DNA from: a bacterium
Lineage (GTDB): Bacteria > Acidobacteriota > Thermoanaerobaculia > Multivoradales > JAHEKO01
Direction of reading: 5' to 3'
Assembly (NCBI GenBank): GCA_024224155.1
Contig: JAAENP010000018.1
Span: 1 to 42,645 of the forward strand
DNA: 42,645 nucleotides
The notes under the pieces were generated by a model. It saw only the letters and a list, made by a program, of their open reading frames with translations, had not been told where the DNA came from and made no database searches. A program made the translations under genes and the position numbers. Below are positions 1 to 42,645 of the stretch, one piece after another (within the stretch, counting starts at the first letter, position 1; the number at the start of each line of letters is the position of its first letter).

Positions 1-14
1 ACCTGGGTCGTCAT
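1..14 (-). CDS. Start of the gene downstream of amrB, cut by the window edge
   Basis: On the minus strand an ATG (12-14) follows the amrB stop codon (15-17) with no gap and reads Met-Thr-Thr-Gln before the window ends. Genes for AmmeMemoRadiSam proteins usually sit together, so an AMMECR1-domain gene (amrA) or the radical SAM gene (amrS) would be the natural neighbour. Four codons cannot identify it; only the abutting stop/start supports a co-translated gene. Confidence 0.3.
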
Positions 15-821
15 CTAGTTCTCGTAGAAAGCGAACGCCGCGTAGCCGACGACGCGGCTGCGATCGCCAGCGGTATCTCCGGAGTTGCGCAGATCGAGCA
101 GATCGCAGCGCATGCCTCGCCTCCGGGCGCTGGCGAGCAGTCCGTTGACACAGTGGGCTCCGCATGCGTCGCAGGGACCAACGGTCGGCTCCAGAGACAA
201 GACACGCTCGGCGGTGGCCCGATCGGCGGCGACCGCATCGACGTAGGACAAGTAGTGCGAGAGATCCGAGCTGACTACGATTCGCGTCTCCTCTCCACCC
301 CACACCGTATCCAGCACCTCGGCAACCTCTTCGGGGCGGGCGTCGCCGACGACCAGTGGCAGCACGGTGAAGTCGTCCAGAATCATCTGCAGAAACGGCA
401 GCTCGACCTCGAGCGAGTGCTCGAGGGCATGGGCCGACCGGCTCACCGCGACCTGCGGCAGCTCGGCCACTCGATCGGCCAGCTCGGAGTCGACTTCGAC
501 CTCACCCAACGGCGTCGAAAAGGCACTCGCTCCGGGCAACCCGAGTCCGCGCAGCGGCTCGCGGTGAGCCGGGCCGAGCACCACCACACGCCGGACCCGA
601 TCGACCGAATCGGCCACCGGCGCGAAAGCGGTTCCGGCGATCGGACCGGAATACTCGTAGCCCGCGTGCGGAGCGATGACCGCCTTCGGATCCGAAGCGG
701 CGCCGGCCAGCTCCGACCCCACGTCCAGGTGGGCCCGGACGGTCGCCGCCAGCTCGGCCGGATCGCCCGGATAGAACAACCCGGCCACTGCGGGCTGGCG
801 AACGGGCTGTGGGTCGGCCAT
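15..821 (-). CDS. amrB: AmmeMemoRadiSam system protein B (Memo-like)
   Basis: This is a Memo-family protein of about 268 residues, the usual length. The family shares the fold of extradiol dioxygenases. The reaction of the bacterial members, which travel with an AMMECR1-domain protein and a radical SAM enzyme, is not settled. Visible family motifs in order are APHAGYEYSG near the N-terminus, GPAHREPLRGLGLPG, the AHALEHSLEVELPF segment, SSDLSHY and a C-terminal CGAHCVNG block; His and Cys residues in these motifs form the metal site in characterised relatives. I chose the ATG at 821 because the protein then begins MADPQPVRQPAVAGLFYPGD, the normal N-terminus. Longer upstream readings add sequence unlike the family. 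It is divergent from the small gene at 956 and abuts another gene on the left edge. Confidence 0.9.
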   Translation of the reverse strand: MADPQPVRQPAVAGLFYPGDPAELAATVRAHLDVGSELAGAASDPKAVIAPHAGYEYSGPIAGTAFAPVADSVDRVRRVVVLGPAHREPLRGLGLPGASAFSTPLGEVEVDSELADRVAELPQVAVSRSAHALEHSLEVELPFLQMILDDFTVLPLVVGDARPEEVAEVLDTVWGGEETRIVVSSDLSHYLSYVDAVAADRATAERVLSLEPTVGPCDACGAHCVNGLLASARRRGMRCDLLDLRNSGDTAGDRSRVVGYAAFAFYEN

Positions 822-955
822 GGCGTGCCTCGTGGCTATCCTACCAAGCGGCGCCCCCTCACGGGTCAACCGTGGAAGACCAACCGTGGAGGACCCTGGC
901 ACTCGACCAACCTTGCCGCGGTCCGAACTCTTTATCGACGGATTCGACAGTTGCG

Positions 956-1450
956 ATGGCGGCGGCCCTCACAACCTTGCTGGCCGTGGCACCGGCCGCA
1001 GCGAAGAAGAAGTACAGCAAGGTCAAGGGGCAGGTGGTCACGGTCGAGCAACGGGTGATGACGACCAACGGTGGCGAGCACGACCGCCTGACGATTCGAA
1101 CCCGCGATGGCGAGCAGATCCGGCTGAATCTGGGCAAGGGTGGCGCCTGCGAAGGCTGCTATCGGGCCGGCGATCAGGTTCGAGCCCGAATCCACTCGAC
1201 CGGCGAGCCCGGCGCACCGCGAGAGTTCAAGTCGATGGAGATACGGCGCGACGGGAAGTCTTTCGGTCGGACCAACGCCAACGGCGAGATGATACGCAAC
1301 TCCGGCAAGGGGCGGCCGAGCGCCGGCGACCGGGTGCGCGATCGGGTCCACGAGCCGGGCTCGGCCGGATGTTCCGGTTGTGACTCGGGCCGACACGGTG
1401 GAGCGGGTCAAGGGACAGGCGGCGGCAGTCGTGTTCGAGGCGGTAACTAG
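956..1450 (+). CDS. Small putative secreted protein of unknown function
   Basis: I do not recognise this protein (164 residues). From the ATG at 956 it starts with a short hydrophobic Ala/Leu-rich stretch ending AVAPAAA before a lysine run, which looks like a signal peptide, although the usual basic N-terminus before the hydrophobic core is missing. The middle third has alternating beta-type sequence (KGQVVTVEQRV, DRLTIRTRDGEQIRLNL), compatible with a small beta-barrel of OB or SH3 type. Four cysteines occur as two CxxC-like pairs (CEGC, CSGC). The last 40 residues are Gly/Arg-rich and low in complexity. No good ribosome binding site is visible and the start is uncertain. It is divergent from amrB, and a strong hairpin follows 25 bases after its stop, which supports a real transcription unit. 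Confidence 0.5.
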   Translation: MAAALTTLLAVAPAAAKKKYSKVKGQVVTVEQRVMTTNGGEHDRLTIRTRDGEQIRLNLGKGGACEGCYRAGDQVRARIHSTGEPGAPREFKSMEIRRDGKSFGRTNANGEMIRNSGKGRPSAGDRVRDRVHEPGSAGCSGCDSGRHGGAGQGTGGGSRVRGGN

Positions 1451-1475
1451 ACACCGCGCTCGATCCAGGCACTCC

Positions 1476-1502
1476 GAGGGCGGCGCGAGATGCGCCGCCC
1501 TC
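1476..1502 (+). terminator. Strong hairpin after the 956-1450 gene
   Basis: GAGGGCGGCGC (1476-1486) and its perfect complement (1492-1502) form an 11-bp GC-rich stem around a 5-base loop, starting 25 bases past the stop codon. There is no T-tract after it, so it may be a terminator of the hairpin-only kind or an mRNA-stabilising structure. Confidence 0.5.
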
Positions 1503-2062
1503 ACGGACTTCGGGAACCTCCCCGACCTGACGTGTCTCTAAACTAGAGAGACCCGAACTCCCTCAGAACCGACAACTCCCGAGAAACGCATCGCGGATGC
1601 CTCGCCCGAAGAATCGACCAACCATGCCGGGGGCCCTCTTCCACAATCGCCTACCCTACCGGTCCCGCCGCCCGACAGCGGCGCGTACGAGGTCCCCCAT
1701 TTCGCGTCTTACACGGCGCGTCCCCCCACTGCCTACCCCAGTGGCCCCCGGTGTCGGCTTGGCTTCCCCGCGATGTGAGATCTCGCCCTCCCTTGCCGAC
1801 GCGGTCTTTCGGGCGAGTTTGAACTAGGATCGCTCCCGTAGCGTGCTGCAATCGACGCGGCCTACGAAGTCCGAAGGGACCGAAGTCGCGCTCGCTCGCA
1901 CCTGCGCTTCACTCAATGAGGGCGCACTCCAGCCGATTCCGGAGGACTAGAAGCGAGGCGGTGCGGCGCGCAGGCGAGAGCCCGACCAATGCAGGCTGCT
2001 CAGCTCGAGCCGGCCTCTGGCGACTCGCGCGCCGTATCGCCGATAACCGGTAGCAGCGTACC
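1503..2062. other. Gene-poor stretch with no supported gene
   Basis: About 560 bases without a coding region I can support: the open frames here have no ribosome binding site, no recognisable motif and arginine/proline-rich compositions typical of chance frames in high-GC DNA. A weak hairpin lies at 1534-1552 (GTCTCT/AGAGAC arms). The stretch leads into the dispersed repeat at 2063, so it may be remnant sequence from past rearrangement. Confidence 0.5.
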
Positions 2063-2172
2063 TCGGTCGACACCCTTCGCTTCGCTCGAGGGCAAGCGCT
2101 GGTCGACCGCTGCGGAGACTCAGCGGCTTCGAAAACCAGTCGGGAGGGGACACGTAGGAAACGTGTCCCCGA
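2063..2172 (+). repeat. Dispersed repeat, element 1, copy A
   Basis: This 110-base segment is closely matched, in reverse complement, by 33294-33419, and its right end is matched by 11153-11189. Shared blocks include GGTCGACACCCTTCGCTTCG, CTCGAGGGCAAGCG, and CCAGTCGGGAGGGGACACG. The right end is a palindrome: GGGGACACGT (2146-2155), loop AGGAA, ACGTGTCCCC (2161-2170), a perfect 10-bp stem. The loop-closing pair is T-A here and A-T in the other copies, so the stem is kept by a compensatory change. It lies about 50 bases beyond the end of the transporter relic. Confidence 0.85.
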
Positions 2173-2221
2173 GGCGGAGGTCGACCGCGAAAACTGTCGC
2201 GCCGATCGGAGCCGTGGCTCG

Positions 2222-2416
2222 CTACTTGACGCCGACCGCCAACCTGTTGAACGGTTTCGCCAGAACCAGGAACACCAGGCCGCTCACGATTGCAATCGTC
2301 GCCACGGTTCCGAAAAGCTGCGGCAGAGGCAGCGCCTCGATATAGCCGGCCACCAGACCCGCGACCAGGTTGCCCAGAGCGGCACCCATGAACCAAGTAC
2401 CCATCATCTGCGGTGC
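2222..2416 (-). pseudogene. C-terminal relic of a second POT-family transporter
   Basis: The last roughly 60 residues of this open frame match the C-terminus of the intact POT transporter encoded just upstream on the same strand. The relic reads MMGTWFMGAALGNLVAGLVA where the intact gene reads MMGMWFMGAALGNLIAGLIA, followed by matching YIEA.P.PQLF and TVATI segments. It ends in its own stop codon (2222-2224). Everything N-terminal to this is missing: upstream of about 2416 the sequence changes abruptly into repeat element 2 (2437-2504). It is therefore the tail of a once complete tandem paralogue. Amino-acid differences are mostly conservative, so the paralogue had diverged under selection before it was truncated. 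A functional 60-residue peptide is very unlikely. Confidence 0.85.
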
Positions 2417-2436
2417 AGTGGCTGTCAGGCCTGCCG

Positions 2437-2504
2437 CGTGCCTCTTGCGAGCGAGGCTCGGCGAGCGAGATGAGCGCACCGGTGGCCCACTATCGGCCCA
2501 GTGA
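2437..2504 (+). repeat. Dispersed repeat, element 2, copy A
   Basis: The segment CACCGGTGGCCCACTATCGG (2477-2496) recurs as CACCGGCGGCCCACTATCGG on the minus strand of 33445-33472, and the flanking CGYGTGCCTC and GCGAGC-rich parts align as well, with small gaps. It sits exactly where the transporter relic loses homology to the intact gene, so its arrival or a recombination at it probably caused the truncation. Confidence 0.7.
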
Positions 2505-2543
2505 ACAAGAGCCTGGTCGCGCCGGCGCCTGTCCTCTTCTTCC

Positions 2544-4070
2544 CTAGTTGATGCCCGGAGCGAGCTTCTTGATTGGAATCGAGAAGATCAAGAACAGGAG
2601 ACCGAACACGGCGACGATCGTGGCAACCGTGCTGAAGAGCTGAGGCATCGGCATCGCCTCGATGTATCCAGCAATCAGGCCGGCGATCAGATTCCCCAGC
2701 GCAGCGCCCATGAACCACATCCCCATCATCTGTCCGACGTACCTATCCGGCGACAGCTTGGTGATGCTACTCAGGCCGACCGGACTCAGACAAAGCTCAC
2801 CGATCGTGTGGAAGAAGTACGTGGCGACCAGCCAGGCCATTGTGATGCCTTTGGAGGGATCTCCGCCGGCGCCCTCGGGAATGTAGTTGGCGGCCCACGC
2901 GAGCACGAGAAATCCAACGCCGAGGAGAACCAAGCCCGCGCCGAATTTGACCGGAATGGAGGGATTCCTCTGATCTAGTTTGACCCATAGCATTCCCATT
3001 ATGGGCGCGAAGATGATGATGAAGGCCGGATTAATGTTCTGCAGCCAACCTGTGGGCATCTCCCAGCCGCCGAAGACCCGGTCGGTGTAGTCCTGACCGA
3101 AGAGGTTAAACGAGGAGCCCGCCTGCTCGAAGCCGGACCAGAACATCGCGGCTCCCAGGAAGAGCAGGAAAATGAAAAACACCCTCTTCCTCTCAGAACC
3201 GTCATGACATCCGAACAGGATCATGTAGGCAAAATAAAGCACCGAGACGATCAGAACCAAGAGCCCAGTGGCTTGAGCGAAACCGACCAGTGTTAGAGCA
3301 AAATAGCTACTCCGGACTAAGTACACGCCCACCACCACGATCACCACAAGGGCCGCGATCGCGGAATAGAACAACCGCCAGGAATTGCCTTGCGACTCTG
3401 CGGTTGCGGCTTCTCCCTTGAGCTCGCCGGCACCGGTCAGATGACGGCGACCCAGAATGTACTGAATCACGCCCAGGGTCATGCCGATCCCGGCAACGCT
3501 GAAACCCAAGTGCCAGTTCACCTGCTCTCCCAACCACGAGCACACCGTGGGACCCAGCACCGCGCCGACGTTGATTCCCATGTAGAAAATCGAGAAACCG
3601 GCATCCCGACGCGCGGGCGTGTCCTTCTGGTAGAGATCGCCCACGATGGCGCTCACGTTCGGCTTGAGAAGGCCGGTACCGACGACAACCAGGAAGAGGC
3701 CGAGGTAGAACGACCAGTACTCGGTTCCGGAAAGGACGTAGGGTAACGCCAGAACGTAGTGCCCCGCAGCGATTACGACCCCTCCCATCAGAACGGCCCT
3801 TCTTTGCCCGACCAGCCGATCCGCGACCCACCCACCTGGAAGGGCCAGGGCATACACGCCGAAGGTGTACAGACCGTAGATTGCTGCGCCGGTCTGGACG
3901 TCCATCCCGAGACCGCCACGAACCAGGTCGGTCATATACAACAAAAGAAGAGCGCGCATGCCGTAGTAGCTGGCGCGCTCCCACATCTCGGTGAAGAAAA
4001 GGGTCGAAAGACCTCGCGGGTGTCCGAACCACTGCTTTTGGGATGCGGCGCTGACTTCAGGTTGACTCAT
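2544..4070 (-). CDS. Peptide MFS transporter, POT/PTR family
   Basis: A 508-residue inner-membrane protein of the proton-dependent oligopeptide transporter family, which imports di- and tripeptides with protons. The family signature FFTEMWERASYYGMRALLLL lies near residues 25-44 and holds the ExxER proton-coupling motif. It is followed by GGWVADRLVGQRR, the loop typical of the major facilitator fold, and FSIFYMGINVGAVLGP. The second half carries FWSGFEQAGSS and the family block MMGMWFMGAALGN. About 14 hydrophobic segments can be counted. The ATG at 4070 is preceded by GGAG. It is the last intact gene of a minus-strand run with an aldehyde dehydrogenase and a sulfatase, 84 bases from the latter, and is followed by the relic of a second copy. 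The substrate cannot be read from sequence. Confidence 0.95.
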   Translation of the reverse strand: MSQPEVSAASQKQWFGHPRGLSTLFFTEMWERASYYGMRALLLLYMTDLVRGGLGMDVQTGAAIYGLYTFGVYALALPGGWVADRLVGQRRAVLMGGVVIAAGHYVLALPYVLSGTEYWSFYLGLFLVVVGTGLLKPNVSAIVGDLYQKDTPARRDAGFSIFYMGINVGAVLGPTVCSWLGEQVNWHLGFSVAGIGMTLGVIQYILGRRHLTGAGELKGEAATAESQGNSWRLFYSAIAALVVIVVVGVYLVRSSYFALTLVGFAQATGLLVLIVSVLYFAYMILFGCHDGSERKRVFFIFLLFLGAAMFWSGFEQAGSSFNLFGQDYTDRVFGGWEMPTGWLQNINPAFIIIFAPIMGMLWVKLDQRNPSIPVKFGAGLVLLGVGFLVLAWAANYIPEGAGGDPSKGITMAWLVATYFFHTIGELCLSPVGLSSITKLSPDRYVGQMMGMWFMGAALGNLIAGLIAGYIEAMPMPQLFSTVATIVAVFGLLFLIFSIPIKKLAPGIN

Positions 4071-4154
4071 ACAGGACTCCCCGGTTGTTTCTCAATCGCG
4101 CCGCTAGGATATTCGGGAACGTCAGTCTCGGCAAGGCGAGGGACCGGGCAGCGC

Positions 4155-5513
4155 TCACTCTTCAAAGTTCGAATCGAGTAAACGGCTGAGATCCTGAACC
4201 ACCGATTCGTACTCCGGAAGCTCGGCTAGATTCAGGTACTCGTCGGGGTCGGCCGAATGATCGTAGAGCTCGACGCCCTCTCCGCCACCGTTCCACTCTG
4301 TGTAACGCCATCGCCCGGTGCGCACGGACTCGCCCTTGATGCTGCCGTGGGAGGCCTGGCTGAAAGCGGCGCGAGACCAATCGCGCAGCGGCTCCTCGAG
4401 TAGCGGCACAAGGCTTCGTCCTTGTAGATGGCTTGGAGGTTTCAGGCGTGCCAGGGCGACCAGGGTCGGGTAGATGTCCAGCAGCTCCACCAAGCGAGAC
4501 GATTTCTTGCGCTTGCGCTCCATCTTCGGCGCGTGAACCAGCAGCGGTACGCGGACCGACTGTTCGAACAGCGTGTCTTTTCCCCACCAATCGTGCTCAC
4601 CCAGATGGAACCCATGATCGGAAGTCAGCACGACAACGGTGTTGTTCCAACCCTCGACCCGATCGAGGACATCAAGGATCAAACCCAACTGCCGGTCTGT
4701 GAACGAAACGGCGGCATAGTAGGCTCGCAACAGCTCGCGGCGATCGCGCCGCGTTATCCTGGGCCAGAGTCCCAGGGCGGCTGGAAGCTCCTTGGAACGT
4801 TCGCCCGGTGGGTCGTGGAGTCTCAGCCGGCCTAGTCTATAGCGCCGGTAGTGTCGCTTCGGGACCACAAAAGGGGGATGGGGCTTCTGGAATCCCACAG
4901 CCAGGAAGAAGGGCTCCCCCGCCGCGTACAGGTTCTCGAGCGTCGCCACGGCTGAGGCCGCGACGCGGCCATCGGCAAAATCTCTGTCTTTGCCCTTCGC
5001 CGCTACCCAACTGGCCCACGGGATCTCGCCGCCGGTGACGTTCCGACCCTTGCCCTCTTTGGCCTCGCGTTTGCCGTGAGGGCGATGAAAGATGTCCCAG
5101 GACTGCGCGTCATGCCAGGATTCACCGCCGGAGTCGTGGAAGTTCTTGCCGATGCCGACGGTGACGTACCCCCGGCGGCGAAAGAACTGCGGCAACGTGA
5201 CCACTTCCGGAAGAAGCGTGCGAAAGTAAACCTCGTTGTTCAGAACGCCCGTCGAGTCGGGTCGCAGGCCGGTCAACATCGAGGTCCGGCTGCCGTTACA
5301 AGCGGGAAACTGACTGTAGGCGCGATCGAAGCGAACTGTCCGGTGCGCCAGGCGCTCGAGGTTAGGTGCCACCACCTGATCGTTTCCATAGGCGCCAAAC
5401 TGAGTCGCCAGATCGTCGATCGTAATGAGAACGACGTTGGGCCGCTTCGGAACGGCGGAGGCACTCGCGGCATCTACGCCCATCAAGAGCAGAACAAGAA
5501 CCGCCAGCCTCAT
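4155..5513 (-). CDS. Exported sulfatase, iduronate-2-sulfatase-like
   Basis: A sulfatase of 452 residues that would hydrolyse sulfate esters, probably of glycans, outside the cytoplasm. From the ATG at 5513 it opens with a signal peptide (MRLAVLVLLLMGVDAASASA). This start overlaps the stop of the upstream aldehyde dehydrogenase gene as ATGA, so I prefer it to a GTG three codons earlier. Metal-binding aspartates occur in LITIDDL (about residues 30-35) and in LTSDHGFHLGEH in the second half, and the HPPFVVP segment is typical of iduronate-sulfatase-like enzymes. The formylglycine site reads C72-N-G-S-R76 followed by TSMLTGLRPD. The usual motif is C-x-(P/A/S)-x-R, so a glycine replaces the normal third residue. 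It may still be matured, or the enzyme may be atypical. Confidence 0.9.
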   Translation of the reverse strand: MRLAVLVLLLMGVDAASASAVPKRPNVVLITIDDLATQFGAYGNDQVVAPNLERLAHRTVRFDRAYSQFPACNGSRTSMLTGLRPDSTGVLNNEVYFRTLLPEVVTLPQFFRRRGYVTVGIGKNFHDSGGESWHDAQSWDIFHRPHGKREAKEGKGRNVTGGEIPWASWVAAKGKDRDFADGRVAASAVATLENLYAAGEPFFLAVGFQKPHPPFVVPKRHYRRYRLGRLRLHDPPGERSKELPAALGLWPRITRRDRRELLRAYYAAVSFTDRQLGLILDVLDRVEGWNNTVVVLTSDHGFHLGEHDWWGKDTLFEQSVRVPLLVHAPKMERKRKKSSRLVELLDIYPTLVALARLKPPSHLQGRSLVPLLEEPLRDWSRAAFSQASHGSIKGESVRTGRWRYTEWNGGGEGVELYDHSADPDEYLNLAELPEYESVVQDLSRLLDSNFEE

Positions 5514-6877
5514 GCCACCCACACCGTCTTGATGTTGACGAACTCGTAGATGCCGAAACTGCCGAGCTCGCGGCCGTAGCCGGAGTCCTTGATGCCGCCG
5601 AACGGCAACCTCGGATCGCTGCGAACGAAAGCGTTGACGAAACAGGAGCCCGCGTCGAGGCGCCGCCTGGCGATATCGGTGCCGCGCTCGACATCTCGGG
5701 TGAAGACCGCGGCCCCGAGGCCGAAGCCGGTGTCGTTGGCCACTCGAATCGCCTCCTCGTCATCGGCAACCGGCAGGATCGCCGCCACCGGACCAAAGAG
5801 CTCGTCTTCGTAGGCGGGCATGCCCGGGGCCACGTCGGTCAACACCGTCACCGGATAGAAGGCGCCCTCGCCGTCGGGAAGCTCGCCGCCCAGCAGGCAT
5901 CGCGCGCCCCTGTCGACACTCGCGAGCACCTGTTGGTGAAGCTCGTCACGCAGGTCGGCGCGGGCCATCGGTCCGACATCGGTCTCTTCCGAGAGCGGGT
6001 CGCCGACGACCTTGCCCCGGAGCACCTCGATTGTGCGCCTCTCGAATTCCTCGCGCCGATCCGCGGTGACAATCCAGCGCTTGGCGGCAATGCAGCTCTG
6101 CCCGGTGTTGAGCAACCGGCCGGCAACACAAGCCTCGACGGCGATATCGAGGTCGGCGTCGGAGAGCACAACATACGGGTCGCTGCCCCCCAATTCGAGC
6201 ACGGTCTTCTTGAGACACTCGCCGGCCTTGGCGGCCACTGCGCGACCGGCGGGAGTGCTGCCGGTCAGCGTGACGGCCGACACCCGCGGATCTTCGATCA
6301 AACCGGCCACGGCTCGGCTCCCCACCAGTAGCGTCTGAAACGCGCCCTCCGGAAATCCCGCTTCGACGAAGATCTCTTCGATCGCCACCGCGCAGCCGGG
6401 CACGTTCGAAGCATGCTTGAGCAGTCCGACGTTGCCGGCCATGAGATTGGGGGCCGCGAAACGAAACACCTGCCAGAAGGGGAAGTTCCAGGGCATAACG
6501 GCGAGCACCGGCCCGATCGGCTCGAAGGCGACAAAGCTCTTGCTGGCGTCGGTCTCAATCTCCCGCGCCCTCAGCAGAGACTCCGCCTCATCGGCGTAGT
6601 ACCGGCAGACCCACGCCGACTTCTCCGCCTCCGCCCTGCCTTCTCTCACCGGTTTGCCCATCTCCAGGGCCATCAGCTCGGCGTATTGGATCTTGCGGTC
6701 CTCGAGAATCCCCGCAGCCAGGCACAGGAGGTCCGCTCTTTCGGCGATCGACCTCGACGCCCAGGCGGGCGCTTCCTCGGCGGCTTTCGCCAGGGCCCTT
6801 TCGACCTCCGGTTCTCGATATGCCGGGTACACGGCGGTCAACTCTCCGGTGGCGGGATTGAAGGTCTCGATGGTCAT
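5510..6877 (-). CDS. NAD(P)-dependent aldehyde dehydrogenase, succinate-semialdehyde type
   Basis: A cytoplasmic aldehyde dehydrogenase of 455 residues that oxidises an aldehyde to its acid. The domain order is complete: cofactor-binding region with MPWNFPFWQVFR (about 128-139), TLTGSTPAGR, the general base in LELGGSDPY (E228), and the nucleophile in NTGQSCIAAKR (C262). The first 50 residues and the GQSCIAAKR form resemble the succinate-semialdehyde dehydrogenase (GabD/Sad) group, but substrate is inferred only from overall similarity. The C-terminus GGIKDSGYGRELG is typical of the family. The gene is first in a minus-strand run; its TGA overlaps the ATG of the sulfatase gene, suggesting translational coupling. 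Confidence 0.92.
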   Translation of the reverse strand: MTIETFNPATGELTAVYPAYREPEVERALAKAAEEAPAWASRSIAERADLLCLAAGILEDRKIQYAELMALEMGKPVREGRAEAEKSAWVCRYYADEAESLLRAREIETDASKSFVAFEPIGPVLAVMPWNFPFWQVFRFAAPNLMAGNVGLLKHASNVPGCAVAIEEIFVEAGFPEGAFQTLLVGSRAVAGLIEDPRVSAVTLTGSTPAGRAVAAKAGECLKKTVLELGGSDPYVVLSDADLDIAVEACVAGRLLNTGQSCIAAKRWIVTADRREEFERRTIEVLRGKVVGDPLSEETDVGPMARADLRDELHQQVLASVDRGARCLLGGELPDGEGAFYPVTVLTDVAPGMPAYEDELFGPVAAILPVADDEEAIRVANDTGFGLGAAVFTRDVERGTDIARRRLDAGSCFVNAFVRSDPRLPFGGIKDSGYGRELGSFGIYEFVNIKTVWVA

Positions 6878-6905
6878 GGCAAAACTCTAGCTCATTCCCC
6901 CGATC

Positions 6906-6934
6906 TTGACCCGCCGCGGGAGCACCGGTATTCT
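6906..6934 (+). promoter_or_regulatory. Probable sigma-70 promoter of tRNA-Pro
   Basis: TTGACC (6906-6911) and TATTCT (6929-6934) are separated by exactly 17 bases and lie about 45 bases before the tRNA, which fits a housekeeping promoter with a short 5' leader. Confidence 0.55.
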
Positions 6935-6978
6935 CCCCTTCCCCTGATCCGTCCGCGCGGATCGACACCAACCGCCGT

Positions 6979-7055
6979 CGGGGCGTAGCTCAGCCTGGTA
7001 GAGTGCACGGTTCGGGGCCGTGAGGTCGGAGGTTCAAACCCTCTCGCCCCGACCA
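6979..7055 (+). tRNA. tRNA-Pro (anticodon CGG)
   Basis: A complete 77-base tRNA. The acceptor stem pairs CGGGGCG (6979-6985) with CGCCCCG (7045-7051); an A discriminator and an encoded CCA follow. The anticodon stem CACGG/CCGTG encloses the loop TTCGGGG, giving anticodon CGG, which reads the proline codon CCG. The T arm carries the standard GGTTCAAACC. A run of five T follows the CCA directly (7056-7060) and may end the transcript. Confidence 0.97.
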
Positions 7056-7077
7056 TTTTTCCCGCAAGATAGCCCAC

Positions 7078-7105
7078 TTGGGGCCGCTGGGACTTAAGAT
7101 AGAAT
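7078..7105 (+). promoter_or_regulatory. Possible promoter of the acyl-CoA ligase gene
   Basis: TAGAAT (7100-7105) is a fair -10 element, 16 bases after a weak -35 (TTGGGG, 7078-7083). It lies about 50 bases before the start codon. Read from sequence only. Confidence 0.35.
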
Positions 7106-7157
7106 CACGCGGCCTTCTCGGCCATCTAGATTCGTTTCGTCCTCCAAGGGGGTGCAT

Positions 7158-8954
7158 ATGGCTATCCGAACGCTAGCCGATCTTCTCTTCGTCATCGAGT
7201 CGTATGACAAGTCCGACTGCCTGATGCATAAGGTCGACGGTCGCTATAGATCCATCTCCTCGCGCGCGCTCGTGGATAGGGTCCAGACGGTCGCCGCGAG
7301 CCTGGTCCAGTTCGGCGTCGAGCCTGGGGACCGCGTCGCTTTGATGGCCGAGAACGGGCCCCACTGGCCGACGGTGGATTTCGCGGCGCTGGGCGTCGGG
7401 GCGGTCCTGGTTCCGGTCTACCCGACCTTGACATCCGACCAGGCCGCCTACGTGGTCAACGACTGCGGTGCAGAGATCGCTCTGATCCAGGGCCGGGAGC
7501 GTCTGGACGGGCTGCTGGAAATCAGGGACGACATGCCCGCGATCAAGAACTTCGTGTTGATCGAAGGCGAGCCGCCGAGCGATGCCATCAAGACTCTGGA
7601 CAGCCTGACACGCGATTCCGCTCCCATGCCCCTGGAGGAGCTCAAGGAGCGAGCCTCGAGAATCAAGCCCGAAGACCTAGCGACCTTCATCTACACCAGC
7701 GGCACCACCGGCAATCCGAAGGGCGTGATGCTAACCCACGAGAACATCGCTTCCAACGTCGAGGCGTGCCTCACTTGCCTCGACATCGAGCCCCACCAGA
7801 CGGCGCTCTCGTTTCTGCCGTTGTCGCACTCGTTCGAGCGTACGATCGACTACATCTACTTTCGCCAGGGCGTCACGGTCGCGTACGCCGAATCGGTTCA
7901 AACCGTGGCCCAGAACTTCGGCGAAGTCCGGCCTCATGTGTTCGTTTCGGTGCCGCGGGTGTACGAGAAAGTCCTCGCCAGAGTGCGAGAGAACGTCTCG
8001 AAGAGCTCGCCTCTCAAAAGGAAGATCTTCAGCTGGGCGGTGAGCGTGGCCAAGAAAGCTCTGCCCTACCGCCTCACCCGCAAGACGCCGCCGGGATTTC
8101 TCGGCTTCAAGCTCAAGCTCGCCGACAAACTCGTCTTTGGCAAGATCAAGGAGCGCCTCGGCGGCCGTTTCGAGGTCGCCACCTCGGGTGGGGCGCCGCT
8201 GGCGAGGGACGTCGCCGAGTTCTTCTGGGGAGCCGGCATCGAGATCTACGAGGGTTACGGCCTGTCGGAGACGTCGCCCGTCCTGACCGTCAACCGGCCC
8301 GGGTTCGTCAAGATGGGCACAGTCGGTAGAGCGATCCCCGGAGTCACGCTCAAGATTGCCGACGACGGCGAGATTCTCGCCAAGGGCCCCAACATCATGA
8401 AGGGCTACCACAACCTCGCCGAGAAGACGGCCGAGGCGATCGATGCGGAGGGATGGTTTCACACCGGCGATATCGGCGAGATCGACGAGGAGGGCTTCCT
8501 GAGGATCACCGACCGCAAGAAGGAGATCATCGTCAACGCCTACGGAAAGAACGTAGCGCCGGCCCCGATCGAAGGCCAGCTCAAGGCCAGCCAGTACATC
8601 GAACAGGCGGTCGTCATCGGTGACCGGCGCAAGTTCCTGTCTGCGCTCCTAGTGCCCGATTTCGCCACGCTCGAAGTCTGGGCCGGCAATCAGGGCCTCG
8701 GCACGGACGATCGCGCCGCACTGCTGGCGGACTCAAAGGTCCAGGAGCTCTTCGCGGGTGAAGTCCGGAATGCCAACAAGGAGTTGGCCAAATACGAGCG
8801 GATTCACGCGTGGGAGCTTCTGTCGCACGAGTTCACCATCGAAAGCGGAGAGCTCACTCCGACCCAGAAGATCAAGCGTCGCGTCATCAACCAGAAATAC
8901 GGCGAAGTCATAGAACAGGTCTATCGCGACGCCGAGGCCGAGCGCTCGGCCTGA
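7158..8954 (+). CDS. Long-chain fatty-acid--CoA ligase (AMP-binding)
   Basis: A 598-residue adenylate-forming enzyme that activates fatty acids to acyl-CoA through an acyl-AMP intermediate. The P-loop motif YTSGTTGNPKGVMLTHEN lies near residues 175-192, the EGYGLSETSP motif near 370, and the hinge/adenylate motif GWFHTGDIGEID with ITDRKKEIIV near 435-460; PTQKIKRR near the C-terminus supplies the catalytic lysine. The form is that of the large FadD15-like bacterial ligases. I chose the ATG at 7158 over a GTG two codons upstream because AAGGGGG (7146-7152) is then well spaced. The next gene, 54 bases downstream on the same strand, encodes two steps of beta-oxidation, so the pair supplies and degrades acyl-CoA. 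Confidence 0.93.
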   Translation: MAIRTLADLLFVIESYDKSDCLMHKVDGRYRSISSRALVDRVQTVAASLVQFGVEPGDRVALMAENGPHWPTVDFAALGVGAVLVPVYPTLTSDQAAYVVNDCGAEIALIQGRERLDGLLEIRDDMPAIKNFVLIEGEPPSDAIKTLDSLTRDSAPMPLEELKERASRIKPEDLATFIYTSGTTGNPKGVMLTHENIASNVEACLTCLDIEPHQTALSFLPLSHSFERTIDYIYFRQGVTVAYAESVQTVAQNFGEVRPHVFVSVPRVYEKVLARVRENVSKSSPLKRKIFSWAVSVAKKALPYRLTRKTPPGFLGFKLKLADKLVFGKIKERLGGRFEVATSGGAPLARDVAEFFWGAGIEIYEGYGLSETSPVLTVNRPGFVKMGTVGRAIPGVTLKIADDGEILAKGPNIMKGYHNLAEKTAEAIDAEGWFHTGDIGEIDEEGFLRITDRKKEIIVNAYGKNVAPAPIEGQLKASQYIEQAVVIGDRRKFLSALLVPDFATLEVWAGNQGLGTDDRAALLADSKVQELFAGEVRNANKELAKYERIHAWELLSHEFTIESGELTPTQKIKRRVINQKYGEVIEQVYRDAEAERSA

Positions 8955-9008
8955 GTACCAAAGCCCGAACGCGCTGAGGCGGCCGGGCGGATCGGGGAGG
9001 AATTCACA

Positions 9009-11141
9009 GTGGGTACGGCATTCCGTCTCGAGATAACCGAGAGCGGTCTCGCGACCGTAGTCTTCGACCTTCCGGACAAGAGGGCCAACGTCTTCACCCG
9101 CGAGGCCATGGAAGAGCTCGCCTTGCTTGTCGACGAGCTATCGGGTCGAAGTGAGGTCAGGTGCGCGATTCTGGCCTCGGCGAAAGAGCGGATCTTCATC
9201 GCCGGGGCCGATGTCGACGCGATTGCCGGCGTGACCGATCCGGCCGAGGCCGAGCAGGGCTCGCGCCAAGGTCAGGAGCTCTTCGATCGCTGGCAGGCCC
9301 TGCCGTTCCCAACGATCGCCGCCGTGCGCGGAACCTGCATGGGCGGCGGGACCGAGATCTCACTTTCGTGCGACTACATCCTGATCAGCGATCGGGAAGA
9401 CATTCGAATCGGCCTTCCCGAGACCAAGCTGGGAATCGTGCCCGGATGGGGCGGCTGCACCAAGCTGCCGCGCAAGGTCGGCCTCACCGCCGCTCTCGAC
9501 ATCATTCTGGCCGGCAAGGCGGTTCGCCCCGGGAAAGCCTTCAAGATCGGATTGGCCGACGCGCTGATTCCGGACGCCAGCTTCCCACGCGAGGTGCGCA
9601 GGTTCGCGGAAGGTGTCATCGCTGGCAAGAAACCGAAATCCCGCGGCTCGAGCCTGCGAGCGAGACTGCTCGAGAAGAACCCACTCGGCCGCAAGATCGT
9701 CTTCGACCAGGCACGCAAGCAGGTGATGAAGACCACTCGCGGCCACTACCCCGCACCGCTGCGCGCGCTCGAAGTCGTCAAGACGTCGCTCTCGGACGGA
9801 CACCAGGCCGGGCTCGAAGCCGAGGCGCGGGCGATCGGCGAGCTCGCCGTCTCGCCAACCGCCAAGAACCTGATCCACCTCTTTCACATGATGGAAGCCG
9901 CCAAGAGCGGCGGCCTCGCCGAGGGCGGCAAGCCCATTCAAATCGAGTCGACCGCCGTTCTCGGTGCCGGCGTGATGGGTGGAGGAATCGCCCAGATCCT
10001 CGCCGACAAGCTCTCGCTCCCGGTCCGCATGAAGGACATCAGCCACGACGCCCTGGCCAAGGGTGTGCAGCATGCCGCGGGCCTTTTCCGGAAACAGGTC
10101 AAGCGCAGGTGGCTCAAGCGCCCCGGAGCGGAACGCAGGCTGGCGCTCATCCGCTCCAGCCTGGACTATTCCGGTTTCAGCGAGGTCGACCTGGTCATCG
10201 AGGCGATCGTCGAGAGACTCGACGTCAAACAGAAGGTCTTCGCCGAGCTCGCGTCGATGGTCCCGGAGCACTGCGTCCTGGCCAGCAATACGTCGTCGTT
10301 GTCAATCGACCTGATCGCGCGGGACACGCCCAATCCCCAGCGCGTGGTCGGCATGCATTTCTTCAATCCGGTGCACAGGATGCCGCTGGTCGAGGTCGTG
10401 GTCGGCGAGAAGACCTCTGCCACGGCGATCAACACCATCGTGGAAGTTTCGCGCAAGCTCGGCAAGACCCCGATCGTGGTCAAGAGCGGTCCGGGTTTCC
10501 TGGTCAACCGCCTGCTCGCCTTCACCATGGCCGAGGCCATGTGGCTGCTCGACGAGGGGCACCGGATGGAGGATCTCGACGAGGCCGCGTCGAGCTGGGG
10601 CATGCCGATGGGTCCGTGTGCGCTCACCGACGAAGTCGGACTCGACACGGCGGTTCACGTATCGCACATCATGTCCGAGGCCTACCCGGAACGGCTCACC
10701 TACCCCGGCTGGATGGACAAAATGGTCGAGGACGGGCGCCTGGGGGCCAAGGCCCAGAAGGGCTTCTATCTCTACAAGAAGGGTCGGAGAACCAGGCCCG
10801 ACCCCGCGGTCTACGAGCTGCTCGGCATTACCTCCAAGATCGACGACCCCAACGCCGGTCGGATGTCCGAGCGCCTGATGCTGCCGATGGTCAACGAAGC
10901 GGCCCGCTGTCTCGAAGAGCAGATCGTCCGGAGCGCCGCGGACCTGGACCTGGCGATGATCTTCGGAACCGGCTTCCCTCCATTCCGCGGCGGGCTCTGC
11001 CGCTGGGCCGACGCGCAGGGACTGGACAAGCTGGCGGCCGAAATGGAGCGCTGGGCGACCGAGCTCGGCGACCGCTTCCAGCCCGGCGACGCCTATCGCC
11101 GGGTCGTCGAGGCCGGCGGATTCTACGAGAAGTACGGCTAG
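9009..11141 (+). CDS. Bifunctional enoyl-CoA hydratase / 3-hydroxyacyl-CoA dehydrogenase (FadJ/FadB type)
   Basis: A 710-residue multifunctional beta-oxidation enzyme. The N-terminal crotonase domain (about 1-190) has its oxyanion-hole segment IAGADVDA and both catalytic glutamates, E116 in GGGTEISLSCDY and E138 in GLPETKLGIVPGWGG. The NAD-binding domain begins near residue 315 with AVLGAGVMGGGIAQ, and the dehydrogenase motif HFFNPVHRMPLVEVV carries the catalytic histidine. The C-terminal part ends in the conserved GTGFPPFRGG block. The start is GTG with GGGGAGG about nine bases upstream. The thiolase that usually partners this subunit is not in the window. The gene is followed after 11 bases by dispersed repeat copy B and faces the convergent beta-propeller gene. 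Confidence 0.94.
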   Translation: MGTAFRLEITESGLATVVFDLPDKRANVFTREAMEELALLVDELSGRSEVRCAILASAKERIFIAGADVDAIAGVTDPAEAEQGSRQGQELFDRWQALPFPTIAAVRGTCMGGGTEISLSCDYILISDREDIRIGLPETKLGIVPGWGGCTKLPRKVGLTAALDIILAGKAVRPGKAFKIGLADALIPDASFPREVRRFAEGVIAGKKPKSRGSSLRARLLEKNPLGRKIVFDQARKQVMKTTRGHYPAPLRALEVVKTSLSDGHQAGLEAEARAIGELAVSPTAKNLIHLFHMMEAAKSGGLAEGGKPIQIESTAVLGAGVMGGGIAQILADKLSLPVRMKDISHDALAKGVQHAAGLFRKQVKRRWLKRPGAERRLALIRSSLDYSGFSEVDLVIEAIVERLDVKQKVFAELASMVPEHCVLASNTSSLSIDLIARDTPNPQRVVGMHFFNPVHRMPLVEVVVGEKTSATAINTIVEVSRKLGKTPIVVKSGPGFLVNRLLAFTMAEAMWLLDEGHRMEDLDEAASSWGMPMGPCALTDEVGLDTAVHVSHIMSEAYPERLTYPGWMDKMVEDGRLGAKAQKGFYLYKKGRRTRPDPAVYELLGITSKIDDPNAGRMSERLMLPMVNEAARCLEEQIVRSAADLDLAMIFGTGFPPFRGGLCRWADAQGLDKLAAEMERWATELGDRFQPGDAYRRVVEAGGFYEKYG

Positions 11142-11152
11142 GCCCTCGAGAG

Positions 11153-11189
11153 CCAGTCGGGAGGGGACACGATGGAATCGTGTCCCCGA
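11153..11189 (+). repeat. Dispersed palindromic repeat, element 1, copy B
   Basis: A short copy of the right end of element 1: CCAGTCGGGAGGGGACACGA, loop TGGAA, TCGTGTCCCCGA. The perfect 10-bp stem is 11163-11172 / 11178-11187. It fills most of the 58-base gap between two convergent genes, a position where a bidirectional terminator would be expected, although there is no T-tract. Confidence 0.85.
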
Positions 11190-11199
11190 GGTCCCCGAA

Positions 11200-12567
11200 T
11201 CAGCGCCCCACGGCCACCAGGTGGTTTCTGGTTCGAAAGAAGAGGATCCCGTCCGAGATGGCCGGAGTCGCCATACAGACCTCGCCCATCTCGTTCGTCG
11301 CCAGGAGCCGGTACTCGCGGCCGGCTCTGACGACGTAGACCTCGCCCGTTTCAGCGGTCAGGTAGACCTTGCCGTCACCCGCCACGAGTGAAGCGGTGAA
11401 TCCCGTGTTTCCTGTAATCCGTTGCTCATAGTGGAGCTCTCCGAACTTGGCGTCGCGAACCCGCAGGATGCCGTTGTCGCGCAGAATGTAGATCAGGCCG
11501 TCGTAGACCACCGTCGTGGGCATGTAGGAGCCGCCGCGGGGTGCACTCCAGGCCACGTACTTGTTCGCGGTCTCGCCTTCTTCCAGAGATATATCCCCCA
11601 CCGCAGTCGTCTTGATGGCGTAGACGGGCATGCCACCCCCATGGGCCTGCGTCACGTAGATCAGATCATCTACCACGTACGGTGTCGGCGTCGGGATATC
11701 TCCCCGGCCGTGCATCCGCCACACCTCCTTGCCCGAGCTCAGGTCGTAGCCGCCCATGTGCCGGTAGCCGTTGACGATGACCTGCGATCCGATCTCGCCG
11801 ACATGCACGGTGGGGGTGCTCCAGGTCGGGACGTCGTGCCGAGCCGTGCGCCAGAGCTCCTTCCCGGTATCGGCGGCAAACGCCGCCAGAAACGAATTCT
11901 CCTTGACATCGACCTGGATGATCACCTTGCCTTCATGAATCACCGGTGAGCTGGCGAAGCCCCACTGGTTTCCCGGAACCTCGAAGTAGCCGGCTTCGAG
12001 GACTCCGAAGTCCTTCTTCCAGAGCAATTCACCCTCCACGTCGTAGACGAACAGACCCTCCGATCCGAAGAAGGCGACAACGTGTTTGCCATCCGTCGCC
12101 ACCGTGCAATTGGCATGGGAGGCCTTCGGATGACGCTCGATGCGGGGGACCCCTTCGCGCGCCGTCCGCTTCCAAAGAAGCTTGCCGTCGCGCTTGTCGA
12201 AGGCATGGACCATGAACCTATGAGTCGTTTCGTCTTTGACGGAATCGATGTCGCCGTAAAGGCCGACCTTGAGCTCGGGATCTTGCTTGCCGCTGATCGC
12301 GGTGGTCAGATAGATGCGATCGCCCCAGATCACCGGAGAAGAGTGTCCGAGACCCGCAACCGGGACCCTCCAAAGGACGTTCGTCGTGTCCGCGACCGAC
12401 CACTCCGTTGGCAGCGAGGCACCCTGGGCCACGCCGCGGGCGTGGGCACCCCGGAAGCCGGGCCAATTGCCGTCGACTTCAGCCTTGGCGGGTGCGACCA
12501 AGACCAGCCTGAGGCAGGTGAGACTGACGGCTAGGGCAACAGTGTGGCGCGAATTGCGGTGGCACAT
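11200..12567 (-). CDS. Exported PQQ-like beta-propeller repeat protein
   Basis: A 455-residue secreted protein built of beta-propeller blades like those of the PQQ-binding/YncE/BamB superfamily. Repeated blade motifs are visible: GKLLWKRTAREG, GELLWKKDFGV, GKELWRTARHD, GKEVWRMHGRGD and KVYLTAETGEVYVV. The N-terminal start of the mature part, NWPGFRGAHARG, is typical of a group common in Acidobacteriota and Planctomycetota. I chose the ATG at 12567 because AAGGAGGA lies just upstream and a signal peptide follows, ending near APAKA; the longer open frame upstream has none of this. No catalytic residues can be assigned, so enzyme function is not claimed. It is divergent from the VWFA-related gene. 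Confidence 0.88.
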   Translation of the reverse strand: MCHRNSRHTVALAVSLTCLRLVLVAPAKAEVDGNWPGFRGAHARGVAQGASLPTEWSVADTTNVLWRVPVAGLGHSSPVIWGDRIYLTTAISGKQDPELKVGLYGDIDSVKDETTHRFMVHAFDKRDGKLLWKRTAREGVPRIERHPKASHANCTVATDGKHVVAFFGSEGLFVYDVEGELLWKKDFGVLEAGYFEVPGNQWGFASSPVIHEGKVIIQVDVKENSFLAAFAADTGKELWRTARHDVPTWSTPTVHVGEIGSQVIVNGYRHMGGYDLSSGKEVWRMHGRGDIPTPTPYVVDDLIYVTQAHGGGMPVYAIKTTAVGDISLEEGETANKYVAWSAPRGGSYMPTTVVYDGLIYILRDNGILRVRDAKFGELHYEQRITGNTGFTASLVAGDGKVYLTAETGEVYVVRAGREYRLLATNEMGEVCMATPAISDGILFFRTRNHLVAVGR

Positions 12568-12809
12568 CCTGAATCCTCCTTGCGATTGACCCGGAGCGTC
12601 ATTATGTACGGTACTGCACTCTCTCTCGTTGCCCGGAGGGTACACTGTCATCGATTGTCGACGGTGGCCGCCGAGGTCCGCCCATCCCCCGCGAGATGAT
12701 TGCCAGGAGTGGCTTGCAGTTCCGCGCGGTTTCGACCTGGCTCGGGATTTGCTCTTATTTGGGCGATGAGGGCAGGTCGGATGCAAAAACGCACACAGCA
12801 GGAGGCTTG

Positions 12810-13925
12810 ATGAGACCCGCAAAGTACTTTTTGTCCGCGCTCGCGCTTGTTGCGGCCTTTCCGTTCTCGGCGACAGCTCAGGAGAGGAGCGCCGGTACGT
12901 TCGAGGGCGAAGTCAGTGTCAACGAGGTCCTCCTCGACGTCGTGGTCACAGACAAGAACGGCAACGTGATTCTGGGTCTCGACCGCGACGACTTCATCGT
13001 CGAAGAGGAGGACGGCGTCGTGGAGCTGACCGGCTCGACCTTCTATTCGAATCGCCAACTGGTCGATTCGAGCGACGTTGCCGCGACCTTGAAGATCTCC
13101 CCCGATGAGATGCCGGTGGACCGCTACTTCATCCTGTTCCTCCACGACCAGCGCCTCGCCGCACCCAGCCTCACCACCAAGTACATGGATCTGGCGCGAC
13201 GCGCCGAGACGTGGATCCGAACCGAGCTTCTTCCCAACGACTGGGTCGCGGTTGTCCGCTACGACTTCAAGCTCAAGGTCTACACCGACTTCACCCGGGA
13301 CAACGAGCAGCTCGCGCAGGCGATTCACGACGCGGCCCGAGGCAAAAATCCACCGGAAGTCTGGCCCTCGCGCCTCGAGGAGCGGCGGTCGGAAGGCCCC
13401 TCGCTGCTGGCAAACCTGCCCCAGGGCAAGGAGCTCCGGCGCCAGACCAAAAGGCTCTACAGCGGCCTCGAGATCCTCGCCGAAGCCGCGGGCAACGTAG
13501 TGGGCCGCAAGAACCTGCTCTTCTTCAGCGCGGGTTTCGGTGAGGTCACCGGCTTCGGCACCGTCCTACCGGACGAACGCTACTACGACGACATGGTGCA
13601 CACCCTCAATGACAACAACCTTGCCGTCTACTCGATCTCGGTGCTCACCGGCATCGACTTCGCCGGACAGCTGCTCGTAAATACCAGAGGCGTGCAGGAC
13701 AGCATGAACGTGCTCGCCATCGACACCGGCGGCGAATACCTCTTCAACCACGTGAGCTTCGAGGCTCCCCTGGCCGCGGTACTCGAAGAGAACAGCGGCT
13801 ACTACCTGCTCAGCTACAGTTCAGAGACACCGGCCGGTCAATCCGGCTACCGGAAGGTCGAGGTCAGAGTGAAGAACCCCGATCTCGATGTAAAGGCTCG
13901 CGAGGGCTATCGATTCGGAGCCTAG
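12810..13925 (+). CDS. Exported VWFA-related protein (Acidobacterial family)
   Basis: A 371-residue secreted protein of the family described as VWFA-related Acidobacterial domain, often present in many copies in those genomes; its function is unknown. A signal peptide (MRPAKYFLSALALVAAFPFS) ends near ATAQE. The family's opening beta domain follows (EVSVNEVLLDVVVTDKNGN, then GLDRDDFIVEEEDG), then a von Willebrand A-like domain with YFILFLHDQR, GRKNLLFFSAGFGEV and a C-terminal SGYYLLSYSSETP segment. The canonical DxSxS metal site of VWA domains is replaced by LHDQRLAA, so metal binding is doubtful. GGAGG (12801-12805) precedes the ATG. Its stop codon shares the palindrome CTAG with the stop of the convergent phosphatase gene. 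Confidence 0.9.
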   Translation: MRPAKYFLSALALVAAFPFSATAQERSAGTFEGEVSVNEVLLDVVVTDKNGNVILGLDRDDFIVEEEDGVVELTGSTFYSNRQLVDSSDVAATLKISPDEMPVDRYFILFLHDQRLAAPSLTTKYMDLARRAETWIRTELLPNDWVAVVRYDFKLKVYTDFTRDNEQLAQAIHDAARGKNPPEVWPSRLEERRSEGPSLLANLPQGKELRRQTKRLYSGLEILAEAAGNVVGRKNLLFFSAGFGEVTGFGTVLPDERYYDDMVHTLNDNNLAVYSISVLTGIDFAGQLLVNTRGVQDSMNVLAIDTGGEYLFNHVSFEAPLAAVLEENSGYYLLSYSSETPAGQSGYRKVEVRVKNPDLDVKAREGYRFGA

Positions 13926-14689
13926 GAGCCGGAATCTGACTCCGTAAAGCTCACCAACAGCACGGTCACGTTGTCCGGGCCGCCGCCGTCGTTGGCCGCG
14001 CCGATGAGCGTCGCGCAGCGCCCGTCCAGGGTGCCGCCGCCGCCGAGTATCTCGGCGATCTCTTCATCCTCGAGAACGCCGGTCAAGCCATCCGTGCAAA
14101 GCAGAAAGAGATCACCGGCCTGCACATCGTGGGCAGATTGGTCGACGACGAGCTCCGCCTCTCCGCCCAGGGCGCGAGTCACCACATTCCGAAAGGGATG
14201 GCTGCGAGCCTCGTCCAGCGAGAGCTCTCCCGCTGACACCTGCTGACCGACCCAGGTGTGGTCCTCGGTCAGTTGCTCGAGCCGGCCGCCGCGGAGACGA
14301 TAGGCCCGACTGTCGCCGACATGAGCGATCACCGCGGTGGCGTCCCTGGACATCATCGCGACCATCGTCGCTCCCATTCCGGCCAGGTCCTCGTTCTCCT
14401 CCACCGCTTTGAAAACCGCCTGGTTCGCCCGCACCAGCGCTTTGCGAAGCTCGTCCCCGAACGGCTCGAGACTGCCCTTTCGCCCCCAGGCTTTTCTAGG
14501 CACCGCCTCGATCGACTCGCAGACCGACAACGTCACCAGCCGCGACGCGACCTCGCCGTTGCCGTGGCCACCCATGCCATCGGCGATCAGAAACAGCCCG
14601 CTCTCCGGGCGAATCGCGAAGTAGTCCTCGTTGGTCGAGCGACTCCTGCCCACGTCGGAACGAGCCGCTGCTGAAGAGTGAATGGCCAA
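13922..14689 (-). CDS. PP2C-type serine/threonine phosphatase (Stp1-like)
   Basis: A soluble PP2C phosphatase of 255 residues, the normal size for bacterial Stp1/PrpC enzymes, which remove phosphate from Ser/Thr residues and usually oppose Hanks-type kinases. All PP2C motifs are present: SDVGRSRSTNEDYF, LIADGMGGHGNGE (metal aspartate), AHVGDSRAYRL, LTEDHTWVGQQV, LCTDGLTGVL and GGPDNVTVLL. No partner kinase is in the window. The start appears to be TTG (14687-14689); no better in-frame ATG precedes the SDVGRSRS motif. It is the last gene of the operon that begins at 17996, 34 bases after the J-domain gene, so it may act on proteins encoded there. Confidence 0.93.
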   Translation of the reverse strand: MAIHSSAAARSDVGRSRSTNEDYFAIRPESGLFLIADGMGGHGNGEVASRLVTLSVCESIEAVPRKAWGRKGSLEPFGDELRKALVRANQAVFKAVEENEDLAGMGATMVAMMSRDATAVIAHVGDSRAYRLRGGRLEQLTEDHTWVGQQVSAGELSLDEARSHPFRNVVTRALGGEAELVVDQSAHDVQAGDLFLLCTDGLTGVLEDEEIAEILGGGGTLDGRCATLIGAANDGGGPDNVTVLLVSFTESDSGS

Positions 14690-14723
14690 ACGACTCAGAA
14701 CCTATTCTCGGGCCGGTATGAAC

Positions 14724-15344
14724 TCAACCGGCCGACTTAGCCATCTGGAGGGCCGTTTGGAAGGCGGCTCGGACCTCGGCATCCTCGCCACCCCAGTCCA
14801 ACGCCTCCTTGTACAGCCGCGCGGCTTCCGCGTACATGCCGCCGCTGTCAAAAGCCTTGGCGGCCTCTTTGAGGTACTTGGCGTTCATCGGCTCGAACTC
14901 GCAGGCCTTGGCGAAGGCGGCCCGGGCCCGCCCTTTGCCGCCGGGGCGCCTCTGACTGGCCACGCCGAGGCTGTACCAGGCCTTGGCGCTGGTCGGAGCC
15001 TCTCGCGTCGCCTGTTCCAGGTTCTCAATCGCTTGCGTAACGTCTCCGGAGCGCAGCGACTCGAGGCCTCTCGCTATGTAGACGCGAGCGGCCTCCTCAG
15101 CGGTCCCCTGCTGTGCCAGCGACGGACGCGAAAGCTCACTGTCGAGCAGCCTTCTGCGCTCACGATCGGTCAAAACGTTAAAGGCCTCGGTGATCTCCTG
15201 GAATTCCTCCTCCGCCTTGACCTTCTCCGCCCCCTGGAAACGATCCGGATGCCTTTCTCGGGCCAGCTCGAGAAACCGCTGCCGAATCTGCTTCTCGGTC
15301 GAGTTCTGAGCCACACCCAGAACCACGTAATAGTCTTTGGCCAT
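14724..15344 (-). CDS. J-domain protein with TPR-like C-terminal half
   Basis: A 206-residue protein. Residues 1-70 are a J domain (DYYVVLGVAQNSTEKQIRQR, then the invariant HPD tripeptide in ARERHPDRF), which in DnaJ proteins stimulates the ATPase of DnaK. There is no Gly/Phe region, zinc finger or DnaJ C-terminal domain. Instead residues from about 85 form tetratricopeptide-like helices (ARVYIARGLESLRSGDVTQA, AKAWYSLGVASQRR, AAFAKACEFEPMNAKYLKEA), suited to binding proteins. It is therefore a specialised co-chaperone rather than DnaJ itself. It sits between the HEAT-like protein at 15381 (36 bases) and the PP2C phosphatase (34 bases). Confidence 0.88.
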   Translation of the reverse strand: MAKDYYVVLGVAQNSTEKQIRQRFLELARERHPDRFQGAEKVKAEEEFQEITEAFNVLTDRERRRLLDSELSRPSLAQQGTAEEAARVYIARGLESLRSGDVTQAIENLEQATREAPTSAKAWYSLGVASQRRPGGKGRARAAFAKACEFEPMNAKYLKEAAKAFDSGGMYAEAARLYKEALDWGGEDAEVRAAFQTALQMAKSAG

Positions 15345-15380
15345 CCTTATCGCGTATCTCCTAAGAACTCCGCGCAGCGC

Positions 15381-16409
15381 TCAATTTCGCTTTATTCTAT
15401 ACAACCTGAGCGCGGTGCTTCGAACGGCATTCGCCACGTTGCGGTCCCGGGAGAGCTGCTGCAGGTCCCGAACGGAAAGGCGCGGCACTAGGCGGGCGGC
15501 CATCCCGGCCGGCGTGCGCGGGTTCTTTGCCAGTGCGAGCATGATCGAGTACTTACGCATCCAGGACCTGGACTTCCCAATCGTATCCAGAACCTCTGAA
15601 GTAACCGCTCGGTTGTTGGCAATCTGCTCCACCTCCAGCTCGTTGACCGGGCTGTTGTGCAGAACCGAAGTCGCGACCATGGGATTCTGGTCCTTGATCA
15701 GTATGCCGCGAAGCCCCTTCGACGCGCCCCGGGTGAGCCGCAAGCGGACTGGAATGGGCAAGGTTCGAATCTGCGACTCGGTCAGTCCGATGGTCTCGTC
15801 CCTGTCGCCTTCCGCCGGGACCGCACCCCTGACCTCCTCGATTGCCTCGGCCAGTTCCTCGTCGGTGACCGCGTCGGCATCCTGCTCGAGCTCCGCACGC
15901 GACTTGCGGGGTCGCCTCTCCCTTGGCAGCAAATGTTCCCGGTACTCGTTGATTCGCCTCTTGGTATAGGCGGTCGCCTGCGGGTTCTGCTCGAGCTCGA
16001 CGAGGAGCTCCGGGAACTCCACGATCACGTCTTGCCGCAGGAGGAGAACTTCCTGCAGCTCGGGATCGAGGACTGCGGCCAGCTCGCTCAGTAGCTCGGG
16101 AGATGTCTGACGCCTCCGCAGAATCGCCTCGAGCACCACCGGATGGCGGAGGTGACGCCCGAGATAGGTCATCACCTCGGGTGTGGTGCCGTCCTCGATC
16201 AGAGCTGCCGCGATCCTCGGCTGGAGGCCGCCTAAGGACTCGGCAGCCTTGCGGCGGATTTCCTCCTGCGCCCCCTCGGTGAGCCGGACCTGGAGCTGGA
16301 TCAACTGCTCGGGCGGCAGCGGCAAGAGACCCGAGGCCGCAAGCAGCTTCGCCTCGTCGCCGCCCTCGAGGACCTCAAGGGCCAGTCCGTGGAGATCGTC
16401 GTGTGTCAT
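15381..16409 (-). CDS. HEAT-like helical repeat protein of unknown function (C)
   Basis: A 342-residue, probably cytoplasmic, all-helical protein. I cannot name a family, but short HEAT-like units with the pattern NPxTP or NxxVT followed by two helices recur (LHNSPVNELEVEQIANNRAV, then ALAKNPRTPAGMAARLVPRL). The middle, about residues 165-195, is charged and low in complexity and probably a linker. The C-terminal part (about 291-335) is clearly related to residues 69-110 of the protein at 17238: both read ALA-x-(N/H)-P-(R/K)-TP, then LVP.L..RDL..L, then a V...VR..A.R.L helix. Its ATG overlaps the TGA of the RodZ-like gene (ATGA at 16406-16409), implying coupled translation. Confidence 0.75.
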   Translation of the reverse strand: MTHDDLHGLALEVLEGGDEAKLLAASGLLPLPPEQLIQLQVRLTEGAQEEIRRKAAESLGGLQPRIAAALIEDGTTPEVMTYLGRHLRHPVVLEAILRRRQTSPELLSELAAVLDPELQEVLLLRQDVIVEFPELLVELEQNPQATAYTKRRINEYREHLLPRERRPRKSRAELEQDADAVTDEELAEAIEEVRGAVPAEGDRDETIGLTESQIRTLPIPVRLRLTRGASKGLRGILIKDQNPMVATSVLHNSPVNELEVEQIANNRAVTSEVLDTIGKSRSWMRKYSIMLALAKNPRTPAGMAARLVPRLSVRDLQQLSRDRNVANAVRSTALRLYRIKRN

Positions 16410-17212
16410 CGAGAAGCCGAGTCCGACCCGAGGTCGTCGCGGTTGATGACCAGGTCCCGGGTAACCTCCCGATCGGACGGCGGCAGCGTGTACGGTTCGC
16501 CGTTGACCTCGACTCGAACACCCTCAGGATTGCCGAGCGTAAGGCGTACCTCTTCATCCGCCTCCAGTCGCATGGACTCCCCCTGAACGTGGAGCTCACT
16601 GATGCGGCGCCGGCCGTCCACCGAAGCCTCCACCCAGCAGTCCTCCGTGAAGTCCATGGTTACGACCAAGGCCGCCGACGGCGTCGCGGTGTCGTCGACC
16701 GGCTGCGGCGGTGCCGGCGGTAGAACCGGCGCCGCGATCGTCGGCGCGGTCGCCTCTTCCCGGTTTTGCGTCCCCCCCCAGTAGATGAGGAACGCGATCA
16801 AAACCAGGGCCACGAGCAAAGCCAGAATCAACAGCCAGGTGTTCTTGGACTCCTTGGTCCGCGGCTTGGCCCTTTCGGAGTCGTCACCGGGTTCGGAATC
16901 CGTGGAGGCCTGCTGCGCGGTGAGGTAGGAGTTGACCACCTCGTCCGGATCGAGACCGACGAACCTCGCGTACTCCCGCAGAAAGCCCTTGGCGAACACC
17001 GACGCCGGCAAGACATCGAAGCGATCCTGCTCGAGCGCTTCGAGGTACCGGATGCTGATCTTGGTGGCATCGGCGATCTCGCCGAGCGGAACCTCTCGAA
17101 TCTTGCGCTGGCTCCGTAGCCACGTGCCGAAACTGGCCGCCTCACGGCTTTGGTTTTCCTCCCATGGAGGCTGGCGGCTGTTATGTACGGTCACTTTTCT
17201 TCCCAGCTTCAC
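16406..17212 (-). CDS. RodZ-like membrane-anchored HTH protein
   Basis: A 268-residue protein with the RodZ layout: an N-terminal Cro/CI-type HTH domain (about 27-97: FGTWLRSQRKIREVPLGEIA, then ISIRYLEALEQDRFDVLPAS and FAKGFLREYARFVGLDPDEV), a charged linker, one membrane segment (about 125-145) and a C-terminal extracytoplasmic beta domain (about 175-250: MDFTEDCWVEASVDGRR through GVRVEVNGEPYTLP). RodZ links MreB to the envelope and governs cell shape. The start is GTG at 17212; a GTG six codons on is also possible. Here it lies between two related HEAT-like proteins in one operon, with ATGA overlap to the next gene, so these are candidate partners for its cytoplasmic domain. Confidence 0.85.
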   Translation of the reverse strand: MKLGRKVTVHNSRQPPWEENQSREAASFGTWLRSQRKIREVPLGEIADATKISIRYLEALEQDRFDVLPASVFAKGFLREYARFVGLDPDEVVNSYLTAQQASTDSEPGDDSERAKPRTKESKNTWLLILALLVALVLIAFLIYWGGTQNREEATAPTIAAPVLPPAPPQPVDDTATPSAALVVTMDFTEDCWVEASVDGRRRISELHVQGESMRLEADEEVRLTLGNPEGVRVEVNGEPYTLPPSDREVTRDLVINRDDLGSDSASR

Positions 17213-17237
17213 ACTCTATTGACGGCCGCCGAGGCGG

Positions 17238-17996
17238 TCAAATCGCACTCTTCCCATCTCCGGTGTCCATACCCAAGAGCAGTCCGGCCTTGCGCCGCAC
17301 TACCAGCGCCAGACGACGATCGGCGTACACGTCGCGCAGGTCGGACTTCTTCAGGTACACGAGCAGTCCGAGAGCCGTCGCGACCGGGGCTCTCGGGTTG
17401 CGGGCGATGCCATTTCGGATCGGGTACCGGCTGCCCCATTTGCGATCTCGCGCGATACGGCCCAGGACTTCCGGCGCAGCCCGGTCGCCGTTGATCAATG
17501 GCGCCAGCAGGCCCTCTGTCATCCTGGGGTTCTCGAGCAGCGCACCGATCACTCGCAGGTTGGGATCGCGCAGGAGGTGACCTATGACTCCGGCCCCGGC
17601 CTTGCGCGCGATCGCGATGCGCTCTCCGACTCCCAGCCGCGGCAGTCGCTCGGCGAGACGCCGCTCCGCGGCCCGGCGCACGCGCGGCCGGACGCGCGTA
17701 CTGCCACCCAGTTCCACCAGATCCCGCCAGTACAGACCTGGCACCAGGTTGAGGACCCTCGGCTCGGGAGTCTTTGGGTGCTGTGCCAGCGCCTTCTGGA
17801 CTTCGTGCGAAGAGAGCAGCCGGCGCTCGGCGAGCACGAGCTCGATAACCCGCCTCGAAACATGTGGGTTGCGTAGCGCGGTGCGGACTACCTCGGCGTC
17901 CAAATCGCCCAGTTCCGCCTCGATCAGCTCGAACATCTCGAGCTCGCCGCACTCCCTCAGTCTGGCGGCGAGCTGGGCGCGACGGGCCGGATCCAT
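17238..17996 (-). CDS. HEAT-like helical repeat protein of unknown function (N)
   Basis: A 252-residue all-helical protein and the first gene of the minus-strand operon. Repeats of the form ALxNPxV/T...VI/VL are visible: TALRNPHVSRRVIELVLAER, KALAQHPKTPEPRVLNLVPG, HLLRDPNLRVIGALLENPRM and NGIARNPRAPVATALGLL. Residues 69-110 are related to the C-terminus of the protein at 15381, so the two arose by duplication. The spacing resembles DUF2336-type or other short HEAT repeats; I do not assign a function. It starts at ATG 17996, 41 bases from the divergent GreA-fusion gene, and the RodZ-like gene follows after 25 bases. Confidence 0.75.
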   Translation of the reverse strand: MDPARRAQLAARLRECGELEMFELIEAELGDLDAEVVRTALRNPHVSRRVIELVLAERRLLSSHEVQKALAQHPKTPEPRVLNLVPGLYWRDLVELGGSTRVRPRVRRAAERRLAERLPRLGVGERIAIARKAGAGVIGHLLRDPNLRVIGALLENPRMTEGLLAPLINGDRAAPEVLGRIARDRKWGSRYPIRNGIARNPRAPVATALGLLVYLKKSDLRDVYADRRLALVVRRKAGLLLGMDTGDGKSAI

Positions 17997-18037
17997 TGCG
18001 ATACTCTACCTTGCCGAAACGTTGCTATTGAGGTCCC

Positions 18038-20128
18038 ATGAGCCTGCCCAAGACCACCAGGAAGCACATCGAGGCCCAGAACTTCGAGGCCGTCGAAGAT
18101 GATTGGCTGACGCGGCTCGACGAGGAGCCGGACGACCTCGGCTTTTTTACCTCGACCGCACGAGCCCTGGCCTCGTCCAGTGGGCCCGAAGTGGCCCAGC
18201 AGCTCCTCGAGCTTCTCGACGAGCAGCTCTCCAGCCAGGGGAGCTGGGAGGAGCGGCTCACCCTGCTCGAAGCAACCGGCGAGATCTCCTTTACCGCCGA
18301 AGATCTGAACCGGGAGATCATCTCCACTCTCGAGAAGCTCTATCCCAACAGCGAGATCGTGCAGGTCTTGACCGACAAGATGGGCCTCAGGCGAGCCATC
18401 GACGACATCCCCAGAATCTGGCAGAAGGTGCGCCGACTGAGAGGCGTCCTGGCCTATGACGTCGGCGCCATCGTCGCCATGGAGGGCAAGGGTGTCGGCG
18501 AGGTGGTCGAGGTCAATGTCCAGCTCGAGAAGCTCAAGGTCAACTTCGAGAATCACTCGGGGCTGAGTATCGGCTTCGGGGCCGCCAGCAAGGTCCTGGA
18601 GCCCCTCGCCTCCGACCACTTCTTGCGGCGGAAGATCGAAGCTCCCGACGAGCTTGCCTCACTCGCCAAGTCGGATCCCTCGGAGCTTCTGCGGCTGATT
18701 CTGATCGGTCAGCCCAAACTGACCGCCACCCAAATCAAAGGCATGCTGAGCGGGCTGATCGAGGAAAAGAGCTGGAGTTCCTGGTGGGCCAAGGCCCGGA
18801 ACCACCCCCAACTCGTGGCTGCCGGCAAGGGTGCCCGCCAGATCTACAGCTGGGCCGACAGCGCGGCCGCCGCGGGCGAGGAAATACGCGCCCAGTTCGA
18901 GCGCGCGGATCTCAAACAGAAGCTCGAGATCTTCCTCCGGGAGGCCAAGCGAGGCTCGGAGACCGCGCTCGAGCACGGCAACGCCTTGGTCCGGATCGCG
19001 GATGCGCGGAAAGAGAAGAAGCCGGACGAGGCCATCCGAATCCTGGCCGCCCTCGAGCGCTCGGACCGCGTGATCGAACGACCTCCCTGGACCATTGAAG
19101 ACATTCTCAAGACCACCAGGGATCCCGCTGCGGTGGTGCGTGCGATCGGTGACCGCAGCCTGAGGCTCACATGCCTCGGCGCTCTCGTCGATCTTCGGAC
19201 CGACTGGCCAGGTATCTTCGGCAACGCTCTAGCACACGAGCTGGACGCTCCGGTCCTCGACTTCCTGTTCCAGAAGCTGTGGGTTTCCGAGCGCGAGCAG
19301 GCCGAAGAGCTCGTCGATCGCATCCTCAGCCAACCGGCCAAGCGCCCGGCCGCGTTCCTCTGGCTGCTCGAGCACCTCGAACAGACTCCTTACTTCGGCA
19401 AACGCAATCCGGCCCGTGCCCTCGGGCAGCTGCTTCGCTCGAAGAGCCTACCGGAGTTCTCCAAGCACAAGGTTGCCATCAAGCGCATCCTCGAGGACGG
19501 TGCCGTGACTCAAGCCCTCATCCAGCGGCTCGAGGCCGATCAGGCGGAGAGCGTGCACGAGTTGTTCGAGCGGACTCCGCTCGAAGAGCATCTGCGCGAC
19601 CGGCTGTTGACCGCGCTGCACCTGCGCTTCCCGGATTACCGAACCGGATCGTCCAATTCCCTCTACGCGACGACCGCCATCATCGAAGAGAAGCGAGCCG
19701 AGCTGAAGAACCTCCTCTACGTCGAGATCCCGGCCAATCGCAAGGCAATCGAGGAAGCCCGGGCGCTCGGTGACCTGCGCGAGAACTTCGAGTACAAGTC
19801 GGCGCGCCAGAGACACGAATACCTTTCCGCCAGGGTCCATGGCCTCGAAGGCAATCTCGCCCGGGCCCAACCGATCGCACTCGATCAGATCGATTCGTCA
19901 AAAGTGCGCATCGGGGCTACGGTAGTGCTCGCGAGCGTCGACGGCGACGGATCGACTCGCGAGGTAACCATCCTTGGACCCTGGGAGAGCAATCCCGACC
20001 TCGGCATTCTCTCCTATGAGTCCGAAGCCGCCGACAACCTGCTGGGCAAGCACCCGGGCGAGGAGGTCGCCCTCGGGCGCGACAACTGGCGTATCGAGTC
20101 GATCAAGCCTTGGGAAGGCTACGACTAG
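18038..20128 (+). CDS. GreA/GreB-type transcription factor with a very long N-terminal extension
   Basis: A 696-residue protein. Only the last 160 residues are a Gre factor: an antiparallel coiled coil (about 548-608) whose tip reads GDLRENFEYKSA, with acidic residues D579 and E582 at the places of the catalytic D41 and E44 of E. coli GreA, then the FKBP-like domain (about 622-690) ending in WRIESIKPWEGYD. Gre factors enter the RNA polymerase secondary channel and stimulate cleavage of backtracked RNA. The first 540 residues are helical with no motif I can name, except for a small beta-rich part near 150-185 (DVGAIVAMEGKGVGEVVEVN) that could be an SH3-like or KOW-like fold. Long GreA proteins of about 700 residues are known in Chlamydiae and Spirochaetes. 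The ATG has GAGG upstream. Confidence 0.88.
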   Translation: MSLPKTTRKHIEAQNFEAVEDDWLTRLDEEPDDLGFFTSTARALASSSGPEVAQQLLELLDEQLSSQGSWEERLTLLEATGEISFTAEDLNREIISTLEKLYPNSEIVQVLTDKMGLRRAIDDIPRIWQKVRRLRGVLAYDVGAIVAMEGKGVGEVVEVNVQLEKLKVNFENHSGLSIGFGAASKVLEPLASDHFLRRKIEAPDELASLAKSDPSELLRLILIGQPKLTATQIKGMLSGLIEEKSWSSWWAKARNHPQLVAAGKGARQIYSWADSAAAAGEEIRAQFERADLKQKLEIFLREAKRGSETALEHGNALVRIADARKEKKPDEAIRILAALERSDRVIERPPWTIEDILKTTRDPAAVVRAIGDRSLRLTCLGALVDLRTDWPGIFGNALAHELDAPVLDFLFQKLWVSEREQAEELVDRILSQPAKRPAAFLWLLEHLEQTPYFGKRNPARALGQLLRSKSLPEFSKHKVAIKRILEDGAVTQALIQRLEADQAESVHELFERTPLEEHLRDRLLTALHLRFPDYRTGSSNSLYATTAIIEEKRAELKNLLYVEIPANRKAIEEARALGDLRENFEYKSARQRHEYLSARVHGLEGNLARAQPIALDQIDSSKVRIGATVVLASVDGDGSTREVTILGPWESNPDLGILSYESEAADNLLGKHPGEEVALGRDNWRIESIKPWEGYD

Positions 20129-20161
20129 AGGCCGTCGGCACAGAGCCCGCACCGAAAGAGA

Positions 20162-21022
20162 TCACCCCTGCGGCTTGGGCGCCGGGTACATGACCTCGAC
20201 GATCCGATCATCGACCCTTAGCCTGACTCTTTCGAGGCTCCGAAAGGCCGCCAGCTCGCCATCGAGGTCGGTGGTCTCCGCACGCAGGTCGATCAACTCC
20301 GCGGCCGCCTGGCCTTCCAGTCCAACCTCGATCCAGACGTCGGCCTCCTTGACGAACACGCGCCCCGACAGCGATCGAGTCTCGGTCTCACCGTCGGCGA
20401 AGGACGCCTCCATCAACGCCGCGGGCGTGGGCTCGGCCGCGACGGCTGTGCGCTGGCCGGCTTCGGCTCTCGAACGAACTCCCCCCCTTCGATCCTGCTC
20501 GATCGAGCCAGCTGTATCGACCGCTGCCGCTTCAGCCATCGGCACGGCTTTGGCTTGGTCGCGGCGACCTGGGCTCGATTGCTCGATCTCCGGCACACCT
20601 AGGGTCTCTCTGTCTTCCTCCTCGGGCGCCGAAGCCACGATCACGCGCGTCGTGGTCCGGCCGTGCTCGGAAACACCGAGAGCGAACAGGTACAGAATCG
20701 CGCCGAGGGCCAGGACAATCGCGAATACGGGAGCCAGGACCGGTTGCCCCAACCAGCGTCTCAATCCCTCCTCGAGGCGGAAACCGCGGGGCTCCTCGAG
20801 CGCCGCCAGGCGCACACGACGCTCGACTGCCGCCGACAGGGTCGGCGGTGGCGCCACGCTCTCCAAACGTCGGACGCCTGCCGCGATCGCGCGCAAACCG
20901 GAGAGCCTGTGGCGGCACTCCGTGCAATCGCTGAGATGCCCCTCGACCATGCGCAGCTCGGCCGGCGTCACCTCCTTGTCCGCGTAACTGGACAGTAGCT
21001 CGACCGCCAGATGCTGGCTCAT
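20162..21022 (-). CDS. Zinc-finger anti-sigma factor
   Basis: A 286-residue single-pass membrane protein. The N-terminus has the zinc-binding anti-sigma domain (H29-x3-C33-x2-C36 in EGHLSDCTECRHRL), which holds ECF sigma factors inactive. A hydrophobic segment at about 93-117 spans the membrane, and the remaining 165 residues would lie outside, starting with a long acidic and Ala-rich linker. The C-terminal 70 residues look like a small beta domain (LSGRVFVKEADVWIEVGLEG) and may sense the signal. The gene start overlaps the sigma factor stop (ATGA at 21019-21022), the standard cotranslated sigma/anti-sigma arrangement. Confidence 0.87.
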   Translation of the reverse strand: MSQHLAVELLSSYADKEVTPAELRMVEGHLSDCTECRHRLSGLRAIAAGVRRLESVAPPPTLSAAVERRVRLAALEEPRGFRLEEGLRRWLGQPVLAPVFAIVLALGAILYLFALGVSEHGRTTTRVIVASAPEEEDRETLGVPEIEQSSPGRRDQAKAVPMAEAAAVDTAGSIEQDRRGGVRSRAEAGQRTAVAAEPTPAALMEASFADGETETRSLSGRVFVKEADVWIEVGLEGQAAAELIDLRAETTDLDGELAAFRSLERVRLRVDDRIVEVMYPAPKPQG

Positions 21023-21636
21023 ACGTTCACCTCCAACCAGCGCCGAAGCTGCTCCCGGCCCCGGGCGATCCGCGACCGGACGGTGCCGATGCGCACCCCC
21101 AGTACCTCGGCAATCTCAGAGTAGTTCATGTCTTCAAAATCCCTCAACAAAACGGCCTCGCGATAGTGCGACGGCAGATGCTCGAGACCGACCCGAACCG
21201 AGGCCGACAGATCGGTGGCCACGGCGCGCTCCTCGGGCGAACGGCCCTCGTCGGCCGCTCGTTCGAGCTCGGATTCGCTGTCATCCACCCGCTGTGCAAG
21301 GTGTCTTCCCCGACGCCGTAAGCGCGTGTTGCTGCAGTTGACGGCAATGCGAAAGACCCAGGTCTTGAGCGACGATCTGCCCTTGAACTTCCCGAGGTGC
21401 CGGTAGGCTCGAATAAAGGTCTCCTGGGCGATGTCCTCGGCGTCGGCCGGATTGCCGCTCATTCTCAAAGCCAGGTTGTACACCATGCTCTCGAACTGCT
21501 GGTAGAGCTCGCCGAATGCCTGGGTGTCACCGTGGCGATGCCGCTCGAGAAGGTTCGCTTCCCGCGTCTTGAGACTCGCCGATGCGCTGATAGCCATTCT
21601 CTCCGGTGCTCGAGGTTCTTGCTTCGGGCCTCCCAT
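21019..21636 (-). CDS. ECF-family RNA polymerase sigma factor (RpoE-like)
   Basis: A 205-residue sigma factor with only regions 2 and 4. Region 2 includes ELYQQFESMVYNLALRMSGN and DAEDIAQETFIRAYRHLGKF, with the SSLKTWVFRIAVNC segment; region 4 is the HTH LPSHYREAVLLRDFEDMNYS followed by EIAEVLGVRIGTVRSRIARG. Such factors direct polymerase to stress or envelope promoters when released from their anti-sigma factor, which is encoded immediately downstream with ATGA overlap. The ATG at 21636 is used here; an internal ATG at 21597, preceded by GGAGAG, is a possible alternative that would remove 13 non-conserved residues. It follows the amidase gene by 47 bases on the same strand. Confidence 0.92.
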   Translation of the reverse strand: MGGPKQEPRAPERMAISASASLKTREANLLERHRHGDTQAFGELYQQFESMVYNLALRMSGNPADAEDIAQETFIRAYRHLGKFKGRSSLKTWVFRIAVNCSNTRLRRRGRHLAQRVDDSESELERAADEGRSPEERAVATDLSASVRVGLEHLPSHYREAVLLRDFEDMNYSEIAEVLGVRIGTVRSRIARGREQLRRWLEVNV

Positions 21637-21683
21637 GATTCAGACCCCGGATCCTCGAAAAAGTTCCCGAAAAGTGCGACCGG

Positions 21684-23456
21684 TTAGCGAGCCGTGGTCG
21701 CAGCCCAGAGGCTCTCTGATTCGCGGGCATCGCCGTAGTAGGCGATGATTCCGTCCACGATCGCCTCGGCCACCCCCTGTCGGAAGTCCCGGGTCTGAAT
21801 CAACTTGCGGTCCTCGGGATTGGCCAGATTACAGATCTCAAGCAGCACCTTGGCCGGAACTGCATTGTAGCGCAGGACCGCCGGGAGCCACTCGCGGCGC
21901 TTGCGGACGATCTTCTCGCGCACCGGCTTGTCGGCATGAACCGCGAGTCCACGCGCGTCGAGAGCGTCGATGAGGCTCTCGGCCAGATCCCGCGACAGGC
22001 CCTCGCTCTTGACGCGTTCTTCCGCGCTGAACACGACCCGGGGCTTCTCCCGCACCTCCCGGCGCGAGGCGTAGGCCATTCCTTCGCGCCCGTAGGATCC
22101 CTTGCCGTAGCGAGCTCCTGGGATATAGGCCATGCCGCCGCGCAGCGACGGATGCAACGAGTCCGCATGGATCGAGAGAAAGACGACCTTTTCGGGATCC
22201 CCCGCGGCCTTCAACGCCTGGCGCAGGAAGCTGTTCGCCAGATACCAGCGCAGGTGCAAACCGACGGTCGAGTCCTCGATCAAGTAACTGGGATTGGTCA
22301 GGACGGTGTGCCGACGCGAGGCGGGCAGCACGTCGCTTCCGGCAATCACGTGCCTGTCGCCGTCGCGAATCGTCGGCTTCACCACCGCGGCGCTCTCGGC
22401 TTCCAGCAACTTCTTGACCCGAACCATCACGTCGTAGACGTAGAGACTCTCCCATACGTCTCCATGCGAGGCGCCGACGTCCGAGCCGCCGTGCCCCGAA
22501 TCCACAATCACGGTCACGCCGCTGAGACGCTTGGCGGTCACACTATTGCGGTATCGTGAGCTGGCTTCGAGGCCGGCCTCGTATTCGCGCCTGCGGGGGT
22601 CGGCCGCCGGCAAGAACTCCGGCTCCAACAGCTCGAAGGGGATCTTGACTTCGTATCCGATCGGGATCGCGGTGACCCGGTCGATGCCGCTCCGGTTGGC
22701 GATCGTGCCGGCCAGGGCGTTGACGTCCTCGGCATACACGCGCCCCGTAAAACGCACGACCACGCTCGAATAGAGGGCCTCTCCGGGCTTGAGGCTGTAG
22801 ACGGCGTACTCGCCCTCGTCGTCTTCGTCGTACTCGATGTAGTAGGCCGACTCAGGAGGCAGCGTCGCGCGCAGCGCGGGTCGCAGGAGCCTCGCCGGGA
22901 TCAGAACTCTCCGGCCGGGCGTCAGCTCATCTTCGCGCAAGCTGTTCTCCAGTCGGATCGCCCGGTAGTTGTCACCCCGGCCGGTAAACCACTCGGCCAT
23001 TTGCCAAAGGTTGCCCTGCCCATACGTCGCGGGGCTGCCGATCTCGTGGTACCAGCCCTCGGCGGCGGCGTAGTCGTGAGCGAAGAGCGCCTTGACCACC
23101 CGCAGCTGCCACTCGGGACGAAGCCCGGAAAACGGGATCCGATAACGGGCCCCGGCGAGCAGCTGGCTGATATCGCCATTTTCCTTCGAGATCCGTTCGA
23201 CCGCGGCCCGTTCGCCGCAAAACCGCAACGCGAAACCGAGCAGTCCCTCGCCCCGCTCGGGCTCGGCTTCGAGTCGGAGGCTCCTCTCCTCGGTCAGGGT
23301 GGCGACCACGCCCTCCTCGACCCGGGCGCGGTAGGTCGAAGCAGCCGAGGGCGTCGCGGCCAGCATGAAGAGGGCCGGGATGACGCCGGCCCGGAGCGCT
23401 CGCCTCGAGCCTCGTGAAGGCAAAAGCCTTTTCTTCAAGCTATTTAGACCCGACAT
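21684..23456 (-). CDS. Exported N-acetylmuramoyl-L-alanine amidase (Amidase_3) with LysM-like modules
   Basis: A peptidoglycan amidase of 590 residues, which cleaves the bond between MurNAc and the L-Ala of the stem peptide. The catalytic domain is C-terminal: VIVDSGHGGSDVGA (first zinc His), LSIHADS (second zinc His region) and KVLLEICNLAN (catalytic Glu). Two insertions bring the domain above usual size. The N-terminal half seems to hold three LysM-like segments ending in IPF/IPA (GARYRIPF, GRRVLIPA, GYEVKIPF), which would bind glycan. I chose the ATG at 23456, giving a basic N-terminus and a signal peptide ending near ATPSAAS; the longer frame from 23510 begins with unlikely sequence. The neighbouring ECF sigma/anti-sigma pair suggests envelope-stress control. 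Confidence 0.88.
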   Translation of the reverse strand: MSGLNSLKKRLLPSRGSRRALRAGVIPALFMLAATPSAASTYRARVEEGVVATLTEERSLRLEAEPERGEGLLGFALRFCGERAAVERISKENGDISQLLAGARYRIPFSGLRPEWQLRVVKALFAHDYAAAEGWYHEIGSPATYGQGNLWQMAEWFTGRGDNYRAIRLENSLREDELTPGRRVLIPARLLRPALRATLPPESAYYIEYDEDDEGEYAVYSLKPGEALYSSVVVRFTGRVYAEDVNALAGTIANRSGIDRVTAIPIGYEVKIPFELLEPEFLPAADPRRREYEAGLEASSRYRNSVTAKRLSGVTVIVDSGHGGSDVGASHGDVWESLYVYDVMVRVKKLLEAESAAVVKPTIRDGDRHVIAGSDVLPASRRHTVLTNPSYLIEDSTVGLHLRWYLANSFLRQALKAAGDPEKVVFLSIHADSLHPSLRGGMAYIPGARYGKGSYGREGMAYASRREVREKPRVVFSAEERVKSEGLSRDLAESLIDALDARGLAVHADKPVREKIVRKRREWLPAVLRYNAVPAKVLLEICNLANPEDRKLIQTRDFRQGVAEAIVDGIIAYYGDARESESLWAATTAR

Positions 23457-23549
23457 CCTAAAGTTGAATTTTAGACTCTGCGGCGGTACGCGGGCAAATC
23501 GACATGCCAACAGTCCCGCAGCGTAGTTCGGCTGTCAGAATCAGGAGTC

Positions 23550-24848
23550 TTGACCAGAGCCTCCGTAGGTGAACGAATTCTGCGCCATCCTCTAGCGGCG
23601 CTTGTTGCCGGCCGAGCTGGCCGCTCCGGCCATCCGGCCTGCCATGCCGTCGGCGGCATCGTTCGAGACGCGGTCCTGTCCGTCGATACGATCGACCTGG
23701 ATATCACGGTCGCGAGCCAAGGAGGTGCCCTGGCCAGCTCGCTCGCGGAGGAGAGCACCGGCACCTGCATCGCCCTCGGGGGTGATCGGTTCTCTTCCTA
23801 CCGCGTGGTCGCAGGAGACTTCCAAGTCGACGTCTGGGACCGCGCGGGCGGAGGCTTGGTTGCCGACCTCGAACGCCGGGACCTGACCATCAACTCCATC
23901 GCTTGGGGCTTCGAGGACGGGAAGCTGCACGACCCGTTCGCCGGCCTCTCGGATCTTGCCGAACGGATGCTACGAGCCACGAAGGGCGATTGCTTCGAGC
24001 GCGACCCGTTGCGGGTGCTTCGCCTGGCTCGCTTTCACACGTTTCTCGACGGCTTCAAAATCGACTCGACCACCGCGAATGCGGCGCGAGACGCCGCGGT
24101 GCGGCTCGAGCGAACCGCCGTCGAACGAGTTCGAGACGAATTGCACAGGACCCTTGCGGCGGACTCGACACACCTGGCCTTGGGATCGTTGAGCGAGCTG
24201 GGAGCGCTCGCGGTTCTGGTGCCGGAGACCGCCGATCCGAGCGCTTCCGCCAGTCTCCTCGAGAGCGCCGGCCGACTGGATCAATACCTCACGTTGCTCG
24301 CGGCCGAGCTCTCCGAGAGGGAGTGGAGACGGGAAGACCGACGAGTGGCGGCGATCTCGCTGCTACTGGCCCACCAGAGCGACGGACTGTCGATCACCGC
24401 GACCACCGGCCTCGAGAGGCGAGGCCTGACGACCCGAAAGACCCTCCGAGCGGCAATCCGGCTCCTGGCCGACCAGCTACCGAAAAACGAAGACGACCGT
24501 CGCCTCTTCATTCTTGGACACGGACCCCACTGGCCGCTGGCCCTCGCGGTCCACGTCGCCATGACGCCCGAGATCGGGGTCTCGGCCGCCAGGCAGCTGG
24601 CCATCGAGCTCCAGGTTACCGCGCGTGAGCACCCTTCCCTGGTGCGCGGCGCGGTCCCCCTGCTCGACGGCCACGCGGCCGCGCGCATCTTGGGAGTCGC
24701 GCCGGGCCCGGCGGTCGGCGAGGCACTTCGCGGTCTGGTACGTGCCCAGGCCCTCGGCCTGGTCACCACCCGTGACGAGGCCGAGGACTTCCTGCGCAAG
24801 CAGAAGCCGATCGCTACTACTTTGCGGCCGCCATCAGGCGCTGATTGA
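23550..24848 (+). CDS. cca: CCA tRNA nucleotidyltransferase / polyA polymerase family protein
   Basis: A class II nucleotidyltransferase of 432 residues, which adds or repairs the 3' CCA of tRNAs using CTP and ATP. The head domain has AVGGIVRDAVL (about residues 33-43) and the catalytic DLD carboxylates in TIDLDITV, then RRDLTINSIAW and the neck motif ERDPLRVLRLARFHTF. The tail is helical without a recognisable HD phosphohydrolase motif. Because the tRNA-Pro in this window encodes its own CCA, the enzyme may serve repair or polyadenylation here; assignment between CCA-adding and polyA-adding activity is not possible by eye. The start is TTG at 23550 and is uncertain. Its last 32 bases overlap the convergent PilT-like gene. 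Confidence 0.85.
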   Translation: MTRASVGERILRHPLAALVAGRAGRSGHPACHAVGGIVRDAVLSVDTIDLDITVASQGGALASSLAEESTGTCIALGGDRFSSYRVVAGDFQVDVWDRAGGGLVADLERRDLTINSIAWGFEDGKLHDPFAGLSDLAERMLRATKGDCFERDPLRVLRLARFHTFLDGFKIDSTTANAARDAAVRLERTAVERVRDELHRTLAADSTHLALGSLSELGALAVLVPETADPSASASLLESAGRLDQYLTLLAAELSEREWRREDRRVAAISLLLAHQSDGLSITATTGLERRGLTTRKTLRAAIRLLADQLPKNEDDRRLFILGHGPHWPLALAVHVAMTPEIGVSAARQLAIELQVTAREHPSLVRGAVPLLDGHAAARILGVAPGPAVGEALRGLVRAQALGLVTTRDEAEDFLRKQKPIATTLRPPSGAD

Positions 24849-26307
24849 GCTCTTTGATTCGATCCGACAGCTTATCGATCTTCTGCTGCGCCTCTTGCCG
24901 TAGCCGGTTGTACTCGCTGGTCAACTGCGACTGCTGCTGGCTCAATTCCTCCATCTGCAGCCTGCTCGACTCGAGGGCCTGCCTCTCCTCGTCGACCGCC
25001 TTCTCGAGCCCGGCGATGACCTCGTCTTTTTCAGAGAGCAGCAGATGGTGCTTCTCCTCTTGCTCCTCATAGAGCTTGCGGAACTGCTGCAGCTCGGTGA
25101 TCTGGGAAAAATCGGCTGTTGATGGACTCATGTTCTCTCCGCCTTCTTCCAGGTTGGGAAACATCTTGCGCAGCTTCAAAGACAAGTCATCGGAATCGGG
25201 AGACTGATGCATGGCCTCTTCGTACGAGATCGTTCCATGCACCAGCAAGGAGATCAGCGACTGGTTTAGCGACTGCATGCGGTAGTACGACACCGAAGAC
25301 TCGATCTCCTCGAGCAGAGGCTCGGTCTCCCCCTTCTCGATGAGGTTCGAGATCCTTGGACTCGCGCGCATGATCTCGAGGGCCGCCACCAGGCCGCTCC
25401 CGTCCTGGCGCTCGACGAGCTTCATCGAGATGACGCTCTTGAGCACCTGCGCCAGTTGCAGCCTGACTTGACGCTGCTGGTCTCCCGGAAACGTGTCGAG
25501 GATCCGATCGACGGACTGCGTCGCGCTGTTGGTGTGAAGGGTCGAGAAAACCAAATGGCCGGTCTCGGCGGCGGTGATCACGGTGCTGACGGTTTCCGGA
25601 TCGCGCATCTCTCCGACCAGAATCACGTCCGGATCTTGCCGCAGCGCGTTTCTCAGCGCTTCGGCAAAGCTGATCGTGTCGGTTCCCACCTGGCGCTGCG
25701 AGACGGTGGCAACATCATCGCGAAAAAGAAACTCGACCGGATCCTCGATCGAGATCACGTGAACCGGGCGGTTTTGAATCACGTATTTGAGCATCGCGGC
25801 CAGCGATGTCGACTTGCCGCTTCCGGTCGGACCGGTAACGAGTACGAGACCGGACTTCATGTGGGTCAGGTCGCGAAGGACATCGGGCAAATCGAGATCC
25901 TCGATGCTCTCGATCTCGTAGGGGATTCTCCGGAAGACCGCGGCCAGCGTCCCGCGTTGGTGAAACACGTTGCCGCGAAACCTCGCGAGTCCGGGAACGC
26001 CGTATCCGAGATCGACCGACATTTTCTCTTCGAGCGTAACTTTCTGCACCGGGGTCAGAATAGCCGCCACCATCTCGTTGATGACCCGATTGGGCACCGG
26101 GTCGGAGTCCACCGGAATCAGCTTGCCGTGAACCCTGAGCAGCGGCGGGCGCTTCGGTCGCAAATGGAGATCCGAAGCTTCCTTGTCGGTCATCAATCGG
26201 AGCAACTGGTCCAGGTGCGCTTGGGCGCTGCCCTTCGCCGGTTGGGTCGGTGTCGTAGCCGGTTTCGGAACCGGCGACTTGGGGGGGCTATGGCCAAATG
26301 GCTGCAT
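24817..26307 (-). CDS. PilT/PilU-type twitching motility ATPase with C-terminal coiled coil
   Basis: A hexameric secretion-type ATPase that would power retraction of type IV pili from the cytoplasmic side. With the start at 26307 it has 496 residues. Motifs: the N-terminal segment ASDLHLRPKRPP, Walker A GPTGSGKST (159-167), the Asp box VISIEDPVEFLF, Walker B with LRQDPDVILVGEMRDPETVS, and the His box GHLVFSTLHTNSA. PilT and PilU normally end near residue 345-385. Here about 90 further residues (405-496) are a clear heptad-rich coiled coil, full of Glu, Gln and Leu. The PilT AIRDLIR motif is not seen, so PilU is the closer type. GGCGGAGA lies seven bases before the chosen ATG. No other pilus gene is in the window. 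Confidence 0.9.
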   Translation of the reverse strand: MQPFGHSPPKSPVPKPATTPTQPAKGSAQAHLDQLLRLMTDKEASDLHLRPKRPPLLRVHGKLIPVDSDPVPNRVINEMVAAILTPVQKVTLEEKMSVDLGYGVPGLARFRGNVFHQRGTLAAVFRRIPYEIESIEDLDLPDVLRDLTHMKSGLVLVTGPTGSGKSTSLAAMLKYVIQNRPVHVISIEDPVEFLFRDDVATVSQRQVGTDTISFAEALRNALRQDPDVILVGEMRDPETVSTVITAAETGHLVFSTLHTNSATQSVDRILDTFPGDQQRQVRLQLAQVLKSVISMKLVERQDGSGLVAALEIMRASPRISNLIEKGETEPLLEEIESSVSYYRMQSLNQSLISLLVHGTISYEEAMHQSPDSDDLSLKLRKMFPNLEEGGENMSPSTADFSQITELQQFRKLYEEQEEKHHLLLSEKDEVIAGLEKAVDEERQALESSRLQMEELSQQQSQLTSEYNRLRQEAQQKIDKLSDRIKELNQRLMAAAK

Positions 26308-26427
26308 CGCAAAATCTCCGCCGACGAATCCACCCGGCGACTCAGGTTCTCCCATTCAAAGTCTCGGGACTATGACCTCTTCCATAGAAACGAAGTCGCG
26401 GAATCCGTCGACCAATGGTAGCGCAGT

Positions 26428-27048
26428 TTAGAATCTGCGCATGAGGCCGACGACAATGCCCTGGATCGTCACGTCGGCGGCCGGAACCCGAATCGGCCCC
26501 ATGGTGTGGTTCGCCGGCTGCAGGCGAACCTCCGGTCCTTCGGGGTAGAACCGTTTGAGCGTCGCGTCGCTGCCGATCAGAGCAACCACCATCTCTCCGG
26601 CCGTCGCCGCCTCACGGCGTTGCACGACGACGAGATCGCCGTCGTGAATGCCCTCGTCGATCATCGAGTCACCACGAACCTTGAGAACGAAGTGATTGCT
26701 GCCGTTGCCGCTGGTCAGCAGATGCTGGGGCACATCGACCCGATCGTGGTCGGCAACGGCCTCGATCGGTTCTCCGGCCGCGATCAGGCCCAGGAACGGA
26801 AGCTGCTGCAGGGCTTCGGCCGCCTCGGTCTTGGCGTCCGCCAGCTCGACGCCGCGTTTCTGATTCCAGTGGCGCCGCAAGAACCCCTTGTTCTCGAGCA
26901 GTCTGAGGTGCTTGTTGACGGTGCCGTACGAGGAATAGCCGAATTGCTCACAAATCTCACGATGGGTCGGCGAAACACCGCGCTGGTCAACGGTCTCACG
27001 AATGAAGTCGAGGATCTGCTTCTGTCGCTCGGTCAGGTACTTCCGCAT
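26428..27048 (-). CDS. lexA: LexA SOS-response repressor
   Basis: A 206-residue LexA. The N-terminal winged-helix domain (1-70: LTERQKQILDFIRETVDQRG, then SPTHREICEQFGYSSYGTVN) binds SOS operators. The C-terminal peptidase domain has the self-cleavage site A91-G92 in LIAAGEPIEA, the nucleophile S128 in RGDSMIDEGIHDGD and the lysine K165 in DATLKRF. RecA-stimulated autocleavage would release the SOS regulon. The recognition helix region (SSYGTVNKHL) departs from the SPNAAEEHL type of E. coli LexA, in line with a different operator. A candidate operator lies directly upstream. The PilT/U-like gene follows on the same strand after 120 bases. Confidence 0.96.
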   Translation of the reverse strand: MRKYLTERQKQILDFIRETVDQRGVSPTHREICEQFGYSSYGTVNKHLRLLENKGFLRRHWNQKRGVELADAKTEAAEALQQLPFLGLIAAGEPIEAVADHDRVDVPQHLLTSGNGSNHFVLKVRGDSMIDEGIHDGDLVVVQRREAATAGEMVVALIGSDATLKRFYPEGPEVRLQPANHTMGPIRVPAADVTIQGIVVGLMRRF

Positions 27049-27054
27049 GGTTCG

Positions 27055-27084
27055 ATCCTACGGCGCAAGTGGAGCGCAAGTCAA
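27055..27084 (-). promoter_or_regulatory. lexA promoter with a candidate direct-repeat LexA box
   Basis: On the minus strand TTGACT (27084-27079) and TAGGAT (27060-27055) are 18 bases apart. Between and across them lies a direct repeat, ACTTGCGC-TCC-ACTTGCGC, which can be written CTTG-N7-CTTG. This is the same layout as the GTTC-N7-GTTC box of alphaproteobacterial LexA. Autoregulation of lexA is the rule, so an operator is expected here. The AGGA inside the proposed -10 could equally be the ribosome binding site of lexA, seven bases from its ATG; if so the true -10 is elsewhere. Confidence 0.45.
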
Positions 27085-27125
27085 GCCCCCGGGCACCCTG
27101 AAACCCCTTCCAGAAAAGGGTTTTC

Positions 27126-27154
27126 TTGACTTTCCGCCACCCAGTGCATAGCTT
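27126..27154 (+). promoter_or_regulatory. Probable promoter of the bactofilin operon
   Basis: TTGACT (27126-27131), a 17-base spacer and TAGCTT (27149-27154) precede AAGGAGG (27168-27174) and the GTG start at 27184. An imperfect inverted repeat (AAACCC/GGGTTT) just upstream lies between this promoter and that of the divergent lexA. Confidence 0.5.
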
Positions 27155-27183
27155 CAGGGCTCACTCCAAGGAGGAACCGACCC

Positions 27184-27759
27184 GTGTGGAAAAAGAACGA
27201 AGAGACACCGCAGCCGGTTACCGCTGCCCCCCGCCCGGCGGCGCGCCCACAGGCTCCCAGCCAGGCATCCGTGATCGGAGCCAGCATCCGAATCAAGGGC
27301 GACCTCACCGGTCAGGAAAACCTGTTGATTCAGGGCCAGCTCGAGGGCGAGGTCCGGCTCAAGTCGAACAACGTGACGGTCGGCAAAGACGGCCGCATCC
27401 GGGCGGACATCTACGGCCGCAGCGTCTACGTCGAGGGTGAGGTCAAGGGGCACCTGTTCGGTGAGCAGGAGGTCGTGATCCGGGCCTCGGGCAAGGTCCA
27501 GGGCGACATCGTCTCCCCGCGAGTGGTGCTCGAGAACGGCTCGAACTTCAAAGGCTCGATCGACATGGAACCGGCTGCCGCCGCGCAGCCGGAGGCGCCT
27601 GCGAAGCCGAAAAAGGCCGCAAGTGCCGGAGCCGGCGGCCCGGCCCCGGTCCAGCCGGCCGCCACCGCCCAACCCACGCCGTCCGCCCAGTCGGACAACG
27701 CCGCCGAGAAACCCGCCGCGGCCCAAGGGGCTACCTCAGCGGCAGGGAACCGACAGTAA
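27184..27759 (+). CDS. Bactofilin
   Basis: A 191-residue cytoskeletal protein. The central bactofilin domain (about 29-128) is a right-handed beta-helix with the repeating GxI/V pattern: SIRIKGDLTGQENLLIQGQL, then GEVRLKSNNVTVGKDGRIRA, DIYGRSVYVEGEVKG and VQGDIVSPRVVLENG. Bactofilins polymerise without nucleotide and scaffold envelope growth or other polar structures. The C-terminal 60 residues are Ala/Pro-rich and disordered, and the first 25 residues are also flexible with an MWKKNEE start. The GTG start has a strong AAGGAGG nine bases upstream. It heads an operon with a methyltransferase-like gene three bases on and two M16 peptidase genes. Confidence 0.93.
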   Translation: MWKKNEETPQPVTAAPRPAARPQAPSQASVIGASIRIKGDLTGQENLLIQGQLEGEVRLKSNNVTVGKDGRIRADIYGRSVYVEGEVKGHLFGEQEVVIRASGKVQGDIVSPRVVLENGSNFKGSIDMEPAAAAQPEAPAKPKKAASAGAGGPAPVQPAATAQPTPSAQSDNAAEKPAAAQGATSAAGNRQ

Positions 27760-27762
27760 GAG

Positions 27763-28395
27763 GTGCGTGTCCAGGGCCCATCAGCCCTGAATCAGGGCGT
27801 GGCCGCCGGCGCCGTCGAGGCGAAGCCCGAGGAGCACACCTCGCTGGCGCTGGAGCACGCGCTGGCCCCGATCGGCTCCGACCACGGCTTCGTGCTCGAC
27901 CTTGGTCCCGCATCGGGCGCAAACGTCTCGTTCTTCGCGGAGCGGAGCTGCAAGCTATTCATCGCCGATCTCAACAGCTCGATCTTCGGATCCGCCAATC
28001 CGGCCGATCGCGCCGAAGCGCTCGGCCGGGCGCTCGACCTCGACATCCCGACGAGCGACCCCTTCGATCTGATCCTGCTCTGGGATCTGCTCGACTACCT
28101 CGATGACGCCGAGATTCGCATTCTCGGGTCGCGCCTCCGGCCGGTTTGCCACGCGACGACGCTCCTCTACGGGATGATCTCGATCCGCAAGGAGATACCG
28201 GACCGGCCGTCTCGATTCGAGATCCGCAACGTGGGCTCGATCCTGTACACGGCGGGCTCGCAGTTCCTGCGTCGGTCCGCCCTTCACAAGGAGCCGGAGC
28301 TCGCCAAGCTCCTGCCCGACTTCGAGGTCGAGTCGACCTATCTCTTGCGCCACGGGATGCAGGAGTACCTCTTCCGGCGGCGCCGAGCCGACTAG
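27763..28395 (+). CDS. Class I SAM-dependent methyltransferase-like protein
   Basis: A 210-residue cytoplasmic protein with a Rossmann-type methyltransferase core. Motif I reads VLDLGPASGANVSFF (about 43-57), an acidic end-of-beta2 position falls in LFIADLNSSIF, and a motif IV-like segment is FDLILLWDLLDYLDD (about 100-114). The C-terminal part (FEIRNVGSILYTAGSQFLRR, then VESTYLLRHGMQEYLFRRRR) is less typical. The substrate is unknown. The start is GTG, three bases after the bactofilin stop, so the genes are surely cotranscribed; the next gene follows after six bases. Whether it modifies proteins, lipids or small molecules cannot be told. Confidence 0.75.
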   Translation: MRVQGPSALNQGVAAGAVEAKPEEHTSLALEHALAPIGSDHGFVLDLGPASGANVSFFAERSCKLFIADLNSSIFGSANPADRAEALGRALDLDIPTSDPFDLILLWDLLDYLDDAEIRILGSRLRPVCHATTLLYGMISIRKEIPDRPSRFEIRNVGSILYTAGSQFLRRSALHKEPELAKLLPDFEVESTYLLRHGMQEYLFRRRRAD

Positions 28396-28401
28396 CTTCG
28401 C

Positions 28402-29679
28402 GTGGCCACCGGTTTCGAGCTCGCGAGCCATCTGGTCCAAAGGAGGCTCGACAATGGCCTACGGGTCGTGCTTATGCTCGACCGCTCGCGCCCGCTGGTC
28501 GCCGTCAACCTCTGGTATCACGTGGGCTCCAAGAACGAGAGTCCCGGACGCACGGGCTTCGCCCATCTGTTCGAGCACATGCTCTTTCAGGGCAGCCAGA
28601 ACGTCGGCACCAACGACCATTTCGCTCTGATCCAACAGGTGGGAGGCGTCGCCAACGGCTCGACGAGCTACGACCGCACCAACTACTACGAAACACTGCC
28701 CTCGCACTGCCTCGAGCTGGGTCTGTGGCTCGAGGCGGACCGCATGGGCTTCCTGCTTCCGGCCCTCGACGAGGACAAGCTCCGGAACCAGAAGGACGTG
28801 GTCATGAACGAGCGGCGCCAGCGCGTCGACAACCAGCCCTACGGCCGCGCCTTCGAGACGCTTCACGAGCTGCTGTATCCGGAAGGCCACCCGTACCGCT
28901 GGCCGGTGATCGGCTACATGGACGACATCGCCGCGACGACTCTTCCCGAGATCCACGACTTCTTCGGCACCTACTACCGCCCGAACAATGCCGTCCTGAC
29001 GCTGGTGGGCGACTTCGAGGCGGACGCCGCCCTGGAGCAGGTCGAGCGCTACTTCGGGGACCTTCCGGGTGGCCCTGAGCCGCCGACGCCGGAGGTGGCG
29101 GCCGCAGAAACACAGCCGATTCGCCATGAGCTTCGCGACGCCGTCAATCTGCCCAGGCTGTACCTGGCCTGGCGGGGTCCCGGACTCACGCAGGACGATT
29201 GGCCCGCAGGCGATCTCTATTCCGTCGCCGCCTGCGGCGGCAAGTCGAGCCCTCTCTACCGCGATCTCGTCCTCGAACGCGAGATGGCCCAGGACATCTA
29301 CGTCGGCATGGTGCCGCTCGAGCTCGAATCGACCCTGCTCGCGGCCATGACGCTACGTCCCGGCATCGACCCGGCCGAGGCGGAGGCGGTTCTCCTCGAC
29401 ACGCTGCGGGCCTGGCGCGCCTCTGCGCCCGACGCCACCGACTTCGAGCGCGCCCAGAACCGGACCCGGGTCGCGCACCTGCATGAGCTCGAGTCCTTCG
29501 AGAGCCGCGCCGACCTGCTGTCGATGTTCGCTACCCACTACGGCGATCCGACGCTGGTCGACTCCGAGCTCGAGCGCTATGCCGCCGTCACGCCGAGCGA
29601 CCTCCTCGAGTTCACCCAGCGCTACCAGGATCCCGAGCGCGCCGTGACCCTCTGGGTGCTGCCCGAGGAGCCATCTTGA
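28402..29679 (+). CDS. M16-family zinc metallopeptidase, catalytic subunit
   Basis: A 425-residue M16B-type (insulinase/mitochondrial processing peptidase) subunit. The inverted zinc motif HLFEH is at residues 55-59, and the third ligand E137 in MNERRQ lies 78 residues on, as expected. GFAHLFEHMLFQGSQNVG and YDRTNYYETLP are typical flanking sequences. No signal peptide is seen, so it may be cytoplasmic or need the neighbouring protein for location. The start is GTG at 28402. Its TGA overlaps the TTG start of the partner subunit gene, an arrangement usual for M16B pairs that form a closed chamber and degrade peptides. Confidence 0.93.
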   Translation: MATGFELASHLVQRRLDNGLRVVLMLDRSRPLVAVNLWYHVGSKNESPGRTGFAHLFEHMLFQGSQNVGTNDHFALIQQVGGVANGSTSYDRTNYYETLPSHCLELGLWLEADRMGFLLPALDEDKLRNQKDVVMNERRQRVDNQPYGRAFETLHELLYPEGHPYRWPVIGYMDDIAATTLPEIHDFFGTYYRPNNAVLTLVGDFEADAALEQVERYFGDLPGGPEPPTPEVAAAETQPIRHELRDAVNLPRLYLAWRGPGLTQDDWPAGDLYSVAACGGKSSPLYRDLVLEREMAQDIYVGMVPLELESTLLAAMTLRPGIDPAEAEAVLLDTLRAWRASAPDATDFERAQNRTRVAHLHELESFESRADLLSMFATHYGDPTLVDSELERYAAVTPSDLLEFTQRYQDPERAVTLWVLPEEPS

Positions 29680-31052
29680 ACGAGCCGCTCGACCGTTCTC
29701 ACCCGCCGGCGCCCGAGCCGGCCAGAGGCTTCGAGTTCCCGGCCTGTGAGCACCGCCGGCTGAGCTCCGGCGTGGCCGTCCTCCGGCTCGCCGTCGACGG
29801 CATGCCCATGATCCACCTGCGTCTGCTACTCGCGGCCGGGGGGCACCACGCGCCGGCGGACTCTCCGGGCCTGCCCTCTCTCACCGCGGCGCTTCTCGAC
29901 GAAGGCACCTCGCGGCGAACCGGCACCGAGCTGGCCGCCGAGATCGAGCGCCTGGGAGGATATCTGGCAACAGGAACCGGGTGGGACTCGACCGTCATCG
30001 AAACCGAAGTGCTCGAGAAGGACTTCGAGACCGGGATGGCGCTGCTCGCCGAGGTCGCCCGCGAGCCGAGCTTCCCGGATCACGAAGTCGGCCGGGTGCG
30101 CCGCCAGCTGCAAGCGGAGGTCAAGCGGCGCGAAGCTCAGCCGTCGTCTGTGGCCGGCATGCGCTTCGAGCGGTCTCTCTACGCTGGCACCGTCTACGAC
30201 ACGCCTTTGATCGGTACCCATGACTCCCTCGAGCGCCTGGACCGGGACGCGGTAGTCGACTTCTATTCGCGGCACGTTACACCCGCGGGTGCCACCCTGG
30301 TCGCGGTTGGCAACGTGACCTCGGAGCGACTGATCGAGCAGGCCGAAGCAGCCTTTGCCGGCTGGTCGGGCGGTCCCATCTCGAGACCCCGGATCGAGGC
30401 CGTAGCGCAGCAGGCTCTCCGGCTCGAAATCGTCGACCGCCCCGGAGCGGCCCAAACCGAGATCCGGGTCGGGCATGTCGGTATCGATCGAGCTCATCCT
30501 CGCTATCTCGAGGCGGCCGTGCTGAGCTGCCTCCTGGGCGGCAAGTTCACCAGCCGCCTCAACCTGAACCTGCGCGAGCAGCGTGGCTTCACCTACGGTG
30601 TACGCAGCTCGTTTGGAAAGAGAAGCGGCCCGGCGCCGTTCGTGATCTCGACCGCCCTCGCCAACGAGCACGTCGGCGAGGCGCTGGACGAGATCTTCGG
30701 CGAACTGGGGCGCCTCCTGGACGAGGCGCCCAGGGACGAGGAGGTCGCCGACACCAGGGATTACCTGATCGGCAGCTTCCCCTACACCGTCGAGACCCTG
30801 CGCGGGCTCGCCGGACGGCTGAGCGATCTCGCGGTCTACGACCTCCCCGACGACTACTATGCGAAATACCCCCGGGCCCTCGCGGCCATTTCCGGGGAGC
30901 AGCTTCTCGAAACCGCGCGCGAGCTCCTGACTCCCGACCGGGCTCTGGTGGTCTGCGTCGGCCCCGCCACGGAGCTCCAGGCGCAGCTCGAGGACCGGTT
31001 CGAGGTACCTGTATCCGTGATCCGGTCGGCCGACTCCGGCAGCTCCGCGTAG
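29676..31052 (+). CDS. M16-family peptidase-like partner subunit lacking the zinc motif
   Basis: A 458-residue M16 homologue. Where the catalytic subunit has HxxEH, this protein reads GLPSLTAALLDEGT, so it cannot bind zinc. It keeps the C-terminal substrate-binding R/Y region (REQRGFTYGVRSSFG) that in heterodimeric M16B enzymes completes the active site of the partner. The two together therefore make one peptidase. The TTG start (29676) overlaps the TGA of the catalytic subunit by two bases, implying tight translational coupling and equal amounts. No signal peptide is seen. This is the last gene of the bactofilin operon; 145 bases separate it from the EF-G-like gene. Confidence 0.92.
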   Translation: MNEPLDRSHPPAPEPARGFEFPACEHRRLSSGVAVLRLAVDGMPMIHLRLLLAAGGHHAPADSPGLPSLTAALLDEGTSRRTGTELAAEIERLGGYLATGTGWDSTVIETEVLEKDFETGMALLAEVAREPSFPDHEVGRVRRQLQAEVKRREAQPSSVAGMRFERSLYAGTVYDTPLIGTHDSLERLDRDAVVDFYSRHVTPAGATLVAVGNVTSERLIEQAEAAFAGWSGGPISRPRIEAVAQQALRLEIVDRPGAAQTEIRVGHVGIDRAHPRYLEAAVLSCLLGGKFTSRLNLNLREQRGFTYGVRSSFGKRSGPAPFVISTALANEHVGEALDEIFGELGRLLDEAPRDEEVADTRDYLIGSFPYTVETLRGLAGRLSDLAVYDLPDDYYAKYPRALAAISGEQLLETARELLTPDRALVVCVGPATELQAQLEDRFEVPVSVIRSADSGSSA

Positions 31053-31155
31053 TCGCTCGAAGGACGCCGCGAAACAGCCCGAGGACCGGGCGTCGAACTG
31101 CCCGAAATCGCCCTTCCCACCTACCCGCCCGGCCGGGTTTGGGCCCCGCGGGCTG

Positions 31156-31164
31156 TGCTACGAT
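31156..31164 (+). promoter_or_regulatory. Possible extended -10 promoter of the EF-G-like gene
   Basis: TGC-TACGAT (31156-31164) fits an extended -10 element; no good -35 lies before it. The start codon of the EF-G-like gene follows 33 bases later with AAGGAGG in between. Confidence 0.3.
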
Positions 31165-31197
31165 CGCTAGCCCGAAAATAGAAGGAGGCATCCCAGA

Positions 31198-33279
31198 ATG
31201 CAGGTCGAAAGCCCTGAAAACATAAGGAATATCGCGGTCGCTGGCCACAGCGACACTGGTAAAACCACCCTTGTGAGCTCGCTTCTCTACGCGGGCGGCG
31301 TCGTCAACCGGCTCAACAAGGTCGAGGACGGCAACACCACCACCGATTTCGATGCTCAGGAGATCGAGCGCGGCATCTCCATCGGCCTGGCGCCGTGCTT
31401 CGTGCCCTGGAAGAGCTACAAGATCAACCTAATCGATACGCCCGGCTACTCGATCTTCTTCACCGAAACCCGCGCCGGCGCGCGGGCCGCCGACGCCGTC
31501 TTGCTGTGCGTCAACTCGGTTTCCGGCATCGAGGTCTCCACCGAGAAGGTCTGGGAGTACGCCGACGAGATCAAAGCCCCGGTGATGTTCCACCTGACCA
31601 AGATGGACCGCGAGCGCGCCGATCTCGAGCACATCCTGACCGAGCTCAGAGAGCGCTTCCACCGCAACGTGGTTCCGGTCCAGCTGCCGATGGGCCGCGA
31701 GGACGACTTCACCGGCATCATCGATCTGGTCACCGAGAAGGCGTTCGAGTTCGACAAGGATGGCAACGGCCGCGGCAAGGAAGTGCCCATCCCGGACTCG
31801 ATGGCCGACACCCTCGAGACCTATCGCACCCAGCTGATCGAAGCGGTCGCCGAAAGCGACGACGCTCTGCTGGAGAAGTTCTTCGAGGACGGCCTATCGG
31901 CCGAAGAGCTCTTCAACGGCCTGCGCCGGGCGATCCGCAAACATGAGGTTTTCCCGCTCACCCTGAGCTCGTCTCTTCACGGCGTCGGTCCGGCGGCCCT
32001 GCTCGACTCGATCGTCGAGTGCATGCCCAACCCCCTGGAACGAAAGACCTTCCCGGCGTTCAATATCGGTGACGAAGAGGTCGAGCTCGAAACCATCACC
32101 GACGGCCCGACGGCGGCCCTGGTCTTCAAGACTCTGAGCGACCCCTTCTCCGGCAAGCTCACCCTCTTCCGCGTGGTTCGCGGCACGGTCAGATCCGACA
32201 CGCCACTGTGGAACACCCAGAAAGAGACCGATGAGCGCCTCGGTCATCTGCTCTCGATGCAAGGCAAGCACGGCGAGGCCGTGCCTCATCTCATCACCGG
32301 TGATATCGGCGGTGTCGCCAAGCTCAAGAAGGCCGCGAGCGGAAACACGCTCTGCGACAAGAAGCAGCCGATCAAGCTCGGCTGGATCGCGGAGCGCGAG
32401 CCCGCCATCGCCTACGCCATCGAGCCCAAGGCCAAGGGTGACGAAGAGAAGATCGGCGAGGCCCTCCACCGCCTGATGGAAGAGGACATCACCCTCCACG
32501 CGGAGCGCGACCCCGAGACCGCCGAGTATCTACTCTCCGGCACCGGCCAGCTCCACATCGAGATCGCGGTCGCCAAGCTCAAGGAGCGGTTCAAGGTCGA
32601 GGTGGTGCTCCACCCCCCCAAGGTCCCCTACCGCGAGACCATTCGCAAGCCCGCCGACGGCCACGGGCGCCACAAGAAGCAGTCCGGCGGCCGCGGCCAG
32701 TTCGCCGATTGCCGGATCATCATGGAGCCCACGGAGCGCGGTGGAGACTTCGAGTTCCTCGACGAGATCTTCGGAGGCTCGATACCGCAGACCTATCGAC
32801 CCGCCGTCGAGAAAGGCATCCAGGAGGCCCGCAAGCGCGGTTTCCTCGCCGGCTACCCGGTGGTCGACTTCCGCGTCCGGCTCAAAGATGGCCAGTACCA
32901 TGACGTCGACTCCTCCGAGATGGCCTTCAAGATCGCCGGCTCGCTGGCGTTTAAAGACGCGATGGCCCGCGCCGCGGCGGTGATGCTCGAGCCGATCATG
33001 AAGGTCGAGATCAACACCTCGGACGAGTTCACCGGCGACATCATGAGCGACCTCGCCCAACGCCGCGGACGCCCGCAGGGCATGGAGACCAAGAGCGGCG
33101 CTCAGATCGTCAACGCCCTCGTCCCCATGGCCGAGATGCTCAACTACGACCCCGCTCTCACCGCCATGACCCAGGGCCGCTCCCGCTTCCACATGGAGTT
33201 CTCGCACTACGAGGAAGTCCCGCGAAACGTCCAGGACAAGCTGGTGGCCGAGGCACAGAAGGCGAAGGAAGAGGCGTAA
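31198..33279 (+). CDS. Elongation factor G-like GTPase (EF-G2 type)
   Basis: A 693-residue translational GTPase with the EF-G domain order: GTPase domain, domain II, and the C-terminal domains III-V (SGTGQLHIEIAVAKLKERF, then HKKQSGGRGQFAD and a YDPALTAMTQGRSRF end). The GTPase motifs depart from canonical EF-G: P-loop GHSDTGKTTL instead of AHIDAGKTTT, switch I RGISI instead of RGITI, DTPGY (D80-Y84) instead of DTPGH, and TKMD instead of NKCD or NKMD. The tyrosine replaces the histidine that promotes GTP hydrolysis. These changes mark the EF-G-like paralogues found beside a normal FusA in many bacteria. Its role is unclear and it is probably not the main translocase. Good AAGGAGG upstream; repeat copy C follows directly. 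Confidence 0.9.
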   Translation: MQVESPENIRNIAVAGHSDTGKTTLVSSLLYAGGVVNRLNKVEDGNTTTDFDAQEIERGISIGLAPCFVPWKSYKINLIDTPGYSIFFTETRAGARAADAVLLCVNSVSGIEVSTEKVWEYADEIKAPVMFHLTKMDRERADLEHILTELRERFHRNVVPVQLPMGREDDFTGIIDLVTEKAFEFDKDGNGRGKEVPIPDSMADTLETYRTQLIEAVAESDDALLEKFFEDGLSAEELFNGLRRAIRKHEVFPLTLSSSLHGVGPAALLDSIVECMPNPLERKTFPAFNIGDEEVELETITDGPTAALVFKTLSDPFSGKLTLFRVVRGTVRSDTPLWNTQKETDERLGHLLSMQGKHGEAVPHLITGDIGGVAKLKKAASGNTLCDKKQPIKLGWIAEREPAIAYAIEPKAKGDEEKIGEALHRLMEEDITLHAERDPETAEYLLSGTGQLHIEIAVAKLKERFKVEVVLHPPKVPYRETIRKPADGHGRHKKQSGGRGQFADCRIIMEPTERGGDFEFLDEIFGGSIPQTYRPAVEKGIQEARKRGFLAGYPVVDFRVRLKDGQYHDVDSSEMAFKIAGSLAFKDAMARAAAVMLEPIMKVEINTSDEFTGDIMSDLAQRRGRPQGMETKSGAQIVNALVPMAEMLNYDPALTAMTQGRSRFHMEFSHYEEVPRNVQDKLVAEAQKAKEEA

Positions 33280-33293
33280 TCGGGACACGATCA

Positions 33294-33419
33294 TCGGGGA
33301 CACGATTCCTTCGTGTCCCCTCCCAACTGGTTCTCGAAGCGGCACTCGGTCGCCGTGTCCCCGCACTTGTAGCGGTCGACCACCGCTTGCCCTCGAGCGA
33401 AGCGAAGGGTGTCGACCGA
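33294..33419 (-). repeat. Dispersed repeat, element 1, copy C
   Basis: Reverse complement of copy A (2063-2172), with a 15-20 base insertion in the middle. The palindrome GGGGACACGA (33296-33305), 5-base loop, TCGTGTCCCC (33311-33320) starts 17 bases after the EF-G-like stop codon and may end that transcript. A partial extra copy, GGGACACGAT, lies at 33282-33291. Confidence 0.85.
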
Positions 33420-33444
33420 ACTCTCGTTCCCGCAGTATCTCGGC

Positions 33445-33517
33445 TCACCGCGCCGATAGTGGGCCGCCGGTGACCTCCCTCCGCTCGCACGGAGAGGCTC
33501 GCTCCGGGAGGCACACG
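33445..33517 (-). repeat. Dispersed repeat, element 2, copy C
   Basis: Reverse complement match to 2437-2504. The best conserved block is CACCGGCGGCCCACTATCGG read on the minus strand (33472-33453). Here elements 1 and 2 are adjacent, whereas at 2.1-2.5 kb they flank the transporter relic. Confidence 0.7.
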
Positions 33518-33709
33518 GCCGGCCCTTCCTGCTCAGCGAGAGAGCTGAACGCATCGTGTTACCGTCGCCCGAAAGATTCACAATAATGGGTCCATCGGTG
33601 CTCTTATCGCAATATCCGATCGGAAGCGAGACAGCAGCGTTATCGTGCATTCTAGGTACGCATAACACGCCAATTCAGAGATGTCTTTTCCTCTACAGAG
33701 CCAGGCAGC
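33518..33709. other. Intergenic stretch between the repeat cluster and the cassette array
   Basis: I see no gene here. GC content falls visibly compared with the sequence to the left, and the first attC-like core follows at 33710. The sequence before it (CATAAC at 33661, then AT-rich DNA) could be the decayed first half of an attC site. Confidence 0.4.
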
Positions 33710-33811
33710 GTTAGGCTGTTTGCCACCGAAACCGGCCGAGGCCAAAGAGAACATGCAGCATTTGATTCACCGTTCGCATCCACCAACTGGATGCCGATTA
33801 ACATGTTAGGT
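33710..33811 (+). other. Two attC-type core sites, possibly bounding an ORF-less cassette
   Basis: GTTAGGC (33710-33716) and GTTAGGT (33805-33811) both fit the integron core consensus GTTRRRY and lie 95 bases apart. No convincing inverse core (RYYYAAC) precedes either, so both sites have lost their left half. The second core sets the left boundary of the DinB cassette. Confidence 0.4.
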
Positions 33812-33833
33812 ATCGCAGAGACGATAGAGACAG

Positions 33834-34322
33834 ATGAATGACGATCGTCGCATGCTTGAGGTAGCAATCGACCGGGTCCTGACCGGCCGAGACATTCACG
33901 TTGGGCCCGTGACGGCACTCGAGGGTCTGGACTGGGAAGTGGCTGGCAGGCAAACGGCCGGGTTCCCGCACTCGATTCTTCAGCTTGTCAACCATATGAC
34001 CTACTGGCAGCACTGGGTGGTGAAGTGGCTGGATGGGCAAGAGCCTCCGATTCCGGAACATGCCAGTGGCGGCTGGCCCGGAAGTGTCAGCCCAGCAACC
34101 GAAGCGGAGTGGGAAGCGGCAGTGGCAGGGTTCCTCAGGGAGTTAGATGCCCTAAATCGGCGGTCTCGCGGTGCGGATCTCTTGTCGCAGCTTGGAGAGA
34201 AGAGCCGGCTAGAAGTGCTTCAAGCGATTGCCGCACACAACAGCTATCACCTCGGTCAGGTGGTCGCTCTGCGGCAAATGCTTGGCGTGTGGCCAGCCCC
34301 TTCTGGTGGCCTGACGTGGTAG
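33834..34322 (+). CDS. DinB-family (YfiT-like) putative metalloprotein
   Basis: A 162-residue four-helix-bundle protein. The first motif HSILQLVNHMTYWQHW (about 47-62) and the second, AAHNSYHLGQVVALRQMLG (about 134-152), supply the histidines that bind a metal ion in the DinB/YfiT superfamily. The end, WPAPSGGLTW, is the typical C-terminus of this subfamily. Members include thiol-dependent transferases, but most have no known substrate. It is the first coding cassette of the array: a core site ends 22 bases upstream (33811) and a full attC follows 30 bases after the stop. The ATG at 33834 is the only start that keeps the family N-terminus. Confidence 0.88.
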   Translation: MNDDRRMLEVAIDRVLTGRDIHVGPVTALEGLDWEVAGRQTAGFPHSILQLVNHMTYWQHWVVKWLDGQEPPIPEHASGGWPGSVSPATEAEWEAAVAGFLRELDALNRRSRGADLLSQLGEKSRLEVLQAIAAHNSYHLGQVVALRQMLGVWPAPSGGLTW

Positions 34323-34352
34323 CCATCCAGACGGGAAGGAACGCGAGGCGAT

Positions 34353-34416
34353 GCCTAACAACTCGCTGGAGCGAACGCCGCTAGCGTGGCGCCGCTCAGC
34401 TCAAAATCCGTTAGGC
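34353..34416 (+). other. attC site of the DinB cassette (intact)
   Basis: A 64-base site close in form to the aadA-type attC. Inverse core GCCTAAC (34353-34359), core GTTAGGC (34410-34416). The arms GCTGGAGCG and CGCTCAGC pair with one unpaired G, the extrahelical base that sets strand choice for the integrase. Confidence 0.92.
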
Positions 34417-34430
34417 CTCATTGCGAACCA

Positions 34431-34465
34431 TAACGTTTGACGCTATTAACGTTATGCGTTAATAT
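34431..34465 (+). promoter_or_regulatory. higBA promoter and operator
   Basis: TTGACG (34437-34442), a 17-base spacer and TAATAT (34460-34465) form a strong promoter inside the cassette. A perfect inverted repeat, TATTAACG-TTATG-CGTTAATA (34444-34464), covers the spacer and most of the -10, so bound antitoxin would block polymerase. TAACGTT also recurs at 34431-34437 and 34448-34454. The expected transcription start is within a base or two of the higB GTG at 34472, so the mRNA is probably leaderless or nearly so. Confidence 0.75.
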
Positions 34466-34471
34466 TAGGCG

Positions 34472-34753
34472 GTGATCCGGAGCTTCCGCAACAAGGAAAG
34501 CGAGAAGCTCTTCGCCCGGCGGCGGAGCCGTGCTGTTCCGGGTGTATTGAGGAGAGCCGCTCTCCGGAAGCTCTTGATTTTAGATGCGGCGGAAGCGATT
34601 GAGGATCTGCGAGTGCCACCCGGAAACCGCCTGGAGAAGCTCAGAGGCGACCGCGCGGGGCAGCACAGTATCCGAATCAACGACCGGTACCGGATCTGTT
34701 TTGTTTGGAAGAGCGGTAGTGCCCACGATGTTGAGATCGTTGACTATCACTAG
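34472..34753 (+). CDS. higB: HigB-type toxin (RelE superfamily)
   Basis: A 93-residue toxin of the HigB/killer group, predicted to cut mRNA on the ribosome. Family features are the opening MIRSFRNKESEKLF, the central LILDAAEAIEDLRVPPGNRL followed by EKLRGD, and the end QHSIRINDRYRICFVW with a closing DVEIVDYH. The conserved H-S-I-R-I-N-x-R-Y-R stretch carries the residues thought to act on RNA. The start is GTG; no ATG exists in the frame, and the family N-terminus begins at this codon. Its antitoxin gene follows after eight bases. The toxin-first order is normal for hig systems. In cassette arrays such modules are common and are thought to prevent loss of neighbouring cassettes. Confidence 0.93.
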   Translation: MIRSFRNKESEKLFARRRSRAVPGVLRRAALRKLLILDAAEAIEDLRVPPGNRLEKLRGDRAGQHSIRINDRYRICFVWKSGSAHDVEIVDYH

Positions 34754-34761
34754 GAGTTGTC

Positions 34762-35067
34762 ATGTCGAAGCGAGCATTTGAGCCCATTCATCCCGGAGAA
34801 ATTCTACTCGAGGAGTTCTTGAAGCCTCTGGGCCTTAGCCAGTACCGGCTAGCGAAGGGCATTAGCGTTTCTCCGCGACGGATCAACGAAATCGTGCATG
34901 GCAAGCGCGCCGTGACCGCCGACACTGCACTTCGACTCGCTCGTTTTTTTGGAACGACCGATGGCTTCTGGCTGAATCTGCAGACACGTTTCGATCTCGA
35001 GTCTGAAAGGGATCGGCTAGGCAACCTACTCGACGCGCAGGTTGAAGTCCTGGCGAAGGCCGGATGA
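34762..35067 (+). CDS. higA: HigA-type antitoxin (XRE-family HTH)
   Basis: A 101-residue antitoxin. It starts with the family motif PIHPGEILLEEFLKPLGLSQ (about 8-27), followed by the HTH YRLAKGISVSPRRINEIVHG, and a C-terminal helical part with FFGTTDGFWLNLQTRFDLE. It would neutralise HigB and repress the operon through the palindrome at 34444-34464. ATG at 34762 follows GGAGTTGTC. The stop is followed one base later by the inverse core of the next attC, so toxin and antitoxin form a single two-gene cassette. Confidence 0.94.
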   Translation: MSKRAFEPIHPGEILLEEFLKPLGLSQYRLAKGISVSPRRINEIVHGKRAVTADTALRLARFFGTTDGFWLNLQTRFDLESERDRLGNLLDAQVEVLAKAG

Positions 35068-35068
35068 C

Positions 35069-35196
35069 GCCTAACCCCTCGCTGCACCGGACACCGCCTG
35101 CATGCGTTCTTCAACCGTAACCATGTTCGGGTTCACCAGTTCACTGCGGGTGGCCGCCTTCGCCAGCAGTGCTGGTGAGCTCAAACCTCGTTAGGC
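35069..35196 (+). other. attC site of the higBA cassette (intact, long)
   Basis: A 128-base site. Inverse core GCCTAAC (35069-35075), core GTTAGGC (35190-35196). The outer arms GCTGCACC and GGTGAGC pair with one unpaired G. It shares GCTGCACCGGACACCGCC with the sites at 36002 and 37213. Confidence 0.88.
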
Positions 35197-35203
35197 AGCA
35201 CTC

Positions 35204-35869
35204 GTGCCGGATACAGACGCCAAATGGACGGGCGAGATCGGGTGCGAAGGCGGGCCGATTCTCGTCGCGAACACCGATGACTTCCGACATTGGCACGGGG
35301 CAGACCCCCTTCCACTCGAAGCCAGGCGTGAGCTTCATTTCAGGATCGTTACCCTCGCAGATGGGCGCCGGCTGCACGCGGCCCTCGATCCCGCGAGCGA
35401 GTACGACCGTGCCATCCGAGATCTCGAGTTCGAAGCAGTCCATTCGTTCGGGCCTAACCGTACCTGCTATCTCTGGAGCGTCGAGCCGGGGCTGGTGGCA
35501 GTTTCGGTGAACCGCGGGCACGACCGGCTGCATTGGGCCCAAGTGAACTTCGCTGACGGTCCGTCGGACGTTGCCGACGCGTATGCCTACGCGGACGCGA
35601 GTGCAGCGCAGACATCGGGGCTCTCATACGCGGTGACTTCGGGGCCAGTCGTAGTAGCCTGGTCGCCCAACAGCGTCCGCGATCTCTCCTCTCCGGATGC
35701 CGCGTCACGGGCCACCACCGACGACATCCCGCGAATCCTTGATCTTGCCACCGGGGGCAGCGGAGCGTCACTCTGGCTCGATCCAGGTAGCTACCTCGCT
35801 TCATCCGGCTACCACGAAACCGAAGTATGGGGCGTCAGCTGGTGCACGCTCGAAAGGCGTGCTGCCTAA
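35204..35869 (+). CDS. Cassette-borne protein with weak resemblance to Imm21 immunity proteins
   Basis: A 221-residue soluble protein without signal or membrane segment. I do not recognise it with certainty. The N-terminal part (KWTGEIGCEGGPILVANTDD followed by FRHWHGAD) recalls the Imm21 immunity-protein family, which has a GGP motif and a W-x-G motif at similar spacing, and a YDRA segment follows. If so it would protect against a toxin from contact-dependent competition, and orphan immunity genes are plausible cassette cargo. The rest, with the GLSYAVTSGPVVVAWSPNSV stretch, is beta-rich. The GTG start lies seven bases after the previous attC core and has no ribosome binding site, so the start is uncertain. 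Its stop codon overlaps a half attC site. Confidence 0.6.
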   Translation: MPDTDAKWTGEIGCEGGPILVANTDDFRHWHGADPLPLEARRELHFRIVTLADGRRLHAALDPASEYDRAIRDLEFEAVHSFGPNRTCYLWSVEPGLVAVSVNRGHDRLHWAQVNFADGPSDVADAYAYADASAAQTSGLSYAVTSGPVVVAWSPNSVRDLSSPDAASRATTDDIPRILDLATGGSGASLWLDPGSYLASSGYHETEVWGVSWCTLERRAA

Positions 35870-35990
35870 AGAGCGCTTGCAGCTGACAACTCCCAAGCAA
35901 GAGCATCGAGCAGCACACCCTGGCGGCACTGCATCGCCTGCGCCCAGGCTGGCTTGGCACCGGCAGGGCGCATCAACCCCGTGCGCGGGA
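35864..35990 (+). other. Left half of an attC site, right half lost
   Basis: GCCTAAAGAGCGCTTGCAGC (35864-35883) looks like the left end of a different attC type, with inverse core GCCTAAA (one mismatch) overlapping the stop of the preceding gene. No matching core is found before 36002. The rest of the stretch to 36002 has no gene. Confidence 0.45.
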
Positions 35991-36001
35991 TTCCAAGGAG
36001 T

Positions 36002-36137
36002 CCATTCCATCACTGCACCGGGCACCGCCTCGCGTACTCCGGGCCGGGTATAGAATTCGGCGCGGTGGTTGAGTCTCTGAAGCCAGTACTCATCAGCACC
36101 GCGGGCGGTGCCGGTGTGCTCAAGATCCACTAGAGAG
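36002..36137 (+). other. Decayed attC site related to the one at 37213
   Basis: The inner arms are kept (GCACCGGGCACCGCC at 36015-36029 and GGCGGTGCCGGTGTGC near 36105-36120) and the sequence between them aligns well with 37213-37353, but both outer cores are gone: CCATTCCATC stands for the inverse core and ACTAGAGA for GTTAGGC. The site should not recombine, which would fix the neighbouring cassettes together. Confidence 0.6.
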
Positions 36138-36201
36138 CGCTGGAATGGTCGGCGAAGGCTTGCCCGATTCATACACCAACGCGAAATCGCGCGTCGCGTA
36201 G

Positions 36202-36660
36202 ATGCGAGCTCCGAGTTTCAATCAGTATCTCGTGCGCCGCGGGTATGATCTCCGCAGAGGCAGCGGGCCGTTCCTGTGGCGACTGTTCTTGGGGTCCTGG
36301 GTCCAGCCCGGCTTCCACCGGTTCTGGAGGGTTTGGAATCCCCTCTACGGGTATTTTCTGTACCGGCTGTATCTTGTCCTTGGTGGTAACCGCCACCGGC
36401 TGGTGGCTACGCTGACGGTCTTCGCTTCTTGCGGCTTTGTTCTGCACGATCTTCTTGTTTTTCTGTTCTCCGGCTACTTTTCTCTCGTTTGCACTTTCGG
36501 TTTTGTGTTCTTCGCCATCCTCTCTTTGCTGTCGGCTCGCTTCCAAAAGCTGCTTCGGCAGGGGGAATGGCCTGCTGCTGCTAACGCAGCCGCAAACATC
36601 GGGGCTATCATCGTTGGGTTGATTGGCGGTGTTTGGGCCAACAACATCCTTCTTGGATAG
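36202..36660 (+). CDS. Small membrane protein with MBOAT-like motifs
   Basis: A 152-residue membrane protein in clearly lower-GC sequence. After a short N-terminal part it reads PGFHRFWRVWNPLYGYFLYR and LYLVLGGNR, then VFASCGFVLHDLLVF, followed by hydrophobic segments to the C-terminus. The FWR-x-W-N and SCGF-x-x-H motifs, in this order, recall the two hallmark blocks of membrane-bound O-acyltransferases, whose histidine is catalytic. MBOAT enzymes have 400-500 residues and some ten membrane helices, so this would be a minimal version or a fragment kept as a core. I give this as a resemblance only. It starts at ATG 36202 with no clear ribosome binding site, and a short attC follows its stop after 64 bases. 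Confidence 0.65.
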   Translation: MRAPSFNQYLVRRGYDLRRGSGPFLWRLFLGSWVQPGFHRFWRVWNPLYGYFLYRLYLVLGGNRHRLVATLTVFASCGFVLHDLLVFLFSGYFSLVCTFGFVFFAILSLLSARFQKLLRQGEWPAAANAAANIGAIIVGLIGGVWANNILLG

Positions 36661-36723
36661 AGGCTGTTTGGTAGCAACTCACTACGCCTTGTCACCCGGA
36701 GAACTCCTGATGGACGCGGCGCC

Positions 36724-36784
36724 CTCTGACAAATCGCTGAAGCCGACGCGCTCCCGCGCGCGGCTTGGCTCTGGTCCGTTAGGC
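36724..36784 (+). other. attC site, short hairpin type
   Basis: Core GTTAGGC (36778-36784). Inverse core CTCTGAC (36724-36730) has mismatches to RYYYAAC. The arm AAGCCGACGCGC pairs with GCGCGCGGCTT across a TCCC loop, with an unpaired G next to it, as in aadA-type sites. Confidence 0.8.
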
Positions 36785-36807
36785 AGCTTTCCAGAGGTGT
36801 TTCGAGA

Positions 36808-37218
36808 ATGACCATTCGAGGTCACGTTGGAGTCTTTCTGATCGCCACCGTCGTCTGGGCCGGCTTCTGGATCGCTGGCCTGCCTTCCTATTATCAGCAG
36901 TACTCCAAGCTTCTGATGATTTGGTTTGACTCGCTTGTCCTGATTCCCATTGCCGCCATCGTCTATTTCGTTCTGAGGCGCCTGCGACCCGAGAGGCGGC
37001 TTACGATCGCGCTTTGGCTGGCTTTCTATTTCACATTTCCGCTGGCGATCTATGACTGGCTCTACTGCGGGCTTTACCTGGGTCACGGTATTCGGTTCAT
37101 CTCGAGATATTGGTATCTGACCGTTTACTACGCGATACCCTGGGTTCTCTTGCCACTTATGGCACTTCTTCTCAATCGCATGCGCCCAGGGCAAATGGAG
37201 AATTCGAACGCCGCCTAA
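36808..37218 (+). CDS. Small four-helix membrane protein of unknown function
   Basis: I do not recognise this 136-residue protein. Four hydrophobic segments can be seen, at about residues 8-27, 36-57, 66-90 and 101-123, joined by short basic loops (LRRLRPERR), which suggests an integral inner-membrane protein. It has no motif I can link to an enzyme or transporter. The ATG at 36808 lies 24 bases after the previous attC core, and its TAA overlaps the inverse core of the next attC, so the cassette holds only this gene. Base composition is lower in GC than the chromosome around the array. Confidence 0.75.
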   Translation: MTIRGHVGVFLIATVVWAGFWIAGLPSYYQQYSKLLMIWFDSLVLIPIAAIVYFVLRRLRPERRLTIALWLAFYFTFPLAIYDWLYCGLYLGHGIRFISRYWYLTVYYAIPWVLLPLMALLLNRMRPGQMENSNAA

Positions 37219-37353
37219 GCACTCGTTGCACCGGACACCGCCTCGCGTGCTTCGGGCCGGGTGTAGACTTCGGTGCAGTGGTTAGCTTCAGAAGCGTAGT
37301 CCTGACCAGCATCGCCAGCGGTGCCGGTGAGCTCAGAATCCGATCCGTTACGT
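37213..37353 (+). other. attC site, long type, slightly degenerate
   Basis: A 141-base site. Inverse core GCCTAAG (37213-37219) and core GTTACGT (37347-37353) each have one mismatch. Arms TTGCACCGGACACCGCC and GGTGCCGGTGAGC pair with an unpaired G. It aligns with 36002-36137. Confidence 0.75.
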
Positions 37354-37391
37354 GCCGCTAGGAAACGGAGTAGAAACATGGGAGGACTCAG

Positions 37392-37874
37392 ATGAAAAAG
37401 AGAACACTGGTACTCGGGTTTTGTCTGTCAGCGATCGTGTTGACCTTGCCAGCTTCGGCAGGCAATGGCAAAGAAGCCCTCATCAGTGAACTTGATGCCC
37501 TGGGGCAGAAGATGGAGCGCTCGATGGTTGAGGGCGACATCGAGACAACGCTCTCGTACTACGCGGATGATGCAGTCCTTCTTCCGAATTGGGGCGAGAA
37601 AGTCGTTGGCAAAGAGGCCATTCGGAAGAAGATGGAGTCCGATCGCGAGGGCGGAATGAGGTTTGAATCCTTTAGTGGGAAAACTGAGGACGCCTGGGAA
37701 TGCGATGGCAAGGTCTATGCGATTGGTACATACGCGCTCTCATTGAGGTTGCCCGGTATAGAAAGACCGGTTGCCGACAAGGGCAAGTTCATCGCGGTGT
37801 GGCGGCGTGGCCACGACGGCAAGCTGGCGGTCATTTACGACATGTGGAATACCGACATTGCCATGGGTAACTAG
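37392..37874 (+). CDS. Exported SnoaL/NTF2-like protein (DUF4440 type)
   Basis: A 160-residue protein with a signal peptide (MKKRTLVLGFCLSAIVLTLP, cleavage near ASA) and an NTF2-like domain. The family layout is visible: helix ELDALGQKMERSMVEGDIET, then TLSYYADDAVLLPNWGEKVV, the GKEAIRKKM helix, and beta strands ending KFIAVWRRGHDGKLAVIYDM. Such domains form a cone-shaped pocket and may bind or isomerise small ligands; the ligand is unknown. It has the best ribosome binding site in the array (GGAGG at 37381-37385, seven bases before ATG). An exported small protein is a frequent kind of cassette cargo. Confidence 0.88.
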   Translation: MKKRTLVLGFCLSAIVLTLPASAGNGKEALISELDALGQKMERSMVEGDIETTLSYYADDAVLLPNWGEKVVGKEAIRKKMESDREGGMRFESFSGKTEDAWECDGKVYAIGTYALSLRLPGIERPVADKGKFIAVWRRGHDGKLAVIYDMWNTDIAMGN

Positions 37875-37879
37875 GCACC

Positions 37880-37909
37880 TGCTCTGTGTGAGCTCAATAT
37901 CCGTTAGAC
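37880..37909 (+). other. Truncated attC site, right half only
   Basis: TGTGAGCTCAATATCC followed by core GTTAGAC (37903-37909) is the right end of an attC. The left half with the inverse core is missing; only about 28 bases separate the preceding stop codon from the core. Confidence 0.6.
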
Positions 37910-37913
37910 GGCG

Positions 37914-38360
37914 ATGGGTAATGCTCTAGACCTTCGACCGGCAACTCCTGAGGATCTCGACTCGCTCTTTGAGTTGTATCGCACCGTCTTTCGCTTCCAC
38001 ATCCAGAGGATCTGGGGCTGGAACGAGGAGTGGCAGCGCTCCAACTTCAGCCGCGAGTTTGAGTCTTCGTCGACCACGGTCGTCGAGGTTGCCGGCCGCA
38101 CGGCAGGATACGTGCAAACCGACAGGGAATCGAAGCGGCTCTATCTTCGAAACATCGCGCTGTATCCTGATATTCAGGGGCAGGGAATCGGCACGTTTCT
38201 TATTGAGCAGTTGCAGCAAGAGTCGAGAGAGTGCGGGGTTCCTCTCGAGCTTGTCTTGTTCCGCACGAATCCCAGGGCGCGCGAGCTCTATGAGCGGCTA
38301 GGATTTAAACAAACCGGCCAGACGGACGCCTTTGTAAAGATGTCGTGGCATGCGGCCTAA
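37914..38360 (+). CDS. GNAT-family N-acetyltransferase
   Basis: A 148-residue acetyltransferase that would transfer an acetyl group from acetyl-CoA to an amine. Motif A is LRNIALYPDIQGQGIGTFLI (about 81-100), with the Q-x-x-G-x-G pyrophosphate loop; motif B follows as LVLFRTNPRARELYERLGFK. The N-terminal half, with FRFHIQRIWGWNEEWQRSNF, resembles a group seen in environmental cassettes. The substrate is unknown; there is no hint of an aminoglycoside-type enzyme. The ATG lies only four bases after the attC core (37909) with no ribosome binding site. The stop overlaps the left end of the next attC remnant. Confidence 0.9.
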   Translation: MGNALDLRPATPEDLDSLFELYRTVFRFHIQRIWGWNEEWQRSNFSREFESSSTTVVEVAGRTAGYVQTDRESKRLYLRNIALYPDIQGQGIGTFLIEQLQQESRECGVPLELVLFRTNPRARELYERLGFKQTGQTDAFVKMSWHAA

Positions 38361-38375
38361 CCACTCTCTGCACGG
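38355..38375 (+). other. Truncated attC site, left half only
   Basis: Inverse core GCCTAAC (38355-38361), overlapping the GNAT stop codon, is followed by CACTCTCTGCACGGACC, like the left arm of the long sites. The right half and core are absent, and the next gene starts 15 bases further on. Confidence 0.55.
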
Positions 38376-38389
38376 ACCAGGAGGGCACA

Positions 38390-38941
38390 ATGGGAAAGGT
38401 CTACGAATACATCGATGACAAGCTGGCGGAGTGGATCGCGCAGCAGCACGTCTTCTTCGTGGCAACAGCACCGCTGAGCGCTGAGGGGCATGTCAACAGC
38501 TCTCCCAAGGGTGGGGACTCGTTCAGAGTAGTCAGTGGCTCTGAAGTCGCCTACCAGGACTACACAGGCAGTGGAGTCGAAACCATCGCTCATCTGCGCG
38601 AGAACGGACGCATCGTAATCATGTTCTGCGCGTTCAAAGGCCCACCGAAGATCGTGAGGCTTCATGGTCACGGCACAGTTGTCACCAACGACCACACACG
38701 GTACGCAGAACTGGCGCGTCACTTCCCCTCAAACCCCGGTACACGTTCAATCATTCATGTGTCCGTAGAGCGGATTTCCGATTCTTGCGGCTACGCGGTA
38801 CCTCTTTGCGAGTTCAAGAGGCCCAGAGACACGCTTGATCGGTGGGCCGTAAGCAAAGGAGATGAACGACTGAAGGAGTATCGTCGGGAGAACAACGCGC
38901 AAAGCCTTGATGGTCTTCCGGGGATCGAGATAGATGCCTAG
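38390..38941 (+). CDS. Pyridoxamine 5'-phosphate oxidase-family flavoprotein
   Basis: A 183-residue protein of the FMN-binding split-barrel (PPOX) superfamily. Recognisable segments are FFVATAPLSAEGHVNSSPKG, SEVAYQDYTGSGVETIAHLR, NGRIVIMFCAFKGPPKIVRL and HGHGTVV, which form the barrel and flavin site. This subgroup is separate from the true PdxH vitamin B6 enzyme, and its substrate is unknown. I chose the ATG at 38390, which has AGGAGGG four bases upstream; a longer frame begins inside the preceding attC remnant. Its last codons overlap the start of the VOC-like gene (ATGCCTAG), so the two are translated together. Confidence 0.88.
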   Translation: MGKVYEYIDDKLAEWIAQQHVFFVATAPLSAEGHVNSSPKGGDSFRVVSGSEVAYQDYTGSGVETIAHLRENGRIVIMFCAFKGPPKIVRLHGHGTVVTNDHTRYAELARHFPSNPGTRSIIHVSVERISDSCGYAVPLCEFKRPRDTLDRWAVSKGDERLKEYRRENNAQSLDGLPGIEIDA

Positions 38942-39290
38942 ACGCTACCATCATGTCGGGATTCCAACGGATGTTGTTCGGGCTGACGAAACCTACCTGG
39001 AAGACTTTCGAGTTTACGTATCCGGCTACGATTCGAGTCCCTATGGCGTGGAGTGGATGCGGTTCGAATCAGACAGCCCGCTTCCAGAGCTGGTCAAGAC
39101 CGTGCCGCATGTGGCTTTCGAGGTAGACGATCTGGAGAAAGAGCTCTTGGGGAAAGAGATCCTGATCGAGCCAAACAGCCCTTCGCCAGGTTTGAGAGTC
39201 GCTTTCATCGTGGACAACAGAGCCCCTGTCGAGTTCCTGGAGTTCTCGGGCGCCTCGTCTGACAAAGCCAAGGTGCGCGTCCTGCGCTAA
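38934..39290 (+). CDS. VOC-superfamily (glyoxalase/dioxygenase fold) protein
   Basis: A 118-residue protein with the beta-alpha-beta-beta-beta fold pattern of the vicinal oxygen chelate superfamily. It opens with a YHHVGIPT strand, has VSGYDSSPYGVEWMRFESDS in the middle and a second half beginning VPHVAFEVDDLEKELLGKEI and ending PVEFLEFSG, with H and E residues where VOC proteins bind a metal ion. The function is unknown. The gene overlaps the PPOX gene by eight bases (ATGCCTAG), so the pair was captured or arose as a unit. No attC is found after it, which makes this the right end of the recognisable array. Confidence 0.8.
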   Translation: MPRRYHHVGIPTDVVRADETYLEDFRVYVSGYDSSPYGVEWMRFESDSPLPELVKTVPHVAFEVDDLEKELLGKEILIEPNSPSPGLRVAFIVDNRAPVEFLEFSGASSDKAKVRVLR

Positions 39291-39301
39291 ACTTTTATCC
39301 G

Positions 39302-39721
39302 ATGATCATCCGCTTCAGGAAGGAGTTCGCGCTCCCCTCTGAGCAGGTCTTTGCCTATTTCAAGACCCCGGCGGACTGGGTCGGCCTGTTCGGCTTTGCC
39401 GGCGCACCACAGGATCGGGGCAATGGCTGGTGGGCCGTCCCGTTGAAGAGGTTTCCGTTTCCCCTGGTCGCACGAAACACGCGGCTCGAAGAGAATCGGC
39501 TAGCGCGTTGGGAGTTCCGCGGGTTCTGGCGCGGCACCGGCGAGGTTCGGCTTACCGATACGGCGACCGGGGTAGTCATCGAGGGCTTCGAGCAGATCTC
39601 GGTTCGCTGGCTCGGCATCTTCTCGGTTCTGGCCGAGAAGCTCATCCTGGAGCGCGGCTTTCGGGGCGTGTGGGAGTTCGGCTGGCACCGCCTGCGTAGG
39701 ATCGAGCAGCAGGCATCCTAG
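39302..39721 (+). CDS. SRPBCC-like ligand-binding domain protein
   Basis: A 139-residue soluble protein with the START/SRPBCC pattern: an opening strand MIIRFRKEFALPSEQVFAYF followed by a short helix (KTPADWVGLF), a curved sheet with alternating hydrophobic residues (ARWEFRGFWRGTGEVRLTDT) and a long C-terminal helix (LAEKLILERGFRGVWEFGWH). Such domains bind hydrophobic ligands. The assignment rests on pattern only. GC content returns to chromosomal level here. ATG at 39302, 11 bases after the VOC gene. Confidence 0.65.
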   Translation: MIIRFRKEFALPSEQVFAYFKTPADWVGLFGFAGAPQDRGNGWWAVPLKRFPFPLVARNTRLEENRLARWEFRGFWRGTGEVRLTDTATGVVIEGFEQISVRWLGIFSVLAEKLILERGFRGVWEFGWHRLRRIEQQAS

Positions 39722-39749
39722 GCCCGGACTCATCCGTTCAGGGGCTGCA

Positions 39750-40484
39750 GTGATCAACGTCGTTCGCTTCCTCCTCTTCTCTCTCGCTCTGGCCGCAGTG
39801 CCGGCCTCCCTGTCGGCCGACTGCGTGATCCTTCTGCACGGGCTGCTTCGCACTTCTGCTTCCATGGAGAAAGCGGCAGCCGCCTTCGAGGCCCGGGGCT
39901 ATACGACTGCAAACATCGACTACCCGTCTCGCGACCTTCCGGTCGAGGATCTTGCCCCGCTCGCGCTCGAGGCAGGACTGGCCGCGTGCCCGGACGAGGG
40001 GACCATACATTTCGTCACCCACTCGCTTGGCGGAATCCTCGTGAGGTACTACCTCGAGAGCCGGCAGATCCCCCGTTTGGGTCGCGTCGTCATGCTCGCG
40101 CCTCCGAACCAGGGCAGCGAGGTCGTCGACCGGTTGAGCGACGTTCCGGGCTTCGAGGCCATGAACGGCCCCGCCGGTCTTCAGCTGGGAACGGACGAAC
40201 ACAGTGTCCCGTCCAGACTGGGGCCGGTCAGCTACGAGGTCGGGATCATCGCGGGCACCGAAACGTTCAACCCGATTCTCTCTCAGTACTTGCCGAATCC
40301 CGATGACGGCAAAGTCTCCGTTGAGAACACGAAGGTGGAAGGAATGAGCGACTTCATCGTCTTGCCACATTCGCATCCCTTCATCATGCAGGCGCCGGCC
40401 GCTATCGAGCAGGCTGTGTCGTTCATCGAATCCGGCCGGTTCGTGCACGACGCACCGGACGAGCCGTCAGAACCCCAGCGCTAG
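39750..40484 (+). CDS. Exported alpha/beta-hydrolase, lipase-like
   Basis: A 244-residue protein with a signal peptide (MINVVRFLLFSLALAAVPAS, cleavage near LSA). The fold motifs are complete: oxyanion segment VILLHGLLRTSASM, nucleophile elbow in FVTHSLGGILVRYYL (Ser of HSLGG near residue 93), and the Asp and His of the triad likely in the DDGKVSVENTKVEG and VLPHSHPFIM regions. The layout resembles small triacylglycerol lipase-like or YpfH-type hydrolases; the substrate is unknown. The start is GTG at 39750. The gene is convergent with the beta-helix gene; their stops are six bases apart. Confidence 0.88.
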   Translation: MINVVRFLLFSLALAAVPASLSADCVILLHGLLRTSASMEKAAAAFEARGYTTANIDYPSRDLPVEDLAPLALEAGLAACPDEGTIHFVTHSLGGILVRYYLESRQIPRLGRVVMLAPPNQGSEVVDRLSDVPGFEAMNGPAGLQLGTDEHSVPSRLGPVSYEVGIIAGTETFNPILSQYLPNPDDGKVSVENTKVEGMSDFIVLPHSHPFIMQAPAAIEQAVSFIESGRFVHDAPDEPSEPQR

Positions 40485-40506
40485 GAAGCGCTACGGACAG
40501 CTGGGG
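40473..40506. terminator. Inverted repeat between two convergent stop codons
   Basis: CCCCAGC (40473-40479) pairs with GCTGGGG (40500-40506), and inside it AGCGCT-AGGA-AGCGCT (40477-40492) can form an alternative 6-bp stem. It covers both stop codons and could end transcripts from either side. No T-tract on either strand. Confidence 0.4.
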
Positions 40507-42645
40507 GGCCGATACAGGGTCGCGGTGAGGGCCGCGTCGGCCGCGACTTCAAAGCCGTTACCAAGAGCCAAATACTCACCGGCTCGGAGCTCGACCGCTC
40601 CGGCTTGCACGAGGACCTCGGGCCCGGCCGTGACCGAACGACACGCCTCTCGCACCATCCAGCCACTCAGAACTTCCTGAGTGATCCAGAGATCGAGTGG
40701 CGGCACCCAGCCGCCGAGGTACTCGTCCGCTCCCATGTCACAGTCGGTCGCCGGCCGAAGCTCGCCGTCGCAGTCGAACCTCTGACCGGGAAGGCAGGCG
40801 CCCAGCCCGAGAACCGATGAGTAGGGGGTGAGGTGGAAGTCGCCGCCGGCAGGGTCGGCGAAACCCGGGTTGACGGCGATGACCGATGGCTCCGGAAGGT
40901 AGAGCCCGCCCCACTGGGTGACAGCCGGAATATCCGAATGCTCGGCGCTGACGTAGACGAAGTCTGACCCGAGTTCCTCGATCCACAGATCGTCGGGGGC
41001 GTCCACAGCCCCGAGATTCAGGGCCAGAACCGAGCTGTCGAGAAAGAGCCATCCTTTACCGCTTCCGGTCTGCTGGAAGACCAGGCCGCCGCCGTAACCC
41101 GCTTCGTTGCCGGCGACGGTGATGGAGCGGATACGCCCGACGAGAGTCGAGGCGTCGTCGATTCTGAATCGGACTCCCCCGCCGACCCCAGTGGCGGAGT
41201 TATCGGTGACCATCGTGTCCCAGATATCGGCTTCCAGGTTGCACGCCACCGGCCGGATCTGCACGCCGCCGCCGGAGTCGGCGGCGTGATTGCCATCGAC
41301 AACCACCCAGGCAAGATCGAGGTGACCGTAGCCGAGGGTGCAGCGAAACGAGAGCCCGCCTCCGTCTTGAGCCCAGCCGTCCGTCAGGGTCAGGCTCTCG
41401 ATCTCGAGATCGGCCTTGCCGTCGCTGTCTTCATAGGTGAGTGCCGCGCCGAGTCCGTTGGCGTCGATGACGGTGTCGAAACCCGAGACCTGACGAGTGG
41501 TGAAGTCAGAGCTCCAGCCGCCCTGGAGGATCACCGGCGACGGCGGGTCCGTTATGGAAACGGTTTCGAGGTAGGTACCGGTTGTCAGATGCACGACGGT
41601 CTTGTAGTGCCCACCGGCGGAGATCGCCTCGTCGATGGCATGCTGAATCGTGCCGCAGGGCACGGCCGAATCGGAGCACGAATTGCCGACGTCACTTCCT
41701 CCTGGACGTACCCAGCGCTCGAAGGGGACATACTCGTCCGCTCCGATGTCACAGCCCCAGAGCTCCTCGGGAGGCGGTCTGAGATCGTCGTCCATGTCGA
41801 GAGCGGGCGCGATGCGAGCGTAGATCGGCCCGTAGGGGCCCGGCAAGAACAGGCCGCAGATCCCGGCGTCGATCAGGTCTGACGCCTCGCCGAGATGATA
41901 GCCGTCGCTCGGCTCGACGAAGAACGGATCGGTGTCGAGCATGCCGCCGATTGGGTTGTAGGTCGCGTTGAAGCCCATTTCCGTGCGCCCGACGTCCGAG
42001 TACCAGGCGGTGATCTCCGTCGTTCTGCTATCGCCGATGGCATCGATCTCGTTGTAGCTGTTGCCCCAGGCGATGCTGTTCACCAGACTGACCGTGGTCT
42101 GGCCTTGATCCCACGATCGGGCGACGATGCCGGGGGTACCGTTGTCCGTGACGGTCGTGTTGAGCAGGTCGACGTCGGTGGTCGCCTCGTCGTGGCAGCC
42201 GTCGCAATACCCGGACCGGACGTAGATGCCGCCCGACTCCGAGGTGTTCTGCGCCAGAATCGAGTTGACGAGGTCGATGTCCGCGGTTCCTTCGCGAATC
42301 GAGTTGGCGTAGAGAGCACCTCCCCAGCCCTCGGAGTCGGGCCATTCCTGGGCCTCGTTGCCGAGCACGGTCGAGGACTCTAGCCGGATCTTGGCCACGC
42401 CGCCGAGATCGGCCACGGCGGCGAGTCCGCCTCCCTCACCGGCGATATTGGCCTCGATGAGCGAGTTCTTGATCACAAGCTCGGCGATGCCCACCCAGGC
42501 CTGAACCGCGGCGCCGCCACCGGTCCCCGCGTGATTCTCGCGCAAAACGACGTGGTCGAGAGTGACCTTGGCCGTGGCTGCCGCCGTCAAGGCCCGAACC
42601 GAGACGCCGCCACCGTAGGGACTGCCCGAGGCCGTGCCGTCGCGA
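40491..42645 (-). CDS. Right-handed parallel beta-helix repeat protein, C-terminal part (runs off the right edge)
   Basis: The open frame continues to the window edge on the minus strand: codons upstream of 42590 read DGTASGSPYGGGVSVRALTA, typical of the same repeats, so the N-terminus is outside. At least 718 residues are encoded. The protein is built of beta-helix coils with repeated NSIL/NSLI-type turns and GGG motifs (SLIEANIAGEGGGLAAVADL, VNSILAQNTSESGGIYVRSG, MVTDNSATGVGGGVRFR). Two segments end in CDIGADEYV and CDMGADEYL, a signature seen in large secreted repeat proteins that often have a choice-of-anchor domain. The last 60 residues form a separate beta domain (VQAGAVELRAGEYLALGNGF) like the closing domains of surface proteins. 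It is likely exported or cell-surface; no catalytic site is seen. Confidence 0.85.
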   Translation of the reverse strand, partial: RDGTASGSPYGGGVSVRALTAAATAKVTLDHVVLRENHAGTGGGAAVQAWVGIAELVIKNSLIEANIAGEGGGLAAVADLGGVAKIRLESSTVLGNEAQEWPDSEGWGGALYANSIREGTADIDLVNSILAQNTSESGGIYVRSGYCDGCHDEATTDVDLLNTTVTDNGTPGIVARSWDQGQTTVSLVNSIAWGNSYNEIDAIGDSRTTEITAWYSDVGRTEMGFNATYNPIGGMLDTDPFFVEPSDGYHLGEASDLIDAGICGLFLPGPYGPIYARIAPALDMDDDLRPPPEELWGCDIGADEYVPFERWVRPGGSDVGNSCSDSAVPCGTIQHAIDEAISAGGHYKTVVHLTTGTYLETVSITDPPSPVILQGGWSSDFTTRQVSGFDTVIDANGLGAALTYEDSDGKADLEIESLTLTDGWAQDGGGLSFRCTLGYGHLDLAWVVVDGNHAADSGGGVQIRPVACNLEADIWDTMVTDNSATGVGGGVRFRIDDASTLVGRIRSITVAGNEAGYGGGLVFQQTGSGKGWLFLDSSVLALNLGAVDAPDDLWIEELGSDFVYVSAEHSDIPAVTQWGGLYLPEPSVIAVNPGFADPAGGDFHLTPYSSVLGLGACLPGQRFDCDGELRPATDCDMGADEYLGGWVPPLDLWITQEVLSGWMVREACRSVTAGPEVLVQAGAVELRAGEYLALGNGFEVAADAALTATLYRPPSCP

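Follow-up and report, generated by a model that had tools for sequence, protein, structure and literature searches.

Downstream of fusA in an Acidobacteriota genome stands a run of genes separated by attC-like sites, which a preliminary description had read as an integron cassette array without an integrase, partly frozen by decayed attC sites. The locus raises the question of whether these genes are cassettes and, if so, how they were laid at a place with no integrase of its own. We analysed a window (the whole stretch of DNA, 42,645 nucleotides) together with the rest of the genome (G000) and related genomes.

attC sites and genes of the array

A covariance model (R1) was built from nine attC sites on contigs C198 and C283 of the same genome, with zero sites from the window. 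Run against the window, it returned five attC sites (E 4e-33 to 2e-7), every one on the + strand, plus a shrunken site (E 0.11), so that sites showing the conserved attC boxes and stem were found by a model made without them. The features of the array and its flanks were as follows.

31198-33279, + strand: fusA, EF-G-type, left flank (NF009381, 888 bits; ortholog on G001:C42 87% identical)
33766-33811, + strand: attI, the 44-base element TTCACCG...TAACATGTTAG (33766-33809) and the end of the core (GTTAGGT, 33805-33811)
33806-34352, + strand: cassette 1, gene at 33834-34322, DinB-superfamily, 162 aa (PF12867, 5.4e-10)
34353-34416, + strand: attC 1, intact (R1 62.3 bits, E 1.5e-17)
34472-35067, + strand: cassette 2, two genes, higB-higA
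34472-34753, + strand: higB-like toxin (PF05015, 1.5e-19)
34762-35067, + strand: HTH antitoxin-like gene (PF01381, 1.8e-11)
35069-35196, + strand: attC 2, intact (R1 98.5 bits, E 6e-29); left box identical to the preceding core, 7/7
35204-35869, + strand: gene of cassette 3, 221 aa, without a family match
35864-35870, + strand: broken attC, left box GCCTAAA, right half not recognised
36000-36135, + strand: full-length attC, both outer boxes mutated (GTCCATT / ACTAGAG), inner stem retained (R1 91.0 bits, E 1.4e-26)
36202-36660, + strand: cassette gene, 152 aa, without a family match
36724-36784, + strand: attC with intact right box and left box CTCTGAC (R1 30.3 bits, E 1.9e-07)
36808-37218, + strand: cassette gene, 136 aa, without a family match
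37213-37353, + strand: attC with left box GCCTAAG and displaced right box GTTACGT at 37347 (R1 111.7 bits, E 4.2e-33 over 37213-37344)
37392-37874, + strand: cassette gene, SnoaL/DUF4440-like, 160 aa (PF14534, 4.6e-09)
37865-37909, + strand: shrunken attC, well kept at its right end only (GTTAGAC at 37903; R1 12.0 bits, E 0.11, weak, over 37869-37909)
37914-38360, + strand: cassette gene, GNAT acetyltransferase, 148 aa (PF00583, 3.3e-15)
38355-38386, + strand: attC left half (GCCTAAC...), where the recognisable array ends
39750-40484, + strand: alpha/beta-hydrolase-like gene, right flank, with homologs less than 4 kb from attC in G009 and G006

The site positions first given were nearly exact overall, with three corrections. 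The supposed half at 36002 is the full-length site at 36000-36135, which is probably dead, and the supposed remnant at 33805 is the core of the attI. The sequence GTTAGGC at 33710, also listed as a site, was rejected as a cassette boundary, the corresponding place in other attI leaders having nothing alike. All cassette genes point one way, as described, and a single cassette carries two of them.

Over the whole 5.7 Mb genome, R1 gave at least 14 matches at E ≤ 1 (150 of 1245 candidates scored): the nine model sites (seven on C198, two on C283), four window sites and one stray match (E 0.034), the window site at 36724 being missed. Single-strand folding of the five bottom strands gave z-scores of -2.1, -1.6, -4.0, -2.2 and -0.2, which alone are weak support, and the top strands of the first two sites scored -2.4 and -2.6.

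Some cassette genes are common to arrays of different genomes, one case being 89 aa at 89% identity (G001:C50 against G002:C208; 74% in G006:C62). None of the window cassette genes was found at high identity in another array, the best being the SnoaL-like gene with 26% to G009:C435. A comparison with defence families gave two weak matches for ten cassette proteins, eight of them encoded in the window, and Pfam searches of six genes inside the C198 array gave one weak match (HNH). An Rfam scan returned a single match, a tRNA.

An attI site at the head of the array

The array begins with an attI, which the preliminary description had missed. A pattern of this element, allowing at most one mismatch, had five matches in three of 59 genomes, all of them congeners, and 0 in the other 56, while the reversed pattern used as a control had 0 matches in the 59. 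The pattern was built from four of the five matches, with G002:C94 as the independent fifth. At three of the four other places an array follows or an intI remnant adjoins, and the fourth precedes a single gene at which no attC was found. On G002:C132 the attI begins ~260 bases beyond an intI of which the final 26 codons are left, and intI remnant, leader, attI and gene follow one another in one direction. A similar site (TAACAAGTTAG), with a core identical to the first attC box, lies ~190 bases beyond an intI match in G044, a member of another family. The same genome as the window holds a second attI array without adjacent intI, on contig C198.

Cassette register

Covariation within attC stems is uninformative (no pair had changed in both members; pairing was at least as good in 472 of 500 shuffles), because the two outer boxes of one site derive from different cassettes. 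The left box of each site was compared with the core preceding it in 34 usable pairs out of 48 successive boundary pairs from eleven genomes, taken from 61 of 78 listed hits; the other 17 were truncated, weak, far from the remaining hits or the only hit on their stretch. The filter for usable pairs was our own choice, and the pair formed by the window attI and first attC lies outside the 34. In these pairs 86 of 102 variable positions matched (59.6 on average in shuffles, with none of 20000 reaching this count), versus 76 of 126 when the left box was set against its own core, which equals chance (shuffle mean 76.6; 42 usable sites of 61). The left box is thus complementary to the preceding core, as in the insertion of circular cassettes, and we read this agreement as the trace of IntI-mediated insertion.

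Along the window the left boxes match the preceding cores at 6, 7, 6, 4, 6, 5 and 6 of 7 positions. The first pair, attI core and first attC box, is imperfect at 6/7, and the corresponding pairs in C198 and G001 match 7/7. The left box CTCTGAC of the site at 36724 agrees at its three variable bases with the decayed core preceding it. The features at 35864, 37865-37909 (first placed at 37880) and 38355 fit as remnants, as had been proposed, because their left boxes match the preceding core 6/7, 5/7 and 6/7.

With an attC model free of window sites, an attI and the cassette register, the reading as an integron cassette array is confirmed. A bare attC cluster produced by off-target insertion at an ordinary chromosomal spot, with no attI, would also stand apart from an intI, and off-target insertion is among the origins proposed for such clusters (PMC8618304). 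This explanation is largely refuted by the 44-base element, which recurs at four other places, sits exactly where the array starts and has a core that is nearly or fully in register. We consider a bare cluster very improbable.

The integrase

No intI adjoins the attI in the window, and the genome's own IntI used as query found nothing there better than E 2.1, as the preliminary description had stated. An intact intI is present in the same genome on contig C369 (446 bits to TIGR02249, cut-off 265). Its residues 52-371 (of 371) cover the full length of 2a3v, an integron integrase structure, when the two are aligned, and it carries the R, HxxR, H and Y motifs. The gene adjoins a prolyl oligopeptidase gene, and the contig breaks ~226 bases beyond the stop, short of the expected attI place. 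The two assembled attI of the genome are both away from the intact intI. The leader on C198 resembles leaders found after an intI (C369: 65% over 183 bases; G002:C132: 60% over 343). No overlap of 12-140 bases was found among the compared ends of C369, C198, C283 and C18, a comparison covering the ends other than the far ones of C283, C198 and C369. In an IntI tree the placement of the G000 protein was weakly supported (84/89).

The break in C369 and a draft of 576 contigs could speak for an artefact of assembly or binning, in which the array contig is foreign to the genome or a complete integron was split; drafts overestimate integrase-less arrays, according to PMC9024848. The array, however, lies well inside its 42.6 kb contig, where it is flanked left and right by other genes, the gene order upstream of it agrees with G001 and G002, and its attC sites fit a model made from C198 and C283. 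We consider an artefact extremely unlikely.

The fusA locus in congeners

At the same spot downstream of fusA, G001 has an attI and three attC sites with different genes, and no intI. A tblastn search of the eight window cassette genes against the 10.3 kb downstream of G001 fusA gave nothing better than E 0.056, and the contents of the spot have therefore differed over time. SnoaL-like proteins occur in both stretches without a sequence match. A spacer separates fusA from attI, 486 bases long in the window and 423 in G001. Aligned whole, the two spacers scored -11 (shuffles -45, sd 7.2, maximum -21.5 of 300), and fixed-window alignments of the leaders were not better than shuffles (z 0.8, 1.0 and 1.7). 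The window attI is nearer to that of G002:C94 (38/44) than to that of G001:C42 (30/44). As judged from these alignments, orthology of the two fusA platforms is not clean. Given the mixed alignments and the nearer attI in G002, there may have been two separate arrivals of the platform or an exchange of its attI part, and an intI may formerly have been present at the fusA locus.

That last possibility leads to the reading of the array as a dead remnant, in which an intI once in cis was deleted, decay followed, as in many Xanthomonas strains, and the C369 intI is unrelated. Boxes are indeed decayed or cut at 35864, 36000, 37213, 37865 and 38355, the C198 leader is of the kind that follows intI, and G002:C132, with its 26 codons, is a case in the genus of intI deletion with attI retained. 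Loss of intI is a proposed route to such arrays (PMC8618304), and in Xanthomonas an inactive intI is a common finding (PMC12444791). Against this stand the missing intI trace in the window, a spacer too short for an intI in both genomes, the G001 stretch devoid of window cassette genes, and the two intact attI-proximal attC sites. We regard a dead remnant as a possible but doubtful explanation.

Proposed model

We are nearly certain of the structural part of our preferred reading, an attI platform of a sedentary chromosomal integron without its own adjacent integrase. The attI downstream of fusA is followed by about seven cassettes that end in attC or its remnants and were laid by an integron integrase. 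Recombination is known here from its traces, which point to insertion by such an enzyme. The C369 locus would be the home locus, and its IntI would load the fusA-side platform in trans, now or until recently; we hold this supply in trans to be an evenly balanced proposition. The newest, attI-proximal cassettes would retain intact sites, and distal sites would mutate in their outer boxes, so that distal cassettes become fixed genes. The earlier notion of a partly frozen array accordingly suits the distal part best, but the first two attC are intact and G001 lacks the window cassette genes. With no intI detected in G001 and a remnant only in G002, any supply in trans there would be past or from an unassembled gene. 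The account as a whole (integrase-less platform, about seven IntI-laid cassettes, supply from C369) appears to us likely.

We put forward more tentatively a split integron, in which one intI would serve several scattered attI platforms (fusA, C198 and the C369 home, where an attI is presumed). The attI module itself would then have spread; its neighbour is fusA in G000 and G001, and in G002 it stands next to ribonucleotide reductase genes. If true, cassettes would be dealt to different expression contexts.

Comparison with known integrons

The locus resembles the sedentary chromosomal integrons of Vibrio, Xanthomonas and Spirochaetes in its attI, its one-direction attC-ended cassettes, its lineage-specific attC family, its toxin-antitoxin cassette and the presence of intI in the genome, and differs in that the window attI has no adjacent intI and that the genome has two assembled attI places. 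Cassettes lying 3' of intI form the inverted integrase layout, as in spirochaetes. This layout is shared by G002:C132 and by G033, G044, G025 and G052, in which attC follow intI downstream in the same direction, whereas in G018, which belongs to the same order, the layout is the classical divergent one.

As in a CALIN, the attC-model and IntI searches found at least two attC and no integrase nearby; unlike a CALIN, the array is headed by attI, and it is therefore a docking platform, more than a stray cluster. Standard software does not search for attI because attI is poorly described outside class 1 integrons (PMC9024848). Xanthomonas is known to have CALINs at conserved loci of its chromosome (PMC12444791). 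The Xanthomonas integron with inactivated intI at ilvD is similar in keeping its array after integrase function was lost, but there the intI was inactivated in place and identical arrays are usually shared by strains with the same damage (PMC12444791), whereas the window locus has no intI trace and the cassettes of its congener do not match.

An Acidobacteriota chromosomal array was rightly proposed, but such arrays were already known: covariance models of Acidobacteria chromosomal attC were published in 2021 (PMC8352920). One survey found integrase-less arrays about as numerous as complete integrons, and off-target insertion, intI loss and rearrangement are proposed origins (PMC9024848, PMC8618304). 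On additional or multiple attI, only work on SGI1 islands surfaced in the partly available literature, mostly outside subscription journals. Integrons in Acidobacteria and integrase-less arrays are thus already known, and what is unusual is two attI platforms apart from one intact intI. Since the genus offers a defined attI, two attI arrays apart from one intact intI, and a congener whose cassettes at this spot are different, the choice between dead relics and working platforms served in trans is directly testable.

attC sites and cassette register

A preliminary description had proposed an integron cassette array lacking an integrase at 33710-38390, and this was borne out by a covariance model built from nine attC sites on contigs C198 and C283 of the window's own genome (G000), with no window site included so as to avoid circularity. 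Five attC sites were observed in the window, on the + strand only, with E-values from 4e-33 to 2e-7, while the best match to an integron integrase (IntI) in the window was no better than E 2.1. The model placed the intact and near-intact sites almost to the base where they had been described, and returned a sixth, weak match (E 0.11). A scan of the whole of G000, which comprises 5.7 Mb in 576 contigs, scored 150 of 1245 candidates and missed window site 36724; it gave 14 matches at E<=1, consisting of the nine model sites, four window sites and one stray (E 0.034).

The left outer box of an attC and the core preceding its cassette are cut from one circle, and the box is therefore expected to pair with the preceding core, not its own. 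We examined this register in 61 of 78 listed attC hits from eleven genomes of the order, with 34 of 48 successive pairs usable by our own filter. Left boxes matched the preceding core at 86 variable positions out of 102, against a shuffle mean of 59.6 and with no value as high among 20000 shuffles, whereas agreement with their own core was at chance level (76 of 126, 42 of the 61 sites being usable; shuffle mean 76.6, p 0.61). Along the window the chain gave 6, 7, 6, 4, 6, 5 and 6 matches per 7 positions, and the array was therefore put together by an integron integrase and later decayed, mainly distant from its start. At the dead site 36000-36135, ACTAGAG fits the left box CTCTGAC of the next site at three variable bases, which suggests that it was formerly a live core.

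An attI element downstream of fusA

Sequence comparison of the window with G001, a congener, identified an element common to both downstream of fusA and immediately before the first cassette. A pattern derived from four copies in the fetched loci was run against 59 genomes with a tolerance of 3 mismatches; matches with at most 1 mismatch were observed at five places, confined to three congeners, and the reversed pattern, used as a control, had no matches in the 59 genomes.

Copies of the 44-base element
Window 33766-33809: attI, used for the pattern
G000:C198:18673-18716: attI, used for the pattern
G001:C42:9824-9867, - strand: attI, used for the pattern
G002:C132:2036-2079: attI, used for the pattern
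G002:C94:20049-20092, - strand: attI, left out of the pattern, an independent match

Both at C198 and at G001, all 7 positions of the element's core agreed with the first attC box. The copy on G002:C132 begins approximately 260 bases beyond the last 26 codons of an integrase gene (intI; 88% identity to the G000 IntI there). In G044, from a different family, an attI-like site (CGAATAACAAGTTAGAC) lies approximately 190 bases beyond an intI match, with a core identical to the first attC box. Four of five loci examined had an exact core in the interval from intI to the first attC (G033 twice, G044, G052 and G018), the exception being G025. We conclude that the 44-base element is attI.

A hairpin is possible in the middle of the window attI (33773-33800; fold z -2.9), and by eye it is partly kept, with changed bases, in the other four copies. 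Upstream, a palindromic stretch (GTTATCGTGC...GTACGCATAAC, 33637-33667), perhaps a regulatory site, resembles one beyond the 3' end of intI on C369 of G000 (27 bases, 81%).

Distribution in relatives

Matches to intI at E<=1e-60 were observed in 15 of the 59 genomes, G000 included, two of them partial only (G003, G046). Twenty-one had attC hits at E<=0.001 in a search with stricter filters and 56 candidates scored per genome. Nine genomes contained both, and 12 of the 21 had attC without intI at that threshold, these being drafts with some weak single hits, e.g. G004.

Downstream of the G001 fusA ortholog (87% identity) lie attI and three attC sites. Searches with the eight window cassette genes gave no match in the 10.3 kb past this fusA (best E 0.056); SnoaL-family proteins were present in both stretches. 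A degraded attC-like match (20.8 bits, E 0.0013) directly follows the fusA stop in G002, no attC was found near fusA within the stretches fetched from G009 and G008, and the contigs of G006 and G010 break off shortly past fusA. On the right of the array, the alpha/beta-hydrolase-like gene at 39750-40484 has homologs no more than 4 kb from attC sites in two further genera (G009:C136 14516-15205; G006:C62 7381-8007), and this flank may predate the left one.

The integrase and its proposed supply in trans

The one full integron integrase of G000 is encoded at C369:227-1342 (- strand; 371 aa; score 446 bits, cut-off 265), and its residues 52-371 align with the entire integron integrase structure 2a3v. 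The gene is divergent from an adjoining prolyl oligopeptidase gene. In G002 this neighbor (83-86% identity) is also present on the contig that carries the intI remnant, and we therefore took the C369 site to be the home locus, intI being intact in G000 and truncated in G002. C369 stops approximately 226 bases past the intI stop, short of the expected attI position.

A platform of leader and attI without intI is located downstream of fusA; most likely, cassettes are inserted at 33805, the newest nearest attI, and older cassettes are displaced outward with loss of their sites. In G000 a single intact IntI accompanies two assembled attI arrays that lack an adjoining intI, and a congener carries other cassettes at the same place; we infer supply of IntI in trans as the simplest account. 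Such supply would be past or unassembled in G001 and G002, since no intI was detected in the former and only a remnant in the latter.

Possible mobility of attI and cassettes

Some observations complicate this account. The window attI is nearest to that of G002:C94 (38 of 44 positions), with a lower likeness to the same-locus attI of G001 (30 of 44), and the fusA spacers of G000 and G001 showed homology that was clear over the whole length but not when the leader was compared in windows of fixed size; movement or exchange of attI modules may thus have occurred. The C94 copy sits directly downstream of ribonucleotide reductase genes; a single FRG-domain gene (317 aa) comes after it, and the covariance model found no attC there. 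On C198, a tRNA-like fragment was noted by eye between a subtilase gene and the attI leader (approximately 4115-4170 of locus L044), where ARAGORN found no whole tRNA. At its start, the intI contig G006:C248 (L164) terminates exactly in ...ACACGTTAG, approximately 415 bases beyond the intI match; the assembly seems to have broken off where cassettes insert at attI, which would be expected were the cassettes there to vary in the population.

Two small genes (77 and 89 aa) in a toxin-antitoxin-like arrangement were common to G001:C50, G002:C208 and G006:C62 at 73-89% identity. G006 belongs to a different genus, its EF-G sharing 67% identity with that of the window, and the pair was probably transferred between genera as cassettes.

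Comparison with known systems

In the literature covered, where subscription journals were thinly represented, we found no account of several attI platforms in one genome. The placement of G000 in Acidobacteriota is well supported, and covariance models for chromosomal attC sites of Acidobacteria are already published (PMC8352920). Arrays without an integrase are described as common, open to action in trans and over-counted in drafts (PMC9668308, PMC9024848), and three origins are listed for such clusters of attC sites lacking an integron integrase (CALINs; PMC8618304). In Xanthomonas, CALINs at conserved loci have been described together with inactivated intI (PMC12444791).
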